This document shows positions 1 to 43,786 of a DNA stretch of 43,786 nt, one piece after another. This DNA comes from a virus: positions 1 through 43,786 of IMG/VR virus record IMGVR_UViG_3300010885_005644; one strand, 5' to 3'. The notes under the pieces were generated by a model. The model was not told the DNA's origin and searched no databases. It saw only the letters and a program-made list of their open reading frames with translations. How positions within the stretch are numbered: position 1 is the first letter of the stretch; the number at the start of each line of letters is the position of its first letter. Both the position numbers and the translations under genes were made by a program.

Positions 1-294
1 ACCCGGTGACTTGATACACATTATATAACAATCTTCTAAAAATTCTGGGTCAGCTACTTCATAGGGCTCAATGATAAACAATTCGCCCGCTTCGATAGTT
101 TCACCGCATATACGCATACTACCACGAACTAATAAATTGTATTCTGTGCCTAGCTTATGGTAGTGGTCTGGCCACTCTTGGCCTTTTGGATGAAATAGGT
201 AACCTACTTCAAATTGTTCAGTCTTTAGTACACTGGGTTCAAAGTTGCCAATGAACCAACCGCGTGTGAAATCTGTTAGCTGATGTCGTTTCAT
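1..294 (-). CDS. Cupin-like protein (partial, C-terminus outside window)
   Basis: An open frame reads from the ATG at 294 to the window edge without a stop, giving 98 residues. The start overlaps the stop of the preceding gene (ATGA), so the two are probably translationally coupled. The middle reads H-x-K-x-x-T-E-Y-N-L-L-V-x-G, then G-E-x-x-x-A-G-E-L-F-I-I-E-P. This is the alternating beta pattern of a small cupin barrel, with His and Glu suitable for metal binding. Coming directly after a nucleotidyltransferase-HAD fusion, it may be a sugar-handling cupin (isomerase or epimerase type). That role is inference; the fold call is moderately safe. Confidence 0.6.
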   Translation of the reverse strand, partial: MKRHQLTDFTRGWFIGNFEPSVLKTEQFEVGYLFHPKGQEWPDHYHKLGTEYNLLVRGSMRICGETIEAGELFIIEPYEVADPEFLEDCYIMCIKSPG

Positions 295-1388
295 AAACCG
301 TAGTCTGCCCAGCTGATGCTGTCAAAGCCTTCGTTAGTAACCACATTAACGCCAACAGCACGATCAGTATCTAGACGATTCAGTTTGTCATTGACCAATA
401 CACGTTCGCCGCCGCCGATACCCATAACCAGCTGATCCCATGCAATGCCGTGTTGTCTTAACTGTTGCTCAGTAATAGCGCGAGTGCTTTCTTTACGTGC
501 TGTACACAAGATTATCTTATGCCCGTGACTGTCCCATTGGTTAATCTTGTTAACAACTCCGGGCAGCGCCTCGCTAGGTTCACTGTATACTTGACTGATA
601 GTGTGTACATGTTTAAGTATAGTACCATCAATGTCAATGAATAAGGTCTTGGGTTTCTTGGTTTTGAATTCGTTTACCTTGCCCACATGTCTAGCAACGT
701 CCTCGGGTGTTCCCAATGGAATGTACACATGATCTGCAATGTGATAAGGTAAGATAGTGCTGTTGTCGGGCAAATAGTTAAATGTTTCGCTGATGTAACA
801 TTCAGGTTTACCGTTTTCTCTGAAGTAGTCCATTAACTGGCATGAACTATCAACAAAGTCTCGGCCCTGTGCCCAATAATGGAATCCAATTAAGGCGTGA
901 TCGCTAATGGCTTCTTTTTCAACTAGGCGTGTAATAAGTCCGTCTTGAATTTCAGCAAAACTATTTTTAGGATCGCGACTGTTGTAAAGCACCAATGCCG
1001 CTTCGGGTTGTTTAGTATTGACAAAATTTAAGAAACTGTCGGCGTCCCAATTAATAGCTTGGTCGCAGTTGTAAATTACCAGCGGATCGGTATTATCAAT
1101 ATACTCTCGTGCCAGCAATGCTGTTTCTGTTGCACCCGACGTTAATTTCTTAACACGTATCTCAACAGATTCTGGACGTAGCTGTTTAAGCAATGTCGAC
1201 AGTTGGTCATTATGCGCCGGATTATCAAACTCTCTGGTGATAAAGATAAAACGACCCGCAACATCAAAACTTTCGATACTGTGTTGGATAAGTGTTTTAC
1301 CCAAAACTTCAATTAAAGGTTTTGGGGTAGCAATGCCTACTTTTTGAAATCTGGTGCCTGCACCAGCCATGGGTATTAGAATATTCAT
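291..1388 (-). CDS. Nucleotidyltransferase-HAD phosphatase fusion
   Basis: 365 residues in two domains. Residues 1-235 look like a sugar-phosphate nucleotidyltransferase: the N-terminal A-G-x-G-T-R-F loop (about 8-14), K23-P24, a central Y-N-C-D-Q where such enzymes place the metal-binding Asp, and a late G-T-P-E-D. Residues 248-365 look like a HAD-superfamily hydrolase: F-I-D-I-D-G-T-I with D252 and D254 as nucleophile and acid/base, a C-T-A-R segment as motif II, and a C-terminal V-N-D-K. The combination suggests activation of a phospho-sugar or phospho-alcohol with NTP and removal of a phosphate from a related intermediate, as in capsule or LPS precursor pathways. Substrate unknown. Coupled to the downstream cupin gene by a 4-base overlap. 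Confidence 0.8.
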   Translation of the reverse strand: MNILIPMAGAGTRFQKVGIATPKPLIEVLGKTLIQHSIESFDVAGRFIFITREFDNPAHNDQLSTLLKQLRPESVEIRVKKLTSGATETALLAREYIDNTDPLVIYNCDQAINWDADSFLNFVNTKQPEAALVLYNSRDPKNSFAEIQDGLITRLVEKEAISDHALIGFHYWAQGRDFVDSSCQLMDYFRENGKPECYISETFNYLPDNSTILPYHIADHVYIPLGTPEDVARHVGKVNEFKTKKPKTLFIDIDGTILKHVHTISQVYSEPSEALPGVVNKINQWDSHGHKIILCTARKESTRAITEQQLRQHGIAWDQLVMGIGGGERVLVNDKLNRLDTDRAVGVNVVTNEGFDSISWADYGL

Positions 1389-1412
1389 AATTTATTATAC
1401 TACTTATACAGA

Positions 1413-2894
1413 TTACTTCCTAGCCAGAAAAGTTGTGAAACAATAATGAGCATTTATAATCCTGACTGGGGTAAAGCCAATGGCTTTTAAGTTTTCAAAG
1501 TACCATTCAGGAGGATTAACAAACATAATCTCTTGCACACTACGAGCTTTGTTAATTATTTCCGTTTCGGTAACTCCGTTACGGCGTTTAAAATCGTGGT
1601 ATAGCTCTAACTCAACCCCATCGTTAACTGTTTTATCGGACAGTATTAACATACCCCCGGGCAACATGTTACGGTATATGTTTTGTAAATAGGATAGCTT
1701 GTCCTTGACAAAATGCAAAGTCCAGTTGCAAATTACCACCGAATATGGACCTGTATCTATTGGAAATAGATTGCTCAGAATATACTCGCCGGGATTCTTT
1801 TTTGCGTAAGACAGCATGTCTTCGCTTGAATCTACTCCTACTAGATTCTGGAATCCTGCATTGTTTAATCTCTTAAGTGTTTCGCCTGTGGCGCAACCAA
1901 CATCGATTATTTTATCTGTCTTTTTGAATTCTTTAATGCAAAGTTGTACACTTCGAGCAATAACTTCATCGTAGTTTGGTATATGTTGTCTAGCGTGTTT
2001 GACAAACATTCCGGCTACTTCAGAATTAAATTTCCACGTGTTGTCTTTAAAACTGCCAAAGTCGATGGTAGAATTTGCATTTCTTCTAACCGATAAGTCT
2101 GGATTGGTATAGCTAGTTTCAAAGTCAATGGGTTTCTTTACTTGTGCATTTTTAGAAAACAATCCATAGTATCGATTATTAGTATCAACTGGAAATAGTT
2201 TTCTGAGTTGCTCTGTTAACTCTGTAGCAGAGAAATCAAAATTTGACAGTATGATTTCTAGTGCAGGGAAATTTGGGCTTGCACCAGTGATAACATGGCT
2301 CTTTTCAAGTTCTTCGCCTACCATCTGTTGATTTTTTACATACTCAACCAAAGGCAATTTTTTAATGCTATCAAGTTCTCTAGTATTCTCTAACAGTTTG
2401 TTTAGGTATATTGTTTCATTAGAATCTACTGCAATGTGTGTGGGATTTAGATCAACTACCTTACGTAGCATATCCTCAAAGAATATACCTTGATATATAA
2501 CACCAAACAAACTTACAAAGTCAAATTTTTCTGTGTTTGAATTAAAAAAGTCTATTAGGGATAATTCTTTAATTTCCCAATTACCATTGGGCAATCTATT
2601 TGTTAGATTTGTACGTGCTTTGTTGCAAAAATCTTTTTGTAGTTCAACACCAACATATCTTGTAGCACCATTGGTCAGTGCCCATGCTCCGGTCGCGCCC
2701 ACAGCACAGCCAAGATCCAATACACTTAACCCTTGAATAAGGTCAGGCGGCATCATAACTTGATGCCTTGCATGTTGAAACTCGGCATTGACATTGTACC
2801 CGCCGAATCCTGTATTTGTTCTTTTAACTCGTGGATCGGTGTCAATGAATTCGTTCCATTCAACAAAGATATTAATAGATTTTAGAAATGTCAC
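1413..2894 (-). CDS. Tandem methyltransferase with CmoA-like C-terminal half
   Basis: 493 residues with two class I SAM-binding domains. The first has D-L-G-C-A-V-G at 60-66 and a later F-G-V-I-Y-Q segment. The second has D-V-G-C-A-T-G at 331-337. The second half matches the carboxy-S-adenosylmethionine synthase CmoA well beyond generic motifs: a W-x-F-x-x-x-V-A...I-x-x-Y-D-E-V-I lead-in (287-312), N-W-T-L-H-F at 390-395, P-G-G-M-L-I-L-S-D-K, then H-D-F-K-R-R-N-G at 433-440 and an A-R-S segment (R451) matching the K-R-S stretch of CmoA. The N-terminal half could be the acceptor-modifying partner (CmoB-like), but that link is weak. The start is GTG with AGGA six bases upstream, 15 bases after tRNA-Trp, so it is probably cotranscribed with the tRNA cluster. 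Confidence 0.75.
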   Translation of the reverse strand: MTFLKSINIFVEWNEFIDTDPRVKRTNTGFGGYNVNAEFQHARHQVMMPPDLIQGLSVLDLGCAVGATGAWALTNGATRYVGVELQKDFCNKARTNLTNRLPNGNWEIKELSLIDFFNSNTEKFDFVSLFGVIYQGIFFEDMLRKVVDLNPTHIAVDSNETIYLNKLLENTRELDSIKKLPLVEYVKNQQMVGEELEKSHVITGASPNFPALEIILSNFDFSATELTEQLRKLFPVDTNNRYYGLFSKNAQVKKPIDFETSYTNPDLSVRRNANSTIDFGSFKDNTWKFNSEVAGMFVKHARQHIPNYDEVIARSVQLCIKEFKKTDKIIDVGCATGETLKRLNNAGFQNLVGVDSSEDMLSYAKKNPGEYILSNLFPIDTGPYSVVICNWTLHFVKDKLSYLQNIYRNMLPGGMLILSDKTVNDGVELELYHDFKRRNGVTETEIINKARSVQEIMFVNPPEWYFENLKAIGFTPVRIINAHYCFTTFLARK

Positions 2895-2909
2895 ATGTTA
2901 TCCTGAAAA

Positions 2910-2983
2910 TGGCGGGCTGGCAGGGACTCGAACCCCGACTAACGGTTTTGGAGACCGTAGTACTGCCATTATACTACCAACCC
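2910..2983 (-). tRNA. tRNA-Trp (CCA anticodon)
   Basis: A full cloverleaf can be drawn on the minus strand. The acceptor stem pairs 2977-2983 with 2914-2920, the anticodon loop is CTCCAAA, the T loop is TTCGAGT, the discriminator is G, and the 3' CCA is encoded at 2910-2912. The G discriminator agrees with tRNA-Trp. It is the last of three tandem tRNAs before the CmoA-like gene. Confidence 0.93.
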
Positions 2984-2989
2984 ATAATA

Positions 2990-3065
2990 TGGAGCGGGTG
3001 ATCGGGGTCGAACCGACGACAATCACGTTGGCAACGTGGCGCTCTACCAGCTGAGCTACACCCGC
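2990..3065 (-). tRNA. tRNA-Gly (GCC anticodon)
   Basis: Cloverleaf on the minus strand: acceptor arms 3059-3065 and 2994-3000, D arm with AGCTCAGCTGGTAGAGC, anticodon loop TTGCCAA, T loop TTCGACC, discriminator T and encoded CCA. It closely resembles bacterial tRNA-Gly(GCC). Confidence 0.95.
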
Positions 3066-3072
3066 ATAAAAC

Positions 3073-3148
3073 TGGTACTGGGTACGGGAATCGAACCCGT
3101 CTTACTGACGTGAAAGGCCAGTGTCCTAAACCGATAGACGAACCCAGT
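3073..3148 (-). tRNA. tRNA-Glu (TTC anticodon)
   Basis: Minus-strand cloverleaf with a perfect seven-pair acceptor stem (3142-3148 with 3077-3083), anticodon loop CTTTCAC, T loop TTCGATT, discriminator A and encoded CCA at 3073-3075. It is the first of the three tandem tRNAs. Confidence 0.95.
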
Positions 3149-3248
3149 ATAAAAATCTGTGACTTACTCCTTAATCACTTCCCATCACATTGCAGAAGGC
3201 TAGAAGGGCGAGTTAGTCAAATCCGTTATGGGCGAATATTTTAATTAT

Positions 3249-3276
3249 ACACTATTGAGAATTAATTAAATAGTGT
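3249..3276. promoter_or_regulatory. Inverted repeat over late-promoter-like motif
   Basis: Perfect 8-bp inverted repeat ACACTATT / AATAGTGT with a 12-base spacer. It ends one base before the ATG at 3278. A TAAATA motif (3267-3272) lies in the right arm, five bases from that ATG, with no Shine-Dalgarno. It could be an operator for the divergent tRNA and radical SAM units, or an RNA hairpin at the start codon. The rest of 3149-3277 shows no gene. Confidence 0.5.
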
Positions 3277-3277
3277 T

Positions 3278-4459
3278 ATGGACAAATCAAAAACCTATTG
3301 CGTAATGCCACATTTGGGCATGGCACTACAAAACGAATCAGACTTCTGTTGCTGTAATACAAATAAGGAAAGTTGGAAAACTGGTAAACATGAAATAATG
3401 CATGTTTACACTCATCCTATACGAAATGCTTATAAGAGCTATACACGTAAAATGATTGCCACTGCACTAGACAGAGGTATACGCCACGAAAGCTGTAGTA
3501 AGTGCTGGGCACACGAGGATGCCGGTGCTACCAGTCCCAGACAAGAGTTTAACAGCATGTTTGGGCATTTAGAGCCACTTGCAGATCAACCACGTGTGCT
3601 TATTATCAAACCAGGGAATACCTGTAACTTTGCTTGTCGTATGTGCATGCCAATAGCAAGTAGCAACTGGTATCAAGATGGATACGCACTGACAGATCAA
3701 AAAATTAGTTATAACGAATATACAAAAACATTCGAAATTATTCGTAATAGTTTTAATCGAGACAATGATGATTTTTGGGCCACCTTACGTGATTGGATGC
3801 CAGGATTTCATTTCATTGATATCTACGGCGGAGAACCATTCTTAGTTCCTGCTATGTTTGACTTACTTGAGTACGGTGTTGACCAAGGTTATGCCAAAGA
3901 CATTACCTTGCGTATGCACACTAATGGAAGTATGTATAATGAAAAGTACTTGAAGATCTTAGCAGGATATAAAAAAGTTTTATTCTATGTAAGCATTGAC
4001 TCAGATGAACCTGCACACCTGGAGTATATTAGACACAAGGCTATCTTTAGTCAATTGATTGAAAATATTGGTAAGTTTAAAGAATTTATCAGTAAGTGTC
4101 CCAACATTGAGTTTAAGGCCACATATACTGTTACCAGTTATAATATTTACTACCTAGACCAAGCCAAAGCCAATATAACTAACTTAACAGGATTAACTGT
4201 GGGCGAAAATATTGTTGTGACTCCTGACGAGCAAGACATACGTCACTTGCCTACTGCTGTTAAACAGATGCTGATACGTCGCACTAAAAGTAACGACATG
4301 CGAAACTTTCTGGAACAAACCATTCCTGGTTGTAGTGTTTGGTGGCCCGAGTTCTGTAAGAAAACAGACGAATTAGATCGTCTGCGTGGTCAAAGTTTTC
4401 AAGATACATTCCCCGAGTGGTGGACTCACTTAGAATCACACTGGGGTGTATACGCTTAG
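3278..4459 (+). CDS. Radical SAM enzyme with N-terminal twitch-like domain (1 of 4)
   Basis: 393 residues. The radical SAM signature is C116-x3-C120-x2-C123 (C-N-F-A-C-R-M-C), with a G-G-E-P SAM-binding motif at 184-187. Before the core there are extra cysteines: C8, C24-C26 and a C73-x2-C76 pair followed by a Glu. This is the layout of phage radical SAM proteins whose SPASM/twitch-like auxiliary cluster domain comes first. Substrate unknown; relatives with auxiliary clusters act on peptides or small molecules. It is the only plus-strand gene in the left 20 kb, is transcribed away from the tRNAs, and its stop overlaps the stop of the convergent oxygenase gene. The start is supported by a TAAATA motif five bases upstream. 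Confidence 0.85.
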   Translation: MDKSKTYCVMPHLGMALQNESDFCCCNTNKESWKTGKHEIMHVYTHPIRNAYKSYTRKMIATALDRGIRHESCSKCWAHEDAGATSPRQEFNSMFGHLEPLADQPRVLIIKPGNTCNFACRMCMPIASSNWYQDGYALTDQKISYNEYTKTFEIIRNSFNRDNDDFWATLRDWMPGFHFIDIYGGEPFLVPAMFDLLEYGVDQGYAKDITLRMHTNGSMYNEKYLKILAGYKKVLFYVSIDSDEPAHLEYIRHKAIFSQLIENIGKFKEFISKCPNIEFKATYTVTSYNIYYLDQAKANITNLTGLTVGENIVVTPDEQDIRHLPTAVKQMLIRRTKSNDMRNFLEQTIPGCSVWWPEFCKKTDELDRLRGQSFQDTFPEWWTHLESHWGVYA

Positions 4460-5157
4460 GCTTTGATATGTGTAAACATTACACTGGTATCTGGGGCTTG
4501 ATCGCCCGGCACACCAATGTGTAGTTGTATTAAATCTCTGTGTGTAACTTCTGGGTACTTACACCAATTGCTGGTAGTGTGAAACTGTGTTGTTTTAAAC
4601 AATACTCCGCTACCAGATTTATATTCAAATACACCGTCTAGATGTAACCAATCAGCCATAAAATCGCCGTTGTGCTCATCTCTAGTATGTTCTAAATCTT
4701 CTGTTTTGCTCATGTTGCTGACTCTGGGAGTAGTCAATCTATCTCTGCCCCATTGTTGGCAAAATGCCTGTAGTTTTTCATTGTCACGTGCTTCTTCTTT
4801 CCATACATAGGTCTTAAACTTAGGATTGGTATCTACAGCAATAACAATAGTGTAGGTATCCCAGGTAGCACCCTTACCGTAGTCATCAATATGAATCATG
4901 TGTGGTAAACTCTGACGCTGGTAATTGGCCCAAAACGGTTCACCTTGGCCAACGTTTTTATCTACCACACGTTTAAGTATACGCCATAGATTTGTAAACT
5001 TTGGTATAAGCAAACGCTTGTCAATGTACTCACTGCGTTCGGCATATAAATGCCCTTCGCTGTGCCAGTTTACATAACCTTCTTGATTGTTTTCGTCCCA
5101 GTGTTGCTTAAAGAGGGTCAGCTCTTCGGGACTGAGTAAGTTGTCAATGATTTTCAT
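4456..5157 (-). CDS. Putative 2OG-Fe(II) oxygenase
   Basis: 233 residues. H89-x-D91 (in M-I-H-I-D-D-Y), a distal His near 193 (T-Q-F-H-T-T) and H206-R207 in a T-H-R-D-L-I-Q-L-H segment fit the iron and 2-oxoglutarate ligands of a double-stranded beta-helix oxygenase of the prolyl-4-hydroxylase type. The HxD to distal-His spacing (about 100 residues) is acceptable but long, so the call is moderate. Substrate unknown. There is no clear Shine-Dalgarno. An ATAAATA motif lies about 30 bases upstream of the ATG, suggesting late expression. Confidence 0.6.
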   Translation of the reverse strand: MKIIDNLLSPEELTLFKQHWDENNQEGYVNWHSEGHLYAERSEYIDKRLLIPKFTNLWRILKRVVDKNVGQGEPFWANYQRQSLPHMIHIDDYGKGATWDTYTIVIAVDTNPKFKTYVWKEEARDNEKLQAFCQQWGRDRLTTPRVSNMSKTEDLEHTRDEHNGDFMADWLHLDGVFEYKSGSGVLFKTTQFHTTSNWCKYPEVTHRDLIQLHIGVPGDQAPDTSVMFTHIKA

Positions 5158-5187
5158 GGGGATTTTCTTTAGAAGTACTGCTCTAAA

Positions 5188-5194
5188 TATTTAT
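5188..5194 (-). promoter_or_regulatory. Late-promoter-like motif
   Basis: ATAAATA on the minus strand, 31 bases before the ATG of the oxygenase gene. It sits in an AT-only inverted repeat (ATATTT-cat-AAATAT). Confidence 0.45.
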
Positions 5195-5236
5195 GAAATA
5201 TCCTCTAGTGTCTAGTATTACTAGATTTCCGTTTAT

Positions 5237-5533
5237 CTCCGGTTGCTCGGGCATTCAGCTTTATCAATGCTGTGCTTAGGCGTGTTCATCCAAAGGATAT
5301 AGTAAAGCACACTGGGTTTGTTGCGTAACAAAAAAGGTCCTTTTCAAGGGGACTGGGTCGCGGAGGCATTCCCATGTTTCATCAATGTGCTTTACTATAC
5401 AGAGTGTTGCCACTCTGTAGATGGGGTTATACCCCAACCAGTTGTCTTACTCACCAGTTACCGCCTGGCTTTTATGCGACTGTCCGCCCTTTCAGTTATT
5501 ATAGTGGACCAAGGTACTCGTTACCATCCCACT
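5237..5533 (-). ncRNA. Candidate structured non-coding RNA, family not recognised
   Basis: A non-coding stretch of about 380 bases full of helices. A 17-bp helix joins 5383-5399 with 5298-5314. It includes a pair that is G-U on the minus strand but A-C on the plus strand. Directly beside it is a 7-bp hairpin (5400-5406 with 5411-5417) whose loop reads GCAA, a GNRA tetraloop, only on the minus strand. Further hairpins: 5422-5427/5431-5436, 5454-5457/5464-5467, 5503-5507/5529-5533 and 5251-5255/5266-5270. Both strand clues point to minus-strand transcription, after the 54-residue gene and before the oxygenase gene. No tRNA-like T arm, RNase P core or intron core was found. The ends are approximate. 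Confidence 0.6.
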
Positions 5534-5539
5534 TACTGC

Positions 5540-5704
5540 TTACTTTTTGTAATTACGGTTTCTAGCTTGGTCAAGAATTTTAGTTTGTTCAACTAGTGCT
5601 TGTACGTGAGCCTCAACTCGTTTTACTTTTGCTTCTAACAAAGCAACCTTTTGCTCCGGAGAAAGCATAAATTTATTTTCTTTTGTAACGTCTTGGCGTT
5701 TCAT
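5540..5704 (-). CDS. Small charged helical protein, 54 residues
   Basis: An unrecognised small gene with a good ribosome site (AAAAGGAGAGCAAG just before the ATG). The product is highly charged and looks like one long amphipathic helix: L-S-P-E-Q-K-V-A-L-L-E-A-K-V-K-R-V-E in the first half, ending in a basic N-R-N-Y-K-K. No membrane segment or cysteine. It lies between a terminator upstream and the structured RNA downstream. It could bind nucleic acid or form a coiled coil; function unknown. Confidence 0.7.
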   Translation of the reverse strand: MKRQDVTKENKFMLSPEQKVALLEAKVKRVEAHVQALVEQTKILDQARNRNYKK

Positions 5705-5717
5705 CTTGCTCTCCTTT

Positions 5718-5752
5718 TAAAAATAAAAAACCTCGGGGTTTTAATCCGAGGC
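5718..5752 (-). terminator. Rho-independent terminator
   Basis: On the minus strand a CCTCGG/CCGAGG stem (5746-5751 with 5731-5736) is followed at once by TTTTTTATTTTT. It would end the short transcript started by the promoter at 5914-5942. Confidence 0.8.
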
Positions 5753-5782
5753 CTTAGTTGATATAATAAAGTAAATTATAGT

Positions 5783-5902
5783 CTAACTAAGACCCCCTGC
5801 TGGTTCGCGATCACTATTAATCATTGTAAACGCACACCAGTAGGCTATCCCGCCTAATAGGGCTTGTTGTTTTGATACGGAATGATTAAATGTAGTGTTC
5901 AT
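5783..5902 (-). CDS. Short ORF of 39 residues or small-RNA unit
   Basis: An ORF of 39 codons lies between a perfect sigma70-type promoter and a terminator. It has a polar N-terminus, a hydrophobic middle (A-L-L-G-G-I-A-Y-W-C-A-F) and an S-D-R-E-P tail. There is no Shine-Dalgarno. The -10 box ends 11 bases before the ATG, so the 5' leader would be only a few bases. It may be a leaderless microprotein, or the transcript may work as RNA. Unrecognised. Confidence 0.45.
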   Translation of the reverse strand: MNTTFNHSVSKQQALLGGIAYWCAFTMINSDREPAGGLS

Positions 5903-5913
5903 TATAGTTATCT

Positions 5914-5942
5914 ATTATACTTTTATTTATCTTTTGTGTCAA
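5914..5942 (-). promoter_or_regulatory. Perfect-consensus sigma70 promoter
   Basis: TTGACA (5937-5942), a 17-base spacer and TATAAT (5914-5919) on the minus strand, exactly the consensus. It lies just after the stop of the gene at 5953-6315 and drives a transcript of about 190 bases to the terminator at 5718-5752. Confidence 0.85.
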
Positions 5943-5952
5943 GTATTACTAT

Positions 5953-6315
5953 TTAATCCCAATGTGTTGTATTTGCACACTGGTATTGAAAGTCTCTTTC
6001 TAATTCTAACATGTCCGCTAAATCAAATCTATAATTATGCGCCATGTTTTGATTGTAGATGGTAATTCTTACATAGTCAACCGGTGTACATTCCGGACGA
6101 GGTCCTATTGTTTTATGCTCTACTGTCCAATGTATACCAATTGATACTTGGTGTTTAAATCCCATTGGATTTCTGTATTCTTGCAGTATGCGCTCAAAAA
6201 GATCTTGTGCTAAGGTGTAAGTATGTACGTAATTTTCGCTTACCCGCAAAGACCATTCAACTTGTTTGCGCTTTTTGAAAAGGTATAATTTAAAAGGTTT
6301 ATCAAATGTTAACAT
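5953..6315 (-). CDS. Hypothetical protein, 120 residues
   Basis: Not recognised. The product is mixed alpha/beta with many aromatic residues and a basic N-terminus (F-K-K-R-K-Q), and has no cysteine cluster, signal peptide or membrane segment. It starts 26 bases after tRNA-Leu and may share its transcript. No clear Shine-Dalgarno. Confidence 0.65.
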   Translation of the reverse strand: MLTFDKPFKLYLFKKRKQVEWSLRVSENYVHTYTLAQDLFERILQEYRNPMGFKHQVSIGIHWTVEHKTIGPRPECTPVDYVRITIYNQNMAHNYRFDLADMLELERDFQYQCANTTHWD

Positions 6316-6340
6316 TATACTTGGTAGGAGTACTGCATTT

Positions 6341-6425
6341 TGGTGCCCAGGGTCGGACTCGAACCGACACGCCTCACGGCACGAGCTTCTAAGACTCGCA
6401 TGGCTACCAGTTACATCACCTGGGC
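6341..6425 (-). tRNA. tRNA-Leu (TAG anticodon)
   Basis: Class II tRNA on the minus strand with a long variable arm (GCC-GTGA-GGC), acceptor stem GCCCAGG/CCTGGGC, anticodon loop CTTAGAA, T loop TTCGAGT, discriminator A and encoded CCA. In E. coli, tRNA-Leu(UAG) carries cmo5U at the wobble base, which is relevant to the CmoA-like gene at 1413-2894. Confidence 0.93.
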
Positions 6426-6442
6426 AATACTATACTTATACT

Positions 6443-6518
6443 TGGTGGGCCCACTTGGATTTGAACCAAGGACCAAAGGATTATGAGTCCTCTGCTCTTA
6501 CCACTGAGCTACAGGCCC
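6443..6518 (-). tRNA. tRNA with CAT anticodon, probably tRNA-Ile2
   Basis: Minus-strand cloverleaf with anticodon loop CTCATAA, T loop TTCAAAT, discriminator A and encoded CCA. The body (AGCTCAGTGGTAAGAGCAG, then a variable region reading TTGGTC) is closer to bacterial tRNA-Ile2, read as AUA after lysidine modification, than to elongator tRNA-Met. The identity is inferred from similarity in memory, not computed. Confidence 0.85.
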
Positions 6519-6552
6519 AACAATGCTATTATATACTATTGATATTTAAAGG

Positions 6553-7896
6553 TCAACGTCTTTGGCGAGGAGGCTGAATTGCTTTAGGAGCTGCCTTAGG
6601 TTGTTGTGCTATTTCTGGTTCTTCAATTTCTGGTTCTGCAACCGGTTGTTGAACTTGCGGTGCTGGTGCAGGTGTTTTAGCACGTGGGTTAAGTGCTGGG
6701 ATTAATTTGGTTAGTTTTGCAACAATCTTATCAACAGGCACATTATCCATTACATACTGCATAGTCAATTCAATCATTTTATTGATCACACTTGGATCGC
6801 GCACACCTCGGGCTGCGGCCAATTTTTTAGCAAATACAGTAGATTTCTTTTCAATGTCTTTTTTGTTTTTAAGCCCAGTTAAACTAGCTGTATCAGGAAC
6901 AAAGCGTCCTGCACGTAAATCTCCTGCGCCGGGTGACAAGGTTACCTGTGGCATCATTTCGCTTTCAGGAGCATAAATGTACGTGGTTGCAACACCGATG
7001 CTACCTTGCATGTCTGCATACTCCACAAAGTACTGCGCTTGCTCTGTAGGTATATCCATTAGCAACATACCAACGAATCCTGAATATTTTTTGTAATTAT
7101 TATACCCAGTTTCAAGATATGTATTAACGATCATATCTGCATCGCCGTTGATTAATGCTTTTTGATATGCCTTATTATTTGTAAACTTAAATGTAGCGTT
7201 GGCAATTTTTTCAGCAACTTCTTTTAACATTGTTGGGTCAATTGCCGGACGAATAGTATCTGTCCAATATTTGGTATTAATACGATCCGGAATAGTTACT
7301 GCACTAGCTTTGGGAATTGCTTTAGAAATTGCAGTAACAATAGCACCTAGATCTAATTTAGCTTTACGAGCATTAATCCAACGTCCGCCTTTACTTGCTC
7401 GAGTTTTAACTTCAATTGGTTTTGTTTTGACTAGAATGTCTCCGCCACCTTGACTGCGTCCGGACCATTCAATTTCTGGACTTAATACTGCAAGGGCAAC
7501 TTCGCCTGGGCCAACACCCTGACTTACCAGGTCAATACTAAGACGCTTAAACAACTCTTGGGTAAATCCCGGACCAACAAGTTCTTCAAATGAGTGTAAT
7601 TTACCATCAAGTAGTGCCGAAGTATTAATTACTTTACCTTTGGCGTATTTGTCTAAGAACAGATTCTTTTCTTCAATAGGCGCTTCTATAGCTAAAATTG
7701 TAGTTACAATTTTTTTGATAAATCTTTGTGCGTCAGCATCCTGTCCAACAACACGTTTGATACGGTCGTCGATATCGCCTGCTTTAAGTACATTAAGTAC
7801 TCGTTGCAAAGTAGTTAAATCATCAGTGGCTTTAACTACCCCGATAATTTCTTTCTTTAATTGTGGATCTTCAAATATGTTAAGTAAGTTTCGCAT
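6553..7896 (-). CDS. PD-(D/E)XK nuclease-like protein with Pro/Ala/Gln tail
   Basis: 447 residues, not recognised as a named family. The middle has G-G-G-D-I-L-V-K (D153) then I-E-V-K-T-R (E162, K164). This is the D...ExK pattern of PD-(D/E)XK nucleases, and a possible first acidic residue lies about 20 residues earlier (E132 or E141). The N-terminal 110 residues are helical. The last 50 are a Pro/Ala/Gln/Glu low-complexity tail ending P-P-R-Q-R-R, possibly for DNA contact or virion packing. It is the last gene of the recombination operon direction. An ATAAATA motif seven bases before the ATG suggests its own late start. It could be a DNA-processing or internal head protein. Confidence 0.6.
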   Translation of the reverse strand: MRNLLNIFEDPQLKKEIIGVVKATDDLTTLQRVLNVLKAGDIDDRIKRVVGQDADAQRFIKKIVTTILAIEAPIEEKNLFLDKYAKGKVINTSALLDGKLHSFEELVGPGFTQELFKRLSIDLVSQGVGPGEVALAVLSPEIEWSGRSQGGGDILVKTKPIEVKTRASKGGRWINARKAKLDLGAIVTAISKAIPKASAVTIPDRINTKYWTDTIRPAIDPTMLKEVAEKIANATFKFTNNKAYQKALINGDADMIVNTYLETGYNNYKKYSGFVGMLLMDIPTEQAQYFVEYADMQGSIGVATTYIYAPESEMMPQVTLSPGAGDLRAGRFVPDTASLTGLKNKKDIEKKSTVFAKKLAAARGVRDPSVINKMIELTMQYVMDNVPVDKIVAKLTKLIPALNPRAKTPAPAPQVQQPVAEPEIEEPEIAQQPKAAPKAIQPPRQRR

Positions 7897-7903
7897 AGTT
7901 AAG

Positions 7904-7910
7904 TATTTAT
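7904..7910 (-). promoter_or_regulatory. Late-promoter-like motif, near-leaderless
   Basis: ATAAATA on the minus strand, separated from the ATG at 7896 by seven bases (CTTAACT). No Shine-Dalgarno between them. Confidence 0.45.
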
Positions 7911-7920
7911 CGTAGTTGTA

Positions 7921-8682
7921 TTAATTGGTTATTTGATAGAAATTCTTGTCTAACCACATAACTACTACATCATCTAATCTAACGTATCCGTACTTGTTGA
8001 TACTGTTAAGTAAACTGTCGTTTATCAGTCGTTTTTCGGCCAATTCGTGCCAAGTTACTTCCCTATCACCCATCGGATCATTTACCGTGGCATACACAGC
8101 CGCATACAACCAAGGACTATTGGGATCTCGATAAAAGTAAGCATCTCTACAGTCAAACCCCGAGACAGCCAACATATAGATTAAGTTTAGTAAATTGTAA
8201 CTGTAGTATTGATGGTTGTGCTGACTTACCACAAGTTTACCGTATTGCTTATCCCAGTATGTAGTTTGCGGAATACTCAGTACCAACATTCCATTTAGAT
8301 TTAGGGTCTGTTTCCATGTGGCTAAACATTTGTACGGATTTCGACTGTATTGAAAAACATCATGTGCCCACATTAAATCAACTTGTCTGGGGATTATACG
8401 ATTTTCAAAGTTACCTTGTATAGGGATAACGTTTTTAGCTTTAAGAACATCAGATTCAATTTGATCTGTATTTTGATCCACTGCATACACAATATAGTTA
8501 CGCGGCTCTGGTGGCTCATCTCTAGTGGTTAACTCTGCCCACCATTTAGAATCTAGGCCGGCACCACAACCCATGTCAGCAACAACTGTTAAACTGTCTA
8601 GAAAACTATCATACTCAACCAACTTGGTTAATACTTCTAAACTGTGTTGGTGACTGTCATGCGAATTTTTAAAGAGTGCCAT
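7921..8682 (-). CDS. Class I SAM-dependent methyltransferase
   Basis: 253 residues. Motif I is A-D-M-G-C-G-A-G near residues 36-43, followed by an acidic strand end (Y-A-V-D-Q). H-D-V-F-Q-Y-S-R-N-P-Y-K-C is motif IV-like, and N-G-M-L-V-L-S-I-P marks the post-core strand. The overall pattern fits small-molecule or sugar methyltransferases more than DNA methyltransferases, since no N/D-P-P-Y/F is seen. The start overlaps the end of the glycosyltransferase-like gene by 14 bases, so the two are coupled. Substrate unknown. Confidence 0.8.
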   Translation of the reverse strand: MALFKNSHDSHQHSLEVLTKLVEYDSFLDSLTVVADMGCGAGLDSKWWAELTTRDEPPEPRNYIVYAVDQNTDQIESDVLKAKNVIPIQGNFENRIIPRQVDLMWAHDVFQYSRNPYKCLATWKQTLNLNGMLVLSIPQTTYWDKQYGKLVVSQHNHQYYSYNLLNLIYMLAVSGFDCRDAYFYRDPNSPWLYAAVYATVNDPMGDREVTWHELAEKRLINDSLLNSINKYGYVRLDDVVVMWLDKNFYQITN

Positions 8683-9622
8683 TGTGGATTCGTTTATGTG
8701 TGTCTAGTACGTACTTGGCTAAATGTACCGTGAGGTTATTGTTAATAAAATGCTCGAATACTTTATTTAACATATCTCGATAATAATCAAGTCCAACACC
8801 ATGTGTAAACCATTCGTATCCTCTACGTCCAATTATCTCTGTAATAGTTTGCAATTCTTTCTTAGGCAATGTTGGGCAAGTTAACACCGGACATTGATGT
8901 ATATCTGTAAACCACGGCAAACACTTATTGGCTATAATTTCGTAATGGCGTAAACAATCCCATCCACCTTTTTTCCAAGTTGGTCCAAAGAAGCTATTAG
9001 CATAATCATCATAATACTCGCGCTCAACTGTAAAAGTGTATTTCTGATTATTTTGGCCGCCTTCAATGGGCACAGCACCTGCAATAATTTTATCTTTTTG
9101 CACATCAGGGCGGCTGATTACCTTTTGTCTCGGGAAAGCATAAGGAATAGGCTGTAATCTAGGATCAAAGAATGTTAGTTCACGTTTAAAGTAAGTGCCC
9201 CGCCCAATTAAATGACGAGTATCTCTATAATGCGTAAATTCATCTTGGTCTTTGCCACAAATGATAATAATTTTATCTGCAGGGTAGTGTTCTAATATTA
9301 GGTCTTCGTAAGGACTGCCAAAGTCGCTACGTGCTAGAATACATAAATCAAAGTAATGACCTTTGATCTTGCCTTCTATATCTGTGCGATCAATATGGCT
9401 ATCATCGCCGATTAATCTGTACATGGTAAATCCGCGGCCATGTAGCTCAGTATGAGATTTAAACTTACCTGTACCCGGACTGCCATCTTTGTACATGTAC
9501 CACAAACGTGGTTCATCGGTTACTTCAATATCGCCCAATTCACATAACCCATCAAATACAGCATCTGACAAGTATTCGTTGGCGAAGGTTTCGTGCCTGG
9601 TAAGTAAAATTTTTAAGGTCAT
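8669..9622 (-). CDS. Putative glycosyltransferase-like protein
   Basis: 317 residues. It starts with a Rossmann-like strand (L-K-I-L-L-T-R-H). The best clue is K-K-G-G-W-D-C-L-R-H-Y-E-I-I-A-N-K-C-L-P-W-F-T-D, similar to the donor-binding stretch of GT-B or exostosin-like glycosyltransferases (R-H-Y-E-I...P-x-F). An F-D-L-C-I-L-A-R strand lies near residue 90. No membrane segment. Placed between uvsY and a methyltransferase gene with overlaps on both sides, it may modify a surface glycan or virion component. Family assignment is tentative. Confidence 0.45.
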   Translation of the reverse strand: MTLKILLTRHETFANEYLSDAVFDGLCELGDIEVTDEPRLWYMYKDGSPGTGKFKSHTELHGRGFTMYRLIGDDSHIDRTDIEGKIKGHYFDLCILARSDFGSPYEDLILEHYPADKIIIICGKDQDEFTHYRDTRHLIGRGTYFKRELTFFDPRLQPIPYAFPRQKVISRPDVQKDKIIAGAVPIEGGQNNQKYTFTVEREYYDDYANSFFGPTWKKGGWDCLRHYEIIANKCLPWFTDIHQCPVLTCPTLPKKELQTITEIIGRRGYEWFTHGVGLDYYRDMLNKVFEHFINNNLTVHLAKYVLDTHKRIHNGTL

Positions 9623-10071
9623 ACAACAATATCTTCCATTCCGGCTGTACGTAATCTAACCACATGTCCTAGCATAAAGTTCTTTGACTCAATGCCTTTC
9701 ATAACACCTAGCCATTTGTTACGTAACAAGGCTACTTCGTTAATGATAGTTTCCATATCAATAACTTCATCTTCTGCTTCTGCATACTTTTCAGCATCTC
9801 GACTTGTGAGTGCTCTAGCGTATGCTTCTAAATATTTTTTGTAGTGTTTTTGTCTAATCCTACGCAACTGTATGTTAAGATGTTCTAGTACCGCTTCAAT
9901 TTCTTGTAGTTGGTTAAATCTGTGTTCTGTTTCACCGGGCAAATTACTCAGTTCTTTTTCAACTTTGCCATGAATTTTAATATGGCCTTTGGCCGCCGCA
10001 AGTTCCCGTTCATAGTAGTCTATGAAGTCGGGAATTTCTCCTAGATTTGCAACTACTTTATTATACCACAT
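9619..10071 (-). CDS. uvsY: UvsY-like recombination mediator
   Basis: 150 residues, close to the 137 of T4 UvsY, almost entirely helical and charged. The C-terminal part (a long helix, then G-I-E-S-K-N-F-M-L-G-H-V-V-R-L-R) matches the pattern of T4 UvsY, where A-I-K-S-R-G-F-A precedes a short helical tail. UvsY loads UvsX recombinase on gp32-coated single-stranded DNA. The position in the same operon as uvsX and gp32 supports the call. Both ends are coupled: one base overlaps the upstream radical SAM gene and four overlap the downstream gene. Confidence 0.7.
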   Translation of the reverse strand: MWYNKVVANLGEIPDFIDYYERELAAAKGHIKIHGKVEKELSNLPGETEHRFNQLQEIEAVLEHLNIQLRRIRQKHYKKYLEAYARALTSRDAEKYAEAEDEVIDMETIINEVALLRNKWLGVMKGIESKNFMLGHVVRLRTAGMEDIVV

Positions 10072-11330
10072 TATTCGATTCCATTCTCTGTAAAGTACCG
10101 ATTAATATCAGGAAATAACTCTCGCCAATTAGTGTGCCGTCTTAGATCAAATTGATCTAGAGTTTGCTTTAACTTGCCTAACCGACCCAAGTCTTGTTTA
10201 CTTGATCCTACTAATTTTACTATACTTTCCAATCGTTGTCTAGCAGTATTGTCCCAGTCTTGAGTGATTGGGTAATTGGCCAGTAGTTCAGTTAACTGTG
10301 CTTGAAAGAATTCTGGGCCAAATATCTCAGGCCGGTACATTAACTCGTTTGGTCCATCCACTGCGTGATATGCTTGTGTAATGTTTGGGTTAGTCTGTTT
10401 CCATTCGCCAATCTTACGCTGAAACTCCAAGGTAGTGCCAATGCTTAAATTGGATACTACTTGATGCACATTAATATACAACCACTTGTGACTGATTAAA
10501 TATTCAAAATTTTCTTGCCACCTTGTTAAACTCAATCCATTGCGTATAAACTCTGCCTGTGGTCCCCAGCAGTCCAGGCTACAGCTGATGTCTACTCTAC
10601 GTATACGCTTTTCTGATATCAGCTGTTTGGCTATGTCAACAAATTTAGTAACTGTTGCAGGATTGGCATTTAGATTAGTGTTGATATGAAACTCTAACTC
10701 TGTGTGTTTACGCTTACTCATGAAGTCCAGGACATTCCAAAACTCTTTTTGTAGTAAGGGTTCGCCACCCAATATATGTAGTCGTAAAATACCTGTATAG
10801 TTCTTATCTAGCCAATCCAAGTAGCGTTCAAGATACTGTTCTTGATTACTAACCGGAATAATTGGCGGCAATCCTACAGGATATGGACCGTATTTTTTTA
10901 GTTCTTCGTTAATTCTACTGCTGTATATGGGCAAGCAATATACACAAGCCAAATCGCAAGTATTATTAAGATACAATTCAGCAATGCGAGGAGTTGCTAT
11001 TGTTGATGCATTAAAATCTACAGGAGTTAATCCAGGTATGGCATTATGAAATGTGCGGTCGCTCACACCCCCTGCCTGTTCCATATCTTTACAGTACTCA
11101 CAGCCACGTCCTGCCTTGGGCCATTCGCCTGCCAACATGCGAGCACGATCGTCTTGCACTTCTGGGGTATTATTAAATGTGTCGAACTGGTCTATGCTGA
11201 CATAAACGGGTTTAACTCTATGACAACTAGAACTTTCGCCTGTGTACAAACGGAACGTGTTCCAGGACCATTTAAATACACAAGCGGCATCGTTTTTGAT
11301 TGGGAAGACTTTACCAGTCGCCGTCATCAT
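10071..11330 (-). CDS. Radical SAM enzyme with N-terminal twitch-like domain (2 of 4)
   Basis: The core signature C-D-L-A-C-V-Y-C lies about 130 residues from the N-terminus, followed by H-I-L-G-G-E-P-L-L-Q. Upstream are isolated cysteines and a C-E-Y-C-K-D-M-E motif, the CxxCxxxE element shared by all four radical SAM proteins here. The frame is open to 11375. The paired ATG ATG at 11330/11327 is preferred because it limits overlap with the upstream acidic-protein gene to about 20 bases and puts the first cysteine near residue 16, as in the paralogs. It lies between uvsX (plus the acidic protein) and uvsY. Substrate unknown. Confidence 0.85.
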   Translation of the reverse strand: MMTATGKVFPIKNDAACVFKWSWNTFRLYTGESSSCHRVKPVYVSIDQFDTFNNTPEVQDDRARMLAGEWPKAGRGCEYCKDMEQAGGVSDRTFHNAIPGLTPVDFNASTIATPRIAELYLNNTCDLACVYCLPIYSSRINEELKKYGPYPVGLPPIIPVSNQEQYLERYLDWLDKNYTGILRLHILGGEPLLQKEFWNVLDFMSKRKHTELEFHINTNLNANPATVTKFVDIAKQLISEKRIRRVDISCSLDCWGPQAEFIRNGLSLTRWQENFEYLISHKWLYINVHQVVSNLSIGTTLEFQRKIGEWKQTNPNITQAYHAVDGPNELMYRPEIFGPEFFQAQLTELLANYPITQDWDNTARQRLESIVKLVGSSKQDLGRLGKLKQTLDQFDLRRHTNWRELFPDINRYFTENGIE

Positions 11331-11541
11331 CTTCGAGTTCGTCTTCATCCTCTTCGACATATTCTCTAAGAGCACGTTTTAGAGTTGGGTCAGTGGAACC
11401 AAATTCTTTAAGTTCTTTGTCGCCCAGCATGTCAACCATAACACTCATTAAGTTGTCAGCGCATTCCTGGCGATCTTTGCTGGGAACGTACTGTTTCATA
11501 ATAATATACAGTTCGCTTAACACTTCAACTTCAATACTCAT
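11311..11541 (-). CDS. Small acidic-tailed protein, 76 residues
   Basis: Not recognised. The helical N-terminal half contains one Cys. The last 16 residues are almost all Asp/Glu and end in G-D-W, like the acidic protein-interaction tails of single-strand-binding partners. The start overlaps the uvsX stop (ATGA) and the end overlaps the radical SAM gene, so it is coupled to both. It may be a recombination accessory factor. A radical SAM substrate peptide is a weaker alternative. Confidence 0.7.
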   Translation of the reverse strand: MSIEVEVLSELYIIMKQYVPSKDRQECADNLMSVMVDMLGDKELKEFGSTDPTLKRALREYVEEDEDELEDDDGDW

Positions 11542-12632
11542 TCTACTGTTTCCTCTGCTGTAATTTCACTAATTTCCTCATCGGCTACTACAACTAGTTT
11601 TTGATGTGGATTGGCTACATAGTCTGCCATGGTTCGGTCAAGACATTTGTCTTCATTTCGTTCCCATGCTTTTCGAAACTTCTTGATAATAGTGCCATCT
11701 ATTAGTGTATAAACTAAACTATTACCTTCCTTCTTAAGCAAGTCTTTGCCTTCAAACATGTCTACTAAGCCCGAGTACGGGTTCATGCCTGTTTCATAAG
11801 GAATTTTAACTTGCACAGATTCAAACGGCTTAGCGTATCGTGTTTTCATAATCTTACATGCCGCACGAATACCATTGACTTCGCTTACCTTGTTGCCATC
11901 TTCATCTTCTTTAAGTTTCAATTTACGCATAGCAACAACAATAGAGCTAGCATAGATAAAGCCTTGTCCGCCGGAGATCTTGTCGTCTGGATCAAACATG
12001 TCCTGACTTGCGTATGTGTGTGCTGTACATACCAAGCCTAGATTTAAATTACCAAACATGTTTACGCAATTACGTACCAAGGCTGCTAGTGCTTTGGGCT
12101 TACGACCCATGTCACCTTTCAAGTCACCTGCGTCAAATTGATTAACGTCAGTTGGAGTAAGTAACATTCCCAACGAGTCTATGACAAACATGACCTTAGG
12201 ACGATCTGTTTCTGGAATTTCTCTGTAATTCTTAACAAAATCGCTAATAAGTTTAGCAACATCATCAATCATAGCAAGATTAAGTTTAAGCAATTTATCT
12301 TCGCTAGTGTCTACGTCTAATGCTTTAAGCCAGGCCTCATCAAGTGCGTTTTCTGTATCAATAAGAATAACGTAAATTCCTTGTTCCTGTGCATTCTTAA
12401 CTAAATTGCCCGAGCAAATAAAACTTTTGCCTGCGCCAGACTCTCCAGCAAACACAGTAACTTTACCTAACGGAACACCTTTGTGGAAGTCTCCGCTAAT
12501 AAGATAATTAAGTGCGTAGTTGTTTGTACTGATCCAGTCGGTTGGATCAGTAAATCCTACACTAATGCCATCAATACTCTTGGTAATGCTTTTACGAAAT
12601 TTTGATACGTCAAATGGTTTGTTAATTGCCAT
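11538..12632 (-). CDS. uvsX: UvsX RecA-like recombinase
   Basis: 364 residues (T4 UvsX has 391). The Walker A motif G-E-S-G-A-G-K-S is at 63-70. A Walker B strand (V-M-F-V-I-D-S-L-G-M) and a T-A-H-T segment with G-G-Q-G downstream complete the RecA/UvsX core. The C-terminus is acidic. It forms filaments on single-stranded DNA for recombination-dependent replication and repair, with gp32 and UvsY encoded nearby. The ATG has AAGGGA upstream, and the gene is coupled to the downstream acidic protein. Confidence 0.95.
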   Translation of the reverse strand: MAINKPFDVSKFRKSITKSIDGISVGFTDPTDWISTNNYALNYLISGDFHKGVPLGKVTVFAGESGAGKSFICSGNLVKNAQEQGIYVILIDTENALDEAWLKALDVDTSEDKLLKLNLAMIDDVAKLISDFVKNYREIPETDRPKVMFVIDSLGMLLTPTDVNQFDAGDLKGDMGRKPKALAALVRNCVNMFGNLNLGLVCTAHTYASQDMFDPDDKISGGQGFIYASSIVVAMRKLKLKEDEDGNKVSEVNGIRAACKIMKTRYAKPFESVQVKIPYETGMNPYSGLVDMFEGKDLLKKEGNSLVYTLIDGTIIKKFRKAWERNEDKCLDRTMADYVANPHQKLVVVADEEISEITAEETVE

Positions 12633-12652
12633 GATAAGGTCCCTTAATAGTT

Positions 12653-12838
12653 TTATTTTGCGGCTAGTGCTTCTTTTTCTGCTGTGATTTCTTTACGACG
12701 TTCTTTAACTGCTTTACTCATTTCTTGCAATGCTTTACGAGCACGGGCCGCGCTTGCCTTAACACCCTTACCTGTAAATTTTTCATTTTCTGCAAGGTAT
12801 GTTTCAAATGCGGCTACTAGCTGTTCATGTTGTGACAT
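12653..12838 (-). CDS. Small basic helical protein, histone H1/Hc1-like
   Basis: 61 residues, Lys/Ala/Glu rich: G-K-G-V-K-A-S-A-A-R-A-R-K-A-L-Q-E-M-S-K-A-V-K-E-R-R-K. This resembles the small Hc1-like, histone-H1-like proteins reported in T4-like marine phages, which are expected to bind DNA. It has a good ribosome site (AAAGGAAATAAA before ATG). It lies between a radical SAM gene and uvsX. The family link comes from composition and layout only. Confidence 0.6.
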   Translation of the reverse strand: MSQHEQLVAAFETYLAENEKFTGKGVKASAARARKALQEMSKAVKERRKEITAEKEALAAK

Positions 12839-12849
12839 TTTATTTCCTT

Positions 12850-13998
12850 TTATATAATTGAATATAGGTCTTTAAAAATTTTACTACTGTCTAACTTTCT
12901 TCTTGTATCTAGAATTTTTAGTTCTTTGATTGTACTATTTAAATCTTTCTCAAACGGTTGATCGCAATGTGCTAACAAATTACGATATCCATCTTCTAAC
13001 AAAAATCCAGGACGTTCTTTAATCCTAGACTCTAGTATTTGCTTTATAGATTGTAACTGGCTTTCTGGTAAATGTCTAGTATCAAAGTGTCCAGGCCATT
13101 TTACTGCTGTTAATATAAATGCGTTTGGACCAAAGCCTTGATCTCGAAAATAATCAATTGTAGTAAATATGCTTCGAGCATTTAGTATAGTCCAAACCAT
13201 ATTAAATGTAATCTTGTGCGGTAGAGTTCGAATCTTTTCTAAGTTGTTTAAAAAATTGGACCATACACCGCCGTAACGCATATATTCAAATTCTTCACTC
13301 ATACTTTCTGCGCTAACAGTCCAATGTATATTTTTAAACTGGCAAAGTAAATCTAGTATTCGTGTTTCTGTTTTGCTTAGATTGGTATTTACTCTGATCA
13401 TTACATCAGGATTTTTTTCTAATAGTAATTGCAGGAACTCTTCATTCTCACGCATCAACAAAGGTTCGCCTCCGGCCATATAAACATTTTTAAGTTGATG
13501 GGCATTGCTGAATATATAATCTTTGAGTTCTTGCTTACGTTGTTCGCTAGGTTGCTCTACATGTAAGTTGAGTTCGCTGGCCCATTTGCTACTTAATATA
13601 TGGTCGCAATAAACACAGGCATGGTTACAAGTATTTGACCAACGCACATCAACTTGATGCAGGTCAAATGTGTCTGCCTTTTTATATAACTCTGAATCTA
13701 CTTTTTTGAGTTCTTTAAGGTAGTATACTCTACTGCTGACAATATCAAATGACCGTTTATCTTTTTCCAAACTATAGCAGTATCCACAAGTGGCCGGTTC
13801 CTGTTTTGCAAGTATCTGCGTCTTTGTTGCTGTATTCTGTTCACCATGGAGAATGTTTTGGATCGAATCATCTTTTAAATTACCTATTGTTTCGTAACTA
13901 CAAATGCAATTCTTTACTGCGCCAGAAGTGTCAACATAAAACCCTGTCCAGGGAATAGGACAAAAGGCCTTGTTGGTTAACATTTCTTTTGGCGTCAT
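12850..13998 (-). CDS. Radical SAM enzyme with N-terminal twitch-like domain (3 of 4)
   Basis: 382 residues. The core is C124-x3-C128-x2-C131 (C-N-H-A-C-V-Y-C), with G-G-E-P-L-L about 40 residues later. The N-terminal 80 residues read like a SPASM half placed first: F-C-P-I-P-W near residue 12, S-G-A-V-K-N-C-I-C near 25-33, G-N-L-K-D-D-S-I, then C-G-Y-C-Y-S-L-E at 71-78. This is the clearest auxiliary-cluster domain of the four. The start overlaps the SDR stop by four bases. Substrate unknown. Confidence 0.88.
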   Translation of the reverse strand: MTPKEMLTNKAFCPIPWTGFYVDTSGAVKNCICSYETIGNLKDDSIQNILHGEQNTATKTQILAKQEPATCGYCYSLEKDKRSFDIVSSRVYYLKELKKVDSELYKKADTFDLHQVDVRWSNTCNHACVYCDHILSSKWASELNLHVEQPSEQRKQELKDYIFSNAHQLKNVYMAGGEPLLMRENEEFLQLLLEKNPDVMIRVNTNLSKTETRILDLLCQFKNIHWTVSAESMSEEFEYMRYGGVWSNFLNNLEKIRTLPHKITFNMVWTILNARSIFTTIDYFRDQGFGPNAFILTAVKWPGHFDTRHLPESQLQSIKQILESRIKERPGFLLEDGYRNLLAHCDQPFEKDLNSTIKELKILDTRRKLDSSKIFKDLYSII

Positions 13999-14525
13999 AA
14001 TTTCTGTCCTAGACTAATGTCTGGAATGTCTAAATTGTTGGCGTCTGCCATGCGTAGAATAGAAACTAGTACTCGTGCCCATAGTGCTGGATCTGCGCCT
14101 TCTTGTAATTCTGGATGTGTGGCTACCATGCCGGGGCGCACTAAAGTAATCTGCGGACCAGACATTTTATAACGTAACTGTGCTACTGCATCTTCTAATG
14201 CACGTTTTTGTAAATGATATTCTTCCAATCCTGGTACTACTGTAGCAGGAAACTGTGCGAGCATTGTGCTGATAACCACAATACGTTTAGGTGTTGATAT
14301 CCAACGCTTGTGTACTTCTAATAGTAATTCTGTTTGTGCGTAGCCTACTTGAGCATTGTTAATAAACATGTCACATACTTCAATGACATCTGCTACCTTA
14401 GGAGTACTACGAATGTTAAAACCATTACCACGACTTAGACCCACAATAGTGTGTCCTTCCTCTTGGTATGCTTGAGCTAGTGCTTGCCCAATACCGGCTG
14501 TGTGTCCTGTGATTGCTATCTTCAT
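13995..14525 (-). CDS. Short-chain dehydrogenase/reductase (compact)
   Basis: 176 residues, shorter than the usual 230-260 of the family. It has T-G-H-T-A-G-I-G at 6-13 (nucleotide-binding T-G-x3-G-x-G), N-N-A at 56-58, a Ser near 86, and Y103-x3-K107, so the catalytic set is complete. R-P-G-M-V-A-T follows at the expected place. The substrate loop at the C-terminus is reduced. It is coupled by 4-base overlaps to radical SAM genes on both sides, suggesting all three act in one pathway. Cofactor NAD(P)H; substrate unknown. Confidence 0.88.
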   Translation of the reverse strand: MKIAITGHTAGIGQALAQAYQEEGHTIVGLSRGNGFNIRSTPKVADVIEVCDMFINNAQVGYAQTELLLEVHKRWISTPKRIVVISTMLAQFPATVVPGLEEYHLQKRALEDAVAQLRYKMSGPQITLVRPGMVATHPELQEGADPALWARVLVSILRMADANNLDIPDISLGQKL

Positions 14526-15493
14526 TGAATGTAGTCCTGAATACTTATGCCTCGCAATTGATCCTGGGCTTGAATAAACTGATCAAGTTCTGCTGTGTTA
14601 TCTCTATCTACAGCAATATAATCAACCAGGTGTTCTACACTTTCTTTGGCCGCCAAGGTAAAACGATTCTTGTACTTTATGTTCAATGGATCCGGACTGT
14701 CTAGTAATGCCCAACTATGATCAATGTCATAACGATCAGCTAACTGTACCAAGTATGGAAGTTGAGCCACATTAAGCGCATTAACTGTGGTCCACAGATT
14801 TAAATTGACATCCATGTCCCGATAAACACTTATGTTATATATAACTTTTTCCCATTTGATGGGCCAACGTACATAGTCGTGTACCGGTCCTGCACCATCA
14901 AAGCTAACTGTTACAGTAACATCAATACCACGTGCTACTAGATCTTCTAATTCAGTTAATACTGTGCTACCATTGGTATTAAGTCTGATACTTTGTACGC
15001 TATTGGGTAAGTTGGCCAAGATGTTTTTATAGTTCTTACTGTGTGCTGGTTCGCCGCCATTTAAATCTAAATGTGTAACACGGTCAACAGGCAATTCCCA
15101 AAAGCGATTGGTATTGTCCACAATAGGATAGGTCTTGGATTTTAAACTGCCAATTTTAGTACTTAAATCTTCATTGCAAAATTGGCAAGCACTATTACAA
15201 ATGTTATCCAGTACTCCGCCTACCACAAGGTAGTCATCTAATAGTTGAGTCTTTTCAAACTCAATTGAGTTTGTTCTGATACTTGAGCCGCTGATGTTTT
15301 CTGTTTGTTCACAACGACCACATTCGGTTGGCCATTGGTTTTGATTAAGTTGATCTCGAACTGTACGTAACCATTTACTTGAATCCATTTGATCTAGTGT
15401 ATCAAATTGTGGTGCATTAACCATATGGCCACAACGGCTAACAGTACCGTTGGGATTAAAACGCACAAAGTGGTCTAGCCTAGGACAGCGCAT
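14522..15493 (-). CDS. Radical SAM enzyme with N-terminal twitch-like domain (4 of 4)
   Basis: 323 residues, the shortest of the set. The core is C99-x3-C103-x2-C106 (C-N-S-A-C-Q-F-C), with L-N-G-G-E-P. The N-terminal domain has C3, F-N-P-N-G-T-V-S-R-C (C21) and C-G-R-C-E-Q-T-E at 58-65, again a SPASM-like half ahead of the core. It overlaps the sulfotransferase gene upstream by 19 bases and the SDR gene downstream by four. Substrate unknown. Confidence 0.87.
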   Translation of the reverse strand: MRCPRLDHFVRFNPNGTVSRCGHMVNAPQFDTLDQMDSSKWLRTVRDQLNQNQWPTECGRCEQTENISGSSIRTNSIEFEKTQLLDDYLVVGGVLDNICNSACQFCNEDLSTKIGSLKSKTYPIVDNTNRFWELPVDRVTHLDLNGGEPAHSKNYKNILANLPNSVQSIRLNTNGSTVLTELEDLVARGIDVTVTVSFDGAGPVHDYVRWPIKWEKVIYNISVYRDMDVNLNLWTTVNALNVAQLPYLVQLADRYDIDHSWALLDSPDPLNIKYKNRFTLAAKESVEHLVDYIAVDRDNTAELDQFIQAQDQLRGISIQDYIQ

Positions 15494-16086
15494 AAGTTTT
15501 TACTTCGTTGAATAATATCATTGTATAAGTCAGGATAAAATGTCTGTATGTGAGCTAGTATTTCTTTAAAGGTAACAGTCTTACCGAGTAGATCGTGTCG
15601 TAATACTTTATCTAATTGTAGGTAGTAGTGTAGTTTTACGTTGGCACTAAACTCATTGATTAGACGTTGATCTCTTGACAGTTGGTGCCAAGTTAAATCT
15701 GTTGCTGTGCTTAATTCCTCTATTGGTCTTATAGTAATGCTAGCGGTGGTGTATCTAGCCAAGTTAACTAGCCAATGGAATTGTAAAGTAAAGTGCCTGT
15801 TTAAAAACAAGTACTCGTGTATTAGTTTAAGTGTTGCTTCACGTGCATACTCGGGATTAAATCGCAGGAAAGTTTGTACTCCGCTGACATAACGATCAAG
15901 AGGATCACGTATAAACACTTCAATTGTTTCTAACTGTTCTATTTCGCTCAAGCTCAAACTTCTAAAGTTACTGTTTAACAAACTGCTTGACCCATTTTTG
16001 AATATGGGATAGACGTACCGATTGTGAGATACTTCAAGTACCTCGCACTCATCTGGAAAGAGTATCGGATCTAAGTAAGATAGCAT
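15475..16086 (-). CDS. Sulfotransferase-family protein
   Basis: 203 residues from the ATG at 16086. Y-P-I-F-K-N-G-S-S-S near 26-35 matches the PAPS 5'-phosphosulfate loop, and I-R-D-P-L-D-R-Y-V-S-G near 59-69 matches the 3'-phosphate site of sulfotransferases. The catalytic details downstream are less clear. A GTG at 16113 in the same frame is the first codon of a 9-bp hairpin that looks like the gp32 terminator, so the ATG is preferred. It is first in the run sulfotransferase, radical SAM, SDR, radical SAM. Acceptor unknown. Confidence 0.75.
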   Translation of the reverse strand: MLSYLDPILFPDECEVLEVSHNRYVYPIFKNGSSSLLNSNFRSLSLSEIEQLETIEVFIRDPLDRYVSGVQTFLRFNPEYAREATLKLIHEYLFLNRHFTLQFHWLVNLARYTTASITIRPIEELSTATDLTWHQLSRDQRLINEFSANVKLHYYLQLDKVLRHDLLGKTVTFKEILAHIQTFYPDLYNDIIQRSKNLCAVLG

Positions 16087-16087
16087 A

Positions 16088-16113
16088 GAAAGAGTGGGAG
16101 CCTTGGCTCCCAC
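16088..16113 (-). terminator. Hairpin after gp32, probable terminator or attenuator
   Basis: A 9-bp perfect stem (GTGGGAGCC with GGCTCCCAC, 16094-16113) starts 18 bases after the gp32 stop and is followed on the minus strand by TCTTTCT. The U tract is weak, so partial read-through into the sulfotransferase gene is likely. Confidence 0.6.
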
Positions 16114-16130
16114 ACCCTAATCAGGAAAGA

Positions 16131-17117
16131 TTATTGCTTCTGACGACTGCGGATTTGAGCTAAAATATCTTCAGCTCTCATGTTTGCAGGTTTAGCTTCT
16201 GCTACCGGAGCTGTTGGAGCCGTATTTGGTTCCTCTGCCACAGGAGCTGTTGCTACTGGTACTGGTGTATCTTCATCTGCGTCATCTAATGCCGCTGGAG
16301 CAGGCTTGGCCGCTCCTTCTGGTACGTTCAAACCATATGGCTTGTAGTAAGCCGCCCAACGATCTGGATCGTATGGTTGACCATCAACTGATGCTTCAAA
16401 CATCTCTTTGATTACTTTCAAGTCTGCTTCTGTTGGCTTCTTAGGTAAGAAGTCTGACAAGTTAAACAAACCATGTGCATCAATTGCCGCTTGCTCTTCT
16501 GCTGTCAGTGCAGATTCTTTACGTGACCACTTGCTTGTTGAGTAGTCAGCATATCCGCCTTTTGAAGTTTTAACAATTTGGAAATCCAAGCCACGCTGAT
16601 AGTCAGTTGGCAATTCTTCCATTTCTGGATCCATTAAAGCCGCTTTGATGATGTTAAAAATCTGTGGACTAATAGTGAATCGACGAATTGGATTCTCGGG
16701 CGTCTTGTCATCGCCAAGTGCGTTCTCACGTACAAAGCCCTGGAACACATAAGACTTCTTCTTCCAATACTTACGACCCATTTCCTCTAGGCTAGGATCT
16801 TTAAACCAAGGACGAACTTCCGCCAATACTGGGCAAGCCTCACCATACATTTCCATACATGGAACTTGAACCACAATTGGCTTAGAATCTGCTTGGCCTT
16901 TAACGCCAGCAAATGGTAAACGGATCATTGCACGTTCAGCCCAAAAGAAGCTGTTCTTAGTATTGCCGTCTGGTAAAAATCTTAATCTTGCTGTGGAACC
17001 TTCTGCAATGTTCCAGTGTGGATAGATAGCGTTGTCGCCACCCGATTGTGAATTGCCGCTGCCGCGGTTTTCTGTTGCTTGTAGTTTTGCACGAATTTCT
17101 GCTAATGTTGTTGCCAT
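16131..17117 (-). CDS. gp32: gp32-like single-stranded DNA-binding protein
   Basis: 328 residues (T4 gp32 has 301). Features: a basic N-terminus (A-T-T-L-A-E-I-R-A-K-L), then I-Y-P-H-W-N-I-A-E-G-S-T-A-R-L-R-F-L-P-D typical of gp32 cores, G-F-V-R-E-N, and an acidic, Ala/Pro-rich C-terminus ending A-E-D-I-L-A-Q-I-R. Two Cys (87 and 95) and H34 are candidate metal ligands. The third Cys of the T4 zinc site is not seen, so the zinc may be altered or lost. The ATG has AAAGGA upstream. The gene has its own promoter and a terminator-like hairpin. Confidence 0.93.
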   Translation of the reverse strand: MATTLAEIRAKLQATENRGSGNSQSGGDNAIYPHWNIAEGSTARLRFLPDGNTKNSFFWAERAMIRLPFAGVKGQADSKPIVVQVPCMEMYGEACPVLAEVRPWFKDPSLEEMGRKYWKKKSYVFQGFVRENALGDDKTPENPIRRFTISPQIFNIIKAALMDPEMEELPTDYQRGLDFQIVKTSKGGYADYSTSKWSRKESALTAEEQAAIDAHGLFNLSDFLPKKPTEADLKVIKEMFEASVDGQPYDPDRWAAYYKPYGLNVPEGAAKPAPAALDDADEDTPVPVATAPVAEEPNTAPTAPVAEAKPANMRAEDILAQIRSRQKQ

Positions 17118-17184
17118 GATAGTTTTTCCTTTATAAGATGGTCTTAGTTACTGCATGCCTAGATATATTCTAGCACCCTGCTAG

Positions 17185-17212
17185 TATATAACAATAGTAT
17201 TTAGCTTGTCAA
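17185..17212 (-). promoter_or_regulatory. Sigma70-type promoter for gp32
   Basis: TTGACA (17207-17212), 16 bases, TATATA (17185-17190) on the minus strand, about 70 bases before the gp32 ATG. The -35 box directly follows the terminator stem of the preceding gene. Confidence 0.65.
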
Positions 17213-17239
17213 AGGAAAAGGCAGAGATTTTCTGCCTTT
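17213..17239 (-). terminator. Rho-independent terminator upstream of gp32
   Basis: A 9-bp stem AAAGGCAGA/TCTGCCTTT (17217-17239) with a five-base loop, followed on the minus strand by TTCCTTT. It lies 20 bases after the stop of the gene at 17259-18674. Confidence 0.75.
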
Positions 17240-17258
17240 GGTTAAAATAAATTTTTGG

Positions 17259-18674
17259 TTAGTAAGTTATGTTATTAACGTTTGGATGGCTGGGTTGGCT
17301 ACCATACTCGTTTGCGTTGCTTTGTTGTGGACTTGTTTGTGGTTCCCAGTTAGTTTGTGCATCACGACTGTTGTTCTTACCAACTTCTAGATCTTTCAAC
17401 AGTTGTGGCATGTTTTGCACTAACCATTCTTTAACTAGGAATGTGGCATCTGCATCTGGACCTTGGCTAGTAGCCAATTCATCTATGGCATCGTTTAGGT
17501 CGTCGTCGCCAATAATTGGTTCAATTTTAGATTTGGCATCTATACCATCAATGCCAACTGCCAATGGTGTCTTTAGTAGTTCACGTAGTGCTGTAATTTT
17601 ATCTGCAGAGTCTGGACGAGCCCAAGTGCTTTCAGTAATACCATCAGCCCATTCTTCCAACGAAGAACCGTATTCGCCTAAAGACTCTTTTTGCTTTTTG
17701 TAAGCGCGATACACAATAGGGAAAGCTTCTTCAAAACGCTGATCATAAACTTTCTTAACAAAGCGTTCTTTAATTGCGTCTAGATCAATATCATCAGCTG
17801 CCACGGCCTCGGGCATCCAGTTTTCAAAATAACTACGGAAACCACGGGCGCCGCGCATTTTGCGTAAGGTACGCTTGACTTTATCATAATGATGTACTGC
17901 CGCACGGGTCATGTCTGCTGTTTCTTGATCTTCAAATTGACGATGTTTAGTACTGCGTACAAAATGCTTCATAGAAGCCATTTCGGCTACTAGATTATTA
18001 ATATGTTCTGCTGTTTCATCATGCATACTGCCATCACAGTTTAAATGTTCTGCCATGGCGTATGCGCCATGCAAGTTTGTGTGAGGTAGTAAGAAGCGTT
18101 CGCCGCGTTCTGTTTCTAAGAAAATTTCTTGGATTTTACGAGCACGGCTACCGCGTATCTCATCGTTAACTTTGCCTTCGTGGCGAATTAGAATTTTGGT
18201 TTTGCCTTTGTCGGCAAAGCTGTTATAAGGTCTGCCGGGTGTGCCATAAAGTTTGCTTTCAGTTACTGCGATGTCTGCTGTGGTAGCTACGTCATCAGTT
18301 TTGGCCTGTTGTTTAACGTCTTGTAATTTTAAGTTAGATTTATTAATATCTCGTGTGTCAAATGTAAGTAAATTACGTTTGGCAAATAGTCTTAAACTGC
18401 GTAAAAAATCGTACCATTCTTTGCGTTGTTCGCGATCCATGTCGCTAGAAATATTCTGGCCAAAATAGACTTTTAGACTAGTTTCGTCAATTAGACTAAT
18501 TGTTACTGAGCTAAATTCTGCACCATCTTGACCTGTGTATGTAAAATTAAAAAATCGTGCTTCAGATGGATCAGAAGTAGCCTTGGCTTTTTCGTCGCCC
18601 AGCGTTACACCAGGGAAACGTGAGCGTATTTTATCAAAAAGTGCAGTGGCAATGGATTCAATTTCTTTAGACAT
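17259..18674 (-). CDS. Hypothetical protein, 471 residues, downstream of terminase
   Basis: Not recognised. It is soluble, charged and mostly helical, with a Gln/Asn/Ser-rich tail (last 40 residues). No cysteine cluster, membrane segment or enzymatic motif was seen. It lies 13 bases after gp17 and ends at a terminator, so it is the last gene of the packaging block. A virion or packaging-associated role is likely from position only. The ATG is preceded by TAAATA five bases upstream, with no Shine-Dalgarno. Confidence 0.75.
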   Translation of the reverse strand: MSKEIESIATALFDKIRSRFPGVTLGDEKAKATSDPSEARFFNFTYTGQDGAEFSSVTISLIDETSLKVYFGQNISSDMDREQRKEWYDFLRSLRLFAKRNLLTFDTRDINKSNLKLQDVKQQAKTDDVATTADIAVTESKLYGTPGRPYNSFADKGKTKILIRHEGKVNDEIRGSRARKIQEIFLETERGERFLLPHTNLHGAYAMAEHLNCDGSMHDETAEHINNLVAEMASMKHFVRSTKHRQFEDQETADMTRAAVHHYDKVKRTLRKMRGARGFRSYFENWMPEAVAADDIDLDAIKERFVKKVYDQRFEEAFPIVYRAYKKQKESLGEYGSSLEEWADGITESTWARPDSADKITALRELLKTPLAVGIDGIDAKSKIEPIIGDDDLNDAIDELATSQGPDADATFLVKEWLVQNMPQLLKDLEVGKNNSRDAQTNWEPQTSPQQSNANEYGSQPSHPNVNNITY

Positions 18675-18679
18675 AATAC

Positions 18680-18685
18680 TATTTA
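18680..18685 (-). promoter_or_regulatory. Late-promoter-like motif, near-leaderless
   Basis: TAAATA, then GTATT, then the ATG at 18674. Nearly identical to the element before the gene at 3278 (TAAATA-GTGTT-ATG). Confidence 0.45.
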
Positions 18686-18687
18686 GC

Positions 18688-20250
18688 TTAGATCATAATG
18701 AACGGCATTGGTTCCAGAAACTCGCTGGCGTCCTTGATTTCTGCATGCAAATCACTATCGTAACTTTGTAGCATTTGCATCATGCGTACTACTAGTAAGG
18801 TTGCCATAACTAAATCGTCATGTTCGCCTATTTTAGCCGCATAACTAACGCCACTTGCTACAAATGTTTTAAGTTCGCTGATCAGTGCTTTGCTTACTAA
18901 ATGCATACGTTTAGTTTCTACTAAACTCTTAAATTTAGCACAAGCGGCCAGTTTAGTCTTATTACTTGTGGTAAACCCTTTACGGTGTCTGCGTGTTCCA
19001 CCCATACTCTTAGGCTCACTTAAGAACACACCCTGTATGTTTTCTTCTCCTACTTCAGCAATAGAAACTAATGCGGCTTCGCCTAAGGTATTGTTTTCCA
19101 CTGAGTAGTAGACATTGTTTCGTGTACCGATTGTTTCTGCTATGTAACCACAAATTTCTGCTAGGATACGCACTTGTCTCTGTACTGGAGTACGATTATC
19201 ACACCATTCAGCTACCTGCTTCATACCCGGGATTTCAAATACTTGTATGGCAGCTGGATCTGATCCTGTGCCTAAACTTGGATCGAGACCAACCATGTAA
19301 GTATAACCCTTTTCTGGTTTTTTATACCAACGCACTTGCCCTTGTCGTTCAATAGGATCAATGCCGGCCATTTCAACCAACTTCAAAGGATTGATTAGTG
19401 TTTCATCATAGATAATGAATTCGCATTCCATTTCTCGACGGAAACGTTCTTCTCCCAACTGAGATCGCATTTCGCTAGCCCACTTTTCATCTCGATCTGG
19501 GTGTTCTTGCCAAGCACTACGGAATGATTTAAATCCGTTTTGTCCTAGCTCTGTTTCGTAGCCGTTGACGTCTACAGTTTTATTAGCACCGCGCCAAATT
19601 AAAGCAAATTGATCTTCATCTGAGTTTGGTGTTGATGTAATAATACACTTACCACCAGTTGCTAGTGTAGGTGTAATACTAGTCCAAAACTCGCTTGCAA
19701 TAGTGGGACGGACAAATGCAAACTCGTCACAGTACAGTAATGATATACTCATACCACGACCTGTGTTTTCAGTTGTTGTTTGACTTACAATACGTGATCC
19801 GTTTTCAAAGTCTAAACTACCTTTGTTATAGCTTGTTACACCTGCACGGATAAAGTCCGGACAGTTTTCGTAAGCATAACGAACACGTTGCATAATCTCT
19901 TGGGCACCAATATATTTGTGTGCGGCCACTAGAATTGTTGAATCCGGAACAAACATGGCGTACCATAGCAAGTAACCGGCGGCGCTAGTTGATTTGCCCG
20001 TTTGTCTTGGCATTAGGCTTATAGAGAATCTATAATTGTGATATGTATCTATTAGACGTTTTTGGTATTCAAACGGATGATATGCAATACTACCCTTGGT
20101 TGGGTGTTGTATGTAGAAGTAATTGTCCATGAAGTACTGTGCGCCTGTAACAGGGTCAGCACAACGGGCGAGCTCTATAATTTGCTCTTCTGTGTAAGAC
20201 ATCTTTTTATAAGGTGCCTTGATAATTGCTGTTTCTAAGTCTTTACTCAT
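18688..20250 (-). CDS. gp17: Terminase large subunit gp17
   Basis: About 520 residues from the ATG at 20250 (T4 gp17 has 610). ATPase domain: M-P-R-Q-T-G-K-S-T (Walker A) near residues 80-88, L-L-Y-C-D-E-F (Walker B), and T-S-T-P-N-S coupling motif. Nuclease domain: V-G-L-D-P-S-L-G-T-G with the first catalytic Asp, and G-E-H-D-D-L-V-M-A near the C-terminus. It translocates DNA into proheads and cuts concatemers. An in-frame ATG at 20286 would overlap the divergent HNH gene; the ATG at 20250 is preferred because a TAAATA motif lies seven bases before it. Confidence 0.95.
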   Translation of the reverse strand: MSKDLETAIIKAPYKKMSYTEEQIIELARCADPVTGAQYFMDNYFYIQHPTKGSIAYHPFEYQKRLIDTYHNYRFSISLMPRQTGKSTSAAGYLLWYAMFVPDSTILVAAHKYIGAQEIMQRVRYAYENCPDFIRAGVTSYNKGSLDFENGSRIVSQTTTENTGRGMSISLLYCDEFAFVRPTIASEFWTSITPTLATGGKCIITSTPNSDEDQFALIWRGANKTVDVNGYETELGQNGFKSFRSAWQEHPDRDEKWASEMRSQLGEERFRREMECEFIIYDETLINPLKLVEMAGIDPIERQGQVRWYKKPEKGYTYMVGLDPSLGTGSDPAAIQVFEIPGMKQVAEWCDNRTPVQRQVRILAEICGYIAETIGTRNNVYYSVENNTLGEAALVSIAEVGEENIQGVFLSEPKSMGGTRRHRKGFTTSNKTKLAACAKFKSLVETKRMHLVSKALISELKTFVASGVSYAAKIGEHDDLVMATLLVVRMMQMLQSYDSDLHAEIKDASEFLEPMPFIMI

Positions 20251-20251
20251 A

Positions 20252-20263
20252 TAAGTATATTTA
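20252..20263. promoter_or_regulatory. Back-to-back late-promoter-like motifs
   Basis: Between the divergent ATGs at 20250 (minus) and 20264 (plus) are only 13 bases. On the minus strand they hold TAAATA seven bases from gp17. On the plus strand they hold TAAGTA six bases from the HNH gene. Neither gene has a Shine-Dalgarno. Confidence 0.4.
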
Positions 20264-20854
20264 ATGTCAAACTGTTTATTACTCAATCAAAACTATGAGC
20301 CGATTAGCGTATTACCAATGAGTGTGGTAAGCTGGCAACATGCACTCAAACTATACTTCCTAGAAAGAGTAAGTATATTAGAGACCTATGACAATTGGAC
20401 TGTGCGTAGCGAAAAACTAGAAATCGCAGTACCAAGCGTTTGTGTAACTAAAGAATACTTTAACTACAAAAAGAACGTAAAGTTTAGTCGCAGTAATTTA
20501 TATTTACGCGACTTATATACTTGCCAGTATTGCGACGAAGTATTTAATCACCACGATCTTACTATTGATCATGTTATCCCACGTATGGCTGGTGGTAAAA
20601 CCAATTGGGAAAATACTGCTACCAGCTGTAAGCCATGTAACTGGCACAAAGGTAGCGACCTACATAAACCACTGCGTCAACCATATAAACCCGACTATTA
20701 TAGTTTAGTCAGCAAATGGAAGAACAGGCCCGTTACTGTGCCAGATAAGCGTTGGTTTCAATACTTGGGAATTAGTCACCAGGATGTGGGCGTGGGCGAT
20801 ATTCAGGGTGTTTCTTTAGATAATCTTCCACGTGAGCTCGCAGGCTTCCGTTAA
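20264..20854 (+). CDS. HNH endonuclease
   Basis: 196 residues. C-Q-Y-C, then D-L-T-I-D-H-V-I-P-R-M-A-G-G-K-T-N-W-E-N, then C-K-P-C-N-x-H-K-G form a complete HNH/zinc domain. HNH genes next to the large terminase are common and can help DNA cleavage during packaging; alternatively it is a homing-type enzyme. The last 83 bases run antisense to the end of the gene at 20772-21164, so the final 28 or so residues may be a read-in tail. It is a single plus-strand gene in a minus-strand block. Confidence 0.9.
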   Translation: MSNCLLLNQNYEPISVLPMSVVSWQHALKLYFLERVSILETYDNWTVRSEKLEIAVPSVCVTKEYFNYKKNVKFSRSNLYLRDLYTCQYCDEVFNHHDLTIDHVIPRMAGGKTNWENTATSCKPCNWHKGSDLHKPLRQPYKPDYYSLVSKWKNRPVTVPDKRWFQYLGISHQDVGVGDIQGVSLDNLPRELAGFR

Positions 20855-21164
20855 GGTATGGCCGGGTAAAGTTTATGATAAACCATAAATCTGTGCCAGG
20901 CTGTGCCGCATATTCTTTTTCGAGTTCTCTGCGTTCATTGGCAGTATAACTAATATTACTTCCAACAGGGCTTTGAATCCCTTCTTCACTGGCACGTGGT
21001 GTTGCGGCTATTCCAGATAATACTCCGCCATCTTCTTGAACAATGCCGGGTATACCAGCTAGTCGTTTAATCTCAGCCAGATCATCAGGATGCATAACAG
21101 CATTGTCATCACCGGTTTCACCCTGTGGTACAAAGTGTTCGCTGGTTATGCGATATTGTTTCAT
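20772..21164 (-). CDS. Hypothetical protein, 130 residues
   Basis: Not recognised. It contains E-I-K-R-L-A-G-I near residue 31, a short helix motif that recurs in phage proteins of this type (compare E-L-A-K-L-A-G-L in the protein at 21520-24027). The C-terminus is helical, R-A-H-V-E-D-Y-L-K-K-H-P. It overlaps its upstream neighbour by four bases and the convergent HNH gene by 83 bases. Possibly an internal head protein; no firm evidence. Confidence 0.65.
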   Translation of the reverse strand: MKQYRITSEHFVPQGETGDDNAVMHPDDLAEIKRLAGIPGIVQEDGGVLSGIAATPRASEEGIQSPVGSNISYTANERRELEKEYAAQPGTDLWFIINFTRPYLNGSLRAHVEDYLKKHPEYRPRPHPGD

Positions 21165-21523
21165 TTTTTAGATTTTGGTTTTGTAATAGCGCCAACTCGA
21201 CGTGTTGGGCTAGATTTGTTTACAGAATCTAATTCTTTAGAATCATCTGTAGTTTGTTGATTGGATGTAACACCCATAATTTTAGCGGCACCTGCTAAAA
21301 TTTCTTTATCTGCAGAACTGTATCCAATTGTAGTGAAGTCTCCGCCAATTGGTCCATCACGGTCCATGCCAAAGTCGGGACTACCAGCTAATGCCATACC
21401 AAAACGATAAGCTGCATACGGACTATTGTTATTGTTTAGTGCAGGCCAAGTTTGCATATCGGGTGTCGCTTGTTGGGCACCCTTACGCAATTTACCTTCA
21501 GCAACAATCTCGTTTACTTTCAT
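21161..21523 (-). CDS. Hypothetical protein, 120 residues
   Basis: Not recognised. The N-terminus M-K-V-N-E-I-V-A-E-G is a short helix of the type that starts several structural-region proteins of T4-like phages. The rest is low in hydrophobic residues and ends in a basic K-P-K-S-K-K. Coupled by 4-base overlaps to genes on both sides. Confidence 0.65.
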   Translation of the reverse strand: MKVNEIVAEGKLRKGAQQATPDMQTWPALNNNNSPYAAYRFGMALAGSPDFGMDRDGPIGGDFTTIGYSSADKEILAGAAKIMGVTSNQQTTDDSKELDSVNKSSPTRRVGAITKPKSKK

Positions 21524-24027
21524 TTGCTGGCTTTTTTAATACTTTCGTATTCTGCGGCTAGTTCTGATTCTAATGCTAAGATTGCTTCTTTAACTGAACG
21601 CACTGGTTTTGCAGGAACGTTAGGTGGTTGTGCCATTAGGTTATCGCCTTCACCGCCAAAGTTTCTGTGTGCTCCAGTAGAGTCAGCATCGCCAGGACGC
21701 ATAGTAGCATCAATGGTGTCATACTTTTCATCTGGTGCATTGGCTAAATCTGTTTCGTCAAGCTCAGAATCTAATCTGTTGTAATAGTCATAATCATTGT
21801 CATTATCGTCGGGACCGTTACGTGGCGAATACTTATCTGAGTATTCAACACCGTTGCAGTTGTTCCACCATTCTGCGGCTTCCTCTGGAGTCATACCATA
21901 TTCATCAGCGTTACTAACAAAATCATCCTTGTCTAGTTTTGTTGCTAGATCTTCAAGCCAACGCTTCATGCTGCCTTCAGTAACTGACTTGATTGCTTCG
22001 TCAAGTTGATCGGTATTGATACCAGCAACTTTTAACATAGCAACTAGTTCTTGTGCTTCTTTAACTGGATACTCTTTGCCGTCAACTTTAACTTTTTCGC
22101 CAGGCTGGACGCCATCAGCTTTAGCATCACGTACAGCTTTACCAAATGCGTTGCCTTCGTTACATTCGCAAGGTTTGCAATCGCATGTTGGGCAATGACC
22201 TTCGTCTAGTGTTGATGTATCAGTATACTCTTTACCGTCTAAATCAAACTTGCCACCTTTAGGTGTGTCTTTTAATTTACCAGTAAAAGCATTACCTTCT
22301 GTACTTAGGCCAGCTAGTTTAGCTAATTCATTTAACTCAGCTTCTAGTGCTAACTGTTCTTCGTCAATTGGTTCTGGTTTGCCTTGAACAAATGCTTTCA
22401 TGCCTTGTCCAATAGACTTCAAAGAACCCATTACACCCGGCTTGTTAGGTGTTAAACGAGCCATTTTGTCAGCTTTGTCTTGAGGGCTCATTACATCGCC
22501 GATACCACCGTGTTGTGGTTGCTCAATGCCTTCGTCAGCTTGACGTTTGGCGTGACCGTATACTTCCATCATGTCGCGTAAGCTGTCTGAACATACACCA
22601 GTTTCTTTAAACACTTTTAGATCAGCAGTCATGCACTCTACCATCTCGGCCAGTGACATGTGTTGCTCTTCCATCATGCGCTTAAAGTTCATGCCTTCCA
22701 TGACCATTAGATTACGTGCTACTAAACGCATAGCTTCGTCAACTGTGTGTACTGTACCTTTACGACCTTTTGGTACTCGACCTGTAACACGACCAAATGG
22801 ATCAGATGGCATGGATACTGGACCAGACTTGGCAGTAGCTGGGCGGCCACGACCTTTCTTGGGTGCGTTAGGATCACGACGTGGATTCTTTGTTTGTGCT
22901 TTTAGTGGACGACCTTTGCGAACACCACCGCCTGGACCTTTTAAGTTGTCTAGGTTGTCTAGTGTGTCGTCTGTTGGGTAACCAGGATAGTCTGTCTTGG
23001 TGTGACGAACACCACCAGGTATCTTTTTAACTTCACCTTCCGCTATGCCAGGTTGACTTAACAAGTCAATTGCTTGTTTAGCTACTTGTGCCATCATTGC
23101 TGGATTTTCTTCAGCTTCAGCACCTTCACGACGCATCAGTTGATAGGCCTTACGTAATGATTTGTCATTGCATTGTTTTACTTGCTTGAAATATTGACCC
23201 AATTCATCAGCAACGTGATCGATCATTTCTTCGCCAGCAGAGGCACCAGCATAAATGTGCTGTAGTACCGATAACACAGAAGATCTAAGATCGTCGGCAC
23301 CTTCAAACACACCGCCGTTTAAATCATCTACTACATTTATTAATTCTTTTGCAGATACTTTTAATAAATCAATTGGTGCTTGTGCAATAATAGTCTCAAT
23401 ATCGCCATCGTATTGATCATCGCTGAATAGATCAAACCATGTTGGGGCTGAATCATCTAAATAATTTAAACCTTCATCGCCGTAATCATAAATTTTACCA
23501 AAGCATTTGTTAATAACGTTACCGTATTTTTTACGCAATGGATCAACACCTTTTGCTTCACGCACACCATGTTCATTGCAGTCTCCCGCTTCACACATGG
23601 TGCATTCTTTAGTTAATCGATCAACTGCTTTACCAACGCCGGCTTGACGTTGTGCAATCTTAGGATCAGTACGATCTGGACGTGACTGAATTGTGTCACC
23701 GTAAAATGCTTTAACAGCAAATTCCGAACCTTTGTGGAATTGATTTGTACCAGTGACCTTACCTTGTCTCTTTGCTGCATCGGCACTGGATTTTTTGGCA
23801 TAAGATCCAAGAGTTGCTGGACTTAGCTCATCAAGTTTGCTTTCAGCAAGTTGTTTTCTTAACTTGGTTTCAACTGAGTTAACGCCTTCGGTAATGCTAC
23901 CTTGAGCTTCAACACTTTCGCGAATCTCTTTTACAAGTGCAAAACGCTTTTCTTCTGGAGTTGGCTTTAATGCTGCCAACTTGCCTAGTATGCTATAGAT
24001 GTTATCGTTTGGGTGATTGTTGCTCAT
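21520..24027 (-). CDS. Large AT-hook and Cys-cluster protein, 835 residues
   Basis: No family recognised. Visible parts: Cys/His cluster C-T-M-C-E-A-G-D-C-N-E-H (142-153); two AT-hook-like segments, R-K-G-R-P (370-374) and K-K-G-R-G-R-P (390-396), in a basic Pro/Gly linker; a second cluster C-P-T-C-D-C-K-P-C-E-C (612-621); and a duplicated module, E-G-N-A-F...D-G-K-E-Y, near 577-601 and 624-645. The C-terminal 150 residues are acidic with an E-L-A-K-L-A-G-L type helix before them. The AT hooks suggest DNA binding. The position between gp16 and gp17 suggests an internal head or packaging-associated protein. Coupled to the next gene by ATGA. Confidence 0.8.
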   Translation of the reverse strand: MSNNHPNDNIYSILGKLAALKPTPEEKRFALVKEIRESVEAQGSITEGVNSVETKLRKQLAESKLDELSPATLGSYAKKSSADAAKRQGKVTGTNQFHKGSEFAVKAFYGDTIQSRPDRTDPKIAQRQAGVGKAVDRLTKECTMCEAGDCNEHGVREAKGVDPLRKKYGNVINKCFGKIYDYGDEGLNYLDDSAPTWFDLFSDDQYDGDIETIIAQAPIDLLKVSAKELINVVDDLNGGVFEGADDLRSSVLSVLQHIYAGASAGEEMIDHVADELGQYFKQVKQCNDKSLRKAYQLMRREGAEAEENPAMMAQVAKQAIDLLSQPGIAEGEVKKIPGGVRHTKTDYPGYPTDDTLDNLDNLKGPGGGVRKGRPLKAQTKNPRRDPNAPKKGRGRPATAKSGPVSMPSDPFGRVTGRVPKGRKGTVHTVDEAMRLVARNLMVMEGMNFKRMMEEQHMSLAEMVECMTADLKVFKETGVCSDSLRDMMEVYGHAKRQADEGIEQPQHGGIGDVMSPQDKADKMARLTPNKPGVMGSLKSIGQGMKAFVQGKPEPIDEEQLALEAELNELAKLAGLSTEGNAFTGKLKDTPKGGKFDLDGKEYTDTSTLDEGHCPTCDCKPCECNEGNAFGKAVRDAKADGVQPGEKVKVDGKEYPVKEAQELVAMLKVAGINTDQLDEAIKSVTEGSMKRWLEDLATKLDKDDFVSNADEYGMTPEEAAEWWNNCNGVEYSDKYSPRNGPDDNDNDYDYYNRLDSELDETDLANAPDEKYDTIDATMRPGDADSTGAHRNFGGEGDNLMAQPPNVPAKPVRSVKEAILALESELAAEYESIKKASK

Positions 24028-24032
24028 TTGTA

Positions 24033-24608
24033 TTAACCTTTTGCTTTGTATACTTTGTTTTGGTGTGTACCGATTGGGCTGGTATCACCTGTCTTGTCTG
24101 AAGCCATTACGCCTGTCTTTTCGCCTTCGGCAGCAAATTCAAACTTACGTGACTCTAATTCTTTTAATAAACTACCAATGCGACTTTGACCTGCTAGGGC
24201 TTGTCCTTCAGAATCTGATTTTAATTCTGGGTCATCTAGCAAGGCACCTTTGTGATCTTGTCCATGGGCTTCTTGTTCGTCAGTATCAATTGCTTCATTA
24301 AGATTACGAACACAAAGACAATCTGGATTTAATTGAGCACGTTCTTTAACAATCTGGAGAACTTGTGCGGCATTGCATGGATATGCAACCTTAACATCAA
24401 ATGTCCAGCACTCACAAGGACCCGATTGTGGGAATTCACGGTGTTCCTGTATTGGCATGCTCTTAACAGCACTAACGCTTTCCAATTGGTAAGTGTCTAG
24501 TGCATTTTTAATTTGCTCCATAACTGTCTTAGGGTTAATGGTAGCCATTTTAATACGAAATTCATATGGCTTGTTAATTTCGTAAATGTAGCTTTGGAAC
24601 GCTTTCAT
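24033..24608 (-). CDS. Hypothetical protein, 191 residues
   Basis: Not recognised. The N-terminal 100 residues are alpha/beta (Y-E-F-R-I-K-M, then W-T-F-D-V-K-V-A-Y-P) with four cysteines, C-E-C and C-L-C among them. The C-terminal 90 are acidic, polar and probably disordered, ending in a basic patch. It has a ribosome site TAGGA and an ATAAATA motif 23 bases upstream, so it probably starts its own late transcript that continues into the 835-residue gene. Confidence 0.7.
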   Translation of the reverse strand: MKAFQSYIYEINKPYEFRIKMATINPKTVMEQIKNALDTYQLESVSAVKSMPIQEHREFPQSGPCECWTFDVKVAYPCNAAQVLQIVKERAQLNPDCLCVRNLNEAIDTDEQEAHGQDHKGALLDDPELKSDSEGQALAGQSRIGSLLKELESRKFEFAAEGEKTGVMASDKTGDTSPIGTHQNKVYKAKG

Positions 24609-24630
24609 CTTAATATTCCTATATATCTTA

Positions 24631-24637
24631 TATTTAT
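24631..24637 (-). promoter_or_regulatory. Late-promoter-like motif
   Basis: ATAAATA on the minus strand, followed by a leader with TAGGA and the ATG at 24608. Confidence 0.5.
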
Positions 24638-24649
24638 TCTTTTTGGCAA

Positions 24650-25147
24650 TTATTTGCCTTGCTTGCCCAAAATCTGTTTGAGCAAATCATTACGATCTAA
24701 CACAATGCCTTCACCGTCAATTGGATCATCTGTGGCTTTGCCAGCATCTTTTTTAATTTGATGATCCAGCTTGGCTTTTTGTAACTGCAAATTAATCATG
24801 CGTAACTTCTTATCTAGTTTGGCAGTTTTGGCTGTAATAGCGTGTCCCAACATGATACCAGCAGTTTGTAATATAACACCCGAAAATCTGGGTTCTACAT
24901 TCATGCCCAAATCAATGAGATCTTCGGCTTTGTCTTTGGCTAGTTTTGCCAGCTCATCTAGTTCATCATCAGCAGTATCTAAATCGTGTACAGTGGGCAG
25001 AGCTATGTCTATTTTATCAATGGCCGCGTTTACTTCTGTGATTAAATCACGGTTTTCTTCTATTAGGCTTTTGCTTTCTTCTACCGTGGGATCTATAGGA
25101 TCGTCTGATGGGGGTAGGTTAAATAAGGATTCAAGTTTTTTAGTCAT
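24650..25147 (-). CDS. gp16: Terminase small subunit gp16-like
   Basis: 165 residues, identical in length to many gp16 proteins (T4 164). Acidic N-terminus, then a long helical core: A-E-D-L-I-D-L-G-M-N-V-E-P-R, then a G-I-M-L-G-H-A-I-T-A-K-T-A-K-L-D-K-K-L-R helix pair, as in small terminases of T4-like marine phages. It binds DNA and stimulates gp17 ATPase in packaging. The ATG lies inside an 8-bp palindrome centred on ATAAATA, so translation from read-through messages may be blocked. Confidence 0.75.
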   Translation of the reverse strand: MTKKLESLFNLPPSDDPIDPTVEESKSLIEENRDLITEVNAAIDKIDIALPTVHDLDTADDELDELAKLAKDKAEDLIDLGMNVEPRFSGVILQTAGIMLGHAITAKTAKLDKKLRMINLQLQKAKLDHQIKKDAGKATDDPIDGEGIVLDRNDLLKQILGKQGK

Positions 25148-25165
25148 ACCAATATTTATTGGTAT
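25146..25165 (-). promoter_or_regulatory. Palindrome combining late-promoter motif and gp16 start codon
   Basis: ATACCAAT-ATTT-ATTGGTAT, a perfect 8-bp stem with a 4-base loop. On the minus strand the centre is ATAAATA (25153-25159). The gp16 ATG at 25147 lies at the end of the 3' arm, five bases from the motif. Confidence 0.6.
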
Positions 25166-25596
25166 TATTTTCGACCTTGATGAAAGATCATGTCTTCAGT
25201 AACTACACGGAAAGTCATGTTGTGTGCTTTACACCAAATTCTTGCGGCCTCCCATTTGGCCATATTAAGGATAGCACTTGCTTGATCCCGAATATTTTTT
25301 GCACCTTCTAAAGTGGTTTCTTTTTTGGGTTTTACTTCTACTACTTCTGCATGTGGTTTACCGTGTGCGTCTTGATAAGTTAGCAGGAAGTCTGGAACAT
25401 AAATTGTGTTTTTTCCAGTTAAGGGATTCTTATAATTGATGTGTACCGCTTCGCTAGCCCATTGTAGTATGTTGGGATTGTTATCACAGAACTGCATGAA
25501 TACATACTCCCAACTTGAACGGTAAGTAGGTGTTTTGTTACCTACGTACTTTTGGGGATTTTGTAGTTGAAATTTGCCTTGTGCGTATTTGCTCAT
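25165..25596 (-). CDS. gp4: Head completion nuclease gp4 (gp50)
   Basis: 143 residues (T4 gp4 150). N-P-Q-K-Y-V-G-N, then T-Y-R-S-S-W-E-Y-V-F (22-33) is the family hallmark. V-P-D-F-L-L (P68-D69) and V-V-E-V-K-P-K (E87, K89) form a PD-(D/E)XK nuclease site. In T4 this protein finishes filled heads, probably by trimming DNA ends before tail joining. One-base overlap with the upstream gene (TAATG type). Confidence 0.9.
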   Translation of the reverse strand: MSKYAQGKFQLQNPQKYVGNKTPTYRSSWEYVFMQFCDNNPNILQWASEAVHINYKNPLTGKNTIYVPDFLLTYQDAHGKPHAEVVEVKPKKETTLEGAKNIRDQASAILNMAKWEAARIWCKAHNMTFRVVTEDMIFHQGRK

Positions 25597-25985
25597 TATG
25601 GGAGTATTGTTCGTTGAACGTATCTGTTGGTAGTGGTGCCAGAGTTGATACCAATTTGGCTAGTGGGTACTCGATTAACATTTAAGAATGCGGCTAGATA
25701 ATTGTTTAACTGGCCACGACCCATTTTTCTAAATTCGTCTAGTATACTCATTGGGTCTATGTTTTGTGCTTTGGCTGTATACGTAATTGCAGACGCTAGA
25801 TTACGACCGCTAGTTACATCTCCGGTATACTGTTCAAAATAAGCATTGAGTACATCATTTTGATCAGCGCCGAGTACATATTCGGGACTATAAAAATTAT
25901 TAAAATACTTTTGACTGTCCTGATTAGTATTCTGAGATACATTAGTGGACTGTATATTGGTTGCAGTTGTGGTTTGATTAGACAT
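25596..25985 (-). CDS. Hypothetical virion-region protein, 129 residues
   Basis: Not recognised by name. The first 30 residues are Asn/Thr/Gln rich and probably disordered. Then comes a helical domain (A-I-T-Y-T-A-K-A-Q-N-I-D-P-M-S-I-L-D-E-F) and a C-terminal Y-V-Q-R-T-I-L-P. Similar small proteins sit between the tube-like baseplate protein and gp4 in T4-like marine phages, so a baseplate or tail role is plausible. Coupled to both neighbours. Confidence 0.7.
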   Translation of the reverse strand: MSNQTTTATNIQSTNVSQNTNQDSQKYFNNFYSPEYVLGADQNDVLNAYFEQYTGDVTSGRNLASAITYTAKAQNIDPMSILDEFRKMGRGQLNNYLAAFLNVNRVPTSQIGINSGTTTNRYVQRTILP

Positions 25986-27469
25986 TATTCAAAGTATCCA
26001 TTGGCAAATGTATCAAATGACATACCTGCAGGAGCATTGAGCGCAAAGTCTCCGGCAATAGTAGCATTTCTTCCAAGATCTCCAAATGCTGTTGATATAG
26101 CTGCACCAATATTGTTAATGCCCCCAGTGAAGGTTGATGCATTATTGAATGCCAGTGCTGTGTTTAGTTGACCTAGTCCAGTGCCAATTGCCCCAACAAG
26201 ACCTCCATTACCATTGGCACCATACAATACATACGACACACCTTGATTAACCAAGGCAGTTGCTTGTTGTGTTGCCCACTTGATTGCCATGTTTTGTACT
26301 GTGGCCAGTGCGGCACTTGGGTTAGCAATAGCTTGTGCGGCCAAGCCAACAATAGCAGTACCTTGTGTGCCCAATGCTCTTGTTACGCCACTTAATACAC
26401 CATTGGCCAAACTTGCGGCTGCGGTACCTGCTAAGCCAGCGGCAGTGGCTGTTAACTGTTGTTTCAATACTGTACTATTGGTTAAGCCAGCACTTAGTCC
26501 GCCGATACTTGGAATAGTAAATCCGCCAATGTTAACTCCTCCGGCAGCGCCTAGTGCAGTAGCATTAGCAATCTTACTAGCAAATGCACCTGAAAAATTA
26601 CTAAAGCTAGTTAGTGCAGGCATGTTATTGACTGCACCATACAACGGATTGACACCAGCTAAGTCTGTGATTATGTCTGGGGCTTTGGTATAACCACCAT
26701 GTCCATCGTCAACTATGTCAACCCCTCCCGGAGGTGCTATTGGACTTGGTGTGCGATCATAGTGTAGATCAATATATCCACCTACTGTATTTTCTGTTAC
26801 ATAACCAGTATAGTACTTTACACTTTCAAATTGTAAAGTCATTTGGTGTTCTAGTAGGCTACCATTCTCACTGTTGGCGTGTTCGCCGTGCTTGAACGCA
26901 GAGATAGTAGGATTAATTAATTCGTACTCTGAAAAATTCTTTTGATACAAACTGTAAATTCTTACAGCCTGTATATATTGATATGGTTGATTACTGTTAG
27001 CATTGTTATAGCCAATAGTAGGACGAGGTGTATAACCCCAGTCAAAACTTGGACGACTTTGATATTTGTGTGTGCCTTGATATGTGGCATCAGCATAGTC
27101 ACTGTCTCTATAAAAGAAACTGTAGTAGTCGTACCAGAAGTTGCGAACGTTGTCTGCTTGGTCGTCGTGGAATGTAATGTTTACTGCATCGTAGTTAATC
27201 TTGTGTTGACTGATGTTCTTACGATTGTAGGCGTTACGAATCTTGGTATCAATTGTGTACTTGGGTAAGTTAACACTTTTTACAATCATGCCTAATTCCT
27301 GCGCGGCTGTGTTACTTACATTTGTGATCAGTGGATTAAAGTCAAATTCAACATAAAACATGAATCCATATTTTGGACTCAATCTAAAGTTATCATCGGT
27401 AAAGATTCTAGCCGCATGGCGGTAATCTTTAATAGTAGTATTTCCTGCCGGACTTAACTGTATGCTCAT
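25985..27469 (-). CDS. Tail-tube-like baseplate protein (gp48/gp54-like)
   Basis: 494 residues. The first 250 look like a tail-tube fold (F-x-F-Y-V-E-F-D-F-N-P, L-G-M-I-V-K-S-V-N-L-P-K-Y, then I-T-F-H-D-D-Q-A-D-N-V-R-N-F-W). These also occur in tube-initiator proteins gp54 and gp48. From about 265 on, the protein is Ala/Gly/Leu rich and hydrophobic, as expected for a segment that meets the tape measure or plugs the tube. Alternative: another tube-like virion protein. The ATG follows ATAAATA by five bases, with no Shine-Dalgarno. Confidence 0.65.
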   Translation of the reverse strand: MSIQLSPAGNTTIKDYRHAARIFTDDNFRLSPKYGFMFYVEFDFNPLITNVSNTAAQELGMIVKSVNLPKYTIDTKIRNAYNRKNISQHKINYDAVNITFHDDQADNVRNFWYDYYSFFYRDSDYADATYQGTHKYQSRPSFDWGYTPRPTIGYNNANSNQPYQYIQAVRIYSLYQKNFSEYELINPTISAFKHGEHANSENGSLLEHQMTLQFESVKYYTGYVTENTVGGYIDLHYDRTPSPIAPPGGVDIVDDGHGGYTKAPDIITDLAGVNPLYGAVNNMPALTSFSNFSGAFASKIANATALGAAGGVNIGGFTIPSIGGLSAGLTNSTVLKQQLTATAAGLAGTAAASLANGVLSGVTRALGTQGTAIVGLAAQAIANPSAALATVQNMAIKWATQQATALVNQGVSYVLYGANGNGGLVGAIGTGLGQLNTALAFNNASTFTGGINNIGAAISTAFGDLGRNATIAGDFALNAPAGMSFDTFANGYFE

Positions 27470-27474
27470 ACTAA

Positions 27475-27481
27475 TATTTAT
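27475..27481 (-). promoter_or_regulatory. Late-promoter-like motif, near-leaderless
   Basis: ATAAATA, then TTAGT, then the ATG at 27469. It directly follows the T run of the gp19 terminator. Confidence 0.5.
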
Positions 27482-27486
27482 GACGT

Positions 27487-27517
27487 AAAAAAACCTGGGT
27501 TTTTAAGCCAGGTTTTT
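27487..27517 (-). terminator. Rho-independent terminator after gp19
   Basis: Stem AACCTGG/CCAGGTT extended by A-T pairs to about 10 bp, nine-base loop, with seven T on the minus strand. A T run on the plus side makes it potentially bidirectional. Confidence 0.85.
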
Positions 27518-27534
27518 ATTTGAGTTACTAAAAA

Positions 27535-28149
27535 TTAGTTAACTGTTGTCTGCTGATTTAACGGAATGACTGTTGTACCAACCATACCACCAACTGTTTG
27601 TGTAGCATTATCAAACTTGATATTACATGCAATTTGAACAGGATCACTGGAGTTGTAGGCCATGTCGCCATAGTCTACTGAGCTTAAAAAACATCCTTCT
27701 AATTGCCATGCTTCTAGAACATTAACAGTTGTTACACCGTTGCCACCATCTAACATTTCAAATGTCAAACTAAATTTATAATTAACGCCGCTTGGAGCAC
27801 TGGCCTGTTCCAGGAAGTCAAACTGCTTCTGGATCTGTTCACCGACTAACTTGCTTACGCTACCAGTAGCATCATCACGGAAGTTGATTGTTGTTTCTTG
27901 CCATTCCGGTTTACCTTGCAAATATACTTTGCTGTTGTAAACGTCAATGGTAATTGGGTTGAAGTTAACGTTTGGACGTTTAATGTCAACTACCTGCTTG
28001 GTTAGTTCTGTTGTCGGATTGCTTACACCAAAATTATCAAAAGTAGCACGGAAGCGATACTTTAACTTTGGCATTAACAAACCTTGGTTTGATGCACTTT
28101 GGCTATTGTTCAACGGAACTGTAAATTTACTTAAACTTGCTACGGCCAT
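27535..28149 (-). CDS. gp19: Tail tube protein gp19
   Basis: 204 residues (T4 gp19 163). L-K-Y-R-F-R-A-T-F-D-N-F-G near 29-41, V-V-D-I-K-R-P-N-V-N-F, V-Y-L-Q-G-K-P-E-W-Q-E-T-T-I-N-F-R-D-D, and W-Q-L-E-G-C-F-L-S-S-V-D-Y-G-D are standard for T4-type tail tubes. It polymerises as hexamer rings inside the sheath. It lies directly after gp18, with its own late motif, a good AGGAG ribosome site and a terminator behind it. Confidence 0.93.
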   Translation of the reverse strand: MAVASLSKFTVPLNNSQSASNQGLLMPKLKYRFRATFDNFGVSNPTTELTKQVVDIKRPNVNFNPITIDVYNSKVYLQGKPEWQETTINFRDDATGSVSKLVGEQIQKQFDFLEQASAPSGVNYKFSLTFEMLDGGNGVTTVNVLEAWQLEGCFLSSVDYGDMAYNSSDPVQIACNIKFDNATQTVGGMVGTTVIPLNQQTTVN

Positions 28150-28168
28150 ATTATTCTCCTGTTACTCT

Positions 28169-28175
28169 TATTTAT
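28169..28175 (-). promoter_or_regulatory. Late-promoter-like motif for gp19
   Basis: ATAAATA on the minus strand, 19 bases before the ATG at 28149, with AGGAG between. Confidence 0.6.
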
Positions 28176-28178
28176 CTA

Positions 28179-31100
28179 TTATGTTGACTGTGTATTCAAC
28201 GCCTTAATTGAACCAGGGTTGTAAATTGCGATTGGTATGTAGATAAACTCTACATCGCGACTTGGTTCAATTGCAATATCCACATACAACTGATTGTTGC
28301 TAATTGTAGCAGGTGTATTATTGCTTGTGTCACAAATTACCAAGAAGTCATATAAACCACGTTTGGCTTGGATATCATGCAAACTCAATTGAATCTGTCT
28401 AGAGATAGATTTTCTTGTGCCGATGTCGTTTGGTTCAAACAAGTAACCGTTAGCAATGCTATTTAATACTGTACGTAAGTAGTTTTCTAAGCGTACTACG
28501 TTAATGCGATTACGTGCTGTAGATGTACCACTGCGTGTCAATTGACCCCAGACTACTAAACCAATATTTGGCAATTGACAAATTGGATTAATATTCAATG
28601 TGTACAATGCGTCTCGTAGACCTTGACTTATTGAATTGTGTACAAACTGTCCATTTGATGAATTAATATAACCAATGTCGCTTAGGTTAGATACCAGCCC
28701 ACGATGTGTACCAGCTGGAGCAAACCATGGATAAGCAATTTGGTCATTGTACAAGAATGTACGCAATGCCGCATGACTTGCAGGGACAACAACTTCGTTA
28801 CCTGCCAAGTCGTTTGTGCGACCTGCTGGGTAGTATAGTCCTAGGTAAGGTGCCGCGCTGGCGTTGGATGGCAATCCATTACCATCTGTGTTATTAGCCC
28901 AGTTAGTAATATCAATGGTGTTTGGAGCCAATGTCAGTGGAGTATCGCCAATGATAAATGCTGTGTCTCCGCGATTGTCGTTTAGTGTGATCATGTTAGA
29001 AATCAACTCTGGATAACCAGGAGCAACAATTAAGTTAAAATTGTACATCGAACTTAGAACATCTAAGTTACTGTCAACCGCGGCTTTCATTGCTTCAATT
29101 ACGATTGCACGTTGAGCTTTGCTGCCTGCTTTCATTACACCGTTGTTATCTAATCCGCTTTCAGTTATCCACGCATCTGCCACAGTTGGCAATGATGTTG
29201 GGTACCCAAGACTGTTTGCACCTACATCAGGATAACTAATTTCGTTAAAGTAGTTAGGTACAAACTTCTTGACGTTGTATCCCGAACGACGTGTGTTAAA
29301 CACCAGTGCGCCACGTGGATATAAACGATAGTCCGGGGCGTCTAGGTCAATGTAGTTGCTATGCAACAAGTCAGTGGTAGTGTTATTACCAATTACAGGA
29401 AAATCTCCGCTGATAACGTCAGATTCACCGTCGGTGTCCCAACGTACATCAGCAAAAACAATACCATCGCTGGTTACATGATCTGTTGTGTCGATTGCTA
29501 TAAAGTCTGTACCATTATAACGATACAATGAAGGGTAGTTAACTAGATCACTGCTGTCTAACCACAAGTCACCTGCAGCCAAACTACTTGTGCCGTTTGT
29601 CTGTGCCACTGGTCTAGTTGCACTAACAATTACACCGCTCGAGTCAGTTAGTCCTAGGTTATAACCACGTACATCATATCCTACGTTTTTATAACCTTTC
29701 CATCCGGCTCCATCGTTGATCATAATGTCAATATCAGCTGGGTTGCTGTAATACCAGTATGTACCAGCGTCTGGTGCTGTGTATGGTGCATTTTCTGAAA
29801 CATGTAGAAGTGATGTTACAGAATCCCAGTTTTGAATAGTAAGGCCGCCTGTAATTGACATAGTATAGCCAGATCCTGCAATACTACCACCAACTTGGGT
29901 ACCAAACCCAGCGGCAGCAAGTGCATCACCTGAGCCAACATCAACTAGACCAATGTATCCACCAGATAAATGTGTAATAGTAATTGTGTTAGTTGTTACG
30001 TTATAGCTAGCAGTAACATAAGGAATTTCTGCGGCTAAAAAGGCTGCTACCCAACCATCTGCTGTTGTGGTGTTTAATGTAACAGTTGCAGAATAGTTAA
30101 TTGGTGCCCCAAATGCATTCAATGTTGCGCCGGGATAACTAGAAGTAACAGTAAATGCATCTCCGATGACAAATGCCTGGGTTAAGCTACCAGATGCACC
30201 AGTTGTCCCGCCAGTTGCAGTTGCTACTGTTGAAACTTTTTTACGGCTGATACGCAGAGAATTATAAGAATAATCACCAACACCATATGAAGCAACAATT
30301 TGACCATTGTCAACATTAATGCCACCGCCGATTGGATCTAATAGATATGTAGCACTTTGAGTAGTGCTATACATAGGAACTGCTTTTGAAGAAAATGTAC
30401 CTAAAGTAGAACTATATTCTTTAATTACAGGATTCCAACCACCGCCTGTTGACGTTGTTTTCCACCAGATACTGCCACTTGGACGTGGAAGTACATCGCC
30501 TGTGTACCAACCACCGGATGGTGCTTGAGCATAACTACCGTAGAATAAAATTGGGCAACCATATATTACAGTAGCAGATGATGCAGGTACACCGGCCAAT
30601 GCCAATGGAGTAGCTGTGCCATCTGTTAGTACAAGTTTTCCGTCAACTACGCTACCGTTACCTGTGGCTGCGCTGGTTGCAAATAGTGTTAGATATGTAT
30701 ATGAACCTACTGTTTTAGTTCCTGCAAACACGCCTGTAATTGCGGCGCTGTTAATTGCAGTAGCTAGACCTGCGGCAGTGGTAATTCCAGTAACTGTTAC
30801 AGTTGAAGTATTAATTGTTAATGTGTAAGTAGTACCAGACACGTAGGTTGGTTGGCTTGTGCCAACAACAGCCGGAACAGCTTTTTGCCATTCTGGACTA
30901 CCAACTTGCACCCAAGTATTAGCTAGATTTGATCCGCGAACAGTTTCGTTTGCACTACATTTGTACCATAAACGTAATACTCCAGGAACAGTACCAGTTG
31001 CACTAGTGGCCACAATAGCATAGTCGCCTGTATTACCATACGAGCTCTTCGGTGTTGGCAATGTATAATCACCGGCCGGTGGCGTATCATTGAACACATA

Positions 31101-31598
31101 ATTTTTATTTGTAATGATGTCAGGTGTCATGCCACTAAAGCCTCTTGCGGCACGATCTAATTCATAAAGACCAAACTCTGTGTTGACTGTGTCTAACCAT
31201 AAATCTAAATTGGCAGGATCGCCAATTGGACGCACACTGGTACCTACCAAGTGAGTTAGGTCAACGTCGGCACGAATAGCAAAACATTGATTGCCTAGGC
31301 CAAGCGCACTATAAGCAGTTAATAAACCATATTCGTTAAGTTCGCTACCATTAACAGGTGTACCACCCGAGCTAACTTGGAAAGTTGGTGTACCCATTTG
31401 AGTAACCAAATCTCGCTGGCTTGTAAATGCCAGTAACTTACCAGCATTTTCTTTGATTGTACCTACTGCGGTAGAACCGTTGTATGTCTTATTTTCTTGT
31501 GTAGCTAAAATAACTAGAGGTATTGAACCTACGTTACTGTTAACATACTGACTTTGATCGTTTACGGTGATCGATATGCCTGGGGAAACTAGTGCCAT
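28179..31598 (-). CDS. gp18: Contractile tail sheath gp18 (enlarged)
   Basis: 1139 residues versus 659 in T4. The N-terminus (L-V-S-P-G-I-S-I-T-V-N-D-Q-S) and the first 130 residues, and the C-terminal third (L-Y-N-D-Q-I-A-Y-P-W-F-A-P-A-G, R-N-R-I-N-V-V-R-L-E-N-Y-L, then E-P-S-R-D-V-E-F-I-Y-I-P-I), are typical sheath. Between about 200 and 760 are Thr/Gly/Ser-rich beta modules with repeated W-Y/W-W-K and D-L-W-L-D elements, probably extra domains exposed on the tail surface. The sheath contracts to drive the tube into the host. SD AAAGGA; the promoter sits in a hairpin upstream. Confidence 0.93.
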   Translation of the reverse strand: MALVSPGISITVNDQSQYVNSNVGSIPLVILATQENKTYNGSTAVGTIKENAGKLLAFTSQRDLVTQMGTPTFQVSSGGTPVNGSELNEYGLLTAYSALGLGNQCFAIRADVDLTHLVGTSVRPIGDPANLDLWLDTVNTEFGLYELDRAARGFSGMTPDIITNKNYVFNDTPPAGDYTLPTPKSSYGNTGDYAIVATSATGTVPGVLRLWYKCSANETVRGSNLANTWVQVGSPEWQKAVPAVVGTSQPTYVSGTTYTLTINTSTVTVTGITTAAGLATAINSAAITGVFAGTKTVGSYTYLTLFATSAATGNGSVVDGKLVLTDGTATPLALAGVPASSATVIYGCPILFYGSYAQAPSGGWYTGDVLPRPSGSIWWKTTSTGGGWNPVIKEYSSTLGTFSSKAVPMYSTTQSATYLLDPIGGGINVDNGQIVASYGVGDYSYNSLRISRKKVSTVATATGGTTGASGSLTQAFVIGDAFTVTSSYPGATLNAFGAPINYSATVTLNTTTADGWVAAFLAAEIPYVTASYNVTTNTITITHLSGGYIGLVDVGSGDALAAAGFGTQVGGSIAGSGYTMSITGGLTIQNWDSVTSLLHVSENAPYTAPDAGTYWYYSNPADIDIMINDGAGWKGYKNVGYDVRGYNLGLTDSSGVIVSATRPVAQTNGTSSLAAGDLWLDSSDLVNYPSLYRYNGTDFIAIDTTDHVTSDGIVFADVRWDTDGESDVISGDFPVIGNNTTTDLLHSNYIDLDAPDYRLYPRGALVFNTRRSGYNVKKFVPNYFNEISYPDVGANSLGYPTSLPTVADAWITESGLDNNGVMKAGSKAQRAIVIEAMKAAVDSNLDVLSSMYNFNLIVAPGYPELISNMITLNDNRGDTAFIIGDTPLTLAPNTIDITNWANNTDGNGLPSNASAAPYLGLYYPAGRTNDLAGNEVVVPASHAALRTFLYNDQIAYPWFAPAGTHRGLVSNLSDIGYINSSNGQFVHNSISQGLRDALYTLNINPICQLPNIGLVVWGQLTRSGTSTARNRINVVRLENYLRTVLNSIANGYLFEPNDIGTRKSISRQIQLSLHDIQAKRGLYDFLVICDTSNNTPATISNNQLYVDIAIEPSRDVEFIYIPIAIYNPGSIKALNTQST

Positions 31599-31608
31599 GG
31601 TTAAATTC

Positions 31609-31643
31609 CTTTATAATACATGTTAAAGTTATTTATTATAAAG
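31609..31643 (-). promoter_or_regulatory. Hairpin with late-promoter motif upstream of gp18
   Basis: Perfect 9-bp inverted repeat CTTTATAAT/ATTATAAAG with a 17-base loop. On the minus strand ATAAATA (31630-31636) sits at the arm/loop edge. The 3' arm runs into the AAAGGA Shine-Dalgarno of gp18. Confidence 0.6.
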
Positions 31644-31689
31644 TGAATATTTTTGGTTGGTTACAGGTGCCTTTGGGAAGGTTTATAGG

Positions 31690-31695
31690 TAAATA
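31690..31695 (+). promoter_or_regulatory. Late-promoter-like motif, near-leaderless
   Basis: TAAATA, then CTCA, then the ATG at 31700. This supports that start for the zinc-finger gene over an in-frame ATG at 31592. Confidence 0.4.
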
Positions 31696-31699
31696 CTCA

Positions 31700-32053
31700 A
31701 TGTTAAAACGTGATCTATGCCCTATATGCAATGATAATCAAGTTGCTGTGAACTATGTTCGCAACGGTATTCGCCATTACAGGAATAGTTGCACCAGTTG
31801 CATTAGGAAGAGTAGGAAATTAAAGCCTCAAGCGCCTGCTTGGGCCAAGTCAGGTTATAAAAAACCAGAGAAATGTGATGTTTGTAATTTTAAGGCCAAG
31901 ATTCCTGCCAAGCAGTTATTTGTGTTTCACGTAGACGGAAATCTTAAAAATAATGCTTGGGTCAATCTTAAAACTGTATGTGCTAACTGTAGGATTGAAC
32001 TAGTTGGTAAACGTGTGGCATGGAAGCCAGCTACTATTGTGCCAGATTTTTAA
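31700..32053 (+). CDS. Zinc-binding HNH-like protein
   Basis: About 117 residues. C-P-I-C near residue 7 pairs with C-T-S-C; then C-D-V-C...F-V-F-H-V-D-G-N-x-x-N-N...N-L-K-T-V-C-A-N-C-R. The second part follows the HNH pattern (H, N, C-x-x-C) of small treble-clef endonucleases, though the usual double His is reduced to one. It may nick DNA or only bind it. It is a lone plus-strand gene between gp18 and the dNMP kinase, and its end overlaps the convergent kinase gene by 20 bases. Confidence 0.65.
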   Translation: MLKRDLCPICNDNQVAVNYVRNGIRHYRNSCTSCIRKSRKLKPQAPAWAKSGYKKPEKCDVCNFKAKIPAKQLFVFHVDGNLKNNAWVNLKTVCANCRIELVGKRVAWKPATIVPDF

Positions 32054-32675
32054 TTTGTTGATATAGTTCGTCAATAGTACCGTTGTTATCAACTTCTGAA
32101 TCAAACTCAGTACCAATCCATGCCCACTCGCTGGCATGAACACTGGGGTATTGATACTTCATACCTATCTGTTTCTTTTCTTTATCAGCTGAGCTATGCT
32201 TGCCTGAGCTTTTGTTATCTAACAGGGCAGTAGTATACCAGTCAGGCAAATTGCCACGCTGTACCCAAATAACTTGGCCTCCTGCATTTTTAATCGACTT
32301 GATTTCGTTAGGGAATCTACAGTCGCTAATAACGATGTTATCACCAGACGTTTGTAGTTTATGCTCTAAGCTGGCAATCCAGATATCATCATGAAAGCTC
32401 TTGCGACATACTTCTGTACCCCAGTACTGTAATACCCAACGTGGGGTTATGTCTTGTCCTAGTCTATTACTCCACCAGGGGTCTACTTGTTCGCGCCATT
32501 CACGGGCTTGTTTAGTACGGCCTTCTAACAGTTCTCTGTCCCAGCCAAATATAGCTGCCACAGCGTCTTTAAGTGTTGCCGCAAAACTGTCACGTCTAAA
32601 TTCGTGGAAGTTAACCAAGTAGTCAGCAACGGTGTCTTTACCACTGCCAATGAATCCGCATACACCAATAATCAT
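32034..32675 (-). CDS. Deoxynucleoside monophosphate kinase (gp1-like)
   Basis: 213 residues from the ATG at 32675 (T4 gp1 241). M-I-I-G-V-C-G-F-I-G-S-G-K-D-T-V-A-D-Y-L carries the P-loop G-x-x-G-S-G-K-D-T typical of this kinase. V-L-Q-Y-W-G-T-E-V-C-R and I-V-I-S-D-C-R-F-P-N-E are also family motifs. It converts dNMPs to dNDPs for phage DNA synthesis. The frame extends 18 codons upstream, but that part runs through a terminator stem. The chosen ATG sits in the T run, so translation must rely on read-through or on a second promoter. Confidence 0.88.
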   Translation of the reverse strand: MIIGVCGFIGSGKDTVADYLVNFHEFRRDSFAATLKDAVAAIFGWDRELLEGRTKQAREWREQVDPWWSNRLGQDITPRWVLQYWGTEVCRKSFHDDIWIASLEHKLQTSGDNIVISDCRFPNEIKSIKNAGGQVIWVQRGNLPDWYTTALLDNKSSGKHSSADKEKKQIGMKYQYPSVHASEWAWIGTEFDSEVDNNGTIDELYQQIKNLAQ

Positions 32676-32680
32676 AAAAA

Positions 32681-32700
32681 AGCCCTCGTCTATTAGGGCT
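32681..32700 (-). terminator. Rho-independent terminator after the gp13-like gene
   Basis: Stem AGCCCT/AGGGCT with an eight-base loop, followed on the minus strand by TTTTTTATG, where the ATG is the dNMP kinase start. A T run on the other side makes it possibly bidirectional. Confidence 0.8.
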
Positions 32701-32729
32701 ATTTTTACATACTGTAGGAGTTTTGTCAA

Positions 32730-33686
32730 CTATCCCATTAACCATGTGAGCGGTTGTGAACCATCTACGTATAGTTTGAGTTCTTCTTCCAGTTTGTCCA
32801 TTTCTTCTTTGGCTTCGGCTTTTAAACTAGCACCGTTTAAGGTAGTACCGCCTTGTGGGCCAGCAATTTGAGTAAACTTTTCTCGAGCTTCTCCCAAGAT
32901 ACGCTTGGCAAAACTATAAGCATACTCTTGTATCCAAGGAAATGATTGTGGATCATTTAGGATCATACTGTCAGGCTTGGTATTAAACAACCAAAGTAGC
33001 ACAGACTCTTGCTGTGCCATATCCGGACTTGTGCCTTGATTTGGCATTTTACGAATTACCACTAATTTTTTAGTCACTGGATTAAATGTAAAGTTCATAA
33101 AGCCGCCAAACATCGTCATGGCTAGCTTTTGATAGCTAGCAAACATTTCGTAATTAACTAGTCCGCCAACTCGGCCTGCCACCAACATATAAGTGTTCAA
33201 ATAACCTGATGCAAACGGTTCAAACTGGCTGGCAGTTGTACCTGTTACTGACCCGATGCCACGACGGAAAATTTGACGTACTTGTTGTACTTCCTTGGGT
33301 AGTATGTACTCTTGTGTTTCGGGCATTAGCTGTAAGTGTGCGTAGCTTTCTTCAACAGAGTTTTGGGCACGTTGGCGATACTTGACCAAGGCCTGTGTAA
33401 TAGACATTTCGTAGTGTTCTTTGTCTAGTTCAACATCAACAATACCATCAGCTAAACGCATACGGATATAGTCCGTAATAGCGGCTCGCATACTGTCGTT
33501 AGTATTACCGTATGCCCAATTGGGATCTTGTACTCCGGGATAGTCTACACTAGGGTTACCGTCAAAGGCAATATGAGCCCCAGATTGCGTACCTGTGACA
33601 GGATCAAAAAGACTTTTGGCGTCTAGGTTATTATGTGCCAAATACCCGGACTCGGCTGTGACATTACTTGCAAAAGGTGTACTCAT
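32730..33686 (-). CDS. gp13: Neck protein, gp13-like
   Basis: 318 residues (T4 gp13 309). Helical middle with I-T-D-Y-I-R-M-R-L-A-D-G, then Q-A-L-V-K-Y-R-Q-R-A-Q-N-S-V-E-E-S-Y. Later I-Q-E-Y-A-Y-S-F-A-K-R-I-L-G-E-A-R and G-P-Q-G-G-T-T-L-N-G, as in neck proteins of T4-like marine phages. gp13 joins the portal to gp14 at the head-tail junction. Its position next to the gp14/gp15 block supports this, though on the opposite strand. SD CGGAG. A promoter hairpin lies upstream. Confidence 0.65.
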   Translation of the reverse strand: MSTPFASNVTAESGYLAHNNLDAKSLFDPVTGTQSGAHIAFDGNPSVDYPGVQDPNWAYGNTNDSMRAAITDYIRMRLADGIVDVELDKEHYEMSITQALVKYRQRAQNSVEESYAHLQLMPETQEYILPKEVQQVRQIFRRGIGSVTGTTASQFEPFASGYLNTYMLVAGRVGGLVNYEMFASYQKLAMTMFGGFMNFTFNPVTKKLVVIRKMPNQGTSPDMAQQESVLLWLFNTKPDSMILNDPQSFPWIQEYAYSFAKRILGEAREKFTQIAGPQGGTTLNGASLKAEAKEEMDKLEEELKLYVDGSQPLTWLMG

Positions 33687-33688
33687 AT

Positions 33689-33727
33689 ATTACTCCGTTA
33701 CAGTATTTATTACCGTAACAGAGTAAT
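33689..33727 (-). promoter_or_regulatory. Hairpin with late-promoter motif in the loop and SD in the arm
   Basis: 13-bp inverted repeat (33689-33701 with 33715-33727). The single odd position is C-A on the plus strand but a G-U pair on the minus strand, so the stem suits a minus-strand RNA. The loop holds ATAAATA (33704-33710). The 3' arm holds the CGGAG ribosome site of the gp13-like gene. Confidence 0.7.
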
Positions 33728-33730
33728 AGG

Positions 33731-34912
33731 TTATTGAACTTTGAGCAGTACAGTATCTGCGTTAATACGGCCGTTTAGCTTGGTTTCAGTTGCTTTGATA
33801 TCTTCTATAAACTTGCGTAGTTGCACTTTGCTTGCTTTGGCAAACTCTTTCAAGGTATCGGCAGGTTTACGTAGTGTCTTGGTTACAGACTTAAAGACAT
33901 CAAATCCTTCAATGCTGGTACCTTTAACACGTAGTGGTCCTTGCAAGCTATCTGCTACATACTTGCCCAGCTTACGAGTTTTAATATTGTATACCCAAAG
34001 CTCGGTTGCTCCGATAATGTCTACTGGATTGATACTTACCAGACGCAGTACTTTATCGTCCTTGGCATACTTGAGCTTGCTGACTACTTTTTCTTTGCTT
34101 ACACTCTTAGGGGCACGGACTTTCTTAGTTGCCTTCTTAACGCCTCGATATTGCATGATATCGTTTAAGATCTGGTCAATAAAGCTCATAATACGCTTAT
34201 AATCAGCCGCTTTATAATGACTGTATCCTTCTGTTAGTTGCTCATCGGATTTTTCGTAAGCCAATGCCAGTTCAGCAAAACGCTTTTGATATAAATCTTC
34301 GTATTTGCTTAGTTGACTTTGAGGAGCATTGTTGGCTACAAGATACTCATAAGGACTAAACTTGTATTTGGGATTCTTAATAAACTCATCGTAGTGCCCT
34401 TCTAGTTCACCAATGGTATCTGCGGTTTTTTCATTCATGCGGTCTTGGATTGTGGGTGCAACAGATTTAACCACAGCTTTGGTTTCTTCTGTTGTTTCTT
34501 CAAATTCGGGCCCTTTTGCAATAGCCGCTAAAATTGTTTTGTCCAGGTATTCAATATGACGCTCACGGAATGGCATGCCTTGGCGGTGCGCCATGACCAA
34601 ACTACATGCTGTCATTGGGATAGCACGATCGCTAGTGCGCTCAAATGCTTTGATTTCTTCTGGGGTGAAGTCTTTTATCTGCTTCATCCACTCTACTATA
34701 TATTTCTTAACGTCTTTTTGACTGAAGAAATAATTGTAGTAGTAAAAGCTCTTACGCAAGAAGTGGTCAAATTCTTCATCGCTCATTTCCTTGGCACGTT
34801 CAGTATCCCATACTGGCTCATTGCCTGTGTACTTTTCGTCACCAAAAAGTGCGTTACGGGTGGCTTTTACTTTAGCCTTGATTGATTTGCCGTCTACTTT
34901 GATTTTAGCCAT
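33731..34912 (-). CDS. Hypothetical structural-region protein, 393 residues
   Basis: Not recognised. Highly charged and helical, with Lys-rich ends (M-A-K-I-K-V-D-G-K-S-I-K-A-K-V-K) and a basic linker K-K-A-T-K-K-V-R-A-P-K near 260. The C-terminal 120 residues look like a compact alpha/beta domain (L-R-L-V-S-I-N-P-V-D-I-I-G-A-T-E-L-W-V-Y). Position suggests a head-tail region or internal virion protein. SD AAGGAA; a TATAATAG box lies about 30 bases upstream. Confidence 0.7.
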   Translation of the reverse strand: MAKIKVDGKSIKAKVKATRNALFGDEKYTGNEPVWDTERAKEMSDEEFDHFLRKSFYYYNYFFSQKDVKKYIVEWMKQIKDFTPEEIKAFERTSDRAIPMTACSLVMAHRQGMPFRERHIEYLDKTILAAIAKGPEFEETTEETKAVVKSVAPTIQDRMNEKTADTIGELEGHYDEFIKNPKYKFSPYEYLVANNAPQSQLSKYEDLYQKRFAELALAYEKSDEQLTEGYSHYKAADYKRIMSFIDQILNDIMQYRGVKKATKKVRAPKSVSKEKVVSKLKYAKDDKVLRLVSINPVDIIGATELWVYNIKTRKLGKYVADSLQGPLRVKGTSIEGFDVFKSVTKTLRKPADTLKEFAKASKVQLRKFIEDIKATETKLNGRINADTVLLKVQ

Positions 34913-34954
34913 GTTATTCCTTACGTGTTCTGCTATTATATATTAATTACCATT

Positions 34955-35206
34955 TTAGGTCAATAGGCTGGCAAAAGTGAGATAGCTCTCTAATTGATCT
35001 AATGATTCACCCAATTTGGTGTTGAGTTCTTTAAGTTGTACAGTATCTTTACCCAATCTGCGGCAAGTAACCTGTTCTTGGCTGATTTGTTTGTTTAAGT
35101 TAGCCGCATTGGTCCACATGCGCCTGAGATCGCGCTGTAGCTCAGGTTTTAGCATAATTATGGTAAAAAATGCTTGGTCTAAACGGTATTCATAACTAGC
35201 ATCCAT
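34955..35206 (-). CDS. Small helical protein, 83 residues
   Basis: Not recognised. Mostly one or two long amphipathic helices (L-N-K-Q-I-S-Q-E-Q, L-N-T-K-L-G-E-S-L-D-Q-L-E-S-Y-L), likely coiled coil. One Cys, no membrane segment. The ATG follows a TATAAT-like box by five bases and has no Shine-Dalgarno. It lies at the strand switch, divergent from the gp14-like gene. Confidence 0.65.
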   Translation of the reverse strand: MDASYEYRLDQAFFTIIMLKPELQRDLRRMWTNAANLNKQISQEQVTCRRLGKDTVQLKELNTKLGESLDQLESYLTFASLLT

Positions 35207-35245
35207 AATAGATTATAGCATTTTGGCCTTTACTGGTCAACAGCG

Positions 35246-35252
35246 ATAAATA
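35246..35252 (+). promoter_or_regulatory. Late-promoter-like motif for the gp14-gp15-Nudix block
   Basis: ATAAATA on the plus strand, 20 bases before the ATG at 35273, with AAGGAAG between. Confidence 0.6.
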
Positions 35253-35272
35253 TGCTAATATAAGGAAGCAAA

Positions 35273-36457
35273 ATGCCACGTTTAAGTTTATGGAAAGACG
35301 GTCAACATACAAACGATTATAAGTTTATGGATCGCCGTATATCTGAAATGTTTACCATTGGCGGTACTGGCATTTTGGTCAACAAGTATTTGGGTACACA
35401 GCCGCAAACAGGTAGCACAGATCCTACTTTACCCGATTACCTAAATCAAAGCGAAAAAAACATACAAGACTTGCTATGGTTAGAAAACCGTGATCGCAAG
35501 TACGATCACGATGTTTATAAAATGCGCGGCATTTATCAACGTGCAGACCAGGACTTTGATCTAAGCCAATTTGGTTTATTTTTACAAACTGGCACAATTT
35601 TTATGGTGTTTCATTTACGTGACATGGTTGATCAGGTTGGACGTAAACTAATGGCCGGCGACGTGCTAGAGCTACAACACCTAAAAGATTATGATGCCCT
35701 GGATGGAGATTTGCCTGCGGCATTAAAACGTTACTATGTTGTTAGTGATTGTTCATTTGCCAGCGAAGGTTTTAGCCCAACTTGGTGGCCACACTTATGG
35801 CGTTGTAAGTTAAATCCTTTAGTGGACAGCCAAGAGTACAAAGATATCATTGACAATATTGCAGCCGGTCCCGGAACTAATACTCCAGTTAGCGACATTT
35901 TAAGTACATACGACAAATATCTAAACATTAATCAAGCAATTATACAACAGGCTGAGATTGATGTTCCACAATCAGGGTATGATACTACGTCAATTTATAC
36001 TCTAGGAACTACTCCAGATCACAGCGAACCAGTAGCTAGTCCGCTTACTGCTGATTACTCAAGCAACGTTGGTATCACTGCTGACAATATTACCAACACA
36101 GCCGACCAAGGTGTCGTAAGCCCACTGAGTAAAGTACAAGGCTACTTAACTGGTGATGGTCGTGCTCCAAACGGAATGGTAACTGGGGCTGGTATTAGTT
36201 TCCCGGTAAATCCAGGATTGGGAGAATACTTCTTACGCTTAGACTACTTGCCAAATCGCCTATTCAGATACGATGGCGGCTTTTGGCGCAAGGTTGAAGA
36301 TAGTGTACGCACTAACATTACCCCAGGCGCATCAGATAATAATACTCTACGTAGCAGTTATGTAAATAACACTACCACCTATACTGACGCCGCGGGCAAT
36401 ACACACAATGAATTACAACCACTGAGCAAGATTCTAACACCAAGGGCCGATAACTAA
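35273..36457 (+). CDS. gp14: Neck protein, gp14-like
   Basis: 394 residues (T4 gp14 256). The N-terminal 200 residues hold G-D-V-L-E-L-Q-H-L-K-D-Y, then Y-Y-V-V-S-D-C-S-F-A-S-E-G-F-S-P-T-W-W-P-H-L-W-R and L-V-D-S-Q-E-Y-K-D-I, a pattern seen in head-tail connector proteins beside gp15. The C-terminal half is Asn/Thr/Gly rich and contains a G-E-Y-F-L-R-L-D-Y-L-P-N-R-L-F-R-Y-D-G-G-F-W element like those in fibre-attachment modules. Start and stop overlap with gp15 (TAATG). The gp14 call is by synteny plus pattern. Confidence 0.6.
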   Translation: MPRLSLWKDGQHTNDYKFMDRRISEMFTIGGTGILVNKYLGTQPQTGSTDPTLPDYLNQSEKNIQDLLWLENRDRKYDHDVYKMRGIYQRADQDFDLSQFGLFLQTGTIFMVFHLRDMVDQVGRKLMAGDVLELQHLKDYDALDGDLPAALKRYYVVSDCSFASEGFSPTWWPHLWRCKLNPLVDSQEYKDIIDNIAAGPGTNTPVSDILSTYDKYLNINQAIIQQAEIDVPQSGYDTTSIYTLGTTPDHSEPVASPLTADYSSNVGITADNITNTADQGVVSPLSKVQGYLTGDGRAPNGMVTGAGISFPVNPGLGEYFLRLDYLPNRLFRYDGGFWRKVEDSVRTNITPGASDNNTLRSSYVNNTTTYTDAAGNTHNELQPLSKILTPRADN

Positions 36458-37833
36458 TGCCAGTTCAATTTAACTATGACGGTCAGATCCGTCGATTTGT
36501 AATACAGTTTATTAGAATGTGTTCAAACTTTCAAGTACAGTTTGGGCAAGATGCAAACGGTGATAAAACGCTACAAACTGTTCCAGTTTATTACGGTGAT
36601 GTTAGTAGACAGGCTGCAATGATTTTACGCAATAATAGTGAAAACAGTTTAAGTGCTGTTCCCGCTATGGCTGCTTATATCAGTGCGTTAACTTATGATC
36701 GTGAACGTGTACAAAATCCTTATCATGAAGGTGCTGTGCGTGTACGCGAACAGATTTATGATCCCGACACACAAGAATACACACAAAGACAAGATGGCAT
36801 CTATACTATTGAACGACTGATGCCTGCACCGTATAAGCTAACTATGAAGTTGGACATATGGACCAGTAACACAGAACAAAAACATCAGTTGATAGAACAA
36901 ATGATGCCGCTGTTTAACCCAGGTTTAGAAATACAAAACAGTGAAAACTATGCAGATTGGTCAAGTCTGAGTGTTATACACTTGACAGATGTATCTTACA
37001 GTAGCAGAACTGTGCCTGTTGGCGCTGATGAAAACATTGACGTGGCTAGTTTAACATTTGAAATGCCAATTTGGATCAGCTTGCCGGCTAAAGTTAAGAA
37101 AATGGGTGTGGTTGCTGAGATTATTGCCAGCATTTACGATGCACACGGTGATCTAAGTCCAGATGCTATTACCAGCTTAGAAGGCCTGTTAAGTCAGCAA
37201 CGATTTACACCATTGAACTACGAAGTCATGTATTTGGGCAACACCTTGACCTTGTACAAACAATTTGCCGGACAAGTTGATGATACCGTTACTGGTATCA
37301 AAGCTCGATGGCGTGATGTAGTTAATGTATACGGTACATTAAAAAATGGTATTAGCCAAGTTCGTTTGCGTTTTACACATGTTGATGGCTCACATGAAAT
37401 AGTAGGTACAGTGGCATATGATCCCACAGATGATTACAATTTGCTGTTTACCCCGATAGCCGCAACACTACCAGCTAATACTTTGCAGGCAATTACTGCT
37501 ATTATTGATCCGATGAATGTGGATGTTGACAGTATGCTGTTGACCCCAGATCAAGGTACAAGATATTTAATCTTAAATCCAATTGGCAGCGATATGACTG
37601 TGCCTGCACCTGCATGGGCAGGTGCAGTAGGAACTAACTTAATAGCCAATGCCAATGACATTATTGAATACAATGGCAATTACTGGACTGTGAGCTTTGA
37701 CAATCGCCAGGAACCTGCTGTACAATACGTAACTAACTTGAATACCACAACACAATATCAATGGACCGGCGAAAGTTGGATCAAGAGTGTTGAGGGCATG
37801 TATCATATAGGCGACTGGAGCCTGGTAATTTAA
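36457..37833 (+). CDS. gp15: Tail completion and sheath stabiliser gp15
   Basis: 458 residues (T4 gp15 272). F-N-Y-D-G-Q-I-R-R-F-V-I-Q-F, V-P-V-Y-Y-G-D-V-S-R-Q-A-A, N-S-E-N-S-L-S-A-V-P-A-M-A-A-Y-I, then Y-T-I-E-R-L-M-P-A-P-Y-K-L and Q-L-I-E-Q-M-M-P-L-F-N-P match gp15 of T4-like marine phages across the first 230 residues. gp15 caps the finished tail and joins it to the neck. The extra C-terminal part is beta-rich and ends with a Y-N-G-N-Y-W-T-V...Y-Q-W-T-G-E-S-W module. Confidence 0.88.
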   Translation: MPVQFNYDGQIRRFVIQFIRMCSNFQVQFGQDANGDKTLQTVPVYYGDVSRQAAMILRNNSENSLSAVPAMAAYISALTYDRERVQNPYHEGAVRVREQIYDPDTQEYTQRQDGIYTIERLMPAPYKLTMKLDIWTSNTEQKHQLIEQMMPLFNPGLEIQNSENYADWSSLSVIHLTDVSYSSRTVPVGADENIDVASLTFEMPIWISLPAKVKKMGVVAEIIASIYDAHGDLSPDAITSLEGLLSQQRFTPLNYEVMYLGNTLTLYKQFAGQVDDTVTGIKARWRDVVNVYGTLKNGISQVRLRFTHVDGSHEIVGTVAYDPTDDYNLLFTPIAATLPANTLQAITAIIDPMNVDVDSMLLTPDQGTRYLILNPIGSDMTVPAPAWAGAVGTNLIANANDIIEYNGNYWTVSFDNRQEPAVQYVTNLNTTTQYQWTGESWIKSVEGMYHIGDWSLVI

Positions 37834-38265
37834 ATGGCAGATCGACATACAGAAGGAGTTGGTGCATTAGTTTACGCCAAGTCCACTAATCGTTATCTTT
37901 TCTTATTACGCAATAAGAGTCGTCAGAATGGCCATTGGGGTATTGTTGGTGGTAAAATTGATCCAGGTGAAACTGTAATACAGGCTCTAGTAAGAGAAAT
38001 ACAAGAAGAAATTGGTCAAGACTACGGTAATAATAAATTTATTCCCTTAGAAACATTTACTGCGGATAATCAAAAGTTTGTTTACTATACATTCTTAGTA
38101 ACAGTAGAAGATGAATTTGTTCCTACACTAAACGAGGAACACAGAGGATATTGTTGGGTAGAGTTAAATGACTACCCAAAGCCGTTGCATCCAGGACTTT
38201 GGCGTAGTTTTAATTTTGATATTATTAAGAAAAAGATTAAGACTTTAGAAAGTATATTGAATTAA
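37834..38265 (+). CDS. Nudix hydrolase
   Basis: 143 residues with a complete Nudix box: G40-x5-E46-x7-R54-E55-x2-E58-E59-x-G61. It hydrolyses a nucleoside diphosphate linked to another group; possible substrates are oxidised dNTPs, capped RNA or NAD-like compounds, none of which can be chosen here. The ATG follows the gp15 stop directly (TAAATG). Metabolic enzymes inside late operons are unusual, so it may act late or be packaged. The end converges with the next gene by four bases. Confidence 0.9.
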   Translation: MADRHTEGVGALVYAKSTNRYLFLLRNKSRQNGHWGIVGGKIDPGETVIQALVREIQEEIGQDYGNNKFIPLETFTADNQKFVYYTFLVTVEDEFVPTLNEEHRGYCWVELNDYPKPLHPGLWRSFNFDIIKKKIKTLESILN

Positions 38266-39014
38266 CCAATATCAGCTTCAATAACAAAATCACGGTAATT
38301 AATTTGTCTAAAGTTTGCCAACGGTCTTAGTAGCTCAGGAACCCAATATGTTTCCATTGGCATTACACGCACAAATTCAACATCATTATAAACACGCATA
38401 ACTTCAAGTAAACTTCTACTTAGAAAATTAGAATCTTGCCATTCGGGATGACGTAAGTAACCGACTGTATCTTTGTAAACGTTATTTACTCGTCCCAATT
38501 GATTATCATTTTCATCGTACTGATCGTAACCTAGCATAAACACTTTCTTATGTCCATCAAAGCAGGCCATATATGCGGCAAGAGATCCTGAATCGTAGTG
38601 TGGGTTTTGTGGTAACAAATAAAACTTACCAGGGTATTGTAAAACACTAGCGGCATTGGTATAAACAATGCTATTGGTTGTGTATCCAGAGTCAGCAATT
38701 TCATTAATGACAGCATCGCCTGTGGCAACTAAAAAGTCTGGCTTAAAATCTCTGTACAAGGCATTACAACCATAAGTTTGTAATTTATTTTCAGCAAACA
38801 ACCCACCTTTATGATTAGCAATACATGTTAAATCAAATGTTAAACGGCTTTCACCGTTGCCAATGGCCACTGCTTGATTGGTAGTGTAGTTATTGGTAAC
38901 GTTATTTTCAACATATTCTGTTTGCGGAGTCCAATCTCCACCAGAAATGTTCAACTGGGTGATGATGTTTTCACCGGCATAGTTACTACGATAAATTTGT
39001 TTTAGCTGTTGCAT
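38262..39014 (-). CDS. Putative sialyltransferase/DUF115-like Rossmann protein
   Basis: 250 residues. A-I-G-N-G-E-S-R near 51-58 is a glycine loop like that starting GT42 sialyltransferases and DUF115 proteins. It is followed by Y-G-C-N-A-L-Y-R-D-F-K-P-D-F, then S-G-S-L-A-A-Y-M-A-C and K-K-V-F-M-L-G-Y-D-Q-Y, all in the order expected of that fold. Function may be sugar transfer to a surface or virion glycan. The link is pattern-based and tentative. Late motif and AAGGG ribosome site lie in a hairpin upstream. Confidence 0.5.
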   Translation of the reverse strand: MQQLKQIYRSNYAGENIITQLNISGGDWTPQTEYVENNVTNNYTTNQAVAIGNGESRLTFDLTCIANHKGGLFAENKLQTYGCNALYRDFKPDFLVATGDAVINEIADSGYTTNSIVYTNAASVLQYPGKFYLLPQNPHYDSGSLAAYMACFDGHKKVFMLGYDQYDENDNQLGRVNNVYKDTVGYLRHPEWQDSNFLSRSLLEVMRVYNDVEFVRVMPMETYWVPELLRPLANFRQINYRDFVIEADIG

Positions 39015-39021
39015 TTTATTT

Positions 39022-39052
39022 TAGCCCTTATACTGTATTTATTACAGGGCTA
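39022..39052 (-). promoter_or_regulatory. Hairpin with late-promoter motif in the loop
   Basis: 7-bp stem TAGCCCT/AGGGCTA (39022-39028 with 39046-39052) around a 17-base loop holding ATAAATA (39036-39042). On the minus strand the 3' arm carries AAGGG, the ribosome site of the gene at 38262-39014. The 5' arm overlaps the stop of the upstream gene. Confidence 0.6.
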
Positions 39053-39643
39053 TTTAAATGGCTTACCGGTTACCCAACTTACTAGGCTATAGCGTGTGCC
39101 ACGTGTTACAGGGGTTACTTCGTGTAAGGTATAACTAGGGAATACCATTACATACCCTTGTTCTCGACTGGCAATAGTTGGCTTTTTGCTGTTCATTAGT
39201 TGTAATTCGCCGCCATCATAATCTGCAGGATCACTTAGCTGTAAAGTAAAACTTAATTTACGTACTGTACCGTTAACAATTCGATCCACATGAGCTCCGT
39301 AATGCTCACCTGGGGCAGTATACTTTGTAAACTGAAAACCTTCGTGTAGTCCAAATAGATCAAACTTAAAGAATTGATCGTTTAGGCTTGTGATAATATC
39401 TGTTACTCTGCGAAATGCCCATTCTAGGTCATCCACAGAATACAGCCAGGATATATCACACTCGCGGATTCCATTATTTTCTCCAACCACTGTGGCTTTT
39501 GTTGGCATGCGGCTTTCACCTATAGCTATAATAGCTTGGCATTCTTCAGGTGTAAATGCCTTGTCCCAGTAAGCCCATTCATTAACAGGATCGGTGTTGA
39601 AATTCCAACTGGAGTTTTTTGTTTGTGTTTGTTGTGTGGTCAT
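39050..39643 (-). CDS. 2OG-Fe(II) oxygenase (prolyl-hydroxylase type)
   Basis: 197 residues. Y-G-A-H-V-D with H118-x-D120, D-Y-D-G-G-E-L at 141-147, F-P-S-Y-T-L-H-E-V with H174, and R184 for 2-oxoglutarate: all ligands are present with normal spacing. This is the PiuC/P4H-like type common in T4-like marine phages. Substrate unknown; a virion protein or host factor is possible. The ATG follows TAAGTA by five bases, with no Shine-Dalgarno. Confidence 0.9.
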   Translation of the reverse strand: MTTQQTQTKNSSWNFNTDPVNEWAYWDKAFTPEECQAIIAIGESRMPTKATVVGENNGIRECDISWLYSVDDLEWAFRRVTDIITSLNDQFFKFDLFGLHEGFQFTKYTAPGEHYGAHVDRIVNGTVRKLSFTLQLSDPADYDGGELQLMNSKKPTIASREQGYVMVFPSYTLHEVTPVTRGTRYSLVSWVTGKPFK

Positions 39644-39648
39644 GCTAA

Positions 39649-39654
39649 TACTTA
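39649..39654 (-). promoter_or_regulatory. Late-promoter-like motif, near-leaderless
   Basis: TAAGTA, then TTAGC, then the ATG at 39643; a one-base variant of the TAAATA class. Confidence 0.35.
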
Positions 39655-39682
39655 TTTTACTGTGTGGTTGTAAAATAATTTA

Positions 39683-40642
39683 TTATGCTATAAATGTGCC
39701 ACTTGTGCTAAAAGTATGGTAAGTGTATCCGCCAGAACTTGTAACAGTTCCCCCGGTTCCTCGCTGACTACCTGCATACCTAACTATGCAAATTCCTGAT
39801 CCACCACCCCCGGCTTGAGCTCCAGCAGTATATGTCCAATTGGCACCACCACCACCTCCGGTATTAGCAGTACCATTTGATCCACCAGATCCTCCTAAAC
39901 AAGATCCGCCGCCACCTAAACCGCCCGAGGAGGCACTACCACCAAAAGTTCCGCCACCGCCACCACCATAGTAATTTCCATCAAGCCACTGATAGCCAGC
40001 ACCACCGCTTGCACCAGAGCTATTGGCAGTTCCAGGTGCACCGGCGCCGCCCCCGCCGCCGCCACCATTACCTGATGAACTAGATCCCCCAGGATTTCCT
40101 TGACCGGCTGTACCTGATCCTGCGGCGGCTGTAGTTCCTGATGAGTACGACGCTTGGCCGCCACCTGATCCACCGCTATCTGGGTTATTGGTAACACCAC
40201 CACTATTAACTCCGCCGCCGCGTCCGCCTCCAAGAGCAGTTTGACTAAATCCTGTACTATTACTACCACTGTTTGATGCTGAACTATATGTAACGGCTGC
40301 TCCACCAGCACCAATACTTATTGAATAACTTGTGCCCACATAAGCTGGACTAACTGTTCCTGTAATTACACCACCAGCACCACCACCTCCCGCAGTACCT
40401 GATCCACCACCGGCGCCACCTGCAACTAAAATGTATTGAATACTATATGCGGCCGCAATAGTAACCCAGCCTCCGTTTGTGCCAGTATATACTTCCAATG
40501 CGTTGGTTGTGGTATTCCATCGTTGTGTACCCAATGGCGGAAGGGGAGGACGTTGTGCTGTAGTACCTTGCGACGGAGCTACGCCTCCACTGGTCTGGCT
40601 TAAATCAACCACACTATTTTGAGTAAACGATTTAGAAAACAT
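39683..40642 (-). CDS. Glycine-rich tail fibre/adhesin protein (1 of 3)
   Basis: 319 residues. The N-terminus has a short attachment-like module (G-T-Q-R-W-N-T-T-T-N-A-L-E-V-Y). Then Y-I-L-V-A-G-G-A-G-G-G starts a long glycine-rich region with runs of G-G-G-G and G-G-S-G, probably forming packed polyglycine-II helices as in T4-like adhesins (gp38 type). The C-terminus ends Q-R-G-T-G-G...H-T-F-S-T-S-G-T-F-I-A, shared with the two paralogs. Likely receptor-binding or fibre-tip protein. The opposite strand holds long Pro/His-rich frames that are shadows. Confidence 0.75.
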   Translation of the reverse strand: MFSKSFTQNSVVDLSQTSGGVAPSQGTTAQRPPLPPLGTQRWNTTTNALEVYTGTNGGWVTIAAAYSIQYILVAGGAGGGSGTAGGGGAGGVITGTVSPAYVGTSYSISIGAGGAAVTYSSASNSGSNSTGFSQTALGGGRGGGVNSGGVTNNPDSGGSGGGQASYSSGTTAAAGSGTAGQGNPGGSSSSGNGGGGGGGAGAPGTANSSGASGGAGYQWLDGNYYGGGGGGTFGGSASSGGLGGGGSCLGGSGGSNGTANTGGGGGANWTYTAGAQAGGGGSGICIVRYAGSQRGTGGTVTSSGGYTYHTFSTSGTFIA

Positions 40643-40644
40643 TT

Positions 40645-41046
40645 TTAATATTGTCCACCAAAGGCAAATACTGTCACATCCGTTTGTACTGTTTCACTAA
40701 TGTATAATTGATAAGTTGGCGGCAACACTAATGTTGAATATGTTCTACTTAAAGAAAAACTGTCAAGCGTTGTACTTGCAGAAATTGCTGTTACGTCAAA
40801 TTCATCAAATAAGAAACTTGTTGTACCGTTGTAAATCCATATGTCTACACAACTGGCCACTGTAACGCCTTTACCTTTTACAGTAATTGCATCGATACGT
40901 GTACCGTTAGTACTTGTTGCTGTTAACTGCACTAACCCTGTTGTACCAGAGATATTTGCACGTGATGTCACGGCTGTTGCTGATGTTAATGTACCTATTC
41001 CAATTATTGGTGTTAAAGGAAATATAGGTGATGTATTCGCTGCCAT
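40645..41046 (-). CDS. Small beta-rich fibre-region protein, 133 residues
   Basis: Not recognised. Thr/Ser/Val-rich beta sandwich pattern with I-D-A-I-T-V-K-G-K-G and V-D-I-W-I-Y-N-G-T-T-S-F-L-F, of the kind seen in structural decoration proteins. Located between two glycine-rich fibre genes with no gap; likely a fibre or baseplate-decoration component. Confidence 0.65.
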   Translation of the reverse strand: MAANTSPIFPLTPIIGIGTLTSATAVTSRANISGTTGLVQLTATSTNGTRIDAITVKGKGVTVASCVDIWIYNGTTSFLFDEFDVTAISASTTLDSFSLSRTYSTLVLPPTYQLYISETVQTDVTVFAFGGQY

Positions 41047-41310
41047 TTAGAAACCTCCAAAATTCTGTTGTATAAGTGTATTTACTGCGCCGGATACTGT
41101 AGTACCGCCCGAGCTAAAACTTGCTCCGTTTGCCCAAAATACACCATTTGTTGTCATTACGTTACTAAGTAATGTTGCTGTGTTAGCAAATACAGTAACG
41201 GCTGTATTACCTACTGTTTGTAATGCCAAGACACCGCTAGCATCACCAGTTTGTATGATGCCCGATATACCTGATAATATTCCGTTGTCTGCGTTAATTG
41301 TGCTTGCCAT
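41047..41310 (-). CDS. Small fibre-associated protein, 87 residues
   Basis: Not recognised. Polar, beta-like, with I-S-G-I-I-Q-T-G-D-A-S-G-V-L-A-L-Q-T and a C-terminal L-I-Q-Q-N-F-G-G-F. Sequences starting like this occur as modules in fibre and trimeric appendage proteins. Stop and start touch the neighbouring gene. Confidence 0.65.
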   Translation of the reverse strand: MASTINADNGILSGISGIIQTGDASGVLALQTVGNTAVTVFANTATLLSNVMTTNGVFWANGASFSSGGTTVSGAVNTLIQQNFGGF

Positions 41311-41321
41311 TGTTTATCCTG

Positions 41322-42668
41322 TTATGCTGTAAATGTACCAGAACTATAGAAAGCGTGTACGGTATTACCGTTAACTGTGGTAACTGTGCCACCTGTTCCG
41401 CGTTGTTGACCAGTATAGCTAATAACCACAATACCAGCACCGCCCGATCCACCATAGTTATTTGAGTTATAGTGTGAGCCGCCTCCACCACCGCCTCCGG
41501 TATATTGACCAGCATTTCCGCCTGGAGTATTAGTTTGGTTTACTGTAGAACCACCGCCTCCTGGTGAACCAGAATTTATACCACTACCACCACTAGTTGA
41601 TCCAACTGCACCTCCACCGCCACCACCGGCTCCACCAGGCGCTCCATTGGTGCTATAACCTGAGCCACCACCACCACCGCACCAGTAATAATTTGTTCCT
41701 AATATGGCATTTTGTACGCCAGGGCCGCCGGTTGCGGGGCCGCCACTACCAGATCCAGAGCCGCCGGCTCCGCCACCACCACCACCATAATATGATCCGC
41801 CACCCGAGCCGCCTGGATAGCCTTGCCCAGAAGTTCCAGAACCTCCTGTTCCAACTGAGCAAGCAGCTCCTCCACCCGACCCACCAGGCGCACCAGAGTA
41901 TGTAGCAGAACTAGCATATTCAGAACCCCCGCCTCCACCACCTGTTGATGTTATAGCCAAACGACCAATAGTGCTATCACTACCATTAAACCCTTTAACT
42001 TGGCCAACGCCGGCTGGAGCTCCTGCCCCACCAGCACCAACTGTAATAGAATATGTTAACCCCGGAGTAACGTATGCAGACGATGCAAGATATCCACCTG
42101 CTCCACCACCACCACCCATGTCACTTCCGCCACCACCACCACCTGCAACTATCATGTAAGTAATACTGTAGTTTGTTAAGAACCCAACTTGTACTCCAGA
42201 TGGCATTATCCAGCCTTGTGTACTGTCTATATAAGTTAAATTTATAGATTGTCCAAAGTTGTTTAGTGTAGCGTTGCCTGTGTTACCGTATATTTTTCCA
42301 CCATTAGGATAAACGGTAATTGTCTTTGATGCAGAAAGTGCTTGTTTGTAATCTGTAATAATCACTTGACTGCCAGCCGCCGGACTAGATGGCAATGTAA
42401 CAGTAATATTACTACTAGTAGCATCAACTGGATATGCTGTATTAACTACCGCAGTTATGTTAGCTGTTTGAACTGTAGCCCAAGTAATTCCACTTCCAGA
42501 ACTTGAACTACCAGAACCTACATTAGACCACGTGGTTCCGTTATGTACTTCTAATGTACTAAGATCGGTATTCCACCCTAATGTGCCCATAGTGACACCA
42601 CTAGGGCGAGCCGCATTAGCCCAAGTACTAACTGTTATACCGGTAGAACCGCCAACTGTTGTTGTCAT
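41322..42668 (-). CDS. Glycine-rich tail fibre/adhesin protein (2 of 3)
   Basis: 448 residues, the longest of the three. The N-terminal module has G-T-L-G-W-N-T-D-L-S-T-L-E-V-H-N-G-T-T-W, like the first paralog. It is followed by a beta domain of about 130 residues (V-N-T-A-Y-P-V-D-A-T-S-S, V-I-I-T-D-Y-K-Q-A-L-S-A-S-K-T-I-T-V-Y-P-N-G-G) resembling a fibre-tip domain used in phage structural proteins. Then comes Y-M-I-V-A-G-G-G-G and a polyglycine region, ending Q-R-G-T-G-G...H-A-F-Y-S-S-G-T-F-T-A. Confidence 0.78.
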   Translation of the reverse strand: MTTTVGGSTGITVSTWANAARPSGVTMGTLGWNTDLSTLEVHNGTTWSNVGSGSSSSGSGITWATVQTANITAVVNTAYPVDATSSNITVTLPSSPAAGSQVIITDYKQALSASKTITVYPNGGKIYGNTGNATLNNFGQSINLTYIDSTQGWIMPSGVQVGFLTNYSITYMIVAGGGGGGSDMGGGGGAGGYLASSAYVTPGLTYSITVGAGGAGAPAGVGQVKGFNGSDSTIGRLAITSTGGGGGGSEYASSATYSGAPGGSGGGAACSVGTGGSGTSGQGYPGGSGGGSYYGGGGGGAGGSGSGSGGPATGGPGVQNAILGTNYYWCGGGGGSGYSTNGAPGGAGGGGGGAVGSTSGGSGINSGSPGGGGSTVNQTNTPGGNAGQYTGGGGGGGSHYNSNNYGGSGGAGIVVISYTGQQRGTGGTVTTVNGNTVHAFYSSGTFTA

Positions 42669-42672
42669 TTAA

Positions 42673-43074
42673 TTAAATCCCAGCAACTTCGTCCCACGTT
42701 TGTGTGGATTCATTCCAATCATAAAACTTGCCTTCTTCTGTTGGCATTGGTGTAGGTGGTGCCCATAACCAGTTGGTACCTGCATCACAAGTCCAACTGT
42801 TGAAAACCACACCAGTACGACTACGCGGACGTGATGCATAAAATACATCGTTTATTCGATCGTATATAAATCCTACTCCAGCATAATTAGCCCGTAAAGC
42901 AGGTTGTCCGCTAGGTTCGTTAGTATTTGATGTATAATGTACATTACCACGTGTGTTATAACTTGTTTGAATCCATTCACCCGGGCTTGAGTCTACAAAG
43001 GTATCAAAGAATTCTGGTTCAGCAACAATAACCTGTGTTACTGTGCCATCTACTACTTTTGCAAAATGTCCCAT
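42673..43074 (-). CDS. Conserved fibre-region protein, 133 residues
   Basis: M-G-H-F-A-K-V-V-D-G-T-V-T-Q-V-I-V-A-E, then W-I-Q-T-S-Y-N-T-R-G-N-V-H-Y, L-R-A-N-Y-A-G-V-G-F-I-Y-D and a W-x-W-x-P-P-x-P-x-P tail. This small protein type is widespread beside tail-fibre genes of marine T4-like phages and may form a fibre or adaptor element. Function unproven. SD TTAGGAG; late motif upstream. Confidence 0.75.
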   Translation of the reverse strand: MGHFAKVVDGTVTQVIVAEPEFFDTFVDSSPGEWIQTSYNTRGNVHYTSNTNEPSGQPALRANYAGVGFIYDRINDVFYASRPRSRTGVVFNSWTCDAGTNWLWAPPTPMPTEEGKFYDWNESTQTWDEVAGI

Positions 43075-43101
43075 TTTGATAAAACTCCTAAATTAACTAC
43101 G

Positions 43102-43108
43102 TATTTAT
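43102..43108 (-). promoter_or_regulatory. Late-promoter-like motif
   Basis: ATAAATA on the minus strand, touching the stop codon of the glycine-rich gene and 28 bases before the ATG at 43074. Confidence 0.5.
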
Positions 43109-43786
43109 TACGCTATGTATGTACCGCTTGATGTAAATGTATGTATTGAATATCCACCGCTACTAGTATAAGCTCCGCCAGATCCACGTTGACCACCTAG
43201 GTAGCTAATAATAACTATACCAGATCCGCCAGATGTAGCAGGTGCTCCGCCGGCGTTATAACCCGACGCTCCGCCACCGCCTCCGGTATTAGCAGTACCA
43301 TTGGTTGCAGTTGTATTGTTACCTGTACCTGGACCACCGCCACCGGTTCCACCGGTGCCGCCTGTGCCGTTGTATGCGCCACCTCCGCCACCGCCTGCAT
43401 AATATACAGCTGATCCAGAAATAGTGTACGAAGATCCTACTCCCCCGTTACCAGCTGTTCCGCCCGATGCGGCTCCGCCGTTTGCGCCCGCACCACCACC
43501 ACCACCGCCCGAACCTAAGTTATCTGTTCCGCCGGTGCCGGAACCGTTTCCGCCTGTATTTCCTTGGCCAGCAGTTCCTGCACCACCTGTACCAGCATTT
43601 CTACTGCCACCACCGCCTGATCCACCAGAAAATCCATTACCACTGTATCCTGGACCGCCTTGACCGCCACCAAGAGCTGTTTGTCCAAGTCCGCTTGAGT
43701 TACTGCCACTTGCGCTTGCGGCACCACCACTACCTACTACTATGCTATATGCAGTTCCTGGCGTTAGTGTAGTTGACGACACATAA
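43108..43786 (-). CDS. Glycine-rich tail fibre/adhesin protein (3 of 3), 5' end outside window
   Basis: The frame is open to the window end; a GTG at 43782 is the first start codon inside, but the homologous position in the paralogs is internal, so the true start lies outside. The visible 226 residues begin ...S-S-T-T-L-T-P-G-T-A-Y-S-I-V-V-G-S-G-G, continue as a polyglycine region and end Q-R-G-S-G-G...H-T-F-T-S-S-G-T-Y-I-A, matching the other two. Confidence 0.75.
   Translation of the reverse strand, partial: YVSSTTLTPGTAYSIVVGSGGAASASGSNSSGLGQTALGGGQGGPGYSGNGFSGGSGGGGSRNAGTGGAGTAGQGNTGGNGSGTGGTDNLGSGGGGGGAGANGGAASGGTAGNGGVGSSYTISGSAVYYAGGGGGGAYNGTGGTGGTGGGGPGTGNNTTATNGTANTGGGGGASGYNAGGAPATSGGSGIVIISYLGGQRGSGGAYTSSGGYSIHTFTSSGTYIA

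Follow-up and report, generated by a model that had tools for sequence, protein, structure and literature searches.

The locus studied here raised the question of whether a single viral polypeptide can both make carboxy-SAM (Cx-SAM) and use it. CmoA makes this compound from SAM and prephenate, and CmoB then makes cmo5U34 in tRNA. To our knowledge, only a few Cx-SAM users are known: CmoB, CmoX, TglF, and the C-terminal domain of MccB. The window, meaning the whole stretch of DNA that was analysed (43,786 nucleotides), was a 43.8 kb virus record that is probably a fragment, and its tail sheath, terminase, and RecA/SSB-like genes, recognized by reading only, gave it a T4-like look. The gene of the two-domain protein (P0001) was located at 1413..2894 on the minus strand, with a GTG start at 2894, an AGGA upstream of this start, and 493 codons (493 aa); relatives of equal length were found in viral and bacterial contigs. 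An earlier note on this DNA had placed the interval correctly, but the strand of the gene is minus, and the plus strand of the interval was full of stops. Promoter-like sites near the gene were not commoner than in shuffled sequence. A nucleotidyltransferase fused to a HAD-type phosphatase was encoded 24 nt downstream (291-1388, minus strand) and was absent beside the relatives of the fused gene. The window also encoded four radical SAM-like proteins, at 3278-4459 (+), 10071-11375 (-), 12850-13998 (-), and 14522-15493 (-). Three of this set were matched by PF04055 (one below the gathering score) and one had a SPASM domain, and the fourth was recognized by reading only.

The C-terminal domain (aa 287-493; 1416..2036, minus strand) was predicted to be a CmoA-like Cx-SAM synthase from matches to TIGR00740, PHROG 4752, and the sequence and fold of CmoA in the PDB. 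A linker (aa 266-286; 2037..2099, minus strand), predicted to be disordered from full-length-model pLDDT values under 50, separated it from the N-terminal domain. The C half matched the CmoA model TIGR00740 with an E-value of 3.6e-23 (82.5 bits), PHROG 4752 with 4.7e-47, and the PDB CmoA 1im8 with 2e-19, and 4gek and 4iwn were also matched. The domain was well predicted in the full-length model, and CmoA chains topped the Foldseek list, with a TM to target of about 0.8 at 2.6-3.2 Å. A single-domain relative was used for comparing families, which excluded the summing of scores over two domains as an artefact; it scored 84 bits to CmoA versus 55 bits to the next family. Another relative, 45% identical, was fused and full-length. 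CmoA outscored every other methyltransferase family and the fold agreed, and at the level of sequence the likeness of the C half to CmoA was far beyond chance. The motifs quoted for it earlier were all found, namely W287-x-F-x-x-x-V-A, NWTLHF (390-395), HDFKRRNG (433-440), and ARS (450-452). NWTLHF (1710..1727, minus strand) was equivalent to N132-F137 of CmoA (NFTLQF), which contacts Cx-SAM as known from the structure paper (PMC3663124). In the alignment, the EcCmoA residues W18, Y39, D62, G64, N132, and F137 were all conserved; the last five, which are contacts of Cx-SAM besides R199, corresponded to Y308, D331, G333, N390, and F395, respectively. The domain was therefore similar in fold and contacts to CmoA (TIGR00740; PDB 4gek, 4iwn, 1im8) but differed from it by a score below the equivalog cut-off of 193.3 bits, by Ala in place of both R199 and S66, and by its fusion to a second transferase. 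SpCmoA of phage S-B43, which was taken as a yardstick, was likewise below the cut-off with 115.6 bits, and it is an assay-proven Cx-SAM synthase with a kcat of 2.3 per s (PMC12783734). PHROG 4752 matched the C half alone, and its name, "tRNA methyltransferase", is an annotation and not a tested function. In a tree of C domains, the fused and split forms made up their own clade, apart from the sampled bacterial and phage CmoA.

The N-terminal domain (aa 8-248; 2151..2873, minus strand) was a class I SAM-fold transferase, proposed to be a Cx-SAM-dependent carboxymethyltransferase from its AlphaFold2 model, Foldseek, conservation, and hhalign. The model had a pLDDT of 88 and a pTM of 0.88, with an extra hairpin at 183-207, and its Foldseek matches were scattered over many methyltransferases, with CmoB near the top and not first. 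Residues F10, D20, R22, D60, G62, E84, D125, and G131 were invariant in 37 N domains, as was R241 in all 36 that reached it. CmoB contacts Cx-SAM through K91, Y200, and R315 (PMC4482062). In hhalign, the N domain aligned with CmoB at 96% over the core and GVIY134 was paired with GVLY200, so Y134 was equivalent to Y200; most bacterial forms contained GxLYH, equal to GVLY200H of CmoB. Residue R241 opened the last strand, where R315 of CmoB sits, and R22 (or R25) was located ahead of the first strand at a distance similar to that of K91; by position, outside the hhalign alignment, these residues may be the counterparts of R315 and K91. The CmoB role proposed earlier for this half agreed with the core alignment and with Y134, and failed in two other respects: the CmoB model TIGR00452 gave 29.9 bits, over the core only, against a cut-off of 275 bits, and the N-terminal domain of some 100 residues that is specific to CmoB and near which K91 lies was absent, with about 57 residues before the first strand versus about 125 in EcCmoB. 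An identity with CmoB (TIGR00452; PF08003), from which the inserted hairpin at 183-207 also set the domain apart, was rejected on the score and the missing domain. An identity with CmoX, a DNA cytosine C5-carboxymethyltransferase, was rejected because a search of the fused protein with PF00145 (C5-methyltransferase, SPPC motif) gave no match. The net charge of the N domain was acidic, as is that of CmoB, and gave no discrimination.

The joining of a CmoA-like domain to a second SAM-fold domain, as described in the earlier note, was seen not only in the window but as a pair conserved among viruses. One search with an N-domain pattern gave 48 loci. With those of earlier searches included, 37 distinct viral N domains scored above 100 bits, most of them found through the N-domain pattern alone; one was cut by a contig end, which left 36 loci. 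The N domain was fused to a CmoA-like domain in 21 of these, had one within two genes in 12, and was without it in 3, so that the C domain accompanied it in 33 of 36. The window fell in a mainly split clade of the C-domain tree, which was built quickly and had several long branches, and in which at least four changes between fused and split forms were needed. Therefore, the N and C domains appear to have been repeatedly joined or parted together, and the recurrence of this union argues strongly for a common pathway. Several single loci had features of their own. A 740 aa relative (L060, 1616-3835) contained an extra N-terminal domain of about 260 residues before both SAM-fold domains. A tryptophan-halogenase-like gene was located just upstream of the fused gene in L057 (1237-2880; PF04820, 1e-58) and L058 (2938-4581); both loci also contained 2OG-oxygenase-like genes, and L057 a carbamoyltransferase-like gene, as judged by reading. 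TctC-type tricarboxylate-binding genes adjoined the split pair or a lone N domain in L004 (910-1893, confirmed by PF03401), L008 (3369-4322), L027 (6819-7790), and L039 (4222-5265).

Full-length fused relatives were also found on contigs of Thiothrix lacustris, Leucothrix, Thiocapsa, and other Gammaproteobacteria, as lone genes in neighbourhoods unrelated to each other. Among 63 genomes surveyed from the Thiotrichales, the order of T. lacustris, CmoB was present in 50, canonical CmoA in 47, and the full fusion in 7. In the 50 CmoB-positive genomes, canonical CmoA was missing from five of the six with the fusion (G038, G040, G042, G076, and G096; G043 retained it) versus one of the 44 without it, and this sole exception (G058) had a CmoB cut by the contig end. 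The Fisher test gave P = 1.7e-5, a value that overstates the strength because related genomes are not independent. Near-complete assemblies were among the five, at 4.28 Mb (G096) and 5.10 Mb in one contig (G076). Beyond the Thiotrichales, three genomes (G044, G046, and G047) likewise contained the fusion and CmoB without canonical CmoA, and two (G045 and G180) kept CmoA alongside the fusion. A CmoA fragment adjoined CmoB in G037, both CmoA and CmoB were absent from four fusion-bearing genomes (G039, G041, G048, and G300), and G244 contained CmoB and a stand-alone C domain with no canonical CmoA. A class-wide sample of 369 genomes gave seven matches, six of which were full fusions. Most simply, these patterns mean that CmoA can be replaced by the C domain, and since CmoA was missing from most CmoB-positive bacteria with the fusion, this domain most likely makes Cx-SAM. 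Replacement of CmoB by the N domain was unsupported because the fusion-bearing bacteria mostly retained CmoB. Lone CmoA-like genes were seen elsewhere as well. One was carried by a contig assigned to a Klebsiella pneumoniae MAG, which was closely similar to a contig from an uncultured gammaproteobacterium (L081 and L082), and the Klebsiella label looks like a binning error. In Okeania (L091, L092, L094, L095, and L096), lone CmoA-like proteins were encoded near 2OG-oxygenase-like, sulfotransferase-like, and methyltransferase-like genes, as judged by reading; these loci are perhaps a natural-product cluster using Cx-SAM.

We consider that carboxymethylation is carried out by this protein in two steps, with a Cx-SAM synthase and a dedicated carboxymethyltransferase in one chain, and put the probability of this reading at about 0.58. 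The C-terminal domain would convert SAM and prephenate to Cx-SAM, and the N-terminal domain, as a dedicated Cx-SAM user, would transfer the carboxymethyl group to an acceptor. A synthase on the same polypeptide or in a neighbouring gene would make the transferase independent of the low Cx-SAM supply of the host. What was observed is the presence of two domains, the conservation of their pairing, the likeness to CmoA, and the absence of CmoA from most fusion-bearing bacteria that keep CmoB. We infer from them that the C domain of the window itself is active as a Cx-SAM synthase and that the N domain uses Cx-SAM rather than SAM.

A narrower form of the same explanation, possible but rather unlikely, is that the protein performs one step of a phage small-molecule pathway with a metabolite or peptide as the acceptor. 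Cx-SAM feeds natural products elsewhere (PMC10491745). In TglE/TglF (3-thiaglutamate) and in MccS with the C-terminal domain of MccB (microcin C-like), a CmoA homologue works with a non-tRNA carboxymethyltransferase, as may be the case here, although synthase and transferase are separate there; this comparison was by literature only (PMC10491745, PMC9239234). Many viral loci contained radical SAM, Trp-halogenase, class IV aminotransferase, 2OG-oxygenase-like, desaturase-like, or TctC genes. However, no gene cluster was common to more than 8 of the 36 viral loci, and the bacterial fusions, standing alone amid unrelated genes, were a better fit to a self-sufficient enzyme with a ubiquitous acceptor.

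Two ordinary SAM-dependent methyltransferases in tandem, similar to the two-domain phosphoethanolamine methyltransferases that were among the fold matches, were the next alternative to be weighed; the likeness to CmoA would then reflect ancestry without Cx-SAM activity. The C-domain score below the CmoA cut-off agrees with this alternative, and so does the arginine column. In EcCmoA, R199 binds the carboxylate of Cx-SAM through a salt bridge (PMC3663124). The earlier note had placed this conserved Arg at 451, which was one column off: in an alignment of 17 sequences, K449-A450-R451 (1542..1550, minus strand) aligned with K198-R199-S200 of EcCmoA, so that the Cx-SAM-binding column was Ala and the next column was Arg. 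R451 was accordingly rejected as the carboxylate-binding residue. Among the viral relatives, this column held A, E, Q, N, or K, often without a basic neighbour, whereas Arg was present in 9 of 12 fused C domains from bacteria, and most of the bacterial forms read Lys-Arg there. The Arg was thus not aligned in the window, and CmoA was still the best-scoring family. SpCmoA has Glu at the R199 column and Lys in the next, as against Ala and then Arg in the window; since this proven phage enzyme is also without Arg there (PMC12783734), the missing residue was judged non-decisive, and R199 was rejected as the decisive test of a Cx-SAM synthase. The low score of the same enzyme, the higher score of the C domain to CmoA than to any other family, and the apparent replacement of CmoA by bacterial relatives where CmoB persists all argue against tandem methyltransferases, which we regard as unlikely.

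The neighbouring tRNA genes suggested another alternative. Three of them were located on the same strand directly upstream of the fused gene, namely tRNA-Trp (CCA) at 2910..2983, 15 nt away, tRNA-Gly (GCC) at 2990..3065, and tRNA-Glu (UUC) at 3073..3148, and their spacing suggests the cotranscription that had been claimed for them; a functional link is putative. The fused gene was in or beside a tRNA array in about a quarter of the viral loci (the window, L003, L005, L026, L032, L035, L045, and L047). L005, L026, and L045 had arrays of 22-24 tRNAs for most of the amino acids, and the fused gene was located within or next to the array. Action on tRNA, one of the targets named in the earlier note, was weakly linked to the adjoining genes because phage tRNA arrays also gather unrelated cargo and the tRNA-Trp, tRNA-Gly, and tRNA-Glu next to the gene are not cmo5U substrates. 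As the note had stated, tRNA-Leu(UAG), which is among the cmo5U substrates (PMC6599085), was present in the window, at 6341-6425 (6341-6518 together with tRNA-Met), and further substrates were found in other phage arrays. The C domain might accordingly supply Cx-SAM to the CmoB of the host and raise cmo5U in host and phage tRNAs, with the N domain as an auxiliary methyltransferase. In several bacteria, an intact CmoB was accompanied by no CmoA-like protein other than the fusion, and none of 27 viral records contained a CmoB above the cut-off, both consistent with such a supply. The N domain would be dispensable for it, yet it was paired with the C domain at nearly all viral loci, and together with the three non-substrate tRNAs this makes the supply of host CmoB quite improbable.

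The published CmoA-CmoX-CmoY system of Synechococcus phage S-B43 resembles the present pair in having a phage CmoA relative and a presumed dedicated transferase; here, the partner was not a cytosine C5-methyltransferase and was often on the same polypeptide, and no clear CmoY was found (PMC12783734). PP-loop, asparagine-synthetase-like ORFs were located near 16 of 34 pair loci versus 2 of 11 control loci, and they resembled CmoY solely around the PP-loop motif; no excess was claimed because the control set was too small, and the link to an amide ligase was left as weak. Hypermodification of phage DNA by a different DNA carboxymethyltransferase and amide ligase, although phage CmoA serves DNA modification in the known case and these ORFs are frequent, is very improbable, as the frequency in the small controls was not clearly lower, the fused gene was also found alone on bacterial chromosomes, and PF00145 was absent from 36 of the 37 viral records carrying the family (one had it), which disfavoured a cytosine C5 route through CmoX and makes cytosine C5 an unlikely target of a CmoX-type enzyme.

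For the two-step carboxymethylation enzyme that we prefer, tRNA would be the leading candidate acceptor, at somewhat less than even odds, followed by a common metabolite and another macromolecule, which appear about equally probable. Tentatively, the protein could be a self-contained enzyme of phages and sulfur-oxidising bacteria that uses its own Cx-SAM to carboxymethylate a novel site or base in a nucleic acid, with tRNA as the likeliest target, and that has taken over the role of CmoA in these bacteria. A phage CmoA and its carboxymethyltransferase, CmoX, were already published in 2025 (PMC12783734), which partly anticipates the novelty claimed in the earlier note; no fused CmoA-transferase was found in the part of the literature searched, which is no proof of novelty. 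In that literature, CmoB, CmoX, TglF, and MccB are described as proteins separate from CmoA or its homologues; MccS was rejected as a one-protein precedent, since in the papers the synthase MccS and the transferase, the C-terminal domain of MccB, are separate.

The R199 column carries a warning that a rule based on this residue misses divergent Cx-SAM synthases. The fusion family was also present in cultured Thiothrix and Leucothrix, and the CmoB-positive, CmoA-negative genomes predict that Cx-SAM is supplied there by the fused protein, which is directly testable. The pair recurs in dozens of phages, and its fused form also in some sulfur bacteria without CmoA; its probable role is to produce and then consume an unusual cofactor. 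If this is true, a further type of Cx-SAM user, coupled to its own synthase, would be widespread in uncultured phages, and carboxymethylation would be a broader chemistry.
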